A DNA stretch of 64,000 nucleotides from an uncultured Mailhella sp. (lineage in GTDB: Bacteria > Desulfobacterota > Desulfovibrionia > Desulfovibrionales > Desulfovibrionaceae): assembly GCF_944324995.1 (NCBI RefSeq), contig NZ_CALUYL010000014.1:1-64000 (forward strand), written 5' to 3'. The position numbers and the translations under genes were made by a program. Each line of letters begins with the position of its first letter. Position 1 is the first letter of the stretch. The notes under the pieces were generated by a model that saw only the letters and a program-made list of their open reading frames with translations, had not been told where the DNA came from and did no database searches. This document shows, piece by piece, positions 1-64,000 of this stretch.

Positions 1-710
1 TTGATGCTTCCTTTCGACCAGGTAAGGGATTTGGCAGAGATATAGGCTTCCGCCGCTTCTGAGACGGTGGGAAGTCTTTTGACGTGCCTGTGACTGCTAG
101 AGGTACTTTTTCGTGATTCCGAACTCGCAGGCTCGGAGGTTGCTCTGAACGACTTCGGAGCAGCCTCTGAGCGCGTGGTGGAATTCAGCATGGAGCTGAC
201 TTCCACCCGCAATACGGGAGTACTGGAGATTGCTTCCAGAGTTTTCTTTGCAGGTGCGTTTTTCTTTTCTCCTGTCTCCAATCCCGCCCCGGCTTCCTTC
301 ATGAATTTCGGCAGAGACAGAGTAAGAGCAGCAGGGGAAAGGTCTTCTTCACAGGCCGCAGTAAACCAGAACGTATCCAGCTTTCTCACGAATCCACTTA
401 AAAATTCAGCATGTTGCATAGAAGTACCGTGCACAAGCTGTATCCTTCCCGACTGAATCTCCTCCACCAGGGCAAAAAATGTCTGGGCAGCAACAGAGAG
501 CCGGACTGCCTTGGAGCGGGCAGTTCGGCTTTTCATACCATCCAAAGAGCGGCGGATTTCAGTTTTTCCTAAAAGAGAACGCAAGTGATTCTGCACAGTT
601 ATTCTAAAATACCTGATACCGCGATGATGAGAAAGGTAGGTCTTGTACTTCGAAAGGTACCGGGAGTGAGAAGCTGTTCCGGGGATATTCAGCGGCTCTA
701 AGTCGTTCAT
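1..710 (-). CDS. Tyrosine recombinase / phage-type integrase, N-terminal part (runs off left edge)
   Basis: This is an open frame of 236 codons from an ATG at 710 to the window edge. It probably encodes an integrase for site-specific insertion. Residues about 20-70 read as the N-terminal domain common in tRNA-targeting integrases, with RYFRITVQNHLRSLLG followed by an EIRRSL motif. A low-complexity Ser/Ala/Glu-rich linker follows, and near residue 220 the start of a core-binding domain (PTVSEAAEAYISAK). The catalytic Arg/His/Tyr domain lies outside the window. The gene starts 97 bases past the 3' end of tRNA-Ser and points away from it, the usual layout of an element integrated at a tRNA 3' end. 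The start is not preceded by a strong Shine-Dalgarno sequence. The family call is by motif only. Confidence 0.7.
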   Translation of the reverse strand, partial: MNDLEPLNIPGTASHSRYLSKYKTYLSHHRGIRYFRITVQNHLRSLLGKTEIRRSLDGMKSRTARSKAVRLSVAAQTFFALVEEIQSGRIQLVHGTSMQHAEFLSGFVRKLDTFWFTAACEEDLSPAALTLSLPKFMKEAGAGLETGEKKNAPAKKTLEAISSTPVLRVEVSSMLNSTTRSEAAPKSFRATSEPASSESRKSTSSSHRHVKRLPTVSEAAEAYISAKSLTWSKGSI

Positions 711-762
711 AGCTCGTACCTGAAACGTATCCAGAAGGTGTATCCAGTACGAACGAGCCGCG

Positions 763-797
763 ATTAAAAGAAAAACCCGCTGTAAAAACAGCGGGTT
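763..797 (-). terminator. Rho-independent terminator of tRNA-Ser
   Basis: Two perfect 10-base arms (774-783 and 788-797, AACCCGCTGT type) enclose a 4-base loop. On the minus strand they are followed by a T-rich tail. The hairpin lies 10 bases after the CCA end of the tRNA, so it most likely ends the tRNA transcript. Confidence 0.85.
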
Positions 798-806
798 GTA
801 AATATC

Positions 807-897
807 TGGCGGAGAGGAAGAGATTTGAACTCTTGGTACCTTTCGGGTACACACGATTTCCAATCGTGCTCCTTAAGCCGGGCTCGGAAACCTCTCC
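807..897 (-). tRNA. tRNA-Ser (anticodon GGA)
   Basis: A 91-nucleotide serine tRNA with an encoded CCA end. The acceptor arms GGAGAGG and CCTCTCC pair, the discriminator base is G, and CCA is at 809-807. The anticodon stem-loop GATTGGAAATC places GGA, which reads UCC/UCU. A long variable arm (TGTACCCGAAAGGTACC region) and a T-loop GTTCAAATC are visible, as expected for a class II tRNA. Its 3' end is a likely attB for the adjacent integrase. Confidence 0.96.
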
Positions 898-909
898 GCG
901 ACAGGAGTG

Positions 910-938
910 TTTCTAGTATAGATGCCCCCGGACGTCAA
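910..938 (-). promoter_or_regulatory. Sigma70-type promoter of tRNA-Ser
   Basis: On the minus strand a -35 TTGACG (938-933), a 17-base spacer and a -10 TAGAAA (915-910) lie 13 bases before the first tRNA base. Spacing and position fit a direct tRNA promoter. Confidence 0.6.
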
Positions 939-940
939 GC

Positions 941-968
941 AAAAAATTGGAAAATTCCAAATTTTTTT
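941..968 (-). terminator. AT-rich hairpin after icd
   Basis: The arms AAATTGGAA and TTCCAAATTT are flanked by A and T runs on both sides, immediately after the icd stop codon. It could end icd transcription, although the stem is AT-rich and weak. Confidence 0.45.
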
Positions 969-970
969 TC

Positions 971-2128
971 TCAACGGATGTTTTCCAGGAGAATTTCACC
1001 GAATTTTGAGCAGGAAACAGCCTGAGCTCCGGGCATTTCCGCGGCCAGATCGGGAGTGACAGTCTTATCGGCGATGGCCTTGAGAATGGCCTGCCTCACT
1101 TTGTCCGCGGCGGCGGCAAAGCCGAGATGTTCCAGCATGAGAGCGCCGGAGAGCAGAAGGCTTCCGGGATTGGCGATGTCCTTTCCCGCGGCGGTGGGAG
1201 CCGTGCCGTGCGTGGCTTCAAACAGCGCCAGCGTGTCGGACATGTTGACGCCGGGAGCCATGCCGAGGCCGCCGACCTGAGCCGCCAGCGCGTCGGAGAT
1301 GTAGTCGCCGTTCAGGTTGGGCAGTGCAAGAACGCTGTACTGTTCGGGGCGAAGCAGGGCTTCCTGGAACATGGCGTCGGCAATGCGATCTTTAATAATG
1401 ATCTTGCCCTTGCTGTTTTCCGGCGTGGCTTCCTTTTCGGGAATGGTGACGTCGCCGAATTCTTCTCTGGCGACTTCATATCCCCATGCGCGGAATCCGC
1501 CTTCGGTGAATTTCATGATATTGCCCTTATGTACCAGAGTGACGCTGGGAAGATGGTGATCCAGCGCGTACCGGATGGCGCGGCGGACAAGGCGCTTGGA
1601 GCAGAACGCCGACATGGGCTTGATGCCGATGGCGGACGCTTCGCGGATTTTTGCCCCGAACTCGGAACGCAGAAATGCGGCCAGCTTTTCCGCTTCGGCG
1701 GAACCGGCCTGATATTCGATGCCGGCATAAACGTCTTCGGTATTTTCACGGAAAATGACCATGTTGACGTTCTCAGGATGCTTGACGGGCGTGCTTATGC
1801 CTTCAAACCAGCTGACGGGGCGAATGCAGGCGTACAGATCAAAAGCCTGACGCATGGCCACGTTGAGACTGCGCATGCCGCCGCCCACGGGCGTGCCGAG
1901 CGGCCCTTTGATGGCGACGGACGCCGTTTTCAGCGTGTCGAGGGTTTCCTGAGGAAGGGGAGAGCCGGTCAGACGCGTGGCTTTTTCACCGGCCAGAAGT
2001 TCCACCCATTCCAGTTCTTCTTCGCCGTCCGTGGCGGCCTGCATGGCGGCGTCCAGAACGGGCCGGGTCACCTTCCATATTTCAGGGCCTATGCCGTCGC
2101 CTTCAATCCAATAAACAGTGTGTTTCAT
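971..2128 (-). CDS. icd: Isocitrate dehydrogenase (NADP-type)
   Basis: Oxidative decarboxylation of isocitrate to 2-oxoglutarate in the cytoplasm (TCA segment, glutamate precursor). The 385-residue protein has the family layout: N-terminal WIEGDGIGPEIW, the basic substrate-loop region around RPVSWFEG with NMVIFRENTEDVYAGIEY, the Lys region HKGNIMKFTEGGF, and the metal/cofactor segment LNGDYISDALAAQVGG with the C-terminal HGTAPTAAGKDIANP. The start ATG at 2128 was chosen because AGGAAGG sits 7 bases before it and the family N-terminus begins there; a longer frame upstream adds 46 unrelated residues. The ribosome-binding site overlaps the stop of mutY, so the two are probably co-transcribed. 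Cofactor choice (NADP over NAD) is from family resemblance. Confidence 0.93.
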   Translation of the reverse strand: MKHTVYWIEGDGIGPEIWKVTRPVLDAAMQAATDGEEELEWVELLAGEKATRLTGSPLPQETLDTLKTASVAIKGPLGTPVGGGMRSLNVAMRQAFDLYACIRPVSWFEGISTPVKHPENVNMVIFRENTEDVYAGIEYQAGSAEAEKLAAFLRSEFGAKIREASAIGIKPMSAFCSKRLVRRAIRYALDHHLPSVTLVHKGNIMKFTEGGFRAWGYEVAREEFGDVTIPEKEATPENSKGKIIIKDRIADAMFQEALLRPEQYSVLALPNLNGDYISDALAAQVGGLGMAPGVNMSDTLALFEATHGTAPTAAGKDIANPGSLLLSGALMLEHLGFAAAADKVRQAILKAIADKTVTPDLAAEMPGAQAVSCSKFGEILLENIR

Positions 2129-2138
2129 AGTAGCCTTC

Positions 2139-3263
2139 CTACAGGGAGAGTTGTTCCGCCTTAGCGCGGGTTTTCCTGAGAAAATAGCGTTCCGCCATTT
2201 TCCGATGATGTGCGGGCATGGCGAGATCTTCCGTTTTGTTCCAGGGAACAAAACGGTGGGGAACATCGTCGAGTCTCGCGGAAATTTCGTTCATGGTCAG
2301 CGGGGGATCGGCGGCAATGCGAAAAAAGTGGGCGGTGAGTCTGTGATTGGTGTAGCCGTGCTGAACCTGCCCGAGAGGAGCAATGATTTCCACCGGAATG
2401 CCCATTTCTGCCAGCGTCCGTATGACCGCTTCCTGCGGTGAGCCGGAAGAGACCTCTGTTCCTGGGAATTCCCACATGTTGCCCCAGAGGCCCTCGGGAC
2501 GGCGACGAAGCAGCAGAACCTGACCTTCCACAATGAGAATGCCGTGCGCTGAAGTGACGGGAATGGTGCGGGCTTTTGCCTCGGCAACAGGCCGTTCCTT
2601 TTCCACGCCCAGTTTGTGCGCCGAGCACCAGGAGACGAGGGGACACTGCAGGCATCGCGGAGACTTGCCGCAGACCAGAGCACCGAGCTCCATGAGCGCC
2701 TGATTGTAGGCGCGGGCCTGACCGTGAGGCAGAAAACGCTGAGCTTCCTGACGAATGAGCGCGGCAGCCGGATTTTTTTTGACGGGAGAGTCGATGTTCA
2801 TGAGGCGGGAAAAGACTCGCTCGACGTTGGCGTCGATGGATACCATGTCCTGCTCGTAGGCAATGCCGAGAATGGCGGCCACGGTATAGTCGCCAAGTCC
2901 GGGAAGAGAGGAGAGCGCCTTCTGGGAGTCGGGAACGGTGCCGCCGTGGCGTTCAAGCATGATTTTTGCGGCCTGATGGAGAAAGCGCGCGCGGCGATAG
3001 TAACCGAGACCTTCCCAGTAGCGGAGTATTTCTTCTTCCGGGGCATCGGCCACGGAGCGGACGTCGGGAAAGCGGTTCATCCAGCGTTGAAAATAGGCAA
3101 CGCCGCGTTCCATCTGGGTCTGCTGAAGCATGACTTCGGATATCCAGACTTCATAGGGAGTGTAATGCACTCTCCAAGGCAGCGGACGCTTGTGGAGGGC
3201 GAACCAGGCAAGCAGGGCGTCGGTGATTTTTGTAACGTCATTCTGGGGGAATACGGAAAACAT
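2139..3263 (-). CDS. mutY: A/G-specific adenine glycosylase MutY
   Basis: Base-excision repair enzyme removing adenine opposite 8-oxoguanine. The 374-residue protein shows the catalytic Glu segment SEVMLQQTQ (about residue 40), the helix-hairpin-helix LPGLGDYTV (about 120), and the catalytic Asp in SIDANVERV (about 145). An iron-sulfur motif follows, then a C-terminal NUDIX-like 8-oxoG recognition domain (ILIVEGQVLLLRRRPEGLW and WEFPGTEV). The Fe-S motif reads CGKSPRCLQCPLVSWC, giving Cys spacing 5-2-5 where 6-2-5 is usual. The ATG at 3263 starts the conserved region, but its Shine-Dalgarno is poor, so the exact start is uncertain. It precedes icd by 10 bases. Confidence 0.93.
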   Translation of the reverse strand: MFSVFPQNDVTKITDALLAWFALHKRPLPWRVHYTPYEVWISEVMLQQTQMERGVAYFQRWMNRFPDVRSVADAPEEEILRYWEGLGYYRRARFLHQAAKIMLERHGGTVPDSQKALSSLPGLGDYTVAAILGIAYEQDMVSIDANVERVFSRLMNIDSPVKKNPAAALIRQEAQRFLPHGQARAYNQALMELGALVCGKSPRCLQCPLVSWCSAHKLGVEKERPVAEAKARTIPVTSAHGILIVEGQVLLLRRRPEGLWGNMWEFPGTEVSSGSPQEAVIRTLAEMGIPVEIIAPLGQVQHGYTNHRLTAHFFRIAADPPLTMNEISARLDDVPHRFVPWNKTEDLAMPAHHRKMAERYFLRKTRAKAEQLSL

Positions 3264-3539
3264 CGAGGCAGTATATACGGCAACGATGGTGCTTACAAGA
3301 CAAAGGCAGGCTGTTTTTAAAGAAAAATTGAGGGGAGAGCACGTTGATCGGAAAGGGAGATGAAGGGCGTGGCGCATGCGACGATTTTTTCAGGAAAAGA
3401 ATCAGGTTATGGACTCCAAAAGTCTTGATGCCGGAGTCGGTGATTGCTTTTTGCGATGTAGTGATTCATACTGAACGCAATACAGATGATTTCCGCGCTG
3501 GATGCGGGCGGAAATAGTTGTCCTACTGAGAGGATTCTT

Positions 3540-4730
3540 ATGAATTTTGTGTTTATTTCTCCACAGTTTCCCCAGTCGTACTGGAACTTCTGCGATCGGC
3601 TGAAGGCTCGCGGCGTCAATGTTCTCGGCATAGGGGACACGCCTTATGACGAGCTGTCCGGCGAGCTTCGCGGCTGTCTTACGGAATATTACCGGGTGGA
3701 CTCTCTGGAAGATTACGACCAGGTTTACAGAGCCATGGCGTTTCTTACGTTCAAGCACGGCCGCATAGACTGGGTGGAAAGCAATAATGAGTACTGGCTC
3801 AGTCAGGACGCGCGTCTGCGTGACGATTTCAATATCAAAACCGGCATGAGCGTGGCGGAGGTCGCCAACGTGCGTCGCAAGTCGGCCATGAAGAAGTTTT
3901 ATCAGGATGCCGGAGTGCCTGCGGCGCGCTGGCATCTTATCGGCGATCTGGAGAGCGGCAAGGCTTTTGCGCATGAAGTGGGCTATCCGGTGTTCGTCAA
4001 GCCCGACGGAGGTATGGGAGCTTCCGGCAGCTACAAGATTTCCAGCGATGAAGAGATGGAACGCTTTTATGCGGGCAAGGAAAATGTTCCTTATATCATG
4101 GAGGAATATCTCTGCGGAGACATCTGGTCCTACGACGGCGTTTCCGATTCCAAGGCCAATGTGATTTTTGAAACCTGCACATCGTGGCCGCCGTCCATTG
4201 CGGATATCGTGAACAACAAGGATCATCTGGCCTACTACACTGCGAGCAATCTGCCCGACGATCTCAAAGAAGTCGGCCGCAATACGATCAAGGCGTTCAA
4301 TGTGCGCAGTCGATTCTTCCATCTGGAGTTCTTCAGACTCAGGGAGGACAAGCCCGGTCTTGCCCGCAAGGGCGAGCTGGTGGCTCTGGAGGTGAACATG
4401 CGCCCCGCCGGAGGATGGACGCCTGACATGTTCAACTACGCCAACAGTGTGGACGTCTATTCCATATGGGCCGACATGGTCACGCACGACAAGACTTTTG
4501 TTGATCTCGACCGGCAGAAGTTTTTTGCCGTCTATGCCGGCAGACGCAACGGCAAGCCCTATGTGCATACGCCCGAGGAAATTCGTTCGCGTTACGCCGG
4601 ACGCATCGTCATGGATCTGGACATTCCCGACGCCATTTCCGGGGCCATGGGGAATCATCAGTGGACGGCCATTCTCGATACGGCCGAGCAGAAGGATGAA
4701 TTCATTCACTTTGTGCAGGAGACGTACTGA
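3540..4730 (+). CDS. ATP-grasp domain ligase of unknown substrate
   Basis: A 396-residue ATP-grasp enzyme, which would activate a carboxylate as acyl-phosphate and couple it to an amine or other nucleophile. The N-terminal third is a Rossmann-like pre-grasp domain (FVFISPQFPQSYWNFCDRL). The ATP-binding lysine lies in YPVFVKPDGGMGASGSYK (about residues 150-168), followed by the hinge YIMEEYLCGDIW. The metal-binding region is VALEVNMRPAGGW (about 300), where Glu and Asn are the expected Mg ligands. The start ATG at 3540 follows GAGAGG. The stop codon overlaps the next start by one base (TGATG), so the hydrolase downstream is translationally coupled. I cannot name the substrate; it is not recognisable as PurK, CarB or D-Ala ligase. 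Confidence 0.85.
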   Translation: MNFVFISPQFPQSYWNFCDRLKARGVNVLGIGDTPYDELSGELRGCLTEYYRVDSLEDYDQVYRAMAFLTFKHGRIDWVESNNEYWLSQDARLRDDFNIKTGMSVAEVANVRRKSAMKKFYQDAGVPAARWHLIGDLESGKAFAHEVGYPVFVKPDGGMGASGSYKISSDEEMERFYAGKENVPYIMEEYLCGDIWSYDGVSDSKANVIFETCTSWPPSIADIVNNKDHLAYYTASNLPDDLKEVGRNTIKAFNVRSRFFHLEFFRLREDKPGLARKGELVALEVNMRPAGGWTPDMFNYANSVDVYSIWADMVTHDKTFVDLDRQKFFAVYAGRRNGKPYVHTPEEIRSRYAGRIVMDLDIPDAISGAMGNHQWTAILDTAEQKDEFIHFVQETY

Positions 4731-5467
4731 TGGAGTATCAGCGTCACAGCCAGTACAGCCGGGTTCTCGACCGGGAGCTGCCGTTTCTTGTCTTCGGCCA
4801 CACGGGCAAGCCTGTGATGGTGTTTCCTACGCAAAACGGCCGGTGTACGGATTTTAACGACTTTCAGATGCCGGAAACTGTGGCCGAGCATATCCAGGCC
4901 GGTCGCATTCAGCTGTTCTGTGTCGATTCCATTGATGAAGAAACCTGGTCGGACAAAAACGGCGACAAGGGACGTCGCGCATGGCTTCAGGAGCAGTGGT
5001 TCCGCTACTGCACCGAGGAGTTCACGCCGCTCATGCTGCAGATGAACGGAACCAGGCAGGCCCCGCTGACGGCTGGATGCAGCATGGGAGCAACGCATGC
5101 GCTGAACACGTTTCTGCGGCGGCCCGATTTGTTTGACGGCGTCATTGCTCTGAGCGGAGCCTACGATGCCCGATATTTCTTCGGCGACTACATGGACTCC
5201 AACCTCTACAACAACTCCATAGTTGATTACATGAGAGGTTTTCCCCTGGATCATTCCTATATTCCCATGTTCAATACCCGGAGCATATACATATGCACGG
5301 GGCAGGGTGCCTGGGAAGATGAAATGATACGCACCACAGGCATGCTGAAGGCGATTTTTGAAGAAAAGGGCATCCGCGCCTTTTTTGACTTCTGGGGACA
5401 CGATGTGGACCATGACTGGCCCTGGTGGAGAAAACAGTTCCCTTATTTTCTCAATAAGATTCTTTAA
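4730..5467 (+). CDS. Alpha/beta hydrolase, esterase-D-like
   Basis: A 245-residue cytoplasmic hydrolase with no signal peptide. The nucleophile elbow is GCSMGA (about residue 115) and the terminal segment FWGHDVDHDWPWWRKQFPYF carries candidate acid and His catalytic residues. The layout resembles the esterase D/enterochelin esterase group. It starts on the last base of the ATP-grasp stop codon and is followed at once by a terminator, so the two genes form a closed two-gene unit. The tight coupling suggests that ligase and hydrolase act on the same compound or in consecutive steps; this is inference. Confidence 0.85.
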   Translation: MEYQRHSQYSRVLDRELPFLVFGHTGKPVMVFPTQNGRCTDFNDFQMPETVAEHIQAGRIQLFCVDSIDEETWSDKNGDKGRRAWLQEQWFRYCTEEFTPLMLQMNGTRQAPLTAGCSMGATHALNTFLRRPDLFDGVIALSGAYDARYFFGDYMDSNLYNNSIVDYMRGFPLDHSYIPMFNTRSIYICTGQGAWEDEMIRTTGMLKAIFEEKGIRAFFDFWGHDVDHDWPWWRKQFPYFLNKIL

Positions 5468-5485
5468 AAGCAGGCATCATTCTTG

Positions 5486-5521
5486 AAAAATATACGGGGG
5501 AGTTCCCTCGTATATTTTTTT
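5486..5521 (+). terminator. Terminator of the ATP-grasp/hydrolase unit
   Basis: A long near-perfect stem (AAAAATATACG and CGTATATTTTT arms with GGG/CCC at the tip) ends in a T run. It begins 19 bases after the hydrolase stop codon. The symmetry of the A/T flanks means it could work in both directions. Confidence 0.85.
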
Positions 5522-5770
5522 AATAGATACGTTGCACAAAAGTCGAAGTCAGAGGGGGTGCCGGTCAGAAGGACTTTTGCCTTTTGAAGACCCGTCAGAT
5601 TCAATCGGTCGGCGTCAGGCGGGCAAGGCGATTCCGCATGAAAACAGCAAGACCTGTCTCAGGGCTTGCCCTCCATCATTCGGCTGGGCGGTTCGTCGTC
5701 TGCGTGTACGAAGCTTGCCCGGAGAATCCCCCCTCCTTTGAGCGTGACGCCTGATGACGTCGGAGAAGAG
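5522..5770. other. Intergenic, no gene seen
   Basis: About 250 bases between the terminator and the convergent SUFU gene. A 69-codon plus-strand frame exists but has no family likeness and no ribosome-binding site. No clear terminator for the SUFU gene was found. Confidence 0.5.
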
Positions 5771-6661
5771 CTACTTTCTGCCTTTGAAAAAAGACATGGC
5801 CTGCCGCACGAGATTTGAAGCCTGTCTGGTCAGTCCGCCGTCGGCGGCAAGCGATTCCTTGAGGGCAATGCGTTCTTCCGGGGACAGGGCGTCCATGTGC
5901 CTGGTGAGTTCATGGCGCTTGCTGTCTTCCATGGCCTGAAAGTTCTTGACGAGTTCAGCCCTGCGTTTTGCCATGACGGCGACATTGGGGCGATCCGGCG
6001 TCACCACGCGGGGGAGGTTGTAGCGGATGAATTCATCAATCAGAGCGACGGGACTTTGTTCGGCAACGAGTGTCAGCTCTTCCGCGTACAGGGGGATGAC
6101 CTCATAAAACGTGACGGCTTCACCGTCGTTGAGACGGCATTGCCCTTCGCGATCGTTCATGCCCGTCAGCATGGCGGCGCAAAGTCCGGTATTGTCGGCA
6201 AAAGGGAGCCCCTGCGAAAAACTGAAGGTATGTCCCCAGGCGTTGTAACTTTGGGTCGTTTCAGGCAGGGATGCAATATTCATCAGCAGGCGAACCGGCC
6301 AGGCGTCCCGCTCTTCGCCGGACTGCACGTTCCAGTCGGCAGGCAGGCGTATCAGATATTCGGCCCTGGGCGGAAGTTCGCTGTCTTTGGGAACGCTCAT
6401 GGGGCGAGCTCCGGCACCGATGGTGAGAAGGATGGTTTCTTCTCCTGCGGAAGGGGAGGTTTGAGCGGAAAAGAGCCTGCCGATATGTTTCCGACTGGGA
6501 GGAGTGAGGGCCAGAATGTCGAGCGCGCCGCCCGAGGGCAGTTGGGCCTGCCCTATGCCGGAGATGGCTCCGAAATGCTTCTGCACATGCGCCATGAGAA
6601 GGTTGCGGTCGGCATTGCCGTACATGGAAGGCGTCGAGGACGTTGTTACCTCGCAGGACAT
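5771..6661 (-). CDS. Suppressor-of-fused (SUFU) domain protein
   Basis: A 296-residue protein whose central part matches the bacterial SUFU family: WPVRLLMNIASLP, the tryptophan-bearing WGHTFSFSQGLPFADNTGLCAA, and FYEVIPLYAEE (about residues 115-215). In bacteria this domain is frequent in polymorphic-toxin immunity proteins and in uncharacterised stand-alone proteins. The C-terminal 80 residues are charged and helical (AKRRAELVKNFQAMEDSKRHEL). The start at 6661 follows AGGAG by 6 bases; the upstream extension of the frame crosses the rubrerythrin terminator and was discarded. No toxin gene lies beside it, so an immunity role is not supported here. Confidence 0.72.
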   Translation of the reverse strand: MSCEVTTSSTPSMYGNADRNLLMAHVQKHFGAISGIGQAQLPSGGALDILALTPPSRKHIGRLFSAQTSPSAGEETILLTIGAGARPMSVPKDSELPPRAEYLIRLPADWNVQSGEERDAWPVRLLMNIASLPETTQSYNAWGHTFSFSQGLPFADNTGLCAAMLTGMNDREGQCRLNDGEAVTFYEVIPLYAEELTLVAEQSPVALIDEFIRYNLPRVVTPDRPNVAVMAKRRAELVKNFQAMEDSKRHELTRHMDALSPEERIALKESLAADGGLTRQASNLVRQAMSFFKGRK

Positions 6662-6825
6662 ACAAAGCTCCTGACAGGTTTCTCCGACAAACGGAGAACT
6701 CGGAAAAGGTTTAGAAAAATCGGCGTTCCCTGGCCGGTTCCGCTGTTTTGCCTGCCGCAGCAAAAAACGGGATTCCCGCATTGTGCGGGAATGTTCTTCT
6801 TGGATAGCGAAAAGTTGAAAAAAAA

Positions 6826-6850
6826 GATACCCCGTCGATGACGGGGTATC
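6826..6850 (-). terminator. Rubrerythrin terminator
   Basis: Perfect 11-base arms (GATACCCCGTC / GACGGGGTATC) with a 3-base loop. The minus strand carries an eight-T tail right after. It lies 82 bases past the rubrerythrin stop. Confidence 0.88.
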
Positions 6851-6931
6851 TTTCAAGCAACACTAAAACTTTTCAGACGCTTCAGGAAAACTGTGCGGTG
6901 AGGGATCCCGCCCGGAAGCGTCTGAAGCGCA

Positions 6932-7477
6932 TTAGAAGTAGCGCTTCAGCAGACCGGCGAAACCGGCACCGTGGCGAGCTTCGTCCTTGGCCATTTCATG
7001 CACGGTGTCGTGGATGGCGTCATAGCCCTTGGCCTTGGCCTTGCGGGCGGTTTCCATCTTACCGGCGCAGGCACCGGCTTCAGCTTCAGCGCGCATCTTC
7101 ACGTTGGTCTTGGTGCAGGGCACGAGCACTTCGCCGAGCAGTTCGGCGAACTTGGCAGCGTGTTCGGCTTCTTCAAAGGCATAGCGCTTGAAGGCGTCGG
7201 CGATTTCAGGATAGCCTTCACGTTCGGCCTGACGGCTCATGGCAAGATACATGCCCACTTCGGTGCATTCGCCGGTGAAGTTGGCGCGCAGTTCTTCCAT
7301 GATGTCGGCGTCTTCAACCTTGCCGTCGCCGACATGGTGTTCGGTCACGAAGCCGGCGTTGCCTTCTTCCACACGGAACTTGGAGCCGGGAGCGCCGCAC
7401 TGGGGGCACACGAAATCTTCGGGAAGGCTTTCAGCTTCAACGGTATAGCCGCAGATGGGGCAAACAAACTTTTTCAT
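6932..7477 (-). CDS. Rubrerythrin with N-terminal rubredoxin domain (reverse type)
   Basis: A 181-residue peroxide-scavenging di-iron protein. The rubredoxin iron site is at the N-terminus (Cys 6, 9, 24, 27 in CPIC and CPQC), followed by a ferritin-like four-helix domain with [19 protein letters not shown] and DEARHGAGF providing the Glu/His ligands. Classical rubrerythrin has the rubredoxin domain at the C-terminus, so this is the reverse-order class. AGGAG lies 9 bases before the ATG. The gene stands alone with its own terminator. The family reduces H2O2 in strict anaerobes; the electron donor cannot be told from sequence. Confidence 0.93.
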
Positions 7478-7497
7478 TGTATTATTCTCCTGATGGA

Positions 7498-7535
7498 TGC
7501 CGCAACGATGGAATCGTGCAACGTATGTTGCGGCA
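7498..7535 (-). promoter_or_regulatory. Inverted repeat in rubrerythrin 5' leader
   Basis: TGCCGCAAC (7498-7506) and GTTGCGGCA (7527-7535) are perfect complements separated by 20 bases. They begin about 20 bases upstream of the start codon, just beyond the ribosome-binding site. This may be an mRNA stem or an operator; neither is demonstrated. Confidence 0.4.
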
Positions 7536-7573
7536 AAGAAACGCGGACGTTTTCTTTAAGCCGCAACGAGAAA

Positions 7574-7602
7574 GGGGGCGGAAAGAAGTTCTTTCCGCCC
7601 CA
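7574..7602 (-). terminator. PFOR terminator
   Basis: GGGGCGGAAAGA and TCTTTCCGCCCC form a 12-base stem 13 bases past the PFOR stop. The T tail on the minus strand is short (CTTTCTC), so efficiency may be modest. Confidence 0.7.
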
Positions 7603-7614
7603 AGCGGAATCAGT

Positions 7615-11265
<3,651 letters not shown>

Positions 11266-11284
11266 AACGGGAGAAAAGTAATAC

Positions 11285-11321
11285 TGTTTGAGTAAACAAT
11301 CAACCGTTTTCCCTTTGCCAA
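11285..11321 (-). promoter_or_regulatory. Candidate PFOR promoter with overlapping palindrome
   Basis: On the minus strand, TTGGCA (11321-11316), a 17-base spacer and TGTTTA (11298-11293) could be -35 and -10. The -10 lies inside the perfect palindrome TGTTT-N4-AAACA (11285-11298), a natural spot for a repressor. The -10 is a weak match, so this is a proposal. Confidence 0.4.
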
Positions 11322-11478
11322 CATATCAAAAAACTCATTTTTCGTAAAGATGGGGAGCGAAGGGGGCGAAGTAAAAAAGAAGATTATCATTTACCGGCGA
11401 CGGGGAATGGGGGAAGATTCCAGAGACTGCTCTCAGAGGCGGAAATTTCGGCGCGCCTTGTCGCGCAAGGGGGAAACT

Positions 11479-11916
11479 ATGGACTACAGCGATTCCGTGG
11501 ACCGGCTCAACCGAATTCTGGTTCGGGCGCATCGCATCATTCAGCACGAGCTGCTCAGGCAGGGGGTGGACGATCTGGTGCCGTCGCACGGCGCCGTGCT
11601 GGAATATTTGAGTCAGGCAGGCATACCGCAGCCGGTCACGGAACTCGTGGTGGCGTTGAAGCGCCCGAAGTCGTCCATCACCAAGGCGACGGACTGTCTG
11701 GAACACGGCGGCTACGTGTTCAAGCGTCCCAATCCCGGCGACGGACGCAGCTATCTTGTGGGGCTTACGCCTGCGGGCAGCGAGGCGCTGGAGCTTTTTC
11801 GGGGGGCCTATGCGTCGCTGGAAAAAAAGCTGTTCGCTTCCATTTCGGACGAGCGCAGAGAGGCGTGCATGCAGACGCTCGCGGAGATGGAAGCCAATCT
11901 GGAGCGCTTTCTCTGA
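11479..11916 (+). CDS. MarR-family transcriptional regulator
   Basis: A 145-residue winged-helix repressor-type protein. The helix-turn-helix spans about residues 45-75 (QPVTELVVALKRPKSSITKATDCLEHGGYV), followed by the wing RPNPGDGRSYLVGLTPAG and a C-terminal dimerisation helix. AGGGGG lies 6 bases before the ATG at 11479; the longer upstream frame has no support. It is divergent from PFOR and shares the control region, so regulation of PFOR and of itself is a reasonable guess. The ligand is unknown. Confidence 0.85.
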   Translation: MDYSDSVDRLNRILVRAHRIIQHELLRQGVDDLVPSHGAVLEYLSQAGIPQPVTELVVALKRPKSSITKATDCLEHGGYVFKRPNPGDGRSYLVGLTPAGSEALELFRGAYASLEKKLFASISDERREACMQTLAEMEANLERFL

Positions 11917-12367
11917 GCGCAGTGCAGAGCTCAAATCGGGCGGAGACGCGACGTGTGAGGCCGGCGCTGTTTATTTCCCCCATCTGCTATTAATTAAGGA
12001 AAGGATTTTGCAACTCCGATGGAAGGAAATGGCCGTGCACCCGGCGTTTCTTGCCGAGGGAGAATTAGCGTCCTGCGCAGGAGTGTCTTTGCCTGCCGCT
12101 CGCTGCCGGATTTTCTGCTGAAGCGGTGCGCTTGATGCACGATGTGCGGCTTGCGTTTCTCGAAAAAGCTTGTCGGGAGCTTCGCGGCGCCTTTTTCTTT
12201 TCGACGCGTCGCGTGTGCGTCAGGGCGCGCACGGAAAGAGGAGGAGCGAGGAAGAGATCGTCCGGCGTCGCCTGTGGTAGAAAGTTCGGAAAATATTCTG
12301 GGGAAAAACAGGTTGCGGGGAAAGGTTCCTGTCTTTTGCAGGAAGGAGCCTTTCCCCGCATTTTTAA
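11917..12367. other. 450-base tract with no convincing gene
   Basis: Several overlapping short frames exist on both strands without family likeness. The only clear structure is the terminator-like hairpin at its right end, which points in the plus direction although no plus-strand gene other than marR precedes it. It is either a long marR 3' untranslated region or an unannotated short RNA. Confidence 0.5.
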
Positions 12368-12370
12368 TTA
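12315..12370 (+). terminator. Strong plus-direction terminator
   Basis: GCGGGGAAAGG (12315-12325) pairs with CCTTTCCCCGC (12349-12359), with an inner CCTG/CAGG pairing. It is followed by ATTTTTAATTATT on the plus strand; the minus side lacks a T run. Its tail overlaps the last codon of the convergent agmatinase gene. Confidence 0.75.
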
Positions 12371-13246
12371 TTGAGCATCGTTGTTTCTTGCCGCGAGTCC
12401 CATGAGGGCGTAGGTCAGGCTTGCGGCCGCAAAATCCGAGACGATGTGCCCTTCACGCGGGGCGAGCTCCACTACGTCGAAGCCCAGAACGCGCCGTCCC
12501 TGCATGGCCTTGGCCGCGAGGTCGAGCGCCATGTACCAGTCGAGCCCGCCGGGCACGGGAGTTCCGGTTTCCGGCATGATGGAAGGATCAAGACCGTCCA
12601 CGTCGAAGGTGATGAAGATGTTGCGGGGAAAATCTTCGGGAATGAGATTGTCCGGAATGCCGTGACGGCACAGATACGGGGCGTCCCAGCTGACGACGCC
12701 GTGTTCCTTTCTGGCTTCCAGTTCTTCGCGGCAGTAGATGCGGTTGCCGAGCTGCACGAGCGGCAGGTCAAGATCCTTGACGGCCCGGCGCATCACGCTG
12801 GCGTGGCTCCACTTGCTGCCTTCGTAGCTGTCGCGCAGGTCGGCATGGGCGTCGAACTGAATCACGCCGAAGCGGCCGTACCGTTCCTTGAGCGCCGCCA
12901 TTTCCCCGTAGGTGAGGGAATGCTCCCCTCCGAGCACCACGGGCATGGCCCCGGCGTCGAGCGCGGCCAGCACGGCCTTCCTGACGTTTTCCATCACCTG
13001 TTCCGGCGCGCCTGAGCAATCGACGGGACACTGCGTAAAGATGCCGTTTTCTCCGGGATAGCTTGTTCCGTCGCAGAGTTCGAGCTGGTCGGAGGCTTCA
13101 AGAATGGCTTCCGGGCCGTTGGCCGTGCCTCCGGCATAGCTGACCGTGGCCTCGTAGGGCACGGGGATGACGTGAAAGCGCGCCTGATCGGCGGGACGGG
13201 GCGGCACTTCCGAGGAAAGAAAACGATTCTCGTATTCGTTCAGCAT
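12368..13246 (-). CDS. speB: Agmatinase (ureohydrolase family)
   Basis: Hydrolyses agmatine to putrescine and urea with a Mn2+ pair. The 292-residue protein has the three ureohydrolase signatures: GGEHS (about residue 105), DAHADLRD (about 130) and FDVDGLDPSIMPETGTP (about 215), which supply the metal-binding His and Asp residues. Length is normal for SpeB. No arginine decarboxylase gene lies in the window. Formiminoglutamase or arginase are possible alternatives, but the N-terminal region and DGLDPS context favour agmatinase. Confidence 0.85.
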   Translation of the reverse strand: MLNEYENRFLSSEVPPRPADQARFHVIPVPYEATVSYAGGTANGPEAILEASDQLELCDGTSYPGENGIFTQCPVDCSGAPEQVMENVRKAVLAALDAGAMPVVLGGEHSLTYGEMAALKERYGRFGVIQFDAHADLRDSYEGSKWSHASVMRRAVKDLDLPLVQLGNRIYCREELEARKEHGVVSWDAPYLCRHGIPDNLIPEDFPRNIFITFDVDGLDPSIMPETGTPVPGGLDWYMALDLAAKAMQGRRVLGFDVVELAPREGHIVSDFAAASLTYALMGLAARNNDAQ

Positions 13247-13334
13247 GTAAGTTCTCTGATGATTGGTCTGTGTTGTGCATGCGGAAGCCGGGCTTCCGTA
13301 CCTTGTCCGAGTGCTCCGCAGAATGCGGAAAACG

Positions 13335-16300
13335 TTATTGCGCCTGACCGGAAGAGGCGTCGGCCTGAGACGGTTCGGCGAGACTCTTGCGGAAGATGCG
13401 GCGCATGTTTCTGCTCACCCATTTGCCGAAGTTGTCGAGATAGACGTAGTACACCGGCGTGATGTAGAGCGTGACGAGCTGGGAGAAGATCAGGCCGCCG
13501 GAAACGCAGATGCCGATGGGCTGACGGGCTTCCGCGCCCGTGGCGCCGATGCCGAACGCCAGCGGCAGCGCGCCCATGACGGCGGCCAGCGTGGTCATGA
13601 GGATGGGACGGAAGCGAATGAGGCAGCCCTGAATGATGGCGTCTTCCGTGTCCAGACTTCCGCTGCGTTCGGCCGCAAGGGCGAAGTCGAGCACCATGAT
13701 GGCGTTTTTCTTGACGATGCCGATGAGCATGATGATGCCCACGAAGGCGGTCATGTTCAGTTCCGAATTGAAGAGCCACAGACTGAACAGCGCGCCGAAC
13801 GCCGCGGACGGCAGACCGGAAAGAATGGTGATGGGGTGAATGAAGCTTTCGTACAGAATGCCGAGCACGATGTAGATGAGCAGCAATGCCACAACGATGA
13901 TGAGTATCATGTCGTGAACGGAATCCTGAAAGTCCTGGGCCGTGCCGGTGAGGCTGCCGGAAACCGAGGCGGGCAGGATGTCGCGGGCGGCGTTTTCCAC
14001 GTCGGCCATGGCTTCGCCCATGGCGTAGCCGCTGGCCACGTTGAAGGAAATGCTCACGGCGGGGAACTGCCCCCGGTGGTTCACGGAAAGAGGACCGGCC
14101 TCGAACTGCCGGGTGACCAGGGTTTCCAGCGGCACGAGCTTGCCCTTGCCGGAGCGCAGATAGATGCTTTCCAGAATGCTTGCGCTGTCCTGAAGGTCGC
14201 GTGCGACTTCCATCTTCACGGTGTAGTCGCTGACGTCCGTGTAGATGGTGGAGATTTCGCGCGTGCCGAAGGCGGAGTAAAGCGAGTTTTCTATCTGCGA
14301 GAGGGTGATGCCCAGCATGGTGGCCTTGTCTCTGTCCACGATGAGTCGGATGGACGGGTTCATGAGCTGAAGATCGGAGCCTACGTCGCGCACGCTCTTC
14401 ACGTGATGCAGAGCTTCTTCCACGTCGCGGGCTGCGGCGTAGAGTTCGGCGGTATTGCTGCCCACGAGCGTGTAGGTGTAGATGCCGGTGGTGCTGCCGC
14501 CTGCGCCCTGCATGTTGGCGTTGCGCAGCGAGACCATGAGCGTGGGATTGTTGTCCAGCGCCTTTCTGAGCCGGTCGATGACGACGTTGATGTTGTCGCG
14601 TTCGGAAATGGGCTTCAGGCGGATCATGATGTTGGCGGTGTTGGTGTCGGCTCTCGTGCCGCCGCCGATGGTGGTGGTGAAGCTGCGCACGGCCGGATCG
14701 GCGGAGATGATGGGATGCAGCTCTTCCACGGCCTTGGTCAGTGCCTCGAAGGAAATGGATTCCTCGGCACGGGCGTAGAGCCGTATGCGACCGCCGTCGA
14801 TGGCAGGAAAGTAGCCCGTGGGCACCAGCGTGGAGAGCCACCAGGTGGCCGCAATGAGCAGCAGCGAACCCACGAACGTGATGACGCGGTGACGCATCAC
14901 GAAATGAAGGCTGCGCGAGTACAGCGAGAGCAGGGCGACGAAGCCGCGCTCCATGGCGGCCTTGATGCCGGAATGCTTCAGATGCACGGACTGATCGGTG
15001 AGAAACAGCGCGCTCATCATGGGCGTGAGGCTGATGGAAATGAAGAAGGAGATGGAAATGGCGATGATGATGACGGCCGCGAATTCAAAGAACATGCGTC
15101 CGGCCGTTCCGGGCAGGAAGAGCAGCGGAATGAACACCGCGCCGAGGGAAATGGTCATGGAAAGAATGGTGAAGCCGATTTCCCCTGCGCCGTCCATGGC
15201 GGCGTTGAAGGGCGACTTGCCCATTTCCCGGTGTCGTATGATGTTTTCCAGCATGACGATGGCGTCGTCCACCACGAAGCCCACCACCAGAATGAGGGCC
15301 ATGAGCGACATGTTGTCGAGGCTGAAACCTGCGGCAAACATGAGCGGGAACGTGGCCACCACGGAAAGCGGCAGGGCAAGGCTCGGAATGATGGTGGCCA
15401 TGCCGTCGCGCAGGAAAATGTAGATGACGAGCACCACCAGCAGAATGGTGAGCAGAAGCGTGAGTTCCACTTCCGTCACGGACTCCTTGATGGGAATGGA
15501 GGTATCTTCCACCACGGCCATGTCGATGGAAGGCGGAAGCGTGTTTTCGATGTCGGCGAGCAGGTCGAGGATGTCGCTCACGATCTGCACGGTGTTGCCG
15601 CCCGGCTGCTTGGTCACCTGAACGATGACGCCGGGATTGCCGCTGATGAAGCTCGCCTGGTTGGTTTCTTCCACGCCTTCTTCCACGTCGGCCACGTCGC
15701 TCAGGCGCACGGGAGCGCCGTTGCGCCAGGCGACGACGATTTTGGCGAAGTCTTCGGCCTTGATCAGCGAGCCGTTGTCCTTGATGTTGCGTATGCGGTC
15801 CGAGCCTTCCAGCTTGCCGGTGGGAAGGGTGACGTTGGCGGCGTCGATGCCGTTGCGGATTTCTTCCGCGCTGACGTCGCGCGCCTGCATGAGGTCGGGC
15901 CGGAGATTGACGCGCACCGCGTAGCGCTTGGCGCCGCGCACGTCGGATTTCGACACGCCGGCCACCATGGAGAGCCGCTGGGAGACGTAGTTTTCCGCAT
16001 AGTCCGTCAGCTGCTGCCTCGTGATGGTGTTGGAGGTGAGCGCAATCTGGATGACGGGCAGGGAATCGGGGTCCAGCTTCATGAAGCGGGGCATCTGCGT
16101 CATGGTGTCCGGCATGCGGGAATAGGCGATGGAAATGGCCGACTGCACGTCCAGAGCCGCGCCGTCGATGTCGCGGTCAAGCTCGAACTCCACCCGCACC
16201 ATGGTTCGGCCGAGCTTGTTGGTGGAGGTCATGTTCTTGATGCTGGCAATGGTGGAGAGCTGTTTTTCCAGCGGCTTGGCCACGGAGGTGGCCATGGTTT

Positions 16301-16469
16301 CAGGCGACGCGCCGCTCAGCGTGGCGGAAACGATGATGACCGGATAGTCGATGTTGGGGTTCTCGCTCAGCGGAAGGCGCAGATAGCTCATCCAGCCGAA
16401 GACGAGTATGCCCATCATCAGCAGCGTGGTGGCGACGGGGCGCTTGATGAACGTGGTGGAAATGTTCAT
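13335..16469 (-). CDS. RND-family efflux pump, inner-membrane permease
   Basis: A 1044-residue proton-driven exporter of the AcrB/MdtBC type. The first transmembrane helix follows MNISTTFIKRPVATTLLMMG. The proton-relay aspartate pair lies in VGFVVDDAIVMLENI (about residue 405). The second half repeats the topology, with LIGIVKKNAIMVLDFA near residue 930. Large periplasmic loops follow TM1 and TM7. It starts inside the membrane-fusion gene stop (ATGA, 4-base overlap). Resemblance to the MdtB/MdtC/MexB group suggests drugs or bile-salt-like compounds as substrates, but this cannot be fixed from sequence. Confidence 0.93.
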   Translation of the reverse strand: MNISTTFIKRPVATTLLMMGILVFGWMSYLRLPLSENPNIDYPVIIVSATLSGASPETMATSVAKPLEKQLSTIASIKNMTSTNKLGRTMVRVEFELDRDIDGAALDVQSAISIAYSRMPDTMTQMPRFMKLDPDSLPVIQIALTSNTITRQQLTDYAENYVSQRLSMVAGVSKSDVRGAKRYAVRVNLRPDLMQARDVSAEEIRNGIDAANVTLPTGKLEGSDRIRNIKDNGSLIKAEDFAKIVVAWRNGAPVRLSDVADVEEGVEETNQASFISGNPGVIVQVTKQPGGNTVQIVSDILDLLADIENTLPPSIDMAVVEDTSIPIKESVTEVELTLLLTILLVVLVIYIFLRDGMATIIPSLALPLSVVATFPLMFAAGFSLDNMSLMALILVVGFVVDDAIVMLENIIRHREMGKSPFNAAMDGAGEIGFTILSMTISLGAVFIPLLFLPGTAGRMFFEFAAVIIIAISISFFISISLTPMMSALFLTDQSVHLKHSGIKAAMERGFVALLSLYSRSLHFVMRHRVITFVGSLLLIAATWWLSTLVPTGYFPAIDGGRIRLYARAEESISFEALTKAVEELHPIISADPAVRSFTTTIGGGTRADTNTANIMIRLKPISERDNINVVIDRLRKALDNNPTLMVSLRNANMQGAGGSTTGIYTYTLVGSNTAELYAAARDVEEALHHVKSVRDVGSDLQLMNPSIRLIVDRDKATMLGITLSQIENSLYSAFGTREISTIYTDVSDYTVKMEVARDLQDSASILESIYLRSGKGKLVPLETLVTRQFEAGPLSVNHRGQFPAVSISFNVASGYAMGEAMADVENAARDILPASVSGSLTGTAQDFQDSVHDMILIIVVALLLIYIVLGILYESFIHPITILSGLPSAAFGALFSLWLFNSELNMTAFVGIIMLIGIVKKNAIMVLDFALAAERSGSLDTEDAIIQGCLIRFRPILMTTLAAVMGALPLAFGIGATGAEARQPIGICVSGGLIFSQLVTLYITPVYYVYLDNFGKWVSRNMRRIFRKSLAEPSQADASSGQAQ

Positions 16470-17584
16470 TGCTGCGCTCCCCCGGCGGCGGTGATTTTTC
16501 TGTCTTCCTGCAGGCGCACGGGCATGCCGTCCTTCAGGCGCACATGACCTTCAAGCACGACCTGCTCGCCGCTGGCGAGTCCCTTGGAAATGACGGTGAT
16601 GCCGTCGTTTTCCACGTCGGTGCTCACAAGGCGCACGCGGGCGATGCGGTCGTCGCCCACCACATAGACGAAGGGGCCGTCCGGGCCGAGCATCACGGCG
16701 CGGCTCGGCACGGTGACGGCGTTCTTTCTCGTGTCGAGCTGTATCTTCACGCGGAGAAATTCTCCGGGCCACAGTTCGGTGCCTTCGTTGAGAAAGCGCG
16801 CCTTCAGCGGCACGGTGCCGGTGTCGGCATCCACGTTGCCCACGAAGATCACGTCGCCGACAAGGGGCTTGCCTTCCTTGGAATCGGCCGACACCTGCAG
16901 GCCCGATTTCTCCCGGACGTTGCGGCGTATGAGGGGAAGATGCTTTTCCGGCACGCTGAAAGTGATCTCTGCGGGCTGAAAGGCGTCCACGACCACAAGA
17001 AGCGTCTGCGCCGTAACGACGTTGCCTCTGTCCACGCGAACGTCGCTTGCGCGGCCGTCCATGGGCGCGCGGATTTCGCAGTAGGAGAGATCAAGTTCGG
17101 CCTTTTCGAGGGCGGCCGCATCTTCGCGCACGTCGGCCTGCGCGCTGACCATGGTCACGCGAGAGGCGTCGGTTTCCGCAGCGCTGGAGAATCCGCCCTT
17201 CTTCATTTTGAGCGCGCGGGAGTAGTCGTCCTGAGCCTTGGCAAGCTTGGCCTTGTCGCTTTCGAGTCTGGCCTGCGCCTGATGCAGCGCTATCTGATAG
17301 GGTTCCTTTTCAATGACGAAAAGAAGCTGTCCCTTCTTTACCATTTCGCCGTCGCGCACGAGAACCTGCTGCAGTTCTCCGCTGGTGCGCGAAACGATGT
17401 TCACTGAAGCGGAAGGCTCCACGGTACCGACGGCCTCAAGCATGTAGGGAACGTCTCTTGTTCCGGAGGCGACGAGCGTGACCAGCGCGGTGCGGACGGC
17501 GCGGGGCTGCGTTTTTTCGGATTCGCCGGAGCAGCCGATCAGCAGCGCGGCGCAGACAAAACACAGAAAAATTCGAGCGGACAT
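16466..17584 (-). CDS. RND periplasmic adaptor (membrane-fusion) lipoprotein
   Basis: A 372-residue HlyD/AcrA-like adaptor that links the RND permease to an outer-membrane channel. The N-terminus is a lipoprotein signal (FLCFVCAALLIGC, lipobox LIGC). Next come a lipoyl half-domain (GTVEPSASVNIVSRTSGEL), a coiled-coil hairpin (LHQAQARLESDKAKLAKAQDDYSRALKMK region), the second lipoyl half (LSYCEIRAPMDG) and beta-barrel domains. The ATG at 17584 was chosen because it gives the lipoprotein signal and has GGGAG 6 bases upstream. It overlaps the permease start by 4 bases. No TolC-type gene is adjacent. Confidence 0.92.
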   Translation of the reverse strand: MSARIFLCFVCAALLIGCSGESEKTQPRAVRTALVTLVASGTRDVPYMLEAVGTVEPSASVNIVSRTSGELQQVLVRDGEMVKKGQLLFVIEKEPYQIALHQAQARLESDKAKLAKAQDDYSRALKMKKGGFSSAAETDASRVTMVSAQADVREDAAALEKAELDLSYCEIRAPMDGRASDVRVDRGNVVTAQTLLVVVDAFQPAEITFSVPEKHLPLIRRNVREKSGLQVSADSKEGKPLVGDVIFVGNVDADTGTVPLKARFLNEGTELWPGEFLRVKIQLDTRKNAVTVPSRAVMLGPDGPFVYVVGDDRIARVRLVSTDVENDGITVISKGLASGEQVVLEGHVRLKDGMPVRLQEDRKITAAGGAQQ

Positions 17585-17692
17585 GGAGACTCCCGGGGGA
17601 TGTTGACTTATTTTGTCATAGTACGAAGAGAAAAAATTTGCTGTCAAGAAAAGGACGGAAAAGATTTTCTTTCAAAAGATTGCAGAGCGCTG

Positions 17693-17741
17693 CATAAAAG
17701 AAGAGAGCCGTTTCCATGGGTTCATGAAAGCGGCCCTCTTG
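17693..17741 (-). terminator. trmJ terminator
   Basis: AAGAGAGCCG (17700-17710 region) pairs with CGGCCCTCTT (17731-17740) with an extra TTTC/GAAA pairing inside. The minus strand then reads TTCTTTTAT. It lies 10 bases past the trmJ stop. Confidence 0.7.
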
Positions 17742-17750
17742 AAGATGGCG

Positions 17751-18539
17751 TCAGGATTTGTCGTCGGAGCGTTCGCCGACAAGATGCTCCATCTGACGGC
17801 AGATGCCCATGAAGATGTCCATTTCGTGGCGACGCAGATCGGCCCTGTCGAAGAAGCGGGCAAGCGGCAGGAAAAAGTGCTCGGGATTGTCCCTCGGAAT
17901 GGTGCCGATGTCCATGAGGGCGTTTTTCAGCGTGCGGAAGAGGAAATCCCGTTCCTCGGCCGTGACGCGGCGGGAGAGATTCGGATGGGCGTCGATTCTG
18001 GCGGCGTCGGGCAGGGCGAGGAAGCATTCGTAGATCATGAGCAGCACGGCCTGCGCAAGGTTCAGGGAGGATGCGTCCGGCGCGGTGGGAATGGTGACCA
18101 GACGTCCGCAGTTTTCCAGATCTTCGTTGCTGAGGCCGCGATCCTCCGGGCCGAACATGATGGCGACGTCTTCGCCGAGGGCAATGCGTTCCGCAATTTC
18201 CGCTGCGGCCTGACGGGGCGTGATGAGCTGCTGTCTGGCTCCGCCCGTGCGTGCGGTAGTGCCGACGACCAGCGTGCAGGGAGCCACGGCTTCCTGCACC
18301 GAATTCGTAACCGTGATGGAGTCGAGCAGCGGCTTGCCCTGACTTGTGGCCGTAGGCAGGGCTTTTTCGTAATTCCAGCGGCGGGGTTCGGCAAGATACA
18401 GGGGCGCGTGGCCGAAGTTGGCCGAGGCGCGCGCGGCCATGCCTATGTTTTCGGGAAAGTTGGTGCGGACCAGCACCAGACGCAGATGCCGCATCATGGC
18501 GGCGATTTCGGAAGCGTTTTTCATATCATCATCGGGCAA
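17751..18539 (-). CDS. trmJ: tRNA 2'-O-methyltransferase TrmJ (SpoU/SPOUT family)
   Basis: Methylates the 2'-OH of the wobble-adjacent base 32 of tRNAs with SAM. The 262-residue protein begins LRLVLVRTNFPENIGMAARA (motif 1 with the conserved Asn-Gly region), has GPEDRGLSNEDL (motif 2, about residue 130) and TAPDASSLNLAQAV (motif 3), the SPOUT knot signature. A C-terminal 80-residue helical extension is typical of TrmJ. The given start is a TTG with GGAG 7 bases upstream; an ATG five codons later (18524) is an alternative without a good ribosome-binding site. It follows the DUF456 gene by 18 bases. Confidence 0.88.
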   Translation of the reverse strand: MPDDDMKNASEIAAMMRHLRLVLVRTNFPENIGMAARASANFGHAPLYLAEPRRWNYEKALPTATSQGKPLLDSITVTNSVQEAVAPCTLVVGTTARTGGARQQLITPRQAAAEIAERIALGEDVAIMFGPEDRGLSNEDLENCGRLVTIPTAPDASSLNLAQAVLLMIYECFLALPDAARIDAHPNLSRRVTAEERDFLFRTLKNALMDIGTIPRDNPEHFFLPLARFFDRADLRRHEMDIFMGICRQMEHLVGERSDDKS

Positions 18540-18557
18540 AGCCCGCTCCGTAGGTTG

Positions 18558-19073
18558 TTAGAGAGAGTCTGGCCACACGTGAGAGGCCGTGAGGGCCAGC
18601 ATGGCCATGCCCAGACCGAATTTGACGACCATGCCCAGAAAGCGCCCCACGAACGCGCCCTGCGCGGCGCGGAAGGCCACTTCCGCAGGCTGACGGCGGA
18701 TGAGCGTTTCCGCGAGAAAACATCCGGCCCAGGCACCGAACAGCGCGCCGAACACAGCGCCGACGCCGAACATGAAGGGCGCGCCGAAGATTGCGCCCAG
18801 AACGGCGCCGATGATGCCCGCCCAGGTGGAAACTTTGGACGAGCCGTATTTTTTGGCGCCCCATATCTGGGCTCCGAACTCAACGATTTCGCCGGCCACG
18901 GCGAGCCCTATGAACATGACGAAGAAAAGCACGTTGAGTCCGTTGCCCGGCACGAGCAGCGCCCAGGCCGTCACCAGGGCCACCATGGCCCAGTTGCCGG
19001 GCAGCGTGACCAGATTGAGCAGCACGCACACGCCGAGAGCGAGCAGAAAAAGCGTGGTGAAAAAAACGCTCAT
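18558..19073 (-). CDS. DUF456 membrane protein
   Basis: A 171-residue inner-membrane protein of the DUF456 family, function unknown. Four to five hydrophobic segments are visible. The Gly-rich GAVLGAIFGAPFMFGVGAVFG stretch (about residues 88-110) is characteristic, and GEIVEFGAQIWGAKKYGSSK between helices is the most conserved part of the family. Its start overlaps the stop of the upstream DUF1786-like gene by 4 bases, and trmJ follows, so the three form one operon. The neighbours do not suggest a common pathway. Confidence 0.85.
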   Translation of the reverse strand: MSVFFTTLFLLALGVCVLLNLVTLPGNWAMVALVTAWALLVPGNGLNVLFFVMFIGLAVAGEIVEFGAQIWGAKKYGSSKVSTWAGIIGAVLGAIFGAPFMFGVGAVFGALFGAWAGCFLAETLIRRQPAEVAFRAAQGAFVGRFLGMVVKFGLGMAMLALTASHVWPDSL

Positions 19074-19900
19074 GCCGTCTCCCCGAGGCTGAGCCCGAAG
19101 ATGAGACCGAAACAGCGGTCGAAGCGGTCGTCTCCGCAGGGCGAGATCAGTCGTCCGCAGCCCTTGAGCTCGTCGCGGCCCGGGCCCATGATGCAGGTGG
19201 GACGAAAACCCTCGGCCTCGGCGGGCAGGTCTCCGCAGATGCAGCCGTGTCCGCCGGAGGCGCGCACCTGCTCGTCGGGCAGCCAGTTCAGGCGCATTTC
19301 CTTGAGATCGTTCATCAGCGCGTCGCGGGGAATGTCGCTGTGCTGTTCATAAAGCCCCAGCAGACGTTCCTGATAGACCATGAAGGCCTGTACGTGACGA
19401 TGCCCCGCCCACAGAATGGTGACGCCTTCGCAGAAGGAGCGGTCGCGCACGGATTCCAGACTCAGCGCCGCCAGCAGTGCGGCCAGGCCGCTGTCGACGC
19501 CCACGGAGGTTCCGAATACGCGGCGGGCGTCGCTGAGGAGCGGCGCGACTTCCCAGTCGGAAAAATCGCCCTTCATCAGAAGATCGGGGCGGCCTTCGGC
19601 GCGGCGCAGCGCGTCTTTCCAGCGCTGGATGCGCGCGGCGCGGCGCTCTTGCGCGGGCGAGTCGCTCTTTGCGGCGTTCATGCCGCAAAGCAGCGTCAGC
19701 TCAGGGAAGGGCAGATCATTTTTTTTCAGAAAATCGCGGGCCTGTTCCACGGGGCGTGCTGTAGGAAGTTCGGCCTTGGGCCAGCGGGAGGATTCCATGC
19801 CGGGAAGAGCCAGCATGACTGCGGTGAAGCGGCTGCCGTTGTCCAGAACAAGAGTGGGGCGCTGCGGCGCAGCGTTGTTTGCCATGAGGGAGTCCAGCAT
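19070..19900 (-). CDS. DUF1786-like protein
   Basis: A 276-residue cytoplasmic protein. The N-terminal PTLVLDNGSRFTAVML resembles a phosphate-binding strand-turn of an actin/hexokinase-like fold. The segment ILWAGHRHVQAFMVYQERLLGLYEQHS followed by ASGGHGC (about residues 160-220) resembles DUF1786, a family sometimes annotated as related to pyruvate formate-lyase activation but without proven function. The start ATG has AGGCAAC upstream, and the stop overlaps the DUF456 start (ATGA). It heads the DUF1786-DUF456-trmJ operon. The family call is from memory of its motifs. Confidence 0.6.
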   Translation of the reverse strand: MLDSLMANNAAPQRPTLVLDNGSRFTAVMLALPGMESSRWPKAELPTARPVEQARDFLKKNDLPFPELTLLCGMNAAKSDSPAQERRAARIQRWKDALRRAEGRPDLLMKGDFSDWEVAPLLSDARRVFGTSVGVDSGLAALLAALSLESVRDRSFCEGVTILWAGHRHVQAFMVYQERLLGLYEQHSDIPRDALMNDLKEMRLNWLPDEQVRASGGHGCICGDLPAEAEGFRPTCIMGPGRDELKGCGRLISPCGDDRFDRCFGLIFGLSLGETA

Positions 19901-20072
19901 AGTTGTTGCCTGTTCGGGCGAGTTGCGTTGTCGATGTTCGGGGCGGGAGTTGTCCGCATTTCGGCAAAGGCGCGGCGTCCGTTCCGCCGGGGCGGTCGAA
20001 CGCCTTTTCTTTGCAGGAGCCCGACATCAGGGCAAGAGAAAAAGGAACGGGGAGAAATCTCCCCGTGCAGCG

Positions 20073-22085
20073 TTACAGCAGAGCGCCGTTCCAGTTGAAA
20101 TCGCTGGTGCGGCGAAGCGGAGGCAGGTTCGGCGGAACGTTTTCCTCCAGTCTGGCGAAGAAGGCGTAGCCTGCGGATTCCAGTTCCTGCCTGTGCGCGG
20201 ACAGATCCATGGGCCAGGCCGGATAGATCCACAGGTTGTGACCGTAGTTGCGCGCCCAGAAGGCTTCGCCCTTGGGGCTGAAGAAGGCTTCGTTGGCCTT
20301 GACCTGATTCATGCCGTGCCGCGAGATGCCCACGGGCCAGTAGCCGGAGAGCACCATGCCGAGCGGCAGACAGCACTGACGCGGCAAAGACAGGTAATCT
20401 TCTCCCGAAAGCTCGGGGCTGACGAAGGCGGATTCAAAGCCGAGCCTGGCCAGCACGGCCACGGCGGCGGGGTTGGAGATGTTGCAGAACGGACCGGCCA
20501 CGAGATGCGGACGGCGGCGCTCGTCGTCCATGGGGAAGAGGCTGACCTGCCACGGCGAGTTGCACACGAAGTGCGTGGAGCCGCCGCGCATGGCTTCAAT
20601 GACGAGTCTCTGCCACAGGGCTTCTTCGTCCGGCCAGATGACCGGCGGCAGCCACCAGGAAATGCGGGGCATCACGGTGCGCGACACGGCGCGCACGGAG
20701 TTCGCCGACATCCACAGTCCGGTCATGATCGAGCGGGAACCGCGGGTTTCGCGCCCCTGCGGCAGGCTTGAACGCACGAGGTAGTCCTGCTGACGGCGGG
20801 CGCGGACGGGGCGGGGCAGATGGGGCGTCCACTCCACGAGGGGGCTTTCCACCGAGCGGCATTTTTCCAGCTTCTTTTCCCAGTCCTGAAGAATGTGGAT
20901 CAGCTCCGGTTCCCGGCGGTCGATGAGGAACACGGGCACGCCTGCCTTGGGCATTTTGTGTCTGGCAAGGCGCAGGGTACAGGTTCCGGCCTTGGGCGTG
21001 CGTCTCGTCACCGGCACGGTGTCGTGCCAGGGTTCGTCTTCGTAGCCTACGCGCAGAAGATCCTTGGGGAGCAGCTCGATACGGGGCTTGATGAAGGGCA
21101 GCGAGGGCGCGCCGTTCTTTTTTTCAAACTGAATCTTGCCCACCAGAAGACCGGAACTCGTGGGTTCGTCGGGCGTGGAGATGTGGGCGTCCTTCTGCGG
21201 CAGAAAGCGCGCGCGGGTGACGGGGCGGCCCAGCGCCATTTCCAGCAGGGCTTCGGCGTCCTTCTTGGCGTGGGGCCAGTCGGGCGTGCCCAGGGAGTCG
21301 AGCAGCATGCGGTAGGCCGTCACCACGTGATACACGTAGTGCGGACCCTTCTTGCGGCCTTCAATCTTGAGGCTGCGGATGTGGGGAATTTCGGCCAGCG
21401 TTTTGACGAGCACGTCGATGGAGAGATCCTGACAGGAGAAGAAACGGCCTTCGCGTCCTTTCTGCTTGTAGATTCTCCGGCAGGGCTGCACGCAGCGGCC
21501 GCGCAGACCGCTCTTGCCGCCGAGATAGCTGGACCAGTAGCAGCGGCCGGAAACGCACCAGCACAGCGCGCCGTGGACGAACATTTCAAAATCCATGCCT
21601 TCGGGAGCTTCTTCGTCCATCTGACGGATTTCGTCGATGGAAAGCTCGCGCGGAAGCACCACGCGCTGCACGCCGAGCTTCTGCACGGTCAGCAGATCGC
21701 GGGAATAGGAAATGTTGGAGAGCGTGGAGAGATGGAGTTCGCCCTCGAATCCGGCCTGACGCGCCACGTCGATGAGGCCGATGTCCTGAATGATGAGGCC
21801 GTGGGGCTGAGCGTCGCGCTGGAGGCGCTTGATGAGGCGTCCGGCGGCGGGAATGTCGCTCGCCTTGATGAGGGAGTTGAAGGCCACGTATATTTTGCGG
21901 CCGTTCTGATTGGCCAGGTCCACCATGCGGGCGAGCTCGGTGGTGCTGAAGTTTTCCGCTCCGGCGCGGGCGGAGAAGTTCTTGAGGCCGAGGTAGGCGG
22001 CATCCGCGCCGGCGGCCATGCCCGCCAGAAAGCAGGACATGTCGCCGGCCGGAGCCAGAAGTTCAGGCAGAGTGTGCTGTGTCAT
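20073..22085 (-). CDS. U32-family protein (peptidase/rRNA-hydroxylase group)
   Basis: A 670-residue protein. The N-terminal half is a TIM-barrel U32 domain beginning ELLAPAGDMSCFLAGMAAGADAAYLG. The Cys cluster VHGALCWCVSGRCYWSS followed by GLRGRCVQPCR (about residues 170-205) is the signature thought to bind a metal or Fe-S cofactor. The C-terminal half resembles DUF3656-containing members such as YhbU/RlhA, which hydroxylate 23S rRNA; other U32 members act on tRNA (TrhP) or as collagenases. It starts 9 bases after the stop of the activase gene, so the two are co-transcribed. I leave the symbol blank because the subfamily is not certain. Confidence 0.82.
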   Translation of the reverse strand: MTQHTLPELLAPAGDMSCFLAGMAAGADAAYLGLKNFSARAGAENFSTTELARMVDLANQNGRKIYVAFNSLIKASDIPAAGRLIKRLQRDAQPHGLIIQDIGLIDVARQAGFEGELHLSTLSNISYSRDLLTVQKLGVQRVVLPRELSIDEIRQMDEEAPEGMDFEMFVHGALCWCVSGRCYWSSYLGGKSGLRGRCVQPCRRIYKQKGREGRFFSCQDLSIDVLVKTLAEIPHIRSLKIEGRKKGPHYVYHVVTAYRMLLDSLGTPDWPHAKKDAEALLEMALGRPVTRARFLPQKDAHISTPDEPTSSGLLVGKIQFEKKNGAPSLPFIKPRIELLPKDLLRVGYEDEPWHDTVPVTRRTPKAGTCTLRLARHKMPKAGVPVFLIDRREPELIHILQDWEKKLEKCRSVESPLVEWTPHLPRPVRARRQQDYLVRSSLPQGRETRGSRSIMTGLWMSANSVRAVSRTVMPRISWWLPPVIWPDEEALWQRLVIEAMRGGSTHFVCNSPWQVSLFPMDDERRRPHLVAGPFCNISNPAAVAVLARLGFESAFVSPELSGEDYLSLPRQCCLPLGMVLSGYWPVGISRHGMNQVKANEAFFSPKGEAFWARNYGHNLWIYPAWPMDLSAHRQELESAGYAFFARLEENVPPNLPPLRRTSDFNWNGALL

Positions 22086-22094
22086 GATTTCCTG

Positions 22095-25000
22095 TTATGT
22101 CGATGGCTGACCTCCCCTGCATTTCTGCCTGGCCACAGCCATCATGAGTTTTATCCGGTTTATCTGGTTCACTTCGCTCGCGCCGGGATCGTAGTCCACG
22201 GCGGCGATGTTGGCTTCGGGGAAGCGTCGCTTGAGCTCCTTGATGACGCCCTTGCCCGTGATGTGGTTGGGCAGGCATCCGAAGGGCTGCATGCAGAGAA
22301 TGTTCCGAATGCGGCCGTGGAGCAGTTCCATCATTTCAGCCGTCAGCAGCCAGCCCTCGCCGGTCTGCTGACCGAGGGAAACCACGCCGTTCACCTGTTC
22401 GCGCAGCTTGCGGAACGGAAGCGGGGGAGAGAATCTCCTGCTTCGCGCGAGCACGAACCGGAGCGGCAGCCGCAGCGTCAGCAGCGCGCGCAGCAGCAGA
22501 TTGCTGACCGTGGCGCGTCCCATGCTGCCGTTGTGGTGCTGCCAACGATACACTTCATCATACAATCCGTACAGAATAAAATCGGTGAAGTCGGGCATGA
22601 CGGCTTCGCCGCCTTCCGCTTCCACGACCTTGACCGCATTGTTGTTGGCGTCGGGATGATACTTTAAAAGAATCTCGCCCACAAGTCCGACTCTGGGCCT
22701 CCGGGGCTCGTCCTTCAGGGGCAGGGCGTCGAAGGCCTTCACCACCTCGCCGAGATGCCGATAGGTGCGTCTGAGCGCGCCTTCGCGGATGTCCGCGTCG
22801 AGTACGGCGGCCCAGTGATCGGCCAAGGCTTCGGCGCTGCCTTTGGTGAGCTCGTAGGGACGGGTGCGGTACAAGAGCCGCATGAGGGTGTCGCCGCAGA
22901 GCAGCGCCTGCACGCCGCGCAGCAGCATGCGCCCCGTGATGCGGAAACCGGGGTTGCGTCCGAGACCGGAAAGGTTGAACGATATCACGGGAATGTCGGT
23001 GAGACCGCATTCCTTGAGCGCCTTGTAGAGAAAGCCGATGTAGTTGGTGGCGCGGCAGCCGCCGCCGGTCTGGGAGATGATGAGCGCGATGTGCTTTCTG
23101 TCGTACTTGCCGCTTTGAATGGCGTAGAGCAGCTGCCCGATAACCGTGATGGCGGGATAGCAGGCGTCGTTGTTCACGTGCCGGAGTCCTTCTTCCACGG
23201 CCTCGCGGGACACGGACTGCAGAAGTTCCGCCTTGTAGCCGCAGGCCTTGAGCATGGAGGGCAGGAACTGGAAGTGGATGGGCGACATCTGCGGAATGAG
23301 AATGGTGTGGGTTTCCCGCATCTCTTCCGTAAAGTCCGGGGGCATCCAGGTGTCTTCCTCCTCGGGAGCCATGGGAAGCAGGGTGGCGAACTCGGGCAGA
23401 GCCTTCTGCGCGCGATTGTTTCTGCGTTCCTTCATGGTGGCGAGCAAAGAGCGCACGCGTATGCGCGCCGCGCCGAGGTTGGCGCCTTCGTCGATTTTGA
23501 TCTGCGTGTAGAGCCTGCCGGAAGCGGAGAGAATTTCCTCCACCTGATCGGCGGTAACGGCGTCGAGACCGCAGCCGAACGACACGAGCTGCACCAGCGA
23601 CACCTGATCCGACTGCGCGGCATAGGCGGCCGCGCGGTAGAGTCTGGCGTGGAAGGTCCACTGATCGACCACTCTCAATTTGCCGGGATCGGGCATGAGA
23701 TGGGCCACGGAATCCTCGGTGAGCACTGCGAGACCGGACGCCGTGATGAGATCGGGAATGCCGTGATGCACTTCAGGATCAACATGGTAGGGATGTCCGG
23801 CCAGAATGATGCCCATCTTGCCGGTCTTCTTGAGGAAGTCGAGCACTTCCGCGCCCTTTTCCTTCAAGTCGTCCTTGAACTTTTTCTTTTCGCGGAAGGC
23901 GTCTTCAAGAGCTTCCTGAATTTCTGCGCGGGGAATGTTGCGGAAGAGATCGAGCGGCAGGAGCATGTTGAGCAGACCGTTCAGTTCCACGGGCAGGAAG
24001 GGACAGATGAGTTCCACGCCCTGTTCGCGCAGCTTTTCCACGTTGTTCTTCAGCAGTTCCGGATACCCGCCCACCACGGGACAGTTGTAGCGGTTGTCCT
24101 GCGTGAGGAATTCCTTGCGTTCAAAGGCGATGCACGGATAGAAAATGCGGTTCACGCCCTTCTGGATGAGATCCATGATGTGGCCGTGGCTGAGCTTGGC
24201 CGGATAGCACACCGTCTGCGACGGAATGGTGGCCATGCCGCGGGCGTACATTTTTTTGGAGGACGGCGCCGAAAGCACCACGCGGAAGCCGAGCTTCGTG
24301 AACAGGGTGAACCAGAGGGGGTAATCCTCGTACATGTTCAGCACGCGGGGAATGCCGATGCTGCCGCGGGGGGCCTTGTCCGGGGAGAGCGGCACGTAGT
24401 GATCGAACAGCCTCTTGTACTTGTAGTCGAAGAGGTTGGGCATGCTTTCGTCGGACGCGCTCTTGCCTGCGCCGCGTTCGCAGCGGTTGCCGGAGACGAA
24501 GCGGGAACCGTCGGAAAAGCGGTTCACGGTGAGCAGACAGTGGTTGGAGCAGCCTTTGCAGCGGGTGACGCTTCTTTCGGCATGGAAGGCGGCCAGCTCT
24601 TCGCGCGAGAGCAGCGTGGAGCCTGCGGGGGACTCGTTTTCCCTGGCGATGAGCGCCGCGCCGAACGCGCCCATGAGTCCGGCGATGTCCAGACGCAGCA
24701 CTTCGCGGCCGAGACTGAGTTCCAGGGCGCGGAGCAGGGCGTCGTTCTTGAAGGATCCGCCCTGCGCGATGACGTATTCGCCGAGCTCTTCCGGGCTGGA
24801 AATCTTGATGACCTTGTAGAGGGCGTTCTTGACCACGGAATAGGAGAGTCCCGCGGCGATGTCGCCGACCGATCTTCCTTCCTTCTGCGCCTGCTTGACG
24901 CGCGAATTCATGAACACGGTGCAGCGGGTGCCGAGGTCCACGGGATTTTCGGCGTGCAGCGCTTCGTCCACGAAGGAGGGAAGATCCATGCCGAGCGACT

Positions 25001-26444
25001 TGGCAAAGGTCTCGATGAAGGAACCGCAGCCGGCGGAACACGCTTCGTTGAGCTGAATGCGGTCCACCATGCCGTCCTTGACGTGGAGGCACTTGATGTC
25101 CTGTCCACCGATGTCGAGCACAAAGGTCACGTTCGGCAGGAAGAACTGCGCCGCCTTGCAGTGAGCCAGAGTTTCCACTTCGTCCACGTCGGCATGGAGT
25201 CCGGCCCGCAGCAGGCCGCCGCCGTAGCCGGTCACGCCTGCGGCGGCAATGCGCGCATAAGGCGGCAGAATGTCATAGACGTCCTTGAGAATCTGTACCG
25301 CGGCTTCGAGGGGTCTGCCCTGGCTCGGCGCATAGGACTGATGAAGAATGCGGCCTTCGGCGTCCACCAGCACGGACTTGATGGTGGTGGAGCCGGCGTC
25401 GATGCCGAGATAGACGGGGGCGGGCGCTTCCTTCGTGCCGGAAAGGGAGTTGATGTCCGCCCAGGTTGCGGTGTGGGAATTGTGCCGTTCGCGGAAGGCG
25501 CGCAGCTCTTCTTCGTTGCGGAAGAGGGGCGGCAGGGACACGACGTCGGGCTTGTGATCGCCGCTGGTCAGTTTTTCAGCAAGAGCCGACAGCTCTTCGG
25601 CTGTCCACACACGCTCTCCAACCTGCTGCTCGTTGCCGGGAAGCTCGTGCTGAGAAACGGAATACATGGCCGTCCCCATGGCGACGAAATATTCGGCGTA
25701 TTCGGGGAAGATGGCGTTTTCCTTGGACAGGGCCAGCGTTTCCACAAAGCGCTGGCGCAGACTGCTCAGAAAGGCGAGAGGGCCGCCGAGAAAGGCGACC
25801 TTGCCTTCGATGGCGCGGCCGCAGGCCAGACCGCTGACAGCCTGTTCCACCACGGCCTGAAAGATGGAGGCGGCAATGTCTTCTCTGGCGCAGCCTTCGT
25901 TGAGCAGCGGAAGAATGTCCGTTTTGGCGAACACGCCGCAGCGGGAGGCGATGGGATAGATGGTGCGGCAGCGGGAGGCGAGCTCGTTGAGACCCGCGGC
26001 GTCGGTGTTGAGGAAGGCCGCCATCTGATCGATGAACGCGCCCGTGCCTCCGGCGCAGGTTTCGTTCATGCGCTGTTCCACGCCGCCGGTGAAGAACGTG
26101 ATTTTCGCGTCTTCGCCGCCGAGTTCTATGGTGACGTCCACGTCGGGAATGCGCCTGCGGATGCTTTCCGCCGAGGCGATGACTTCCTGAACAAAGGGAA
26201 TGCCGAGTTCTTCGGTGAGGGAGATGGCTCCGGAACCCGTGGCGGCCAGCGTGAAGGTGTGACCGGAGAGCCCGCCGTCGGCGAGCGCTTCGCGGAAAAG
26301 CTGGGCCACCGTTGCCCGAACGTCGGACATGTGGCGCTGGTAGCGTGCGTAGAGCACGCGGGTAGACGGGTCCAGGACAACAAGCTTCACGGTGGTGGAG
26401 CCGATATCAAGACCAATGTGAGCCAAGGTCGACCTTGTATTCAT
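22095..26444 (-). CDS. Large acyl-CoA dehydratase activase-like protein (two activase domains + DUF2229 + HgdB-like)
   Basis: A 1449-residue fusion. Residues 8-270 and about 340-600 are two BcrA/BadF/HgdC ASKHA ATPase domains, beginning HIGLDIGSTTVKLVVLD and YLGIDAGSTTIKSVLVD. Each carries a conserved Cys loop (ETCAGGTGAFID and EACSAGCGSFIE) that binds a shared 4Fe-4S cluster in HgdC. Then come a Cys-rich linker (RCKGCSNHCLL), a DUF2229 region and a C-terminal HgdB-like half. Known relatives drive ATP-dependent low-potential electron transfer to 2-hydroxyacyl-CoA dehydratases or benzoyl-CoA reductases; this giant form has no proven substrate. The ATG at 26444 is chosen because the ASKHA fold starts there; its Shine-Dalgarno is weak. 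Co-transcribed with the U32 gene. Confidence 0.88.
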   Translation of the reverse strand: MNTRSTLAHIGLDIGSTTVKLVVLDPSTRVLYARYQRHMSDVRATVAQLFREALADGGLSGHTFTLAATGSGAISLTEELGIPFVQEVIASAESIRRRIPDVDVTIELGGEDAKITFFTGGVEQRMNETCAGGTGAFIDQMAAFLNTDAAGLNELASRCRTIYPIASRCGVFAKTDILPLLNEGCAREDIAASIFQAVVEQAVSGLACGRAIEGKVAFLGGPLAFLSSLRQRFVETLALSKENAIFPEYAEYFVAMGTAMYSVSQHELPGNEQQVGERVWTAEELSALAEKLTSGDHKPDVVSLPPLFRNEEELRAFRERHNSHTATWADINSLSGTKEAPAPVYLGIDAGSTTIKSVLVDAEGRILHQSYAPSQGRPLEAAVQILKDVYDILPPYARIAAAGVTGYGGGLLRAGLHADVDEVETLAHCKAAQFFLPNVTFVLDIGGQDIKCLHVKDGMVDRIQLNEACSAGCGSFIETFAKSLGMDLPSFVDEALHAENPVDLGTRCTVFMNSRVKQAQKEGRSVGDIAAGLSYSVVKNALYKVIKISSPEELGEYVIAQGGSFKNDALLRALELSLGREVLRLDIAGLMGAFGAALIARENESPAGSTLLSREELAAFHAERSVTRCKGCSNHCLLTVNRFSDGSRFVSGNRCERGAGKSASDESMPNLFDYKYKRLFDHYVPLSPDKAPRGSIGIPRVLNMYEDYPLWFTLFTKLGFRVVLSAPSSKKMYARGMATIPSQTVCYPAKLSHGHIMDLIQKGVNRIFYPCIAFERKEFLTQDNRYNCPVVGGYPELLKNNVEKLREQGVELICPFLPVELNGLLNMLLPLDLFRNIPRAEIQEALEDAFREKKKFKDDLKEKGAEVLDFLKKTGKMGIILAGHPYHVDPEVHHGIPDLITASGLAVLTEDSVAHLMPDPGKLRVVDQWTFHARLYRAAAYAAQSDQVSLVQLVSFGCGLDAVTADQVEEILSASGRLYTQIKIDEGANLGAARIRVRSLLATMKERRNNRAQKALPEFATLLPMAPEEEDTWMPPDFTEEMRETHTILIPQMSPIHFQFLPSMLKACGYKAELLQSVSREAVEEGLRHVNNDACYPAITVIGQLLYAIQSGKYDRKHIALIISQTGGGCRATNYIGFLYKALKECGLTDIPVISFNLSGLGRNPGFRITGRMLLRGVQALLCGDTLMRLLYRTRPYELTKGSAEALADHWAAVLDADIREGALRRTYRHLGEVVKAFDALPLKDEPRRPRVGLVGEILLKYHPDANNNAVKVVEAEGGEAVMPDFTDFILYGLYDEVYRWQHHNGSMGRATVSNLLLRALLTLRLPLRFVLARSRRFSPPLPFRKLREQVNGVVSLGQQTGEGWLLTAEMMELLHGRIRNILCMQPFGCLPNHITGKGVIKELKRRFPEANIAAVDYDPGASEVNQINRIKLMMAVARQKCRGGQPST

Positions 26445-26491
26445 ACAAGACACCCTGAGGGAATCGAACGCTGTTAGAATAAGGAAAGGAT

Positions 26492-26523
26492 GAAAAAAAC
26501 GCAAGAGGACATAGTTGTCCTCT
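26492..26523 (-). terminator. rnc terminator
   Basis: AGAGGACA (26504-26511) and TGTCCTCT (26516-26523) form an 8-base stem with a 4-base loop. A GCGTTTTTTT tail follows on the minus strand, 20 bases after the rnc stop. Confidence 0.8.
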
Positions 26524-26542
26524 GTGTCGGCCGGAAAAACAA

Positions 26543-27262
26543 TTATTCGCGGATGCCCAGCGCTTCGAGAGCGAGGCGGGCGGCTTCCTGTTCGGCGCGC
26601 TTGAGGCTTCCGCCTTCGGCCACGAAGCTGCGACCGTCGGAAAGCTCAAGCTGCACGCGGAAGGTCTTGGCGTGTTCGGGGCCGCTGCTGGAAAGGGGCA
26701 GGTACACGGGCAGGGAATGGAGTATGGACTGCGTGGCTTCCTGAAGACGGGTCTTGTAGTCCTTGCTCTTGCGGTCGGTGCCGGGTTCCGGCCAGCGGTT
26801 GGCGTAGAGCCGGTGGATGAGGGCCGAGGCCTCTTCGTGTCCGCCGTCGAGATACACGGCGCCGAGCACGGCTTCCATGGCGTCGGCGATGAGCGCCGCG
26901 CGTTCTCTGCCGCCCTGCGCCTCTTCGCCGCGTCCCATGAACAGGGCTTCGCCGAGGTGGAGGCTGCGGGCCAGCTCGGCCAGTTTGCCTTCGCTCACCA
27001 GGCGGGAACGCAGCCGGGTCATGCCGCCTTCTCTTTCTTTGGGAAAGCGCTTGTAGATTTCATAGGAGACATTCACTTCCAGTACGGCGTCGCCCAGAAA
27101 TTCCAGCCGTTCGTTGTGAACGGTGTTGTGCTCGTTGGCCCATGAACTGTGGGTCAGCGCCGTAGCCAGCAGCGAAATGTCGTGAAAACGATACTGGAGA
27201 CGCTCCTCAAGCTCCGAAAGGCGCTTCAGCGTGTCGGGGGAAAAAGCTGTCCTGTTGTGCAT
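26543..27262 (-). CDS. rnc: Ribonuclease III
   Basis: Cuts double-stranded RNA in rRNA maturation and mRNA turnover. The 239-residue protein has the RNase III signature ERLEFLGDAVLEV (about residue 40, with catalytic Glu and Asp), the second acidic cluster IADAMEAVLGAVYLDGG (about 115) and a C-terminal dsRNA-binding domain (DYKTRLQEATQ to RAEQEAARLALEALG). The start at 27262 was chosen because GAGGAG lies 7 bases before it; an ATG five codons earlier lies over that site. Confidence 0.95.
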   Translation of the reverse strand: MHNRTAFSPDTLKRLSELEERLQYRFHDISLLATALTHSSWANEHNTVHNERLEFLGDAVLEVNVSYEIYKRFPKEREGGMTRLRSRLVSEGKLAELARSLHLGEALFMGRGEEAQGGRERAALIADAMEAVLGAVYLDGGHEEASALIHRLYANRWPEPGTDRKSKDYKTRLQEATQSILHSLPVYLPLSSSGPEHAKTFRVQLELSDGRSFVAEGGSLKRAEQEAARLALEALGIRE

Positions 27263-27329
27263 GTTAAAACTCCTCATGTGGGAAAGAAATAGGCTCTCAT
27301 TCCCCGATTGGCAATAGCCCCGTTTCGAC

Positions 27330-27358
27330 TTGACAAGTGTGCCGGTACTTCCTACTTA
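27330..27358 (+). promoter_or_regulatory. Sigma70-type promoter of the small Sm-like gene
   Basis: TTGACA (27330-27335), a 17-base spacer and TACTTA (27353-27358) lie 28 bases before the start codon at 27387. The -35 is a perfect consensus. Confidence 0.65.
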
Positions 27359-27386
27359 TCTACTACAACATTCAAGGAGTCTTATC

Positions 27387-27716
27387 ATGGCCTATGATAT
27401 CCGTCTTGTAAAAATCGTGACCGGTGAGCTCATCATCGGCAAGTTCGACGCCGAAGCCAATGCTCTCACCGACGTCGCCATCATGCAGACTGTTCCCACC
27501 CAGCAGGGCGTCCAGCTCATGATGCTGCCCTACGGTTATCCCTTCGACCAGGAATTCAACGGCCGCATCGACGGCAAGCATTTTCTCTTCGAATACTCGC
27601 ACACTCCGCAGGAAGTGCAGGACAAGTATCTGGAGGCCTGCTCCAATCTGTCGCTCTCTTCCGGCGGACTGAATCCCAATCCCCAGCAGAACGGCGGATC
27701 CGGACTCATTCTGTAG
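27387..27716 (+). CDS. Small Sm-like (beta-barrel) conserved protein
   Basis: A 109-residue soluble protein. The N-terminal IRLVKIVTGELIIGKFD resembles the first strands of an Sm/LSm fold (a strand, then TGE-x-IIGK, then the next strand). The C-terminal 35 residues are Ser/Gly/Asn/Gln-rich and probably disordered, ending in LIL. AAGGAG sits 7 bases before the ATG. It is a one-gene unit with a consensus promoter and a strong terminator, so it is likely well expressed. I do not know its function; RNA binding is a guess from the fold resemblance only. Confidence 0.75.
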   Translation: MAYDIRLVKIVTGELIIGKFDAEANALTDVAIMQTVPTQQGVQLMMLPYGYPFDQEFNGRIDGKHFLFEYSHTPQEVQDKYLEACSNLSLSSGGLNPNPQQNGGSGLIL

Positions 27717-27734
27717 TCCCGTCGTCATGACCGT

Positions 27735-27769
27735 CAAAAGGCGCGAGAGCAATCCCGCGCCTTTTTTTG
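27735..27769 (+). terminator. Terminator of the small Sm-like gene
   Basis: AAGGCGCG and CGCGCCTT arms with GAG/ATC mismatching inside are followed by seven Ts. It starts 18 bases past the stop codon. Confidence 0.88.
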
Positions 27770-27951
27770 TCACTTTTTTATTTTCTGCTCCGTTTCCATC
27801 AGGATATCGGAGCAGGCAGTCTGCCGACCGGCTGCGAAAAAGAGGTCGTCAGCCTCATTTCGGCGCAACCGATGTTTTCCGGACGGCGGTCGTCGGCCGG
27901 GAAAGTTCGAGAAGCGCAGAGAGCAGGGGGAAGTCTGAGGCCGTCGCGAGC

Positions 27952-28542
27952 CTAGAGCGATGTAAGCATGTACTTGCGCACGAGCTTTGCGGCGGCTTCG
28001 CGGCAGGCGTCGTCGGTTTCGTTCTGCGCGGAGAGACGGAGCAGCGGCATGGCTTCGTTCACGAAGTCGGGACGGGCTTCCAGCAGACGGGCTATGGCGC
28101 GATAGCAGGAAATGCGCAGCGGCGCGTGATCGCAGAAACCGGTGCTTTTTTCCTCCGGGGCGTCGTAGATGTAGTGGAGCAGCACGCGGCGGAAGGTGTC
28201 GGCCAGAGGCGGGCACTGCGCCAGTGTTTCTCCGAATGCCTCGGGAATGCCCCAGCCGATGTTTCCCGATTCCTCATTCATGTGCCACATGAAGCGGCGC
28301 ACGATGTTTTTGGCGTCTTCAGGAGAATCGGCATAGACTCCAGCCATCACGCCGCCCATGGCAAAGGCCGCGCGTTCGGTCATGTCGCCGCCTTCGGGCA
28401 GACAGGCGAACAGGGCGTTGGCCAGAGAAAGCGGACTGACGTTTTCTTCTTCGCATTCTCTGGGAAGAGGCTGATCTTTCGACCATTTGTCGTCGCGCAG
28501 CCAGGCGCGCAGGCTGTTTTTCAGGGAACGGAAACGAGGCAT
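27952..28542 (-). CDS. HEAT-like helical conserved protein
   Basis: A 196-residue soluble helical protein. It is composed of short amphipathic helices separated by turns (for example FRRVLLHYIYDAPEEK, SCYRAIARLLEARPDFVNEAMPLLRL), the look of a HEAT/ARM-type solenoid. It resembles a Desulfovibrio family without assigned function (I recall DVU0298 as the type member, from memory). No motif for catalysis is visible. It is monocistronic on the minus strand, facing the Sm-like gene. A 235-base gap to that gene contains only the terminator. Confidence 0.65.
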   Translation of the reverse strand: MPRFRSLKNSLRAWLRDDKWSKDQPLPRECEEENVSPLSLANALFACLPEGGDMTERAAFAMGGVMAGVYADSPEDAKNIVRRFMWHMNEESGNIGWGIPEAFGETLAQCPPLADTFRRVLLHYIYDAPEEKSTGFCDHAPLRISCYRAIARLLEARPDFVNEAMPLLRLSAQNETDDACREAAAKLVRKYMLTSL

Positions 28543-28635
28543 GAGCGTACTCCTTTTGCTGTCGGGCGCAAGATACTATGGAAGAGCATGTTCTGGCAAG
28601 GATTACCCGGTTTTTGACCTTCCGGCAATTGGGGC

Positions 28636-28664
28636 TTGACAGAAACGCGATTACAGGACAATTA
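28636..28664 (+). promoter_or_regulatory. Sigma70-type promoter of the PxxKW gene
   Basis: A perfect TTGACA (28636-28641), a 17-base spacer and CAATTA (28659-28664) lie about 60 bases before the start. The leader then contains a perfect stem CCCCGCC/GGCGGGG (28690-28706) shortly before the ribosome-binding site. Confidence 0.6.
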
Positions 28665-28725
28665 TTCGAGTTCCTATTGCGCTAACCAGCCCCGCCACCG
28701 GCGGGGAATTACTTGGAGGATTCCT

Positions 28726-28992
28726 ATGAGCAAAGTTCTTCAGAACGCCGTCAAGACCGAAGCCGGTGTTGAAGTGAACGGCATTCCTGTTCAGCCCATC
28801 GTTGAAAACTGCAGCGGCTGCGATCGCGTCTGCGAGTTCGAAGGCCAGCAGTTCTGCGCGAGCTACCCCATCCCCGCCAAGAAGTGGACTTCCGGCAAGT
28901 GCAACTTCGCTACCCACATCAAGGTGGAAGTCGCCGCCAAGGCCAAGGTGAACCCTCTGAAGGCCTCCAAGCGCGCCGCCAAGGGTCACTAG
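28726..28992 (+). CDS. PxxKW-family cysteine-rich protein
   Basis: An 88-residue protein of a family found in sulfate-reducing bacteria. It has a CSGCDRVCEFEGQQFC cluster (Cys about residues 30-44) and the name-giving YPIPAKKWTSGKCNFATH motif, giving five Cys in a 36-residue span that could hold a metal or Fe-S site. The C-terminal tail is Lys/Ala-rich. GGAGG lies 7 bases before the ATG. A consensus -35 suggests strong expression. Function is unknown for the family. Confidence 0.85.
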   Translation: MSKVLQNAVKTEAGVEVNGIPVQPIVENCSGCDRVCEFEGQQFCASYPIPAKKWTSGKCNFATHIKVEVAAKAKVNPLKASKRAAKGH

Positions 28993-29186
28993 GCCGTACC
29001 CTGTTTTCCGGTCGTCCGACCGGATTGCGGCCTGTCGGCGCGGGCACCCGCACGGGATGTCCCGCAGAAGAAAAGGCTCCGCTTTCTTTTGCAGAGCGGA
29101 GGTCTGTTCTCTGCCGTCTTTCTTTCGACCTTCACCGGGTTCCGCTCTGCGGCGCCCGGTGTTAGGTGTTTAAAAGGAGTATCATC

Positions 29187-30431
29187 ATGTCTCAGGAAGA
29201 AAAGCATACGCTGCTTGCCTCGCTTTCCGGCTGTGCCGACCGCATGTTTGAACTGCAGAGCGCCATGACGGCCCGTCGCGGGCTCGGCCCCGACAACGGC
29301 GGCGACGGCGAACAGAGCAAGGCCGAATATCTTGAGACATGGCTGCGCTCCTTCGGCATCGACGACATCGAACATGTGGACGCCGCCGACGACAGAGTGC
29401 CGTCCGGGAAGCGCCCCAATCTCATTGTTCGGGTTCCCGGGCGTTCCGAGCGGACGCTGTGGATACTCGGCCACCTGGACGTCGTGCCCGCCGGAGAGGA
29501 AAGCCTCTGGCGTTCCGATCCCTGGACCGTCGTTCACGACGACCAGGATCCCGATCTCATTTACGGCCGCGGCGTGGAAGACAATCAGCAGGCCGTGGCG
29601 TGCGGCTGCGCGCTGGCCGCGGCGCTCAAGGAAAACGGCATCGTGCCTGATCTCGGCCTCGGTCTCATTCTGGTGTCCGACGAGGAAACGGGCAACGCGT
29701 ACGGCATTCAGCATGTGTTCCGCGAGAAACCGGACTTTGTGTCTGCCGACGATCTTGTGCTGGTACCCGATTCGGGCAGCCCTGACGGCGCGTTCATCGA
29801 AACGGCGGAGAAGGGCATTCTCTGGCTGCGGGTCGAGGTTGAAGGGCGTCAGTGTCACGCCTCCCGTCCCGACGACGGAAAGAACGCGCTTGCGGCGGCC
29901 GCGGCCATGATTCTCGGAGCCGCGGACGTGGAAGCGTCCTTTACCGCGCGCAACTCGTTGTTTGCGCCGGATCGCTCCACCTTCACGCCCACGAAGCACG
30001 AAGCCAACGTGCCCAACGTCAACACCATGCCCGGCAAGGAAGTGTTTTACATCGACTGCCGCGTGCTTCCCTGCTACTCGCTGGACGAAGTGCTTTCCGC
30101 CTTCCGCGCTCTGGCCGACAAGGTGGCGGAGAAGTACGAGGTTTCCGTGCGCGTGGAAAAATTCATGGAAGAGCCCGCCGCCGCGCCTACGGCTGAAGAC
30201 AGTCCCGTGGTCTCCGGCTTGAAGAAGGCCGTGAAGGATGTGCTCGGCGGGGACTGCCGCTGCGGCGGCATAGGCGGTTCCACCGTGGCGGTCAATTTCC
30301 GGGAACGCGGCATTCCCGCCGCCGTGTGGGCGCTGATTTTTGAAAACTGCCACTCTCCCAATGAGGCGGCGCGTCTTTCGTTTGCCGTCAAGGAGGCGCA
30401 GGTGTTTGCCTCCATGCTCTTCAACGACTGA
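29187..30431 (+). CDS. M20-family metallopeptidase (ArgE/DapE/PepV group)
   Basis: A 414-residue zinc hydrolase that removes acyl groups or cleaves dipeptides. The metal site shows LGHLDVVPAG (His and Asp ligands, about residue 97), YGRGVEDNQQA (bridging Asp) and LVSDEETGN (catalytic and ligand Glu, about 165). The lid/dimer domain lies between about 210 and 330, and the C-terminal ligand His is in ENCHSPNEAARL. AAGGAG precedes the ATG at 29187 by 7 bases. The glycosyltransferase gene follows after 11 bases, so they are co-transcribed. Substrate undefined. Confidence 0.88.
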   Translation: MSQEEKHTLLASLSGCADRMFELQSAMTARRGLGPDNGGDGEQSKAEYLETWLRSFGIDDIEHVDAADDRVPSGKRPNLIVRVPGRSERTLWILGHLDVVPAGEESLWRSDPWTVVHDDQDPDLIYGRGVEDNQQAVACGCALAAALKENGIVPDLGLGLILVSDEETGNAYGIQHVFREKPDFVSADDLVLVPDSGSPDGAFIETAEKGILWLRVEVEGRQCHASRPDDGKNALAAAAAMILGAADVEASFTARNSLFAPDRSTFTPTKHEANVPNVNTMPGKEVFYIDCRVLPCYSLDEVLSAFRALADKVAEKYEVSVRVEKFMEEPAAAPTAEDSPVVSGLKKAVKDVLGGDCRCGGIGGSTVAVNFRERGIPAAVWALIFENCHSPNEAARLSFAVKEAQVFASMLFND

Positions 30432-30442
30432 GCGGAGGCGTC

Positions 30443-31579
30443 ATGCGCACGATACAGGTGGTGAACGTCCGCTGGTACAACGCCACGGCGTGGTATGGGG
30501 TAACGCTGGCGCATTGTCTTCAGAAGGCCGGTCACGAATCCCTGGTGGCCGGACTTGCCGGCACGCCGCCTCTGGAAAAGGCGCGCGAGCTCGGCCTGCC
30601 CACGATTGCCTTGCCCTTCAATTCGCAGACGCCGGGCAAAATCGTGGAACTTTGGCGCGGCATGAACAGGCTCGTGCGTGATTTCAGGCCGGACGTCGTC
30701 AACTGCCATCGCGGCGAAGCCTTTGTGCTGTGGGCGCTTCTGAAGCAGAAAGGCGGCTACGCGCTGGTGCGCACCCGGGGAGACCGGCGTCTTCCGCGGG
30801 GCGGAGCGGTCAACCGCTGGCTGCACTGCCGCGCCGCCGATGCCGTCATTGCCACCAACAGCCTCATGACCCGGCATTTTGCCGAAGTCCTGCGCGTGCC
30901 TTCCGACCGGCTGTACACCATACTCGGCGGCGTGGACACGGCGCGCTTTCATGCGGACAGGCAGGCCGGAGCCGAGATGCGGCGTCAGTACGGCTATGCC
31001 GACGACGACATCGTCATGGGGCTCCTCGGCCGCATGGATGAAGTGAAGGGCATCCGGGAAACGCTTGCCGCGCTGGCCAGAGCCCGGGAACTTTCCCCGG
31101 ACGCGAAGCGGATCCGTTTTCTCGTCATCGGTTTCGACTCGGAATTCACCACGGCGGACGTGGCCCGCTGGACGGAGGAATACGACCTCGGAAAGCTCGG
31201 CGAAATCGTGACCGTTACGGGACGGGTGCAGAGGCCGGAAGCCGTCATCAACGCGCTCGACTTCGGCATTCTGGCGTCGCTGGGCTCGGAGGCCATTGCC
31301 AGAGCCGCCTTGGAAATCATGGCGTCGGGCGTGCCGCTCATTTCATCCACCACGGGCGTGATGCCCGATCTTCTGAACGAGGAATACTGCTTTGCTCCGG
31401 CGGATGTGCCTGCCATGGCCGAACGCATGATTCAGGCCACGGACAAGGCCTGGCGCGAGAAACTGGCAGGCGTGTGTCTCGACCGTATTTTCAAGGGTGG
31501 GCTGCGTCTTGAGGATTTTCTTGCCTCGTCGCTTGACGTGTACGACGCGGCACTGCAAAACGCCTGCGCGAGTCATTAA
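30443..31579 (+). CDS. Glycosyltransferase family 4/1-like (GT-B fold)
   Basis: A 378-residue GT-B glycosyltransferase, probably working on a cell-surface polysaccharide or lipid. The N-terminal domain starts IQVVNVRWYNATAWYGVTLAH (acceptor side). The C-terminal donor-binding domain has GLLGRMDEVKG (about residue 195) and the ARAALEIMASGVPLISSTTG segment near 285, where a Glu contacts the nucleotide sugar in this family. It is the second gene of an operon with the M20 peptidase. No other polysaccharide genes are nearby. GGAGG precedes the start. Confidence 0.88.
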   Translation: MRTIQVVNVRWYNATAWYGVTLAHCLQKAGHESLVAGLAGTPPLEKARELGLPTIALPFNSQTPGKIVELWRGMNRLVRDFRPDVVNCHRGEAFVLWALLKQKGGYALVRTRGDRRLPRGGAVNRWLHCRAADAVIATNSLMTRHFAEVLRVPSDRLYTILGGVDTARFHADRQAGAEMRRQYGYADDDIVMGLLGRMDEVKGIRETLAALARARELSPDAKRIRFLVIGFDSEFTTADVARWTEEYDLGKLGEIVTVTGRVQRPEAVINALDFGILASLGSEAIARAALEIMASGVPLISSTTGVMPDLLNEEYCFAPADVPAMAERMIQATDKAWREKLAGVCLDRIFKGGLRLEDFLASSLDVYDAALQNACASH

Positions 31580-31953
31580 TCCGTCGAGATTCTGCCCGGT
31601 CGCTTTTGTGAGGGGAGAGGCAGACGCGTCTTTCATTGAAGGGCGGCGCGCTCTCTCCGAAAGAGTTCCCCAGCGCGGTCTTTGATCGACCTGCTGCAAA
31701 AAGGAGAACCTCGGCAGCAAGAATGTTTTTTTATGGTTTTCCTGCGCGTTTGCGGCAGGGAAAGGAAAAGCCCCGTCGGGTTACGGCGGGGCTTTGTCGT
31801 ATCTTACACGAAAGTTTTCTGCCGGAACGGCAAAAGAACATTGCCGTTCGGCGCGCTGCGGGACGGGATGGCGTCGTTGCTCCGTGCAGGCAGAATTTTT
31901 GTGAACGCCTTCTTTTCGCTGTGAATACGGGCGATTTTCCTCTCTCGGCTGGA
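31580..31953. other. Convergent intergenic tract
   Basis: 374 bases between the glycosyltransferase and the nitroreductase stop codons. Apart from the hairpin at 31766-31795 I see no gene or repeat. Confidence 0.5.
31758..31795 (-). terminator. Nitroreductase-side terminator
   Basis: AAAGCCCCG and CGGGGCTTT arms, with an internal loop, are followed on the minus strand by TTTTCCTTT. It lies about 160 bases past the nitroreductase stop. Confidence 0.6.
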
Positions 31954-32508
31954 CTATCGGATGTCGGCGTCGTCATCGGGAACGGCAAAGGGTTCGCCCC
32001 ATGTTTCCCCATAAACGAGGTTCGGATCGTAGCGGTTTTCCTCAAAGAAGTCCTGCAGCGGATAGCCGATCAGCACAAGACTGAACGGGCGCACCATTCC
32101 CGGCAGGGAAAAGGCGGACATGAACGCCTTTTCTCTCTCCTCAAGAGGATGAATGCCGCACCAGAGTGCGCCGAGACCCATGACCCGAGCGGCCAGCATG
32201 ATGTTCTGCGTGGCGGCGGCGCAGTCCTGAGGCCAGAAGACCGTCTGGGGCGTGGCGGAAGTGTCGCAGCAGACGAGCACGGCAAGCGGAGCGTCCCGCG
32301 CAGGCCCTGCCGAAGGGTGCAGCGACGGCAACGTTTGAAGCTTGTCTCTGTCGGTAATGACGATGAAACGTTTTGTCTGGGCGTTTTCTGCCGCAGGCGC
32401 GGCGAAGGCGGCCTTGAGCAGCGTTTTCTGCATCCGGCCTTCCACGGAACGTGGAGAAAATCTGCGTATGCTGCGCCTGGTGAAAATGGCTTCAAGAGCG
32501 GTGTCCAT
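31954..32508 (-). CDS. Nitroreductase-family flavoprotein
   Basis: A 184-residue FMN-dependent NAD(P)H oxidoreductase. The family N-terminus AIFTRRSIRRFSPRSV binds the FMN phosphate, and the C-terminal GLGALWCGIHP and FSLVLIGYP complete the flavin site. It is shorter than the 210-220 residues of NfsB-type enzymes and close to the small nitroreductases of anaerobes. AAGGAG is 5 bases before the start. A perfect 11-base inverted repeat lies 60-90 bases upstream, suggesting a dedicated regulator. Substrate unknown. Confidence 0.88.
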   Translation of the reverse strand: MDTALEAIFTRRSIRRFSPRSVEGRMQKTLLKAAFAAPAAENAQTKRFIVITDRDKLQTLPSLHPSAGPARDAPLAVLVCCDTSATPQTVFWPQDCAAATQNIMLAARVMGLGALWCGIHPLEEREKAFMSAFSLPGMVRPFSLVLIGYPLQDFFEENRYDPNLVYGETWGEPFAVPDDDADIR

Positions 32509-32567
32509 GCGTTCTCCTTTTTTTCTTCACCATACGGGAAAAAGAGACCGCGGAAAGAGGATGCGCC

Positions 32568-32598
32568 CATGATACTCATGAGCGGCGTGAGTATCATG
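32568..32598 (-). promoter_or_regulatory. Perfect inverted repeat, candidate operator
   Basis: CATGATACTCA (32568-32578) and TGAGTATCATG (32588-32598) are exact complements 9 bases apart. The centre-to-centre distance is 20 bases (two helical turns), typical for a dimeric repressor. It lies 60 bases upstream of the nitroreductase start. There is no T tail, so a terminator is unlikely. Confidence 0.6.
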
Positions 32599-32868
32599 CC
32601 GCAGGGCTGTGAGCGCCGCACGCTGCGCGAAGTGTTGTCCGACTGATTTTTCCTGAGAGTTGAGTGAATGTTTTTCCTGCCGACAGACCGCCAGACGAGG
32701 GCCGCGCAGAGCACGGCGGCGACCATGCAGAAAAATCGGAGTCCCGAACAACGCCGGAGCAAGAGAGGACGTTGCTTTGTCGCCTGCTCTGTCAGAAGAA
32801 AATCGCCTTGTTGCCGAGCAAAGAGGCTGCAACAAGTCCAGTCCACGGCGCAAGGGTGTGAGAAGGGG

Positions 32869-32903
32869 AAAAAAGGCCGGAGTCGCTGATTCTCCGGCCT
32901 TTT
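32869..32903 (-). terminator. Acyl-ACP thioesterase terminator
   Basis: AAAAGGCCGGAG and CTCCGGCCTTTT are perfect 12-base arms with a 9-base loop. Six Ts follow on the minus strand. It begins 5 bases past the thioesterase stop. Confidence 0.9.
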
Positions 32904-32907
32904 CCTG

Positions 32908-33741
32908 TCAGAACTTCGTTTCCGGGTCGCGATCCCACAGCGTGAGCGCTCGGCAGACTTCGCTTCCGTCGGCTGTCCGCTGAATGGAGTGAAGTGCGGC
33001 AAAGGAAACGTCGTGTCCGAAAATGCAGGACTCCGTGCCGGTCGGAGCGGGCGAGGAAGCGCAGAGACAGTTCAGCTCTTCCTGCGGAAAGCATTCCGCA
33101 CGGAACGTGATGTCCACCAGACGGGGCATCGGAGGTTCGCCGGCGGATGATGCGAGCGCGGATGTCGGCGGCAGGGGTTCCAGAATCCAGGCCAGATATC
33201 TGGTGTTGTTGACGTGGCCGTTGATGTCCAGATCGTCCCTGCGCACTCTGAGAAGCGCGTTTGTCGGCTGCTGCGCGCGCAGGCGGGGAATGACGCGGCA
33301 GGCAAAGGGTGCGCAGGGGCGCGGCGCGGAAGGATATCTCGGAATCAGTTCGTCGGGGAGCTGAGCCATGGAGCGGTCGGACAGACTCATGACCGACCAT
33401 GCGCTGCCGCCGCTTATGATGAGACGGTCCTGTGCGTCGTACACCTCGTAGCCTCTGTGGCGGAAGCGGTCGAACGTGGAGGGCCAGGTGTGAACGCGCA
33501 GTTTTTCTTCCGCGCGGGGCAGGCGGTCGATGCGCAGCACCAGCCGCGTCAGCACCCAGGTGAGATGATATTGGAGAAGATCGTTTTCGCCGAAACCCAG
33601 GACGTCGGCATTTCTGCCCGCAGATTCCTGCAGCCAGTTGCCCAGCGAGGAAAGCGTGGCAACGCCGTTTTCTCCTATTTCTCCGTAGCGGACGGAAAAT
33701 TCGACGTCCATGGAACAGGCGTCGTCTTCAGAACATGGCAT
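32908..33741 (-). CDS. Acyl-ACP thioesterase (FatA-like, double hotdog)
   Basis: A 277-residue enzyme releasing fatty acids from acyl carrier protein. The N-terminal hotdog begins FSVRYGEIGENGVATLSSLGNWLQ and includes WVLTRLVLRIDRLP. The second hotdog holds the catalytic motif DLDINGHVNNTRYLAWIL (about residue 185; Asp, Asn and His). The length fits bacterial FatA-like proteins. The start at 33741 has AAGAGG 8 bases upstream; an ATG 10 codons in (33711) is a second choice. The gene is 67 bases downstream of tamB and may be in its operon. Confidence 0.88.
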   Translation of the reverse strand: MPCSEDDACSMDVEFSVRYGEIGENGVATLSSLGNWLQESAGRNADVLGFGENDLLQYHLTWVLTRLVLRIDRLPRAEEKLRVHTWPSTFDRFRHRGYEVYDAQDRLIISGGSAWSVMSLSDRSMAQLPDELIPRYPSAPRPCAPFACRVIPRLRAQQPTNALLRVRRDDLDINGHVNNTRYLAWILEPLPPTSALASSAGEPPMPRLVDITFRAECFPQEELNCLCASSPAPTGTESCIFGHDVSFAALHSIQRTADGSEVCRALTLWDRDPETKF

Positions 33742-33808
33742 GTTTTGGCCTCTTTCGTGTTGTCCGGACTTTTCCGGAACAGTCGTTGTTGCGGGTGTCC
33801 CGCAGATG

Positions 33809-36800
33809 TCAGTAATTTTTCTTCCACTCCAGGCCGAACTCCGTTCTGTTGGACGAGGCCTTGGCCTGCGCCTCAAGGCTGGGGGTGAGTTCTATTTCCA
33901 CCACGGCGCCGGTGTCGCTGTCCCGCCCTATGCCCTGTTCCACGCCGACATAGACGTTGTCGAGCACGTAGGTTCCCATTTCAAGCGAGGTCTTCGACAT
34001 GTCGGAGTTGCCGTCGTCGGAAGAGGCATTGTCCGAGTTCAGCTTGAACACGTCAAGTCCCAGCAGCTTGCGGCCGAAGCCCATGACGTCCGGCCCGCCC
34101 AGCCCGGCAAGCTGTGCGGCTCCGGCGGCGAGCTGCAGCGCCTGCACGTGACTCAGCGTGCCTGCCGACTGCCCGAACATGATTTGGGATATGATTTCAT
34201 CCTGCGGCATGGCAGGTTGACTGGACAGCGCTATTTCCGGCTTCGTGGCCGGACCGCTTACCGTGACGTCCGCCGTGATGCTGGGGGCCGTGTATTCCAT
34301 GACGATGTTCAGCATGGGGCTGACGGGCCACCCGCCGTCAAAGGAGATGCGGCCTTCGGTGAGATTGAAGTGCTTGCCGAGCACGTCGAGTCCGCCGCGC
34401 ACAGCCTGAACGTTGCCGGTGACGCCGGGCCGGGCAAGCGGCCCGCGGGCGCTGATGTCGCCTTTCCATTCGCATTCCAGACCGTAGCCGCGGATGAAAA
34501 ACTGATTGGGAATGCGTACGTGTACGTTCAGTCTTCCTTTCAGGGCCGGAGCCGGAGGCTGGGCCTTCTGGCCCGGCTGTTCGATGGGCAGGGTGACGAT
34601 GTCGCCGCCGGGAAGGTCGGCCAGCTGTATCTGTCCCTTGTCCACGGTGATGTCCGCGCGGACGCTGGGATCGTTTGCCGTGCCGGACACCCCGAGCGAA
34701 CCGGAAAGCATGATGCTTATATCCTGCCGGCGCAGGGGAGACAGCCTGTCGATGTTGCCGTTGACGGAAAGCGCAAGATCTCTGGGGTCGAACCAGCCGT
34801 TCAGCGTGACGCGGCCCTTGCGCCCGTCTTCGGCGGAAAGGTCGAGGGTGAGTCGGCCGCCGGATTTTCTGACGACGTTCATGCGGTCGGCGTCGGCGCG
34901 CAGACGGATGTTTCTGAGTTCCACGCCCTGAACGAGATCGGCGAAACGGCCGTTGTCGAGTGCGGCGTGCATGGTGAGTTCCGGCGCGGACAGCGTGCCG
35001 GACAGATCGGCCGTCAGATCAATGACGCCGGAAAGCCGCTGATCGGCCAGGGGCAGAAGCTGCCATATCCGGCCGAGCTCGCCGGAGAGCAGCACCTCTC
35101 CGCGCAAGGGACCGCGCAGGTCGGGCACGGCTGCGCCGTGCGCCGGAGACGTGAAGGGCAGATTAGCCTGCACCACGCAGCTTGTAATTCCGAGATCCTG
35201 CTGCGTTTTTTCCGGCAGCTCCAAAGAAATGGAGAGCGTGCGGCGCTTGCCCGACACGCCCAGTCTGCCGACGACATCGGCATCGACAGGCGGCATGGTC
35301 GAGCCGGGAAGCAGAATTTTTTTCAAGTTCAACTTGAAGTTTCCCGTGGGGCGGGACAGCGTTCCGGCGACGGCGGCATTCAGGTCGAGCGAACCTGAGG
35401 GCAGTTCCTGCGAAAAGCATCGGAAGGCGGAAAGGTCGGGCAGCGCAAGGTCGGCGTTGAGGGACAGCTTGTTCGGCGACCAGCTGCCGGAAACGTCGAT
35501 CGAGCCGGACGGAAGAAGGTCGAACGATGCCCCGGACAGGGAAAACGTGTCTCCCTTTCTGCGCAGCGTGGCAGGTGAGACGAGGCGAAGGCCTGCCGTT
35601 TCGTCTCCCGAAAGGCCGAGCAGCGCCGGAACCATATCGACGTCCAGCTTTTCGAGCGTGTATTCGCCGATTTTCCAGCGAAGAGCGGCGTCGCAGCGGA
35701 TGTCGCCCCGGCTCTGCAGCGCGGCGCGCAGGCTGCTCTGGCCACCCTGTGCCGTGAGCGCCAGGCCGCTGAGCGATAGCGACGGCGTTTTGAGCGTTTT
35801 TAATCCGGCGTCGAGATCAACGTCGGGCTTGGCCCACAGATGTTTGACGTTCATGCGGCCGTTCAGGCCGGAAAGCGCCACGCGGCTCTGCGAAGAGCGT
35901 ATGCGGAGACGGTCCAGCGTTCCCTTCCAGGCGACGGACTGCGAGCCGGACGAAGAAAGGGAGAGTTCCATGGTCAGCGGCGAGCCTGTGATGTTCGTGC
36001 CGGAGATGCGGGCCAGGGGAGCCCAGTGCGGAATGCGGATGTTCAGCGAGCCGTCGAGTGCAGGCGGCGTCATGCCCAGAAATTCGGCGACCGTGCCGGA
36101 GGGGCGTGGAGAAGCGGTGAAAGGAATCAGGGCCGCAAGGCTTCCCGTGGCGACATTGTCTTCAAGGCGCAGATCCAGCTTGTCCAGAGAGACGCGCAGG
36201 GACGGCGTCCGGCGCTGTTCTTCCACCGCCCAGAGTGTGTCGAGGGAGGTTTTCTGGCCGTTGATGCGAAGATCGGCCCGGGCACGCCCCGTGAGAAGAG
36301 GAAGGGGATCACCTGAGGATGTTTCTTTTTCCGCTTCCGCATGTTCGGATGCCGGGGCGGTGGAAGCCGGGGAAGACTCATTCGTGCCGTCGCCGAAAAG
36401 ACCCTGACGCCCGAGTTCCGCGAGTCGCGGCAGATCCGCCGCCATGCGCGGAATGTCGGCGTGGGGGAGCGTCAGCTCAACCTGCGCCTTTTCCAGCAGC
36501 GTTTTGTCGATGCGGAGCTTGTCGCTTGAGAGCGACAGGCTGGCGCTCAGCGCCGAGAGGCTTCCGGAGACGTCGCCCGAGAAACGGGCGTTTCCGGAAA
36601 GCTGCGGAACGAGGACTCCGGCGTTGTTGAACGCGCATTCGGCGTGAACCTTCATGTCGGAGCGGGGAGACAGCAAAGAGCCGTCCGGCAGACGGAGAGC
36701 GCCTTGCACGAGCGCCCGGAGGCGCTCCGAAGTGAGATTCAGTGAAGTTATTTCGGCGCTCAGACCATGTTCGTCGCTCCGGGCCATCGCGCCGGAGCCC

Positions 36801-37987
36801 CGCAGCGTGCAGGCTTTTCCGAAAAGCGCGGCAAGCTCCGGCGTTGTCCAGACCATGTCCGCAAGCTCCGCGCTGGCGTAAACTTCAAGTTTCGGTTGAA
36901 TGTTCTGACGCGTCTGAACGAGAACGCCTGCCTTGAGCGAGCCGTTTTTCTGACCGGCCAGCGCCCAGAGTCTCTCGGAGGCAGGGCCGCTTTCCAGCGT
37001 GACGAGCGCGGAGCGCAGCATGGCCGCGGCGTCCGGCTCCATCAGGTTGAGCACGGCGTCGGCGGACGCGGAAAGCGCCGTGCGAAGGGAGTCTTTTTCC
37101 TGAACATCGGCCCACAGACTTGCCCGGAGCTGCGAAGGTTCGCCCTTGCCCGTGAGGTGAAACGTGCCGATGGCGTCTCCCATACCTTCCGGGAGAAGAG
37201 CCAGAAAACCGAGGTCCGAGCCCTGCGCGTCAAGATCGAGCGCGAGATCGGAAGAAAGTCCGGCCTGAACGACGACAGGCGCGCAGGCTTCGTCGTCGCG
37301 GTTCAGTTTCAGCGAGACCGAAACGCCGTCTTTGCCGAGTCGAGCCGCCGCTTCGAGCGACGCCTGCACGGCGTGCCCGAACACGGCCTCGCTGAGTTCT
37401 GCCCGGAGTATGTTCAGGCTCTGGACTTGAAAGGCGGGAAGCCAGCCCGGCCAGTCTTGAAAGAGCGCCCGGGCCTCTTCCTGCATCTGCTGCGCCGAAA
37501 GCGGAGTCTGCGGTTTTTCTTCCTCGGCGGAGGGCGTGGTTTCCGGCAGGCGCAGCATCCTGGGGGAGTTGAGCGAGATTTCCGCCACGGCAAGCGTTTT
37601 CGGCAGCTCGCTCCAGTTCATGGAGAGCTCGGCGCTTTCCGCCTCCAGCCACACGCCCTGTTCATCGCAAACGCGTATTCCCGACGCCTGAAAACGGAAA
37701 GGCAGCGGACCTTGAAAGCCGTCAATGCTGGCGCTGAGTCCGCCGGGCAGGGACTGGAGCGCGCCGTTGATCGTGCGCGTGAGCCAGGCTTCGCCTGCCG
37801 AACTGTGCAGAAAGAGCAGACCGCCGCCTCCGGCCGCCACGAGAAATCCGAACGCTCCGGCAACGCTCCACGCCGCAAGACGCAGCAGGCGGCGTTTCTT
37901 CTTGGCGGGCGCCCGGCCGTCGTTTTCCGGCGGAGAGGTCGGGGCGTCCTGGGGGGACAGGTGTTCGTCGTGCTCTTTTTCGTTCAT
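33809..37987 (-). CDS. tamB: Translocation and assembly module TamB
   Basis: A 1392-residue inner-membrane-anchored AsmA-like protein spanning the periplasm as a beta-taco and working with TamA in outer-membrane protein or lipid transport. A charged N-terminal cytoplasmic stretch ends at KKKRRLLRLAAWSV, followed by one transmembrane helix (about residues 38-60). The rest is repetitive beta-strand sequence, ending in the TamB/DUF490 C-terminal domain with VEIELTPSLEAQAKASSNRTEFGLEWKKNY as its last strands. Its start overlaps the tamA stop by one base (TGATG). Confidence 0.93.
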   Translation of the reverse strand: MNEKEHDEHLSPQDAPTSPPENDGRAPAKKKRRLLRLAAWSVAGAFGFLVAAGGGGLLFLHSSAGEAWLTRTINGALQSLPGGLSASIDGFQGPLPFRFQASGIRVCDEQGVWLEAESAELSMNWSELPKTLAVAEISLNSPRMLRLPETTPSAEEEKPQTPLSAQQMQEEARALFQDWPGWLPAFQVQSLNILRAELSEAVFGHAVQASLEAAARLGKDGVSVSLKLNRDDEACAPVVVQAGLSSDLALDLDAQGSDLGFLALLPEGMGDAIGTFHLTGKGEPSQLRASLWADVQEKDSLRTALSASADAVLNLMEPDAAAMLRSALVTLESGPASERLWALAGQKNGSLKAGVLVQTRQNIQPKLEVYASAELADMVWTTPELAALFGKACTLRGSGAMARSDEHGLSAEITSLNLTSERLRALVQGALRLPDGSLLSPRSDMKVHAECAFNNAGVLVPQLSGNARFSGDVSGSLSALSASLSLSSDKLRIDKTLLEKAQVELTLPHADIPRMAADLPRLAELGRQGLFGDGTNESSPASTAPASEHAEAEKETSSGDPLPLLTGRARADLRINGQKTSLDTLWAVEEQRRTPSLRVSLDKLDLRLEDNVATGSLAALIPFTASPRPSGTVAEFLGMTPPALDGSLNIRIPHWAPLARISGTNITGSPLTMELSLSSSGSQSVAWKGTLDRLRIRSSQSRVALSGLNGRMNVKHLWAKPDVDLDAGLKTLKTPSLSLSGLALTAQGGQSSLRAALQSRGDIRCDAALRWKIGEYTLEKLDVDMVPALLGLSGDETAGLRLVSPATLRRKGDTFSLSGASFDLLPSGSIDVSGSWSPNKLSLNADLALPDLSAFRCFSQELPSGSLDLNAAVAGTLSRPTGNFKLNLKKILLPGSTMPPVDADVVGRLGVSGKRRTLSISLELPEKTQQDLGITSCVVQANLPFTSPAHGAAVPDLRGPLRGEVLLSGELGRIWQLLPLADQRLSGVIDLTADLSGTLSAPELTMHAALDNGRFADLVQGVELRNIRLRADADRMNVVRKSGGRLTLDLSAEDGRKGRVTLNGWFDPRDLALSVNGNIDRLSPLRRQDISIMLSGSLGVSGTANDPSVRADITVDKGQIQLADLPGGDIVTLPIEQPGQKAQPPAPALKGRLNVHVRIPNQFFIRGYGLECEWKGDISARGPLARPGVTGNVQAVRGGLDVLGKHFNLTEGRISFDGGWPVSPMLNIVMEYTAPSITADVTVSGPATKPEIALSSQPAMPQDEIISQIMFGQSAGTLSHVQALQLAAGAAQLAGLGGPDVMGFGRKLLGLDVFKLNSDNASSDDGNSDMSKTSLEMGTYVLDNVYVGVEQGIGRDSDTGAVVEIELTPSLEAQAKASSNRTEFGLEWKKNY

Positions 37988-39867
37988 CAGAAGCTCTGCC
38001 CGATGCTGATGTAAATCTGATAGTCCCTGTCGTCATGCTTCTTGTCCAGAGGCACGGCGACGTCGAAACGAACGGGACCGATGGGAGTGTAGTAGCGCAG
38101 CCCTATGCCCGCGCCCCACTGGAAATCCCGGAACAGTTGGGGGAATTCTTCCTCATAGACCATGCCGCCGTCGAGGAAGGGAACGATGCCCACGTTTTCC
38201 GTGACGCGGAAGCGGGCTTCGAGATTGATTTCATGGAACGAGGTTCCGCCGCGCGGTTCGCCGTACTGATCTTTCGGCCCGATGGCCTGATAGGAATAGC
38301 CGCGCACGGAGCCGCCTCCGCCGCAGTAAAAGCGCAGGGAAGGCGGTATGTTGGCAATGTCCGCGCCCATGAAGGAGCCGAGCGAGGTACGGGCGGCCAG
38401 CACCAGCCGGTCGCCTTCAAAGGGGGAATAGTATCCCGAGGCCGTCATTTTTGCGGACAGACCGGAGAAATTGCCGTTGTAGTAACCGGTCGTGGGCGCG
38501 GCTTCCCACTGGAGAAAGATGCCCCGAACAGGATTCATGATGTCGTTGCGGGTGTCTCGCCGCAGGGCGAAAATGAGGCTGGCGTAACGGTATTCATCCT
38601 TCACCACGCGGGTGACCGTGCCTTCTTCGCCGAACACGCGCACGCTTCCCCACCAGTCGGGGGAGAGTTTGCGCTCCAAACCTGCGTAGGCGTTGAGAGC
38701 CGTGGTGTCGTAGGCGTCGGTGTCTTCCCGCAGATAGGAAGCCCCGGCAAGCAGTTTCTGGTCGCGGTCCCCGAAGGCCGGCTTTTCAAAGTCGGCCTGC
38801 ACGCCTCGCTTGTCCTGCGCAAAGGGCGTCTTGAGCGTCAGCTTTTCGCCCGCGCCGAAAAGATTGCGGTGCTGCCACTCGCCCTGCACGCCCATGCCGG
38901 TGTCCGTGGCGTATCGCGCGCCGGCGCTCACGGTTCGGAAACTCGATTCCCGAACGTCCACAAGCACGGGCAGCGTCAGCGCTCCGCCTTCTTCCTGCGA
39001 CTTGCCGAGCGAGGCGGGCGCAGCCTTCACGTTCACAAGGCGGAACAGTCCGAGCCCCTGGAGTTCCCGGCGATAGGCCTGCACACGTCTGTCGTCCCAG
39101 GGCTCGCCTTTCTGCCAGGTCACGAGCTTTTGCAGATAGGCGTGATCCACGTTGTCGGCGCCGCGGATGGAGGCGTCGCCCATGACCGCGGCCGGACCGG
39201 GATTGACGGTCACGTCGGCGTTCAGTGTTTTTTTGCGTTTGTTCAGCGTGTACCGCGTGGAGGCGACGTCCGCTTCGGGGTAGCCCGAACGGTGCAGCGC
39301 CTGCGGAATCTCGTCAACGGCGGCAAGCACCTTGTCCGCCTCGGCGGGATCTCCGTCCTTCAGGGGAAGAGCCTTGGGAACCGGCGCGGTCTCAATGCCT
39401 GGAAAGGGCGGCAGCGGCGCGGGTTCCGGCTGGTAGGAAAGTGCGGCGCGGCCTATGCTGTAGCGCGGCCCGGGAATGAGCGTGAGCGTGACGCGAGCCT
39501 CTGCGCCGTCTTTCGGTTCCGTGACGTCCGTTTTTGCCGTGCCGTCGTAGTAGCCGAGGGAATGGAGCAGCTTGACGGCGTTTTCTCTGTCGATGCGGGC
39601 GCGCCGCATGAGTCCGATGAGACCGTCCGGCAGAGTGTCGCGCAGCTGCACGAGCTGACTGTGCCGCTCCATCGCGGCGCGGATGCCGGAATCGTCTCCT
39701 TCCACGCGGATGTCCACGCTGTAGGGCACGGGATCGCGTTCAAAAAGCGGGGCGACGTCTTCCTGCTGCTGTTCGGCGGCGTGACGAAACAGCCCGCAAC
39801 CGGAGACGGGACAGAGCAGAATCGCCGTTCCCATGGCAAGCAGCAAGTGGCGGAGGCTGGAGGTCAT
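37987..39867 (-). CDS. tamA: Translocation and assembly module TamA (Omp85 family)
   Basis: A 626-residue outer-membrane protein with three POTRA repeats (about residues 50-300) and a 16-strand C-terminal Omp85 barrel. The barrel shows LRFYCGGGGSVRGYSYQ with VRGY of the family's substrate loop, and ends RFDVAVPLDKKHDDRDYQIYISIGQSF with the terminal aromatic. The signal sequence SLRHLLLAMGTAILLCPVSGC carries a lipobox-like VSGC, unusual for a barrel protein. The ATG at 39867 gives a clean signal peptide but lacks a clear ribosome-binding site; an ATG at 39885 adds six residues and has a weak AGG. Co-transcribed with tamB. Confidence 0.9.
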   Translation of the reverse strand: MTSSLRHLLLAMGTAILLCPVSGCGLFRHAAEQQQEDVAPLFERDPVPYSVDIRVEGDDSGIRAAMERHSQLVQLRDTLPDGLIGLMRRARIDRENAVKLLHSLGYYDGTAKTDVTEPKDGAEARVTLTLIPGPRYSIGRAALSYQPEPAPLPPFPGIETAPVPKALPLKDGDPAEADKVLAAVDEIPQALHRSGYPEADVASTRYTLNKRKKTLNADVTVNPGPAAVMGDASIRGADNVDHAYLQKLVTWQKGEPWDDRRVQAYRRELQGLGLFRLVNVKAAPASLGKSQEEGGALTLPVLVDVRESSFRTVSAGARYATDTGMGVQGEWQHRNLFGAGEKLTLKTPFAQDKRGVQADFEKPAFGDRDQKLLAGASYLREDTDAYDTTALNAYAGLERKLSPDWWGSVRVFGEEGTVTRVVKDEYRYASLIFALRRDTRNDIMNPVRGIFLQWEAAPTTGYYNGNFSGLSAKMTASGYYSPFEGDRLVLAARTSLGSFMGADIANIPPSLRFYCGGGGSVRGYSYQAIGPKDQYGEPRGGTSFHEINLEARFRVTENVGIVPFLDGGMVYEEEFPQLFRDFQWGAGIGLRYYTPIGPVRFDVAVPLDKKHDDRDYQIYISIGQSF

Positions 39868-39964
39868 AATGCAAGCAAGTAGCATGGGCCTGCTCGACTT
39901 GCAAGGGAAGAGAGCACTTGACGCTCAGTAAATCATGCCGCCATACGTCAGGAATTTCCGCGTA

Positions 39965-40732
39965 TTAGCGCGACATCTGACGGAGAAAGCTCCTGAGCCG
40001 CGGATGCTGCGGGCTGGAAAAAATATCGTGAGGCGAGCCCTGTTCAAGGATTTCGCCTTGATCCATGAACAGAATTCTGTCGGCCGCCTCACGGGCAAAG
40101 CCCATCTCGTGCGTGACCACGACCATGGTCATGCCGTCGCGGGCAAGATCGGTCATGACGTCGAGCACTTCGCCCGTCATTTCCGGATCAAGGGCGGAGG
40201 TCGGTTCGTCGAACAGCATGATGCGCGGCTTCATGGCCAGCGCCCGGGTGATGGCCGCGCGCTGCTTCTGTCCGCCGGAAAGTTCGTCGGGGAAGGCGTA
40301 TTTTTTGTCGGCAAGGCCCGTGCGCCTGAGCAGGGCGTCGGCCAGATCGGCGGCCTCGGCGCGCGTCATGCCGCGCAGGCGGACGGGGCAGAGAATCAGA
40401 TTTTCCAGAACATTGAGGTGCGGAAAGAGGTTGAAGGACTGGAACACCATGCCCATGTCCTGACGGAGACGGCAGATGTCGCATGTGCTGTCGTAGATGT
40501 CTTTGCCTTCGACAAGAATCTGTCCGGCCTGAATGATTTCCAGGCGGTTGAGACAGCGCAGCATGGTGGATTTGCCCGATCCGGAAGGGCCGATGAGAAA
40601 CACCTTTTCTCCTTCCATGACGTTGAAGGAGACGTTGTTCAGCGCGTGGAGGGAGCCGTAGCTTTTTCGTACGCCGCGCACGGAAATCAGCGGGGCGTCC
40701 GACGGGGCGGGAACAGAAGAGAAAGTCGTCAT
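39965..40732 (-). CDS. Polar amino acid ABC transporter ATP-binding protein
   Basis: A 255-residue ATPase of the GlnQ/HisP type. Walker A is GPSGSGKST (about residue 53), the Q-loop is [14 protein letters not shown], the ABC signature is LSGGQKQR (about 155) and Walker B is [15 protein letters not shown], with the switch His in [10 protein letters not shown]. The ATG at 40732 has AAGG just upstream; the frame extends further up without support. It would drive uptake of a polar amino acid, but neither permease nor binding protein is in the window, so the partners must be elsewhere. Confidence 0.9.
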
Positions 40733-40842
40733 GGCCTTTTGTGCAACAGGCGCAAGTCGGGTGTCAAGCGCATCCGAAAAGCCGGACTGGACAGAAGCCC
40801 GTGCCGGAGTGTATTTGTGCAGGAAAAACAGGAAGGAAAAAC

Positions 40843-41343
40843 ATGATACAGGCGTATGTGTGCCTCGGCTCGAACATGGGGGATGCAAAAGCGCATCTGG
40901 CCCGGGCCCGGGCGGAGCTCGACGCCGTGCCCGGCGTGCGGGTGACGGCGGCTTCTTCTCTTTACAGCACGGAGCCGCAGGGAAGAAAGGATCAGCCGTG
41001 GTTTCTCAATCAGGTTGTCCGCCTCGACTGCCCGGACGACATGAGCGCCGTGAGTCTTCTGGACGCCATGCTGGAAAAGGAATCCGCCATGGGACGCGTT
41101 CGCGTGGAAGGCGACCATTTCGGACCGCGCGTCATCGACATGGATCTGCTTCTTTTCGGAAACGAGACGCAGCGGCTGGGCGATCATCTCATTCTGCCGC
41201 ATCCGCGGATGACCGAAAGAGCCTTTGTGCTGATTCCTCTGCTGGAAATTGCTCCCGATCTCGTCATGCCGGACGGCAGAAGCGTGAAGTCCCTGCTGGA
41301 GAAATTGCCCTGTCGGCTTGAAGGTTCCTCCATTTTCCAATAG
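40843..41343 (+). CDS. folK: 2-amino-4-hydroxy-6-hydroxymethyldihydropteridine pyrophosphokinase (HPPK)
   Basis: Transfers pyrophosphate from ATP to 6-hydroxymethyl-dihydropterin in folate synthesis. The 166-residue protein has VCLGSNMGD at the N-terminus, FLNQVVRLD in the pterin pocket, and the signature [14 protein letters not shown] (about residue 92) with the two Mg-binding aspartates. It ends [25 protein letters not shown], standard for the family. AGGAAGG lies 6 bases before the ATG. The small YHS gene follows 65 bases later. Other fol genes are not nearby. Confidence 0.95.
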
Positions 41344-41408
41344 ATTCACCTTGTGCGCGCTGCCTCTGCGCCTCTGTGAAGTCACGACAACCCTGCTCAG
41401 GAGAGAGT

Positions 41409-41681
41409 ATGATTATTAAGGTAGTCATTTTTGTACTGGTCTGCTATGTCCTGTATCGGCTTTTCATGAACGACAGCAAGAAAAAGGCCGAAAAGGACGC
41501 CCAGCAGCAGAAAAAGCGCATGGAATCCGGAGAAATGGTGCAGGACCCCGTGTGCGGCACCTATGTGGACAAGGACAATTCCATCACGGTCCGCAACGGC
41601 GATCAGACGCTGCATTTTTGCAGCTACGAGTGCCGTCAGAAATATATCGACCGTTTCAACGAACAGCAGAAGCTCAACTGA
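41409..41681 (+). CDS. Membrane-anchored YHS-domain protein
   Basis: A 90-residue protein. One N-terminal transmembrane helix (VVIFVLVCYVLYRLFM, residues 4-20) is followed by a Lys/Gln-rich linker and a YHS/TRASH-like domain: VQDPVCGTYV and LHFCSYECRQKYI, whose three Cys could bind a metal such as copper or zinc. It may sense or hold metal at the membrane face; this is inference. AGGAGAGAG precedes the start. A good terminator lies 140 bases further on. Confidence 0.82.
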   Translation: MIIKVVIFVLVCYVLYRLFMNDSKKKAEKDAQQQKKRMESGEMVQDPVCGTYVDKDNSITVRNGDQTLHFCSYECRQKYIDRFNEQQKLN

Positions 41682-41821
41682 GTTTCCGGCGACGTCGGCG
41701 TTCCGGGAAGGGCAGGGCGCAACCCTCATTCCGGCATGCCGCGGCGTTGCCGCCTGTCCGTCTGGCGGAGTCTTCGTCGGCGGATGTTCGTGAATGTTGC
41801 CGCATCGGATGACGCGGTTCG

Positions 41822-41848
41822 GCCCGGAGTGAGAGCTCCGGGCTTTTT
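41822..41848 (+). terminator. Terminator after the YHS gene
   Basis: GCCCGGAG and CTCCGGGC are perfect 8-base arms with a 6-base loop, followed by five Ts on the plus strand. Confidence 0.85.
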
Positions 41849-41850
41849 GA

Positions 41851-41891
41851 TTAAAAGGAAAGGGGCGGGAGAAGACGAACTTCTTCCGCCC
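41851..41891 (-). terminator. Terminator of the rsmE-rarA-plsC-rsmG operon
   Basis: GGGCGGGAGAAG and CTTCTTCCGCCC pair with one mismatch around a short loop. A CTTTCCTTTT tail follows on the minus strand. It lies about 80 bases past the rsmG stop. Confidence 0.75.
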
Positions 41892-41972
41892 GTTGTTTCT
41901 GGGACGCCTGATGAGAGATGATAATGTCGGAAACGACCGCCCGACGCCTGAAAGCCTGGCGGGACGCTCCGA

Positions 41973-42629
41973 TCAGTCCCGACGTTCCCGGAACGCGCAG
42001 AAATATCGCGTCGCGTTGCCCGCCTGGTACGGCGCAACGGCCGTCAGCGTCCAGGGCAAGTCGTCGTCCGGCCTGAGCTCCTCACGGGTCAGAAAGACGA
42101 CGCGTCCGTTTTCCGTAAGATGACCGCTCACGAAGGAAAGCATGTCCTTCCAGGGCATGAAGGCTCGACTGACGATGAGATCGGCCTTTTTTCCTTCCAT
42201 GAACTGTTCGGCCCGGCCGCGAAAGACGTGCGTATCCTTCAGCGGATGGCGCGCCAGCACCGTGGAAAGAAAAATCGTGCGTTTGTCGCGCGATTCCACC
42301 ATCCAGTAGCTGCCGTCGTTCCAGACCATGCGCAGCGGAATGCCGGGAAGCCCTGCGCCGGAACCGAGATCCCAGGTCACGGGCTCGGGCGGCAGGTCGG
42401 GCAGGATGTTTTTTCTGAGAAAGGCGTTGAGATGAAAGCTGTCCAGAATAAGTTCGTCCAGCGCGTCTCTCCAGTGCCTGGCCCCCACGAGGTTCATCAT
42501 CCTGTTCCAGCGCATGAGAAGGTCAAGATAGCCGGCGAGCTCGGCGGCCTGTTCCGCAGTCAGCGCAAAGCCCGCTTTTTCGCACAGCGTCCTTACCAGA
42601 GAGGGAGAGCAGTCTTCACGCTTTGCCAT
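41973..42629 (-). CDS. rsmG: 16S rRNA (guanine527-N7)-methyltransferase RsmG
   Basis: SAM-dependent methylation of G527 in 16S rRNA, the streptomycin-site modification. The 218-residue protein has the family N-terminal helical part (YLDLLMRWNRMMNLVGA), the SAM motif TWDLGSGAGLPGIPLRM (about residue 90), and KADLIVSRAFMPW in the second half. It is last in a four-gene operon, and its start lies 14 bases inside the plsC-like gene. Confidence 0.94.
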   Translation of the reverse strand: MAKREDCSPSLVRTLCEKAGFALTAEQAAELAGYLDLLMRWNRMMNLVGARHWRDALDELILDSFHLNAFLRKNILPDLPPEPVTWDLGSGAGLPGIPLRMVWNDGSYWMVESRDKRTIFLSTVLARHPLKDTHVFRGRAEQFMEGKKADLIVSRAFMPWKDMLSFVSGHLTENGRVVFLTREELRPDDDLPWTLTAVAPYQAGNATRYFCAFRERRD

Positions 42630-43389
42630 CGGCGGCCGCCCATTCGTCGAAGCTGGTCTTGATGAAGTTCACGATGGCGGCGTGCTCCTCCTTGCCCGGG
42701 CCCTTGATGTCCACTGGCGCGCCGAAACGGACGTGGACGGGCAGCGAAGGCGTAATCCTGCCCATGTCCTTGATGAGGGAGCCTTCGCCCCAGGCGTCGG
42801 TCTTGAGGGCGATGGGGATCACCGGCACCTTGGCCTTGCGGGCGAGCTTGACGCCGAGCGTGTTGAAGTCTTCCGTCTTGACGTCGGGCCGGCGGCTGCC
42901 CTGAGAGAAGATGATGACGGAACGCCCGGCCGAAAGATGCTTCATGCCGCCTTCGAGCACGATGGTCAGGTCTTCTCTGGGATTGGTTCTGCCGAGGGCC
43001 AGCGGATCGCGGGAGGCCAGCACCGGGCCGAGGCAGGGATACTTCAGCAGTGACTTCTTCACCACGAAGGTCACGTCTTTGCGCGGCTGGATAATGCACG
43101 GCAGAAAGAAGGTTTCCAGCGTGCTCATGTGATTGGACTCGAACACGCACGGGCCTTCGATATCGAGGTTTTCAACGCCTTCAATGACAACGGGCGCGCC
43201 TATGCGTTCCATGAGGCGGCCGACGAGAAAGCTGTCGTACACCCAGCGTTCGGCATTGTAGTTTCCTGCCGCGGCGATGCGGCCGGCGCGATACATGATG
43301 CCCGCGAGGGACAGATAGAAGCGCAGAGACGGAAAAGCCCCGGCCGGATGTCCCGGCGAGCGGTAATTGCAGGAAAAATACTGTTCCAT
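42616..43389 (-). CDS. Lysophospholipid acyltransferase, divergent PlsC family
   Basis: A 257-residue membrane-associated acyltransferase, likely 1-acylglycerol-3-phosphate acyltransferase or relative. The motif I region reads FESNHMSTLETFFLPC (about residue 85), giving H-x4-E in place of the usual H-x4-D. The phosphate-binding motif reads IIFSQGSRRPD in place of FPEGTRS. The later VKLARKAKVPVIPIAL block is typical. The start at 43389 has only a weak ribosome-binding site but sits 14 bases after the rarA stop. The motif changes make the exact acceptor uncertain, so no symbol is given. Confidence 0.8.
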   Translation of the reverse strand: MEQYFSCNYRSPGHPAGAFPSLRFYLSLAGIMYRAGRIAAAGNYNAERWVYDSFLVGRLMERIGAPVVIEGVENLDIEGPCVFESNHMSTLETFFLPCIIQPRKDVTFVVKKSLLKYPCLGPVLASRDPLALGRTNPREDLTIVLEGGMKHLSAGRSVIIFSQGSRRPDVKTEDFNTLGVKLARKAKVPVIPIALKTDAWGEGSLIKDMGRITPSLPVHVRFGAPVDIKGPGKEEHAAIVNFIKTSFDEWAAADGKA

Positions 43390-43403
43390 GGTCAGTCCGT
43401 TGG

Positions 43404-44624
43404 TTATTTCTTTTCTATGGGAGCGGCGCGGCGATGACGCCGATGCCAGGCGTTGAGACGCGGTTCGTCGCCCTGATCCTTGCTCTGATAGTAGCGGCGG
43501 GCGAGCACGGTTTCGGGCAGATATTCCTGATCCACCCATGCGCCGGGAAAGTTGTGCGGGTACAGATAGTCCTTGCCGTAGCCCCACTGTTTCTGCATCT
43601 TGGTGACGGCGTTGCGCAGATGCAGGGGAACGGGCTGCATGCCGTTGTTTTTGATTTCCCGCGTGACGTTGTGATAGGCGGCGTAGGTGGAATTGCTCTT
43701 CGGCGCGAGCGCCAGATAGACCGCCGTTTCCGCGAGCGGAATGTAGCCTTCCGGCATGCCTACGAATTCCACGGCCTGCTGACAGGCCACGGCCATGGGC
43801 AGCGCGTGGGGATCGGCAAGGCCCACGTCTTCCGAGGCCGAAAGAATGAGGCGTCGGCAGATGAAGCGCGGATCTTCTCCGCCCTCAAGCAGACAGGCCA
43901 GATAGTAGAGTGCGGCGTCGGGATCGCTGCCGCGGATGGATTTTATCATGGCCGAGGCAAGCTCGTAGTGGCTGTCGCCGTCCTTGTCGTGACGGGCCAC
44001 CATTTCGGGCATGACCTTCTGCACGTCGGCGAGCGTGCGCTGCTGTTCCGGAAGATTGGAGACGTATTCCACCAGATTGAGCAGCGTTCTGGCGTCGCCG
44101 TTGGAGAGCGCGGCCAGAAATTCCAGCACGTCTTCGGGGAAGACGGCGCCGGTCTTTTCCATGCCCCGGCGGGCGAGCGAGAGCAGATCGTCCCGGCCGA
44201 GGGGCTTCAGGCGCAGCACGTGAAGCCGGGAAAGAAGCTGCCTTGTCACGCTGAAGGAAGGATTTTCCGTGGTGGTGGCGATCATGGTCATTTCGCCGCT
44301 TTCCAGAATGGGCAGGAAGAAGTCCTGCTGCGCCTTGGAAAAGCGATGAAGCTCGTCGAGCACCAGAATTTCCACACCGGCAAGCTGACGGCGCAGCTGC
44401 TGAATGCCCGCCTCGGGCGCGGAGAGACGGAGCATCTTTTTGCCCGTGGCCTTCGCCAGAAGCAGGGCCAGCGTGGACTTGCCGCAGCCGGGAGGGCCGA
44501 AGAGCAGAAGACTCGGCAGATGAGGAGCGTCGAGCAGCGCCTGAATCTGAGCGCGCAGATGCGGCTGTCCGACAAAATGTTCCAGGTCGGCGGGGCGCAG
44601 ACTTTCCGGCAACGGTCGGTTCAT
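43404..44624 (-). CDS. rarA: Replication-associated recombination protein A (RarA/MgsA)
   Basis: A 406-residue AAA+ ATPase acting at stalled replication forks. Walker A is FGPPGCGKSTLALLLA (about residue 45), Walker B LVLDELHRFSKAQQD (about 95) and sensor 1 ATTENPSFSV. The C-terminal half has the RarA-specific tetramerisation region (SAMIKSIRGSDPDAALYYLACLLEGGEDP). GGAGG is 6 bases before the ATG. It overlaps the stop of rsmE by 4 bases. Confidence 0.94.
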   Translation of the reverse strand: MNRPLPESLRPADLEHFVGQPHLRAQIQALLDAPHLPSLLLFGPPGCGKSTLALLLAKATGKKMLRLSAPEAGIQQLRRQLAGVEILVLDELHRFSKAQQDFFLPILESGEMTMIATTTENPSFSVTRQLLSRLHVLRLKPLGRDDLLSLARRGMEKTGAVFPEDVLEFLAALSNGDARTLLNLVEYVSNLPEQQRTLADVQKVMPEMVARHDKDGDSHYELASAMIKSIRGSDPDAALYYLACLLEGGEDPRFICRRLILSASEDVGLADPHALPMAVACQQAVEFVGMPEGYIPLAETAVYLALAPKSNSTYAAYHNVTREIKNNGMQPVPLHLRNAVTKMQKQWGYGKDYLYPHNFPGAWVDQEYLPETVLARRYYQSKDQGDEPRLNAWHRRHRRAAPIEKK

Positions 44625-45355
44625 GCCTTTCCTCCGGGGTGCTGACGTTTCCACCAGTGCAGTCCGAGGGCCATCATGGCGGCGGTTTCCCAGCGGAGCA
44701 CTCGTTCACCCATGCTCAGCGCCTGAAAACCGGCCTGAATGAGTTTTTCGGCCTCGTCCGGCGTGAATCCGCCCTCCGGGCCGATGACGCAGAGCGTACG
44801 TCCAGGAAGACCGAGACAGGCTTCCGACATGAAGCTCTGTCCGGGCAGACCGCTTTCCAGCAGCACCTGCCTGTGCTCGAAGGCTTCCGAGGCTCGAATG
44901 AGCTCGTCCACGCCGCCGGGCAGGGTGCGCAATTCCGGCAGCCAGGGATTCCGGCACTGCTTGGCGCCCGCCACAAGAGAAGCGTGCCAGTTTTCCCGGG
45001 CGTCCTGTGGAACGGGAAACTGACTGCGCTTTGCCTGCCAGAACCACAGTCCCGCCGCTTCGAGCTCCACGGATTTTTCCAGTATCCAGCCGCGTCTGGC
45101 TTCCTTGCCCCAGCCCACGGCCAGAACGACGCCGGATGAAGGACGCGGATGCGCGGTGGTCTTGAGAACGCGCAGCCGGGCCGACTGTCTGCCAATCTGG
45201 AGAATGCGGCAGAGCGCCTCTTTTCCGACGCCGTCGAGCACAAGGACTTCATCGCCGGGATGCAGCCGGAGAACCCGGCCCATGTGATGCGCTTCCGCGC
45301 CGGAAAGTTCCAGTTCTTCCTGCCATTGTTCCGGCGGAAGATAAAACGTGTGCAT
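44621..45355 (-). CDS. rsmE: 16S rRNA (uracil1498-N3)-methyltransferase RsmE
   Basis: SPOUT methyltransferase for U1498 of 16S rRNA. The 244-residue protein begins MHTFYLPPEQW, has a PUA-like N-terminal domain (AHHMGRVLRLHPGDEVLVLDG) and the knot motifs VIGPEGGFTPDEAEKL (about residue 190) and MGERVLRWETAAMMAL at the C-terminus. AGGAG precedes the ATG by 7 bases. First gene of the rsmE-rarA-plsC-rsmG operon. Confidence 0.95.
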   Translation of the reverse strand: MHTFYLPPEQWQEELELSGAEAHHMGRVLRLHPGDEVLVLDGVGKEALCRILQIGRQSARLRVLKTTAHPRPSSGVVLAVGWGKEARRGWILEKSVELEAAGLWFWQAKRSQFPVPQDARENWHASLVAGAKQCRNPWLPELRTLPGGVDELIRASEAFEHRQVLLESGLPGQSFMSEACLGLPGRTLCVIGPEGGFTPDEAEKLIQAGFQALSMGERVLRWETAAMMALGLHWWKRQHPGGKA

Positions 45356-45732
45356 GGTATTCTCCTGAAATATTGCCGATCTTCCCATTTATTATACCTG
45401 GTCGGCATGGTTTTGAAAAGTCCGGCGACAGGGCTTTCCCCGGCGGAAGCGTGAAAATTTTGCCGTCGCCCGGCATGGCGGATGTGAACATGGCCCGTCT
45501 GGCTTACGCCGCGTCGGAGGATTTGCGCGTTGTCGCGCCTGCGCTTCCTCCGACTTGCGGGTGTCCTGTTCATGGGTAATTCCCCGGCGGCTGCGCAGTT
45601 TTTTCCGTTTTTGCAGAGGAAATTGTTACAGCCGGAGGCGGAGTCGTCATTCCGGCATCGGCAGGGAAGAAAGTCTCCCGGCGTCAGGGGGCGCAGGGAG
45701 ACGGCGTGTTTCAGGGTCGGCAACGGCGAGGC
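45356..45732. other. Intergenic tract, no gene seen
   Basis: 377 bases between the rsmE start and the DUF554 stop codon. It should hold the rsmE promoter. I see no convincing frame and no clear terminator for DUF554. Confidence 0.5.
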
Positions 45733-46443
45733 TCAGGCAAAGAAATGGAGCCAGAGCATGGAAAGAGGCATGGAGCACAGAAAGGCGGGCAGCATGCTCA
45801 GGATGGGAAACTGCATGATGCCGCAGGTGCGCAGGCCTGTTGCCAGCATGATGAAGCCGCCGCAACCGGAAAAGTTGTCCAGCAGGAAGGGCGTGGTGTA
45901 CTGTCCGACAAAGCCTGCGGAAAGAAGAATGATAACCTGCACGAGAAACTGCGGAACGCAGAGAATGCCGATGATAGCGCCGGTGTTGGCGGCAATGAAG
46001 AGCGCCGTGGGAAAGTCCAGCAGCGCCTTGATGATGAGCAGGGAGGGATCGCCGGTGAGGCCTTCCTGCATGGCGCCGAAGAAGCCCAGACCGCTGCCGG
46101 CGAACACAACAAGAAAGATGGAAAACTGTTCGCGCATGTACTCGAGCGAGGTGTTCTGCTTTTTTCCTATGCGGCTGAAGGCCGTGGACACTTTATGGGC
46201 GACGCACATGATGAGGTATTCCAGACGGAACATTTCACCGATGAGCGTTCCGAGCAGCAGGGAGCATACGACGGGGGGAAGGGCCTGCGTCTTGCTTATC
46301 ATGAAGACGCCCATGCCGATGTTGATGCAGCCGAAGACGAGCATGAGATTCTTGCGAAAGGTTTCTCCAAGCAGTCTTCCGATGTAGCTTCCGATGATGG
46401 CGCCAAAAAGAATGCATGACGAGTTGATTTCCGGACCGAGCAT
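45733..46443 (-). CDS. DUF554 (YqgA-like) membrane protein
   Basis: A 236-residue inner-membrane protein with about seven hydrophobic segments. The DUF554 pattern is visible: GAIIGSYIGRLLGETFRKNLM (residues 14-34), INIGMGVFMI, LDFPTALFIA and CGGFIMLATGLRTCGI. Function is unknown; the family has been suggested as a transporter. AAGGAG lies 8 bases before the ATG. It appears monocistronic. Confidence 0.85.
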   Translation of the reverse strand: MLGPEINSSCILFGAIIGSYIGRLLGETFRKNLMLVFGCINIGMGVFMISKTQALPPVVCSLLLGTLIGEMFRLEYLIMCVAHKVSTAFSRIGKKQNTSLEYMREQFSIFLVVFAGSGLGFFGAMQEGLTGDPSLLIIKALLDFPTALFIAANTGAIIGILCVPQFLVQVIILLSAGFVGQYTTPFLLDNFSGCGGFIMLATGLRTCGIMQFPILSMLPAFLCSMPLSMLWLHFFA

Positions 46444-47420
46444 GTTTTTTCTCCTTGCTTTACGAGAGATGCATTAGGCAAACGCACAGGTATTTGTCGA
46501 CGTTATTTAGCATGGCGACAGGTATGCGCCATGTGGAAACATGGTCCTGAGAGGCGGAATACGGAGCAGAAAAGAGAGCTCATCCACAAGGCATGGATGA
46601 GCGCAAAGCCGTTTTCGCCGAATCGGCGGCAGGGCGCCCCTGCGGAACGGGGGTGAGTCCGCACATGAGAGAGGAGGGGAAAGACATCGCAAGACAAAAG
46701 ACATGCAGGCCGTATCCGCGACAGGATGCGGCAGCCATGAAGGGCAGCGGGCCCGAAGGAACGATGAAAATTCCCGACGTAACCTCGAAAAAGGACGGCG
46801 TTTATATTAAAACTTTGACGGGCACGCCGTCAAGGACTTTTATTTTCCAAAATGCATATATGTAATTACATGAAATTACATAATAAAGGTGAATTTGCTC
46901 GTTTGTGGGGCCAACATGTTCTCTGTTGCTCCAATCATGGTGATCATGAACATATCCGTCGGCTGGAGTTACGAAACGGGAGGTCGGCAACTGAAAGAAA
47001 CGGGAAAGAAACGGTGGCGGAGGCCAGCTGGGTCGGGACGAGCCTCCTGTGCGGACACTCTGCACGGCTGACTTTCGTTTAGGCAGAGAAGGGCGGAGCG
47101 CATCATGCCGAGTTTGAGGCTGAAAGAAGAGGAGGTCCGCCGTTTTTTCCGTCGGAGAGAAGAGGTCGAAGACCGCCGGAGTCGCGGAAAGATGTTGGGG
47201 GAGCCGTGTTTTGAGACGGTCAGCCAAGGAGCTGTTCAAAAATTTAAAAAGGAAAACTCAAAATTTTTAGTGACTTAATTCTGAAGAACGATTATTTTCC
47301 CTTCCATTGAAAAGGACGTTGATTCTCCCTGCGCCGCCGAGGTGCCGCGCAACAGCCAGCTGACACATCTGAAAACGGGGATGGTTCGCCATTTTCCCCT
47401 CAAGTCAAGAGGAAACACTG
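46444..47420. other. 977-base gap with two small palindromic structures
   Basis: No frame has convincing family likeness. A 145-codon minus frame and two plus frames of 60-76 codons overlap one another without ribosome-binding sites. Two structures stand out: the hairpin TTGACGG/CCGTCAA (46815-46833) followed by TTTTATTTT, and the tandem TGTAATTACA-TGAAATTACA (46861-46880). The tract from about 46840 to 46900 is AT-rich compared with its surroundings. Confidence 0.5.
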
Positions 47421-47831
47421 ATGCAGCACTATTTTGCAGCGTTTTGTCCTGAACATGATGGCCGGTTTAGTGTCCTTTTTCCTGATCTTCCCGATGTCAT
47501 GACCAGCGGAAACGATATCGACGACGCCATGACCATGGCCAGAAACGTTTTGCGGATCCGCCTCGAACACATCATCAGAGAGGGAGAACCTCTTCCTGTT
47601 CCGTCCACGTTTGAGGAAGCGCGGTCGAAAACTCTGGAGCTTTACGAAAAACTGTCCAGACTGCCGGTAGGGGAAGTTTTTTTCCCGCTGATCGCCGCGC
47701 CCGATATGGACAGAACTCCGGTCAACATATCGCTGTCGCTGCCGCGCAATGCCGTGCAGGCGCTGGACCGCAAGGCCGCTCTCGCCGGCATGACGCTTGA
47801 AGGTTATCTCACTTCTCTGGCATTGTCGTAA
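47421..47831 (+). CDS. HicB-family antitoxin-like protein (no HicA partner seen)
   Basis: A 136-residue protein. Residues 1-80 form a HicB-like partial RNase H fold (YFAAFCPEHDGRFSVLFPDLPDVMTSGNDIDDAMTMA). Residues about 100-136 look like a ribbon-helix-helix DNA-binding tail (VNISLSLPRNAVQALDRKAALAGMTLEGYLTSLA). In complete modules HicA is a small RNA-cleaving toxin encoded next to hicB. None is visible within 180 bases upstream, and a terminator follows directly downstream, so this is a solo HicB. It may act as a stand-alone regulator or be a remnant. Confidence 0.8.
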   Translation: MQHYFAAFCPEHDGRFSVLFPDLPDVMTSGNDIDDAMTMARNVLRIRLEHIIREGEPLPVPSTFEEARSKTLELYEKLSRLPVGEVFFPLIAAPDMDRTPVNISLSLPRNAVQALDRKAALAGMTLEGYLTSLALS

Positions 47832-47837
47832 TGCTGC

Positions 47838-47862
47838 GGGCCCCTTTTCAGGGGCCTTTTTT
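47838..47862 (+). terminator. Terminator of hicB-like gene
   Basis: GGCCCCT and AGGGGCC are perfect 7-base arms with a 4-base loop and a six-T tail, 8 bases after the stop codon. Confidence 0.9.
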
Positions 47863-48091
47863 GTATGCCCGGCGTCCTGATATCCGCAGGATGAGGTCTT
47901 TTCTCGCGCCAATCGCCCCAGCCGATCTTCGAGCGTTTCCTAAAGGCACGAGGGAGCGATGATTGTGTGCCGGAGGATCAAAGCGGCAGGAAAACATTTT
48001 GAAATATTTCAGCAAGACTTTTCAACTTGATCTTTTTCTCTGTCAGCGGGAATCTTGAAACCAAGGGATCACCACATTCAAGGAGTCCGTT

Positions 48092-48475
48092 ATGGAACTT
48101 TACGACGAAGTAAGGAACGCCCTGAAAAGAAGAGGATGTCCGTGGATTGAAGAGCATATCTTCGAGTTCATGGGGCAGCGCCTTCACTTTGATATTCATG
48201 ATCTCGGTCAGAACTATCTTTTGAAGATCGTGCATCGCGCCGCGGACCGCTCGGCGTCGGACAAGACCGAACCGTACATCAAAAAGGAGTTTTCTTTGGA
48301 AAAGACCGTGGCCAAGAGCGCACTGCGCCGGGGAAGCCTGAAGAAAAGCTGCGAAGCTTTGGCGGACGGTTTTCTTTTCTGGCTGGAGGGCATGTGCTTT
48401 ACCCCCGTCCCCGTCAAAGAGCCCGTGCCGGTTCGCAGCGTTTCCGGCATTCGCAGGGCGCGGCGGCAACGTTGA
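48092..48475 (+). CDS. Hypothetical protein, 127 residues
   Basis: I do not recognise this protein. AAGGAG lies 7 bases before the ATG, and a perfect terminator follows, which supports a real gene. It is basic, soluble and mixed alpha/beta: residues 1-50 are acidic to neutral (WIEEHIFEFMGQRLHFDIHDLGQNYLLKIVHRAA), the middle is Lys/Arg-rich (KKEFSLEKTVAKSALRRGSLKKSC), and the tail has a Val-Pro repeat (FTPVPVKEPVPVRSV) ending in Arg. It follows the hicB-like gene but is separated by a terminator. Confidence 0.65.
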   Translation: MELYDEVRNALKRRGCPWIEEHIFEFMGQRLHFDIHDLGQNYLLKIVHRAADRSASDKTEPYIKKEFSLEKTVAKSALRRGSLKKSCEALADGFLFWLEGMCFTPVPVKEPVPVRSVSGIRRARRQR

Positions 48476-48502
48476 TTCCGTGAAACGGAGGATGATATAA
48501 AG

Positions 48503-48540
48503 AAAATCCCCGGAGTGTTTGCTCCGGGGATTTCTTTTAA
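48503..48540. terminator. Bidirectional terminator between convergent genes
   Basis: AAATCCCCGGAG and CTCCGGGGATTT are perfect 12-base arms with a 6-base loop, followed by TCTTTT on the plus strand and TTCTTT on the minus strand. It can serve both the hypothetical gene and the MFS gene. Confidence 0.88.
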
Positions 48541-48613
48541 CCAAAATCAAACCCTCTCTTGAAGGGATTGTCCTGACTTATCCTGCAAGCCGCCTTGGTC
48601 GGCAAAGGCAGTT

Positions 48614-49774
48614 TCAGGCATGATGACGCCCGTAAAAGGCGAGCAGCAGACAGCCGACGAGCGTGCATGCCGCTCCTATCAGGGCCGTGCTGGCGTAGCC
48701 GTTGCCTGCGTCGATGGACAGTCCTCCAAAAAATGCGCCCATGGCGTTGCCGATGTTGAATCCGACCTGTGCAAGCGCTGCGCCGAGCATTTCTCCTCCG
48801 CGGGCGTTCTGAAGCAGAAGCATCTGCTGAGGCGCGGAAACGCCGAACAGACAGGCCGTGCAGAGGAAAAGAAGCACCAGTGAAATTATCAGGTACTCTC
48901 CGGCGAAGAAGAGACCGAGAAGACTGACGGCCATGATTCCCTGCATGCCGGAAGCTATGGCCGACGAGCTGAAGCGCATGGAGAGCTTGCCGCTGAGGGA
49001 GTTGCCGAGCACCATGCCGGCGCCTGCGAAGGTCATGACCAGAGTCATTTTGCTCGGATCCAGACCGGAAACGTCCGTGAGGAAAGGGGAAACATAGCTG
49101 TACCAGCAGAATATGCCTCCGTTGCCCAGAACGATGGCCATAAAGATGATCCAGGGCTGAGGCTGGCGAAGAAACCGGAACTGTTCAAGGAAGCCGGAAT
49201 TTTTGAGGCCAGGCAACTTCGGCACCCAAATGAGCACGCAGATGATGACGGCCAGGCCTACGCAGGCCACGAGGCCGTAGGCCAGACGCCAGGACAGAAG
49301 ATGCGTAAGCAGCGTGGAGCAGGGCACGCCTCCGAGATTGGCGATGGTGGCTCCGGCAATGACGATGGATACGGCCAGCACGGAATAGGCTTTTTCCACA
49401 AGTTTGTCGGCAATGATGGCGGCTACGCCGAAGTAGGCTCCGTGAGGAAGTCCGGCGATGAACCGGGCGGCCAGCATCATGAAGGAATTGGCGGCCAGGG
49501 CAGTCATGGCGTTTCCCACGATGAAAAGAAGCATGAGGCCGAGCAGAATGCTTCGCAAGGGACGGGAGCGCGCCACCAGTACGGTGAGCGGCGCGCCTGC
49601 ACATACACCCAGCGCATAGGCGGAAATGAAGTGACCGGCTTCAGGGATGCTGACCGACAGGCTTTTGGCAACATCCGGGAGGATGGCCATAATGGAAAAT
49701 TCCGACATGCACACGCCCAGAGTTCCCAGGGACAGCGCCAGCAGACTTTTAAAAACGGGATAGCTGATTTTCAT
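48614..49774 (-). CDS. MFS transporter, DHA1 (AraJ/PbuE-like) family
   Basis: A 386-residue inner-membrane exporter with 12 predicted helices. The start KSLLALSLGTLGVCMSEFSIMAILPDVA is typical of AraJ-type drug/sugar efflux proteins. The motif A equivalent after TM2 reads LVARSRPLRSI, and GLPHGAYFGVAA lies in TM4/5. The ATG at 49774 has GGGGAG 6 bases upstream and starts right at TM1; the longer frame has no membrane logic. Probable proton antiporter; substrate unknown. Monocistronic. Confidence 0.88.
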   Translation of the reverse strand: MKISYPVFKSLLALSLGTLGVCMSEFSIMAILPDVAKSLSVSIPEAGHFISAYALGVCAGAPLTVLVARSRPLRSILLGLMLLFIVGNAMTALAANSFMMLAARFIAGLPHGAYFGVAAIIADKLVEKAYSVLAVSIVIAGATIANLGGVPCSTLLTHLLSWRLAYGLVACVGLAVIICVLIWVPKLPGLKNSGFLEQFRFLRQPQPWIIFMAIVLGNGGIFCWYSYVSPFLTDVSGLDPSKMTLVMTFAGAGMVLGNSLSGKLSMRFSSSAIASGMQGIMAVSLLGLFFAGEYLIISLVLLFLCTACLFGVSAPQQMLLLQNARGGEMLGAALAQVGFNIGNAMGAFFGGLSIDAGNGYASTALIGAACTLVGCLLLAFYGRHHA

Positions 49775-50370
49775 GACAGACTCCCCGCCTAGGGCGGGAA
49801 AAGATGTGAAAAAGAAACGCGACGGAAAGCCTTTTCCATCGCCGGAGCCGGCATGTTCGACGATGTCGGCGTTCATCGGCATCTGTAGAGAAGCTTATAC
49901 TTTTCGTCAAGATATGAAGGACGGGGGGCGGGCCCACGTCCAAGGGAGATTGTGCGATGACGCCAAAAGGCGGTTGGAGTGCCTTGCGGGCCTGGAAAAG
50001 CTCATCGGAGGGACACGGAGAAAGGGAAGCGACTTCGCTTGAGACTAAAACGTAAGGGGGATGGAAGGTGACGGTCGGAATGCGTGGCCGCGAAAGATAA
50101 AGTTCACTCTCCGGGGAAAGATAGCTCGGTTCAGCACCTTACATGCCGGAGCCTTGTTGTGTCTCCCCACCGTCTCCCTAGCGGCGCAAACAGCTGTAAA
50201 AAGACGCAGAGGCTTTTGCGTAAAATAGCAGGAAAAATAATACATTGCAATGAAAGACAGCAAAATGGAACTTTCCACCCTTCAAGTTTCACTGGAAGGA
50301 AAAGCTTGCCCCTCCTGCGGCCAGCTGTTACTATGCTTTCATCCCTCTTTTCCTTAACTCACTCTCTGCC
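49775..50370. other. 596-base divergent intergenic tract, no gene seen
   Basis: Lies between the MFS start and the GAF-protein start and should hold both promoters. Short frames on both strands lack ribosome-binding sites and family likeness. I found no repeat or RNA gene. Confidence 0.5.
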
Positions 50371-51342
50371 ATGATTGTCAAAAATCCCGTCGAATCCATA
50401 CTTGCTCTGGCCGCCAGCGTCTTTGACGCCTATTCCGTCGTTCTGTTTGAAGCGCCCCGCAATGGTCAGGGAGCGCAGATCATGGCGGCCTACAGTCAGG
50501 GCGACCACATCAATCAAAATGCAGTCATTCAGCCGGGGAAAGGACTGGCCGGCTGGATATTGCGGAACCGTTCTCCCATTGTGGTGGGCTCCATTGATGA
50601 AAATCAGGCCTATCTGGGGTACTACAAGGAAGACTGGGAGCCGGAAATCTGTTCCTTCCTCGGCTGTCCGTTGCCGGACGGCGGCATACTCTGCATAGAC
50701 AGCTGCCAGAGGCATGCCTTTTCTCCGGAAAAGCAGAAGCTGATTGCCGTGTTTGCCGACATGCTTTCGCAGGTGCAGAGCATGGAGAGCCGTTCCGACG
50801 GCGGCGTTTCCGCCGGATATCTCCATGCGCTGGATCACCTTGTCGAGCTGCGTCATAACTATCCCGGCTGGAAGAGCTATCTGAACAAGATTTTTCCTGT
50901 GCTCCTGGATGCTACGAGATTTACCTATGTTGCCTTTGCTTCTCGGGTGGAAGGCAGCTCTACCTATATCATGGAAGGCGAATATCCGCCGCTGCTGCTC
51001 TCTGGACAGGAAAACAAGGAATTCTCCATTCACAACGACATCATTGGATGGGTGTTCCGCAACGAGGAAGCCGTGTACAGCGACGGTTTTTCCGGTTCCA
51101 CGCCCGTATTCGGCAAGCGCGAAGGCGTGCCCGCGTTCGGCTGCACGGTATGTATTCCCGTAACCGTGAGCAAGAGCACCTGCGGCGTGCTGTGTCTTGC
51201 CATGGAAGAGGCGCGTTCCATCTCAGAAGAACTTAAAATTTTCCTCAGGCTCGCCGCCGATGATCTGGCGCGTCTTCTGGAAGTGCTGTCGCTGCGTTAC
51301 CGTCTCCGCATGGCGGAAAAGAACGCAAACGGCGGCAAATAG
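50371..51342 (+). CDS. GAF-domain protein (two GAF domains)
   Basis: A 323-residue soluble protein with two tandem GAF domains (about residues 5-135 and 160-305). The first shows DAYSVVLFEAPRNGQG, VIQPGKGLAGWILRNRSPIVVG and FLGCPLPDGGILCIDS; the second repeats FTYVAFASRVEG, IIGWVFRNEEAVYSDGF and CIPVTVSKSTCGVLCLAMEE. No output domain is attached, so it may bind a small ligand and signal through a partner. No good Shine-Dalgarno precedes the ATG at 50371. It is followed after 7 bases by suhB and is probably co-transcribed. Confidence 0.8.
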   Translation: MIVKNPVESILALAASVFDAYSVVLFEAPRNGQGAQIMAAYSQGDHINQNAVIQPGKGLAGWILRNRSPIVVGSIDENQAYLGYYKEDWEPEICSFLGCPLPDGGILCIDSCQRHAFSPEKQKLIAVFADMLSQVQSMESRSDGGVSAGYLHALDHLVELRHNYPGWKSYLNKIFPVLLDATRFTYVAFASRVEGSSTYIMEGEYPPLLLSGQENKEFSIHNDIIGWVFRNEEAVYSDGFSGSTPVFGKREGVPAFGCTVCIPVTVSKSTCGVLCLAMEEARSISEELKIFLRLAADDLARLLEVLSLRYRLRMAEKNANGGK

Positions 51343-51349
51343 GATAGTT

Positions 51350-52135
51350 ATGGATATCATGCAGCTTTCTGAACGCGCAGGGCGGCTTCTTTCGATTCTG
51401 GATGAAAGCGACGCCCTTTTTCTGCGCAATTGGGATCGACCTCGAACCATCCGGCACAAGGGAACGCGCGATCTCGTGACGGATACGGACGTAGCCATTG
51501 AGGCTTTTCTCAAGGAACATCTTCGCGACGTCGTGCCCGGGGCATCGTTCATGGCGGAGGAGAGCGCCCTGTCGCTTTCTCCCGAGGGAACGTGCTGGAT
51601 TATTGATCCTGTCGATGGAACAACGAATTTTGCGCACCATTTCGGCGATACGGCCACGTCTGTGGCGCTTTGGGAAAACGGTCGCGTCGTGCTCGGGGCG
51701 GTTTCCGCGCCTGTGAGGGGCGAGCGCTATGTCGCCGAACGCGGAAAGGGCGCGTGGCTGAACGGAAAGCGTCTGCACGTCAGCGACACGACGTCGTGCG
51801 CCGACGCGCTTGTTGCTACGGGTTTTCCCTACAGTGTTCATGAAGATATGGATCAGGTAATCAGGGACATGCGCATTCTGCTTGATTCCACGGTAGGGGT
51901 CAGGCGCTGCGGCTCTGCGGCCCTCGACATGTGCTTTGTCGCCTGCGGCAGTTTCGACGCCTATTTCGAGGGCTGGATAAAGCCCTGGGACATCGCTGCG
52001 GGCTGGCTGCTGGTGGAGGAAGCCGGAGGCATGGTGACGGGCCGTGACGGCAAGCCCTATGTCTTCAACACGCCCATACTGGCCAGCAACGGACTGGTGC
52101 ATGGGGAGATGCTGCGGAATCTTTCTTTGGACTGA
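51350..52135 (+). CDS. suhB: Inositol monophosphatase family protein
   Basis: A 261-residue Mg2+/Li+-sensitive phosphatase. Metal-site motifs are VTDTDVAIEAF, MAEES, WIIDPVDGTTNFAHHF (about residue 85) and the C-terminal WIKPWDIAAGWLLVEEAGG (about 205). In bacteria these proteins act as inositol phosphatases or, as SuhB, in rRNA antitermination; which applies cannot be told. AGGATAG precedes the ATG at 51350. It overlaps nothing and ends 2 bases before the convergent NUDIX stop. Confidence 0.9.
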   Translation: MDIMQLSERAGRLLSILDESDALFLRNWDRPRTIRHKGTRDLVTDTDVAIEAFLKEHLRDVVPGASFMAEESALSLSPEGTCWIIDPVDGTTNFAHHFGDTATSVALWENGRVVLGAVSAPVRGERYVAERGKGAWLNGKRLHVSDTTSCADALVATGFPYSVHEDMDQVIRDMRILLDSTVGVRRCGSAALDMCFVACGSFDAYFEGWIKPWDIAAGWLLVEEAGGMVTGRDGKPYVFNTPILASNGLVHGEMLRNLSLD

Positions 52136-52137
52136 CA

Positions 52138-52731
52138 TCATCCGGCAAGAAACTGCCCGCCGTGTCGGGGGAATATCCAGCCGGAGCGTACGGCCCAGAT
52201 GAGTTCCGGGGTCAGCATTTCCTGCTGATGCAGGGCCAGCCCTTCCAGTTCATACTGATCGACGAACATGACGTCGGCCATGCGGGATCCGTCCGGCACA
52301 GGAATGGCGGGACTCGGACCGGCCAGAAAAAAGGATGCGGACAGACTGGTTCCGCGATTGTCGGTATAAGGCAGGGAGCCAATGAGGCGCAGCCTTGTTC
52401 CAGAGACGCCGAGCTGTTCGTAAAGTTCTCTGGAGGCGGCGTCGATGGGAGATTCTCCGGCAAAAACGCTGCCGATGGCGGAGACGTCCCACAATCCGGC
52501 GTAAAGAGGAGCCGAGGCAGGGTGCTTTTGCAGATAAACCTGCCCCCGGGTATTTTTCAGGCAGACAAGCACAATGCGCCGCAGAAGTCCCAGCCGGGAA
52601 GCCGTCTTCGGCGAGGTGAGCATCAAAGGTCTGCCGTAACCTTCCAGAAGTTCGACTAGTTTCTGCAGGCGGGCGGCGGGAAGATCATAAGGGGCGTCGG
52701 GCAGGTGCTTCAAAAGAGGACGGAAAGACAT
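52138..52731 (-). CDS. NUDIX hydrolase
   Basis: A 197-residue hydrolase of nucleoside-diphosphate-linked compounds. The Nudix box lies around residues 105-125: GSVFAGESPIDAASRELYEQLG, which keeps the G-x5-E frame and the RELYEQLG end (REx2EExG with Tyr and Gln replacing two acidic positions). RRIVLVCLKNTRGQVYLQKH precedes it. The reduced box (REL-YEQ) may mean altered metal binding. The start ATG at 52731 begins at the same base pair as the rimI TTG start on the other strand. The ribosome-binding site is weak. Confidence 0.8.
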   Translation of the reverse strand: MSFRPLLKHLPDAPYDLPAARLQKLVELLEGYGRPLMLTSPKTASRLGLLRRIVLVCLKNTRGQVYLQKHPASAPLYAGLWDVSAIGSVFAGESPIDAASRELYEQLGVSGTRLRLIGSLPYTDNRGTSLSASFFLAGPSPAIPVPDGSRMADVMFVDQYELEGLALHQQEMLTPELIWAVRSGWIFPRHGGQFLAG

Positions 52732-53252
52732 TGACGGATTCTCGCAGGGAAAAGGTTCGCTGGCTTGAACTTGAGGATATGCCGGAAACGGCGGCGCTGG
52801 AAGCGTGTTGTTTTCCTTCCAGCTGGACGGCGGAACAGTTTGCCGAGGCATGGAAGCAGCGCTGGTTCGCCGGATACGGCATTTTCCGGGAATCTCGACT
52901 GCTGGGCTACATTGCGCTGTCGGTGCTGGCCGGAGAACTTGAGGTGTTGAACATTGCCGTTCGTCAGGAAGAGCGGGGCAAGGGGCTCTCTCGACCTTTG
53001 ATGTCCTTTGCTCTTCTGGATACGCTGAACGGGGAGCATCTGGCAAGAAGAGGGGAAGATCCGGAGGGCTGGGAAAACGGCGTGCTTGAAGTGCGCGTCG
53101 GCAACGTTCCGGCAAGAGCGCTGTACGCCGGACTGGGATTTGCTCCGGCAGGCATGCGCAGGTGTTACTATGCCGATGGCGAGGACGCGCTGGTCATGTC
53201 GCTGACTGCGGAGGATTTTTGCAACAGTCTTCGGGAAGGAGGCGGCCGATGA
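52731..53252 (+). CDS. rimI: GNAT N-acetyltransferase, RimI-like
   Basis: Acetyl-CoA-dependent transferase, probably of the N-terminal Ala of ribosomal protein S18. The 173-residue protein begins VRWLELEDMPETAALEACCFPSSWTAEQF and contains the acetyl-CoA loop RQEERGKGLSRPLM (about residue 85), LEVRVGNVPARALYAGLGFAPAGMRRCYYA (about 125). The first codon is TTG; AGAGGA 9 bases upstream supports it, and the family needs residues before the next ATG (52780). It is translationally coupled to the following PNPOx-like gene (ATGA overlap). Confidence 0.82.
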   Translation: MTDSRREKVRWLELEDMPETAALEACCFPSSWTAEQFAEAWKQRWFAGYGIFRESRLLGYIALSVLAGELEVLNIAVRQEERGKGLSRPLMSFALLDTLNGEHLARRGEDPEGWENGVLEVRVGNVPARALYAGLGFAPAGMRRCYYADGEDALVMSLTAEDFCNSLREGGGR

Positions 53253-53737
53253 GAAGAAAGGACAGGGAAATTACGGAACCAGCACGGATCATCGAGGTCA
53301 TGCGTCGGTGCAGAGTGTGTCATGTGGCTTTTTTTGATGAAGAATATCCGTATGTGGTACCCCTGAACTTCGGGCTGAGGGAAGAGGATGGCCGAGTCGT
53401 GCTGTACTTTCACGGAGCCGCGACCGGTCACAAGCATGACCTTTTGCAGAAGAACAGGCATGTGGCCTTTTCCATGGAAGCGGCGGGCGATATCGTCACG
53501 GGGCCGCAGGTGGGGGCGTGCGAGAGCACCATGGAATTTGAGAGCGTGTGCGGCACGGGCGTGATGGAATACGTGTCGGATGAGGAAAAAATTCCTGCTC
53601 TGCGCGCCATCCTTGAACAGTACCATGTTAAGGAAGGCGATTCGTATCATTTTCACGAAGAACTCGTGCCTTCTCTGGCTGTGCTGAAACTTTCCGTGCT
53701 TTCCATGACGGGAAAAAGACGTGTCGTAGCCCGATGA
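53249..53737 (+). CDS. Pyridoxamine 5'-phosphate oxidase-related flavoprotein (NimA-like)
   Basis: A 162-residue FMN- or F420-type split-barrel protein. Visible features are CRVCHVAFFDEEYPYVVPLNFGL, the VVLYFHGAATGHKHDLLQKN flavin-phosphate region (about residue 55) and CGTGVMEYVSDEEKIPALRAIL. Relatives include NimA nitroimidazole reductase and other small oxidoreductases of anaerobes. GAAGGAGG lies upstream of the ATG, which overlaps the rimI stop by 4 bases. Substrate unknown. Confidence 0.82.
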   Translation: MRRKDREITEPARIIEVMRRCRVCHVAFFDEEYPYVVPLNFGLREEDGRVVLYFHGAATGHKHDLLQKNRHVAFSMEAAGDIVTGPQVGACESTMEFESVCGTGVMEYVSDEEKIPALRAILEQYHVKEGDSYHFHEELVPSLAVLKLSVLSMTGKRRVVAR

Positions 53738-53759
53738 CGGCGCGACGGACAAGACTTCC

Positions 53760-54116
53760 CTAGACGCGCTGTCGAAAATCAACGGGCATATCCGTAACCG
53801 GACCGTCCCCACGGGGAAGAAAAACGGTGAGTACACCGTTGTGCAGCGATGTTCTTACCGGCGCGGAACAGGCATCGTCCATCACAATGTCGAGAGCAAA
53901 ATCCACGTTGCCGAACTCCAGGGCTCGGACGTCCTTCTTTTCGGCAGGCACGGGACAGCGTGAGCTTGCGGTGATGTGAAGCAGTTTTCCTTCAAGTACT
54001 ACCTGAAGATTTTGTTCGTTCACGCCCGGCATGTTGGCCGTGATCTGAATGCCGTCCTCGAGGGCCACGACGTCCGTGGCGGGACGCACCTGCGGATAGC
54101 GATATTTTTGCGTCAT
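53760..54116 (-). CDS. Hsp20/alpha-crystallin family small heat-shock protein (first of pair, downstream)
   Basis: A 118-residue holdase chaperone. The alpha-crystallin domain spans about residues 15-105: EDGIQITANMPGVNEQNLQVVLEGKLLHITA, then LDIVMDDACSAPVRTSLHNGVLTVFLPR with the conserved L-x-N-GVL pattern. It is downstream of the other hsp20 gene with only 4 bases between. The ATG at 54116 follows AAGGA. The two proteins are only distantly alike in sequence, so they are probably non-redundant partners. Confidence 0.88.
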   Translation of the reverse strand: MTQKYRYPQVRPATDVVALEDGIQITANMPGVNEQNLQVVLEGKLLHITASSRCPVPAEKKDVRALEFGNVDFALDIVMDDACSAPVRTSLHNGVLTVFLPRGDGPVTDMPVDFRQRV

Positions 54117-54120
54117 TGTG

Positions 54121-54486
54121 TCATGTCCTTCTTTTGAGTTCAATCTGGAGAATGCCGTTGCGGAGTGAAATTTCGGCATGCGGCTGCACGGGCGCTCCCA
54201 AGACGACGGATCGCCGGAAGCGGCCGCTGTAGCGCTCCTCGTGGAGATAATGCCCCTTGCTGCGCAGTATGCAGCCTTCCAAAATAAGGCGGTTATTGTC
54301 CATGGTTATGTGAACGGCGTCCAGATTCATGCCCGGAAGCAGCGCCTGTACCAGCACCTTGTCCCGGCAGCAGTAGATGTTCACGGGCGGAAAGGGAGCC
54401 TGTTCCCGTCGGTCATACAGCATGGCCGTGGTGTAGAACAGATGGCCGAAAACGGTAGGACCGTCGGCAAGAGGAAATTTTTTCAT
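54121..54486 (-). CDS. Hsp20/alpha-crystallin family small heat-shock protein (second of pair, upstream)
   Basis: A 121-residue relative of the downstream gene. An N-terminal segment (KKFPLADGPTVFGHLFYTTAMLYDRR) precedes the crystallin domain: VLVQALLPGMNLDAVHITMDNNRLILEG, then FRRSVVLGAPVQPHAEISLRNGILQIEL with the L-x-NGIL motif. The start at 54486 has AAGGTG 6 bases upstream; a GTG three codons earlier is possible. It heads the two-gene operon. The upstream 245 bases carry two copies of TCCGTCAATG. Confidence 0.87.
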   Translation of the reverse strand: MKKFPLADGPTVFGHLFYTTAMLYDRREQAPFPPVNIYCCRDKVLVQALLPGMNLDAVHITMDNNRLILEGCILRSKGHYLHEERYSGRFRRSVVLGAPVQPHAEISLRNGILQIELKRRT

Positions 54487-54638
54487 GCGAGGCACCTTGC
54501 TGTCGTCATGGACGTTGTCGAAAATCCGGCCCGGATCTGACGGAGAAGAGCGTCTGTGCCGGGATCATAAGAGATCCTTTGCAGGCGTTGCCGACAACGT
54601 TTTGACGACGGAACGTCTATGGTCGGGCATGTGTTCTC

Positions 54639-54691
54639 TCCGTCAATGCGAGTCAGGCCTTAGCGTATCGCATCGTCGCGTTCCGTCAATG
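54639..54691 (-). repeat. Two direct repeats of TCCGTCAATG upstream of hsp20
   Basis: Identical 10-mers at 54639-54648 and 54682-54691, 43 bases apart, in the divergent promoter region between the hsp20 operon and the PHP gene. They may be sites for a common regulator. Confidence 0.4.
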
Positions 54692-54731
54692 GCATGATTG
54701 ACACAAGATTGAAGAGTGATAGTTTCGGAAT

Positions 54732-55610
54732 ATGAATATCATCCGCATAGACCTCCATACGCACAGCACGGCTTCCGACGGCACGGACAGTCCGACAGAG
54801 CTGATTCGGAAAGCTGCACAGGCAAAACTCGCCGTGCTGGCCCTCACGGATCATGATACGCTTGACGGCCTTGCCGAGGCCGAGCAGGAAGCGGCAAAGC
54901 ATGAGATCATCTTTGTGCGCGGCTGCGAACTCAGCACGGCGACGGAATGGGGAGAGGCGCATTTTCTGGGGCTGTGGATTCCTCAGAGCGGGGCGAAAAC
55001 GGCTCCTTTGGAAACGGCGCTGACAAAAGTGCGCGAAAAACGTCGGGAGAGGAATCTGCGCATTGCAGAACGCCTGAGAGCGCTCGGCATTGACGTGACG
55101 TATGAAGACGCGGCGGCTCTGGCCGGAGGCCGTGTGGTCGGACGACCTCATTTTGCCGAACTTCTTTGCCGACTGGGCGTGGTGGAAGATCGAAAGGAGG
55201 CGTTTCGTCGCTATCTGGGCAGAAACGGCGAGGCCTTCGTGCCCCGCGAACTGATGCCTCCGGAAACAGCCGTTGCTCTGCTGAAATCGGCCGGAGCGCT
55301 GGTGTCCATGGCTCATCCGCGACTGCTTCGCGCCCCGGCGGAAGAGCTGGAACGCCTTGTCGTCCGACTCAAAGATGTCGGCCTGGACGCGCTTGAAGCG
55401 TATCACAGCGAACACGACGCCGGAGACGTGCGCCTTTGCGTGGACATTGCCGCCCGGCATGAGCTTCAGCTCACCGGAGGTTCCGATTATCACGGGGAGG
55501 CCAAGCCGAAAATTGATCTCGGCTGCGGAAGAGGCAATCTTCGCGTCGGCATGAGCGTGTACGAAGAGCTTATGGCCTATCGTCTGAAAACGGGCATGGC
55601 TCAGGCCTGA
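54732..55610 (+). CDS. PHP-domain phosphoesterase (YciV/TrpH-like, RNase AM group)
   Basis: A 292-residue trinuclear-metal phosphoesterase. The nine PHP metal ligands are visible: DLHTHSTASDGT (residue 7), LTDHDT (about 37), CELST (about 63), GRPHFAE (about 138), MAHPR (about 193) and GSDYHGE (about 250). Relatives hydrolyse 3',5'-nucleoside bisphosphates or trim RNA 5' ends. The ATG at 54732 lies after a weak GGA. A broken copy of its first 25 codons lies at 62686-62756. Confidence 0.92.
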   Translation: MNIIRIDLHTHSTASDGTDSPTELIRKAAQAKLAVLALTDHDTLDGLAEAEQEAAKHEIIFVRGCELSTATEWGEAHFLGLWIPQSGAKTAPLETALTKVREKRRERNLRIAERLRALGIDVTYEDAAALAGGRVVGRPHFAELLCRLGVVEDRKEAFRRYLGRNGEAFVPRELMPPETAVALLKSAGALVSMAHPRLLRAPAEELERLVVRLKDVGLDALEAYHSEHDAGDVRLCVDIAARHELQLTGGSDYHGEAKPKIDLGCGRGNLRVGMSVYEELMAYRLKTGMAQA

Positions 55611-56065
55611 CGCGACGGCGTTGATATCGGCTTAATCATGCACAGGCTGAGTGACTTGCCCTTGTCGAATGGCAAGTTCGACAACGCTTCGTCGGAAGCT
55701 GCCTCTTTTAGGTCTGGATGCGCGGTCTTGCTGACGCCAGAAAACGTCGGACACAGCGCCGTGATGACTTGTCTTTGCCTGAGGCAGCGCAAATCGTGTG
55801 TCTGAAAAAATGAAAGAGAAAATGTTCGGACGGCCGAGGCATGCGCGTCCCCCTCAATTATATTAATTAAGGATGGTGGCGCGTTCGGCACAACCTTTCG
55901 GCGATCATCCCATGCAGCGGGGGGGAAAAAGAGCGATGTCTTGCCCTCAGGATGTATTCCGCTCTGCCTGTTGCGAACGCCTTTGCTGCGGCCGGACTGA
56001 ATTTTTTGCGCGGCGATTTTGGTCAGCACACAAAAAAGGGGAGGATGCCCCCTCCCCTTCAAGAG
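55611..56065. other. 455-base intergenic tract
   Basis: A 153-codon minus-strand frame fills most of it, but it lacks family likeness and a ribosome-binding site and I do not count it. Structures: overlapping inverted repeats at 55654-55684 (TTGTCGAA/TTCGACAA and ACTTGCC/GGCAAGT) and the HAD-gene terminator at 56031-56059. Confidence 0.5.
56031..56059 (-). terminator. Terminator of HAD phosphatase gene
   Basis: AAGGGGAGG (56036-56044) and CCTCCCCTT (56051-56059) are perfect 9-base arms with a 6-base loop. The minus strand then reads TTTTG. It lies about 7 bases past the stop codon at 56066. Confidence 0.8.
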
Positions 56066-56842
56066 TTATTCTTCCCAGGCCTTGCCCAGATCTTCGGCAA
56101 TGACCGTGGGCTGAATGGCTTCTGCTCTGGCTTCTTCCAGCGTGGCTTCTCCGCTCAAAACAAGAATGAAGTCGATGCCTGCATTTTCTGCCAGCTTCTT
56201 GTCCGTGCTGAGGCGGTCGCCGGCCATGACCATGTCTTCCCGCCGGTATTTTTTCAGAAGCGGCTGCAGCACCGTGGGATCGGGCTTGCCGAAAATATGC
56301 TGAGGCTCACGGCCCGTCGCCACCTTGTAAAGCGCAAGCATGCTGCCCACGTCGGGCAGGGGGCCCTCCGGAGAGGGGCAGACCTTGTCGGGGTGGGTGG
56401 CCAGAAAGAGCACTTCCGGATGATTTTCCAGAAGCAGGGCGGAGCGGGACAGCTTTTCGTAGGTCAGCTCCGTATCATAGGCCAGTATGACGGCCTGCGC
56501 GCCTTCTTCCTGCTGCTTCAGTTCCGGCATGCGGGAAGCAAGATCGCGGCAGAAGTCCCGGTTGCCCACAATATACGCCGTATCTATGTTGTTTTCCTTC
56601 AGAAAATCCACCAGCGGCGTGGTCGGGGAAAGTATGAGATCGAGCGTAGCGGGAATGCCCATGCCGTTCAGCTTCTTTACATACGTGTCCGGAGCCTTGG
56701 ACGTGTTGTTGCTCAGAAAATGAAAATCCAGCTTTTCCCAGTTGTTCTTGATGAAATCCACTGCTCCGGGAATGGGAATATTCCCGAGATAGACGGTGCC
56801 GTCCATGTCCAGAACGACGCAGCGCTTTTCCGATATCTTCAT
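56066..56842 (-). CDS. HAD-superfamily phosphatase, subfamily IIA (NagD/phosphoglycolate-phosphatase-like)
   Basis: A 258-residue phosphatase. Motif I is VVLDMDGTVYLG (residue 9, nucleophile Asp), motif II FLSNNTSKAP (about 43), motif III IFGKPDPTVL (about 183), and motif IV VMAGDRLSTD (about 206). The C2-type cap between about residues 70 and 170 places it in subfamily IIA (NagD, 4-nitrophenylphosphatase, glycerol-phosphate phosphatases). It is divergent from glpABC, so glycerol phosphate is an attractive but unproven substrate. Confidence 0.88.
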   Translation of the reverse strand: MKISEKRCVVLDMDGTVYLGNIPIPGAVDFIKNNWEKLDFHFLSNNTSKAPDTYVKKLNGMGIPATLDLILSPTTPLVDFLKENNIDTAYIVGNRDFCRDLASRMPELKQQEEGAQAVILAYDTELTYEKLSRSALLLENHPEVLFLATHPDKVCPSPEGPLPDVGSMLALYKVATGREPQHIFGKPDPTVLQPLLKKYRREDMVMAGDRLSTDKKLAENAGIDFILVLSGEATLEEARAEAIQPTVIAEDLGKAWEE

Positions 56843-56972
56843 AATGTCTTGTACTCCTGCGAAAATATTGTCGCTGCCTCACGATATACTTTTTCCAGAC
56901 CTCACGGCAAGGGAAAACACGTTGCGGAATTCATTTTTCAACCCTTTGGGCTCATTGACTTTTTTATACGTC

Positions 56973-57002
56973 TTGACGCCGTTGATTTAAGAGGTTAAAT
57001 CA
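56973..57002 (+). promoter_or_regulatory. glpA promoter region with perfect palindrome
   Basis: TGATTTAA-N4-TTAAATCA (56983-57002) is a perfect 20-base palindrome. A possible -35 TTGACG (56973-56978) and, after 17 bases, a -10 TAAATC (56996-57001) straddle it, so a bound dimer would block polymerase. The -10 match is weak. It lies 88 bases upstream of the glpA start and 140 bases from the HAD gene start. Confidence 0.55.
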
Positions 57003-57089
57003 GAAATAATTTTCGTATTATGGTAATTTGTCTCGGATCTTTTTTCGGAAATGAAAATTTTTCTCAGGCAAAAGGGCAAGGGAGGCTGT

Positions 57090-58700
57090 GTGAAACACAC
57101 GACTGTAGTCATCATCGGCGGCGGCGCTACGGGCATAGGCATTCTGCGAGACCTCAGTATGCGCGGAGTCAAGGCAGTGCTGCTGGAACAGGGCGGTATT
57201 GCTTCTGGTGCAAGTTCCCGCTTCCACGGCCTGCTGCACAGCGGCGGTCGTTATGCGGTAAAGGACAATGAGGCGGCTAAGGAATGCATTGAAGAAAACA
57301 TGATTCTGCGCCGCATCGGTCGCGAATGCGTGGAAGAATCCGAAGGGTTCTTTGTCCTCAGCCAGCAGGATGATCCCGCGTATGAAAAGCCCTGGGTCGA
57401 AGCCTGCGCCAAGGCCGGCATCAAGGCCGAACCCGTGGACGTCAAGGAAGCGCTCAGACTCGAACCGAATCTCGATCCCGGCATCAAGGCCGTGTACCGC
57501 GTGCCCGATTCCAGCGTGGACGGATTCCGCCTGGTGTGGCACAACGCCATGTCCGCCAGACGCTACGGCGGCGAAATGCTGACCCATCATGAGGTTTTCG
57601 CCATCGATCAGGAAGGTGGCAAGGTGAAGGGCGTCCGCGCCAGAAACCTCGTCAACGGCGAAGAGATATGCATTTCCTGCGACGTCGTGGTCAACGCCGC
57701 CGGTTCCTGGGCCGGCAAGATCGCGGAACTCGTGGGACTGGAAGTCGGCGTGCAGCCCGACCGCGGCACGCTGGTGGCGTTCAACCACCGCTTTACGTCC
57801 CGCGTCGTCAACCGTCTGCACATGAGTTCCGACGGCGACATCTTCGTGCCTCACGGTTCCATCACCATTCTCGGCACGACGTCGTTCCATGCCGATCGCC
57901 CCGACGCGCATGAAGCTCCCACCGCCGACGTGCTCAAGCTTCTCGACATCGGCGAAGTGCTCATTCCCAACCTGCGCAGTTATCGCATTCTGCGCGCCTT
58001 TGCCGGAACGCGTCCTCTCTATGTGGCCAAGGGCAGCGCGGAAGGTCGCGCCGCAAGCCGCGGCTTCCATATTTCCGATCATTCGGAAGACGGACTGGAC
58101 GGCATGTTCTCCATCTTCGGCGGCAAGTTCACCACGTATCGTCTGATGGCCGAAAAGCTCTGCGATCTGGTCTGTGCCAAGCTCGGCGTGAATGCCGAGT
58201 GCCGCACCGCCATCGAGCCTCTTATCGCCGATCCTTCTCCCGCCATGCTGAACAAGGCCGCCAAGTACTTCCCCGTTCACAGCGTCCCGCTGGTGGCGAA
58301 CCGTCTGGGCGACGCCTTCCCCATTGTTGTGGAAAAGGCCGCCGCCATGAAGAGCAATCCCTTGCTCTGCGAATGCGAAATGGTCACCCGTGCGGAAATC
58401 GAATACGTGGCGTCCGATCCTTCCAGTCAGTCCATGACGGACGTGCGTCTGCGCACCCGTCTGGGCATGGGCACCTGTCAGGGCACGTACTGCTCGCTGC
58501 GCACCATCGGAGCGCTGACCGAATGTCGGGTTCCTTTCCCGTTGTCGCCTTCCGACAACCTGCGCGAATTTCTCCAGGAGCGCTGGAAGGGCCTCCGGCC
58601 TGCCCTTTGGGGACTGCAGGCCAGAGAAATGGAACTCGGGCGCGCCGTGTACGCCGCCACGCTGAACATCGACGGAGCGAAAGATGAACAGAAAATCTGA
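57090..58700 (+). CDS. glpA: Anaerobic glycerol-3-phosphate dehydrogenase subunit A
   Basis: The FAD subunit oxidising glycerol 3-phosphate to dihydroxyacetone phosphate. The 536-residue protein begins with the FAD-binding VVIIGGGATGIGILRDLS (GGGATGIG at 10-17) and GIASGASSRFHGLLHSGGRY. The C-terminal 80 residues have a BFD-like 2Fe-2S domain (LCECEMVTRAEI and GTCQGTYCSLR, four Cys). A GTG start at 57090 is preferred because GGGAGG is 5 bases upstream and the flavin fold starts at once; an ATG 13 codons earlier (57051) is the alternative. It overlaps glpB by 17 bases. Confidence 0.93.
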   Translation: MKHTTVVIIGGGATGIGILRDLSMRGVKAVLLEQGGIASGASSRFHGLLHSGGRYAVKDNEAAKECIEENMILRRIGRECVEESEGFFVLSQQDDPAYEKPWVEACAKAGIKAEPVDVKEALRLEPNLDPGIKAVYRVPDSSVDGFRLVWHNAMSARRYGGEMLTHHEVFAIDQEGGKVKGVRARNLVNGEEICISCDVVVNAAGSWAGKIAELVGLEVGVQPDRGTLVAFNHRFTSRVVNRLHMSSDGDIFVPHGSITILGTTSFHADRPDAHEAPTADVLKLLDIGEVLIPNLRSYRILRAFAGTRPLYVAKGSAEGRAASRGFHISDHSEDGLDGMFSIFGGKFTTYRLMAEKLCDLVCAKLGVNAECRTAIEPLIADPSPAMLNKAAKYFPVHSVPLVANRLGDAFPIVVEKAAAMKSNPLLCECEMVTRAEIEYVASDPSSQSMTDVRLRTRLGMGTCQGTYCSLRTIGALTECRVPFPLSPSDNLREFLQERWKGLRPALWGLQAREMELGRAVYAATLNIDGAKDEQKI

Positions 58701-59943
58701 CATTGTTGTAGTCGGTTCCGGCATTGCCGGCATGACCGCGGCCCTCACCGCGGCCCAGAGCGGCAAGAGCGTGACGCTGCTCACCTACGGCGCAGGAACC
58801 CTGGCCATAAGCAGCGGATGCATTGATGTTCTCGGCTATCAGAACGGTGTGCGCGTGACCGATCCCTTTGAAGCCATGGCCTCGCTGCCTGCCGAGCATC
58901 CGTACAGCCTGATCGGCGGAGCGGAGACGGTGCGCGAAGCGCTCGACTGGCTGAAGGGCGTGTGCCGGAAGGGCGGCATCGACATGGCTCACGCGGCGGA
59001 GGAGGGCAATCATCGCCTCGTTACCGTCATGGGAACCCTGAAGCCCAGCTACCTCTGTCCCGACAGCTTCAATCCCGAGTGCCTCAAGGATGTGCATCGC
59101 GCCGCCGTGGTGACGGTGGAAAACATGAAGGACGTGCATCCCGGCCTGATTATCGAGCAACTCCATCGCTATAAGGAATTCGCCGGCAAGGAATTCATGG
59201 AAGCCGTGCTTCCCTGTCCCATCGAGCATGCGCACCGCAACATCACGCCTCTCGACATCGCCCGCCATGTGGAAACGCCGGAAGGCATGAAATGGCTCGA
59301 AAAGAGCCTGGCTCCGTATGCGAAGCTGTATCCTGTTCTGCTGCTGCCTCCGATTTGCGGCATGAAGCACAGTCAGCAGATATGGAATCAGCTCTGCTCG
59401 GCATTGAAGGTCAAAATTGTGGAAATGGTGTCCATTCCTCCCGGCGTGGCCGGACTCCGCATGCGCGAGGTGCTCAAAAAAGCGCTGAATGCCGCCGGCG
59501 TCTATATGGTGGAGAGCGCCGAAGTCGTTCGGGCCGAAGTGGAGGAGGGCGTCTGCAAGGCGGTGTATTCTCTGACGGCCAATGGAGAATGCGGCTGGGA
59601 TGCCGACGAATTCATCATTGCCACGGGCGGTCTTTTGAGCGGCGGCATTGAAACTGCTCCGGGCAAGGCCTGGGAAAGCATTTTCCGTCTGCCCCTGGAT
59701 GCCCCGGCCGACACCGAGGCATGGTCGTCTCCCGATATTTTTGGTTCAAGCTTTTTCGCCAGCATGGGCGTCAAGGTCAACAGCGATCTGAAACCCCTGG
59801 ATGCCGAAGGCAATGTGGCGCTGTCCAATGTGCGCTTTGCCGGACGCGTTCTGGGCGGTTATGACTTTGCCGCTGAAAAATGCGGTCAGGGTGTGGCGCT
59901 CGCCACGGGCAGGTACGCTGGTATGCTGGCAGGAAAGGAGTAG
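58684..59943 (+). CDS. glpB: Anaerobic glycerol-3-phosphate dehydrogenase subunit B
   Basis: The second flavin subunit, passing electrons from GlpA to GlpC. The 419-residue protein begins DIVVVGSGIAGMTAALTAAQSGKSVTLL (GxGxxG FAD motif) and ends with VRFAGRVLGGYDFAAEKCGQGVALATGRYAGMLAG, typical of GlpB. It starts 17 bases inside glpA with CGGAGCG upstream and ends 3 bases before glpC. Confidence 0.93.
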   Translation: MNRKSDIVVVGSGIAGMTAALTAAQSGKSVTLLTYGAGTLAISSGCIDVLGYQNGVRVTDPFEAMASLPAEHPYSLIGGAETVREALDWLKGVCRKGGIDMAHAAEEGNHRLVTVMGTLKPSYLCPDSFNPECLKDVHRAAVVTVENMKDVHPGLIIEQLHRYKEFAGKEFMEAVLPCPIEHAHRNITPLDIARHVETPEGMKWLEKSLAPYAKLYPVLLLPPICGMKHSQQIWNQLCSALKVKIVEMVSIPPGVAGLRMREVLKKALNAAGVYMVESAEVVRAEVEEGVCKAVYSLTANGECGWDADEFIIATGGLLSGGIETAPGKAWESIFRLPLDAPADTEAWSSPDIFGSSFFASMGVKVNSDLKPLDAEGNVALSNVRFAGRVLGGYDFAAEKCGQGVALATGRYAGMLAGKE

Positions 59944-59946
59944 GAC

Positions 59947-61155
59947 ATGAAGCGCCATATCAATCCCGATAAATGCGTTGCCTGCTCCACCTGTGTGGTG
60001 CAGTGCCCTGTTGCCGAAGTGACGTCGAAGTTTCTTGGTCCCCGTATGCTGGGACCGGCTTCGGAACGCTTCCGTATGCTGAACAATGGTGAAGATGATT
60101 CGCTCAGCTATTGCGCGAACTGCAAGAACTGCGATATTTCCTGCCCGCAGGGCGTGGAAGTTTCCAATATCAATATGCTTGCCCGCGCGGAATACTGCAG
60201 GGAAAATCGTCCTTCGTTCCGCGACTGGATTCTGGCTCACGGCGAGCTGGAAGCCAAGCTGGTCAGCTATTTTCCCACGTTTCTTGTGAACTTCGGCATG
60301 GCCAATCCCATCAGCAAGCAGATTCTCGACATGGTCGGCGTAAGCAAAAAGGCCGATCTGCCCAAGTTTGCGTCCAAGCAGTTCCCGGCCATGTTCAAGG
60401 AATACAAGCAGCCCGACAACCTCACCAAGCGCGTGGTGTTCTATCCGGGATGCTTCATCAAGGCCTATGCTCCCGAGACGGGCATTGATCTTGTCTGGCT
60501 GCTCAATCAGGCAGGCTACCGCGTGGAGTCTCCAGAAGTATTCTGCTGCTGCGGAACTCCGCTGTACACCAACGGTTTTGAATCCGACGCCAGAAAGAAC
60601 GCCGTCAAGAACCTTGAGGAACTCGCGGCCTGGCGCAAGGCCGGCATTCCCGTGCTGTCTCTCTGCCCGAGCTGCCAGCTCATGTTCAAATCCGAAATTC
60701 CCGCCTTTTTCCCGGATCTTGCCGAAAAGATGGAGTCCACGGCTCTCGACGACGCCATGGAATTCATTCTTGGCTGCATCGAACGCGGCGAGCTGGACAT
60801 TTCTGGAGCGGACACCACGCCGCTTGACGTTATCTATCACGCGCCCTGTCATCTGCGTGCGCAGGGCATCGGCTTCCCCGGCCTCGACATTCTTCGTCTG
60901 CTTCCCGGTGTTCATGCCGTCAACGCCGACGCGGGCTGCTGCGGCATCTCCGGAAGCTATGGTTTCAAAAAGGAAAAGTACGACATCGGCATGGCCATCG
61001 GCTCCAAACTTTTTGAAACCATCAAGGACAGCGGCATTCGTCAGGTCGCAACGGAATGCGGTACCTGCAAAGTGCAGATCATTCATGGCACGGGCAATCC
61101 CTGTGATCATCCGTTGACCATTCTGCGCCGTCGACTGGAAAAAAAAGTTAAGTAA
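59947..61155 (+). CDS. glpC: Anaerobic glycerol-3-phosphate dehydrogenase subunit C
   Basis: The membrane-associated iron-sulfur subunit delivering electrons to the quinone pool. The 402-residue protein has two 4Fe-4S motifs (Cys 10, 13, 16, 20 and 56, 59, 62, 66) and two cysteine-rich CCG domains (YPGCF with CCCGTPLY and CPSC; YHAPCHL with GCCGISGSYG and ECGTCK), the layout of heterodisulfide-reductase-like electron carriers. It is the last gene of glpABC and is followed by a terminator. Confidence 0.94.
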   Translation: MKRHINPDKCVACSTCVVQCPVAEVTSKFLGPRMLGPASERFRMLNNGEDDSLSYCANCKNCDISCPQGVEVSNINMLARAEYCRENRPSFRDWILAHGELEAKLVSYFPTFLVNFGMANPISKQILDMVGVSKKADLPKFASKQFPAMFKEYKQPDNLTKRVVFYPGCFIKAYAPETGIDLVWLLNQAGYRVESPEVFCCCGTPLYTNGFESDARKNAVKNLEELAAWRKAGIPVLSLCPSCQLMFKSEIPAFFPDLAEKMESTALDDAMEFILGCIERGELDISGADTTPLDVIYHAPCHLRAQGIGFPGLDILRLLPGVHAVNADAGCCGISGSYGFKKEKYDIGMAIGSKLFETIKDSGIRQVATECGTCKVQIIHGTGNPCDHPLTILRRRLEKKVK

Positions 61156-61172
61156 TAATTAAAAAATGACGA

Positions 61173-61216
61173 TAAAAAATCCGTCCTTCGTGACCCGAGG
61201 GACGGATTTTTTATTT
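61173..61216 (+). terminator. glpABC terminator
   Basis: AAAAATCCGTCC and GGGACGGATTTTT form a 12-base stem with a 12-base loop, followed by a T run. It begins 18 bases after the glpC stop. Confidence 0.93.
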
Positions 61217-62685
61217 TCGGGCCGCAAATCGCCTCCTGCGCGTTTTTTTATTTTTTCGTACCTGAAAAAGTCATTTCAAACTTGTTTTTGAAGGTTTTTC
61301 ACAGCAAAAATCTCCAATTGCAGATATATTTACGATAATCGTTCAAAATTTTGTATTTAGTATGGTCTTTTCGCTCAGTATGGTTATCTGAAAAGGCCCT
61401 TATTGTGATGTGTCCAGCTTGAGGTGGACTTTCTGCCATCCTTAATAAATCCAACTTTCGCGTCTGAGGGAATAACGTCAGAATCAGAAGAGAAGGGGAG
61501 GGCAGTAATAATTTTTCCATTCCTGGTGAGGAACGGCAACGAGAGCTGAGGAGTCCATGACTTTTCTACAGGCTTTCCAGCATGGAAGTGACGGGCGACC
61601 TCGTCATGGGATTGCAGGCAGGGGCGAGTACTCTAGAATGGAGTCCTTGAACTTTAGGCTGTTCCAGAAAACAGGCGCGTGTTTTTTCTATGGAGTCCGT
61701 GAAAAAATATGGGGTGGATGGCTATTTCAATATTGCGCAGCCGCCATCGAAAATGAAAATAGGTCGAAAATGGGCTGAACAAGGCGTTTCCCGGAGATGA
61801 CGCTGCGGGGCGATATCAATGTTGTATTCAAGGGCCATGCCCACGAGCTTGCTGAGGGAGACGTAGCTGTACGGCGTCCTCCATTGGCGGTCGATCTGGT
61901 GGTGTGCTGCCTTTGGGGTTCAGGCAGAATGTCTTTATCGGGAATCTAAGCAAGCGTCGGAACACTCGGCATGAGGAGAGGTGCAGGGCGGCGCATATCA
62001 AAGAGCAGTGTTTTTGAAAACACTTCCGAATGGGAGCGTTCAAGATCCTAGGGTGACCGAAAAGGAAACTAACGCCCCTCCCTGGTTGGAGATGGAAAAA
62101 GTCAAAGGTAATTCATTTTCTTTTTTTCAAAGACAGGGCAAAAGTTTTCAATATATTTCCTTTAGTGGTCTGAAAAATCAGGCTTTGGGAAAAGGTGAGA
62201 AGAGGGCCCTTTTGGTTTGATATTTTTAGTGCGTTGATATATTTATATTTTGCGTTTGAAAAGTTTACATAATTTACATTATGAGACAAATAAAATAATT
62301 AATTATCCGCATCGAGATAATTCCTATTAGGAAACGTTCTCTATTTTTCTATAGGAACCCTTTAAAAAGAAAGTCTTCCGCCTCGAAAATAAAAAATCCG
62401 ACTTCTATATCAGGAAAGCCGGTTTTACTCCCTAAGTTCGTTGTTTGTTGGACCTGAGTTCGACATCGAAAATTTGGACTTTAGTTGCCGATTCTGCCTG
62501 CCTTGCTTTGGCCTGATAAGCTGTTGTCCTGATCTTTCGTCGTTCACAATACGCAGCATCAACCAGCCGTTGGCTTTCGCCAGCTGATCTTCATTTTTTT
62601 CCGCCGCCTTCGCTGGGGAGCTTCCCATGCATGGCACTCCCCTACTCTCTCGGAAAATTCCTGTTGTGCATTCCGCGGCCTTTGC

Positions 62686-62756
62686 CTAGCTTTCCGAATC
62701 AACGCCGTCGGACTGTCCGTGCGGTGTGTGGAGAAATCTATGCGGATGATATTCAT
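62686..62756 (-). pseudogene. Broken 5' copy of the PHP phosphoesterase gene
   Basis: The first 20 bases after the ATG at 62756 are identical to the intact gene at 54732, and GATTCGGAAAGCT and GGACAGTCCGAC are shared further on. An 18-base segment is missing; in the intact gene it is bounded by a repeated CACGG, so slippage is a likely cause. A 4-base loss after GCT then shifts the frame. Homology fades after about 75 bases. The match starts at the ATG and does not include the intact gene's upstream region. Confidence 0.8.
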
Positions 62757-62879
62757 TAAATTTCAAAGATCCCGCACAGGCTTCACCATTTTTGATTTTG
62801 GAAACCTATCCGGGGCTGTGGTAAGCCGGATGTCGAGATGGTACAGATTCTAAGCAGCCTCGATTTATAACATTTTTCA

Positions 62880-63188
62880 CTTTACGACCGCCCTATTGAT
62901 TACTGGACGAACCAAAATAGTTCCGCGGAGATATTTGCCCGTGATCCAAGAAGATCAAACTATCCGAATGGTGGTCTTTATCGCAAAACTCGCACGAACT
63001 TTCGATGCCCCATATGCAGCGGCGTCCACAGCCGGCACCGAGGGACGGCATTTTCTCGTCTGGAGCGAACCATCCGCTGCATTCTGAAAAAGGGAGCCTG
63101 CGACGAGAAACGCCCCGCTTCCAGATCAAGAACGTTGAAATCCTCGCAATCAATCCGGGCTTTCATGTGTAGTATCGACGTATGTTGA
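62880..63188 (+). pseudogene. Possible transposase remnant (zinc-ribbon part)
   Basis: An open plus-strand stretch reads NGGLYRKTRTNFRCPIC, then SRHRGTAFSRLERTIRC. A Cys-x2-Cys followed by a GTAF-x-RL segment is reminiscent of the N-terminal zinc ribbon of IS1/IS1595-type transposases. There is no proper start, the second zinc ligand pair is not evident, and no inverted repeats were found. Tentative. Confidence 0.3.
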
Positions 63189-63446
63189 ATCTTAAAGTGA
63201 TACTTCAGAAAAAGTCCTAAAGCAATCGTATCCTTCTGTAATTGCTTGTTATTATAAACATTATAAAACCTTGCATTGCAGCGACTGCCGAAAGCGCATC
63301 CTTCCCTCGGAAGTCCCTGCAACGGGAATAATGCTCATGATGCGTCCCCTCCCGCTCCAGGGACCGTCTAGCAGAATCCTGATATTTTTCGCCGACTTTC
63401 ATTGCAGGGGCGGCCTTCAACAAATCATCCGCCCTGCCCTCTTGGT

Positions 63447-63485
63447 CAATTAAAACATAAACGCCCTGTGTTTCCACAGGGCGTT
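63447..63485 (-). terminator. hydAB terminator
   Basis: AACGCCCTGTG (63460-63470) and CACAGGGCGTT (63475-63485) are perfect 11-base arms with a 4-base loop. The minus strand then reads TATGTTTTAATT. It lies 26 bases past the hydB stop. Confidence 0.85.
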
Positions 63486-63511
63486 CAGCATAAAAGGATG
63501 AGGCCTTTTTA

Positions 63512-63889
63512 CTAGGCTTCGTAAGGATACTTCTTATAGCGGAATTCACCACCGCGAGGTCCGGGGTACTGGCCCTCCTCGTGCAGCTTTCTGACGGCAG
63601 CGGACTTATCCGTCCACGTCGTATGCAGAAGGTGATGAGACTTTTCGCTCAGAGGTTTGTCCAGAAACTTCTTGTAAAGTTCCTGCACCTGCACGTTGTC
63701 CTGAGAGGCGCGATGAACAAAGGACTTGTCTTCGCGGTACACGCTTGCGATGCGGTCCTGCATATAGTCCTTGAGACTGCGCACACCTGCAACGGCACGA
63801 CCGGTCCAATGAGCGCCAATAGCCAACGTGCCGGTGATGATGCAGCAGCCACGCAGGAAACCACGACGGGTAATGCTCTTAATAGACAT
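63512..63889 (-). CDS. hydB: Periplasmic [FeFe] hydrogenase small subunit
   Basis: A 125-residue subunit wrapping around HydA. The N-terminus is a Tat signal (RRGFLRG followed by a hydrophobic CCIITGTLAIGAHW core and an AVA cleavage region), which exports the folded HydAB complex. The mature part, DYMQDRIASVYREDKSFVHRASQ to LYKKFLDKPLSEKSHHLLHT, matches Desulfovibrio HydB closely. AAGGAG is 6 bases before the ATG, and the stop of hydA lies 9 bases upstream. Confidence 0.95.
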   Translation of the reverse strand: MSIKSITRRGFLRGCCIITGTLAIGAHWTGRAVAGVRSLKDYMQDRIASVYREDKSFVHRASQDNVQVQELYKKFLDKPLSEKSHHLLHTTWTDKSAAVRKLHEEGQYPGPRGGEFRYKKYPYEA

Positions 63890-63898
63890 GGTATCTCC

Positions 63899-64000
63899 TT
63901 ATGCCTGCTGATTTTCTTCAAGACGCTGTCTGTAACTGGCAAAAAGCTGACCGGTCTTGCGTTCAAACACGTCCCACACGGTAGGCATGATGGGCTGACC
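63899..64000 (-). CDS. hydA: Periplasmic [FeFe] hydrogenase large subunit, C-terminal end (runs off right edge)
   Basis: The last 33 codons of a gene that continues beyond the window. They read GQPIMPTVWDVFERKTG, then a basic helix LFASYRQRLEENQQA. The GQP-x-MP segment follows the last H-cluster Cys motif in Desulfovibrio HydA, and the position directly upstream of hydB confirms the call. The catalytic H-cluster domain is outside the window. Confidence 0.85.
   Translation of the reverse strand, partial: GQPIMPTVWDVFERKTGQLFASYRQRLEENQQA

Follow-up and report, generated by a model that had tools for sequence, protein, structure and literature searches.

A recurring gene pair of a predicted ATP-grasp, dipeptide-ligase-like enzyme and a serine esterase in a gut Mailhella genome

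ATP-grasp ligases of the RizA-type fold convert a carboxylate to an acyl phosphate and then transfer the acyl group to an amine. RizA (4wd3), BacD/YwfE (3vmm, 3wnz) and BL00235 (3vot), L-amino-acid ligases of about 400 amino acids, have a three-domain (biotin-carboxylase-like) ATP-grasp fold with ATP-binding, Mg-binding and catalytic residues, and in RizA the pocket for the C-terminal substrate is lined by T81, K83, S84, S156 and A158 (PMC9321006). A second group of enzymes, comprising the CE1 feruloyl esterases (5vol, 7xrt), the S-formylglutathione hydrolases and the Ag85 mycolyltransferases, has an alpha/beta-hydrolase fold with a Gly-x-Ser-x-Gly nucleophile motif and an HDWxxW histidine motif. 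Enzymes of the CE1-type fold normally cleave esters and thioesters and not amides. Here we describe two adjoining genes that bring together one enzyme of each kind, the ligase sharing the fold, the size and the active-site residues of the first group and the hydrolase the fold and both motifs of the second.

The genes lie in the window, by which we mean the whole stretch of 64,000 nucleotides that was analysed, from a 2.9-Mb draft genome of a gut Desulfovibrionaceae of the genus Mailhella, and are currently annotated only as "ATP-grasp domain-containing protein" and "alpha/beta hydrolase-fold protein" (Table 1). A longer ligase reading frame of 414 amino acids is listed from position 3486, but this is an upstream extension, and homologues begin with MNFVFIS at the start given here. 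Both flanking reading frames, a MutY-like one upstream (2139-3377) and another downstream (5771-6856), are on the minus strand, and the ligase and hydrolase genes therefore form an isolated, free-standing two-gene unit. An earlier note on this DNA had described a base shared by the ligase stop and the hydrolase start, a terminator closing the unit and two proteins that fit no named pathway, and these readings stand: stop and start overlap by exactly one base, the terminator stem folds with -20.4 kcal/mol (z = -6.5 against shuffles), neither protein reached the cut-off of any curated NCBIfam model, and no characterised orthologue pair was found. Nor was a description of the pair found in the open literature searched. 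Its nearest named relatives are in assemblies of Mailhella (Desulfovibrionaceae; ligase identity 84-95%). In the closest relatives neither gene is missing, their order is unchanged and they overlap or nearly do so; together with the recurrence of the pair across phyla, this shows that it is not a product of chance.

Table 1. Coordinates of the features of the two-gene unit within the window.
Feature	Position	Strand	Basis
Ribosome-binding-site-like GAGAGG, 5' of the ligase ATG	3528..3533	+	directly from sequence
ATP-grasp amide ligase, 396 aa, ATG start, L-amino-acid-ligase fold	3540..4730	+	homology, profile and structure matches, conservation
Codons for the ESNNEYW acceptor-side loop (E80-W86)	3777..3797	+	alignment with RizA, conservation; role of the RizA loop from PMC9321006
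Ribosome-binding-site-like AGGAGA within the ligase end, for the esterase ATG	4717..4722	+	directly from sequence
TGATG, base 4730 shared by ligase stop (TGA) and esterase start (ATG)	4728..4732	+	sequence
Alpha/beta-hydrolase (PF00756 Esterase), 245 aa, ATG start	4730..5467	+	Pfam, profile, predicted structure, conservation
Intrinsic terminator, 16-bp stem, then T-rich tail	5485..5520	+	folding against shuffles

In Pfam only CPSase_L_D2 passes its cut-off in the ligase, and the best NCBIfam match, to PRK02186 (residues 75-331, E 9e-11), scores 40.7 bits against a cut-off of 625. RizA (4wd3) was the best solved relative in a 61-row profile search (E 1e-16) and ranked first in a structure search with the AlphaFold model of the ligase (pLDDT 92; E 3.5e-26, TM 0.73), followed by BacD/YwfE and BL00235. 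The ATP-binding lysine and the Mg-binding/catalytic E-x-N-x-R motif are intact, and all 61 relatives share the ATP-site and catalytic residues K154, E188, E263, E284, N286 and R288 without exception. The ligase is less than 20% identical to characterised ligases, too little for donor and acceptor to be transferred from them, and since no curated model of a characterised ligase is reached, we regard the enzyme only as working like an L-amino-acid ligase and do not file it as a member of that group. The five RizA pocket residues named above align, in the same order, to N83, Y85, W86, M159 and A161 of the ligase, at an ESNNEYW motif whose E80, S81, E84 and W86 are constant; N83 is replaced in a single row, and F at times takes the place of Y85. 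Such conservation is what one fixed acceptor would demand, and does not name it. By analogy to the solved relatives, the ligase most likely makes a dipeptide-like amide from a conserved acceptor.

The hydrolase passes the gathering score of PF00756 Esterase (40 bits against 22) and remains far below that of the enterochelin esterase (Fes) equivalog PRK10439 (14.9 bits against 222). Its predicted structure (pLDDT 97) matches CE1 feruloyl esterases, S-formylglutathione hydrolases and Ag85. The nucleophile Ser118 (GCSMG) and His228 (HDWPWW) are invariant, and Glu196 (Glu in 52 of 54 sequences, Asp in two) is the probable catalytic acid, an assignment made by alignment rather than from coordinates; D66, D69, E88, H123, C189 and W232 are invariant residues of its own. 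No signal peptide is evident from the sequence of the hydrolase or of the ligase, and the former is predicted to be a cytosolic serine esterase.

A scan of 84,980 species returned more than 500 relatives of the ligase, of which 80 were kept, mostly from gut Bacillota and in addition from Bacteroidota and Spirochaetota. An esterase gene adjoins the ligase gene on the same strand in 65 of 83 cases, from loci of Bacillota, Bacteroidota, Spirochaetota and Desulfobacterota; 13 ligase genes have no neighbouring esterase despite enough flank and five lie at contig edges. Among 13 genomes picked because no esterase adjoins the ligase at that locus, 12 carry an esterase elsewhere, and eight of these have it next to a ligase gene of the same orientation. 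The two proteins also share their distribution: in 249 Bacillota genomes the list of those with the ligase and the list of those with the esterase are the same nine (hypergeometric p ~1e-16), and in about 295 genomes of the window's own phylum all nine with the esterase fall within the 12 with the ligase (p ~5e-15), values that overstate the strength of the association because species are not fully independent, though the pattern is exact. At the thresholds used, either protein occurs in only 6 of 149 genomes of the window's family, and the pair was also found in Peptoclostridium acidaminophilum, Sinorhizobium and Pararhizobium. Chance adjacency was ruled out by this recurrence across phyla and by the co-occurrence statistics. 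Both enzymes are intact by their catalytic residues and are inherited and located together; we conclude that they are functionally coupled, in a near-obligate partnership.

Among the 65 adjacent cases the esterase comes first in 38 and the ligase in 25, with an esterase on both sides in the remaining two, and the spacing varies from an overlap to a gap of several hundred bases. Since order varies and gaps can be this long, the conserved feature is co-location and not translational coupling. Gene order switches at least four times on the ligase tree with adjacency kept, and distances among the ligases correlate with those among the esterases (r = 0.73; permutations gave 0.13 at most); to judge from these comparisons, selection evidently holds the two genes together regardless of order. 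The earlier note had held that scattered neighbours in relatives would speak against a dedicated system, and adjacency proves to be conserved; it had also suggested looking for a third recurring partner, which we find, in one clade, in the form of a second PF00756 esterase. Its statement that ligase and hydrolase are made in a fixed ratio was not borne out, given the variable order and spacing.

Some loci differ in their surroundings or content. In Peptoclostridium acidaminophilum (L166:5779-11046) an 809-kb plasmid carries the pair together with a gene for a tryptophan-rich sensory protein, flanked on either side by a DAHP synthase gene. Genome G103, of the same genus as the window, has a window-type esterase (69%; L155:7740-8480). 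The contig breaks off 830 bases ahead of this gene, that interval contains no ligase, and none was found elsewhere in the genome, a case that counts against the reading favoured below. The esterase frame beside the ligase appears to be split in two at L162:709-1453 (G497:C6), perhaps by a frameshift or an assembly error, and Clostridiales bacterium CHKCI006 (L033:6001-10400) has a tandem ligase-esterase-ligase arrangement followed directly by an M29 aminopeptidase gene.

The window's genome carries a second cassette on another contig, in the order esterase (P0005), esterase (P0004), ligase (P0003), with P0004 49% identical to the window esterase and P0003 50% identical to the window ligase. 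In a quick maximum-likelihood tree of 68 cassette ligases the other Desulfobacterota form one 12-row clade with rhizobial sequences, and the two Mailhella copies, from the window and from the second cassette, are found at separate places in the gut-Bacillota half. Because each is separately placed inside gut Bacillota, each was probably acquired independently, and two separate acquisitions would be the simplest reading of the tree. A phage origin was rejected, no viral contig encoding the ligase. Three faecal, unannotated scaffolds labelled "Bacteriophage sp." (L188, L189 and L190; MT838712, MT836893 and MT838107) do encode it, L189 with a full esterase-esterase-ligase cassette that may be bacterial DNA; these scaffolds are short and unverified, so that host DNA is the simpler reading. 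A mobile plasmid was likewise rejected, as only four large non-mobilizable plasmids matched, and so was a defence system, for which no PADLOC model matched. The Mailhella genome has two pyruvate:ferredoxin oxidoreductase paralogues (50% identical; window 7615-11142 and L004:1197-4715), one close to each cassette, but a link to this enzyme was discarded since the relatives L151 and L153 lack it next to their second cassette, as do the cassettes outside the genus.

Clustering of gene neighbours with a codon model placed a second PF00756 esterase beside the cassette in 23 loci, and no other family of at least 60 amino acids recurs next to it across unrelated genomes. Aminopeptidase genes directly adjoin the cassette in five separate lineages (PepN, PepT, M24, M18 and M29). 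With independently chosen E. coli seeds they account for 5 of the 204 genes immediately next to the cassette (position 1) and for none of the 648 farther out (positions 2-6), an excess with p 8e-4, or 0.014 when lineages are counted; it is a suggestive hint at peptides, from a small signal that was spotted after the fact. Distant ligase homologues, in Massilia among others, stand behind a SAM-dependent methyltransferase gene and are not paired with the esterase (L143:5391-7642; L169:7118-9179). In two distant Desulfobacterota genomes (L146:4910-8808 and L147:7005-11977) a ligase homologue occurs with agmatine-deiminase-like and N-carbamoylputrescine-amidase-like genes and an esterase of the second type, a hint that polyamines could be acceptors in that branch. 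As these distant relatives partner other enzymes, the wider family is not tied to peptides. In Mogibacterium-like genomes the cassette borders on HrcA-GrpE heat-shock genes, and one Desulfobacterota genome shows the same neighbourhood separately (L029, L036, L079, L145).

From fold and residues we infer the reaction class of each enzyme, and further that ligase and hydrolase share one pathway. We favour a two-enzyme, horizontally spreading cassette working on one small amide metabolite in the cytosol, a reading for which we see the chances as evenly balanced. The ligase would use ATP to phosphorylate the carboxylate of an amino-acid-like donor and would couple the activated donor to one particular acceptor through its amine, in the manner of L-amino-acid (dipeptide) ligases. 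The serine hydrolase of the same pathway would act on the product or its precursor, hydrolysing an ester, a thioester or an acyl group there. As CE1-fold serine hydrolases cut esters and thioesters, the hydrolase is more likely to process an ester or acyl group than to reverse the ligase. More tentatively, and with the balance leaning somewhat against it, the cassette may be a minimal mobile biosynthetic unit for one conserved dipeptide-like metabolite common to gut Bacillota, Bacteroidota, Spirochaetota and Desulfovibrionaceae, with the serine esterase as obligate second enzyme and, in one clade, the second esterase as third. If the product is indeed dipeptide-like, gut bacteria would widely share this metabolite. 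The two genes form a small unit that does not depend on its neighbours and whose proteins are predicted to be cytosolic, and such exact co-inheritance across phyla is rare among two-gene systems of unknown function.

The self-contained nature of the cassette, its random contexts and its patchy presence (the 6 of 149 family genomes) are habits of mobile accessory genes, it apparently entered Mailhella twice from other phyla, and it is common in gut genomes. It could on these grounds serve detoxification or resistance, the ligase conjugating a foreign gut carboxylate or amine, whether of host, dietary or competitor origin, to a metabolite of the cell, and the esterase opening or deacylating the same compound. 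We consider this unlikely, however: PADLOC gave no match, no resistance or efflux gene recurs next to the cassette, soil rhizobia and mud clostridia have the pair too, and the acceptor loop is evenly conserved, which points to a single fixed substrate of the cell. The earlier note had proposed a make-and-trim or make-and-break step on one amide or ester, a reasonable inference that the data do not distinguish from sequential steps on different bonds; of that interpretation the coupling and the lack of a named pathway are supported, the fixed ratio and the single bond are not. In its make-and-break form the ligase would make a storage or signal amide and the hydrolase would degrade the same bond, which would set a steady-state level. 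The strict co-inheritance of a synthetase and a hydrolase fits this, but amide hydrolysis would need an unusual activity of a CE1-type fold, which normally does not cut amides, and two enzymes produced together would run a futile cycle; we give it no better prospects than detoxification. Modification of a macromolecule, with the ligase adding amino acids to a protein tail, peptide or envelope polymer and the esterase removing an acyl group from the same polymer, has precedents in other ATP-grasp branches (graspetides and tubulin-ligase-like families; PMC8939145, PMC2824669) but is improbable, as no precursor-like, transporter or envelope gene of at least 60 amino acids recurs, the nearest folds are small-molecule ligases and neither protein has a signal peptide. 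A ligase acting on polyamines, with putrescine or an amine derived from agmatine as the acceptor for an amino acid or another carboxylate, is the least probable. The genes that speak for it, those of polyamine type beside ligase and PF00756 esterase in L146 and L147 and, upstream in L036, a set for a PotA-like polyamine transporter, amount to three places only, L146 and L147 belong to a distant branch without the window-type esterase, the gene matches are below equivalog cut-offs and most cassettes have no polyamine gene nearby.

The favoured cassette working on a small amide stands close to described systems in its parts and apart from them in their combination. At the acceptor side RizA has the loop VSTTEKS, whereas the ligase has its own ESNNEYW, and in contrast to the window ligase, the characterised L-amino-acid ligases are not known to belong to a fixed pair with an esterase (PMC6920838). 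The PRK02186 fusions of ATP-grasp and argininosuccinate-lyase domains are the best NCBIfam match, but the window ligase has no lyase domain. The hydrolase is only about 15% identical to the CE1 feruloyl esterase, S-formylglutathione hydrolase and Ag85 group; unlike the secreted feruloyl esterases it has no signal peptide, and its genomic partner is the ligase and not a polysaccharide locus. Graspetide loci also hold ATP-grasp and alpha/beta-hydrolase genes near each other, but theirs belong to a different ATP-grasp branch and come with precursor peptides and transporters, none of which (at least 60 amino acids) recurs beside the cassette (PMC8939145). Both kinds of enzyme are already known; what sets this case apart is that a dipeptide-ligase-like enzyme is almost always partnered by a serine esterase.
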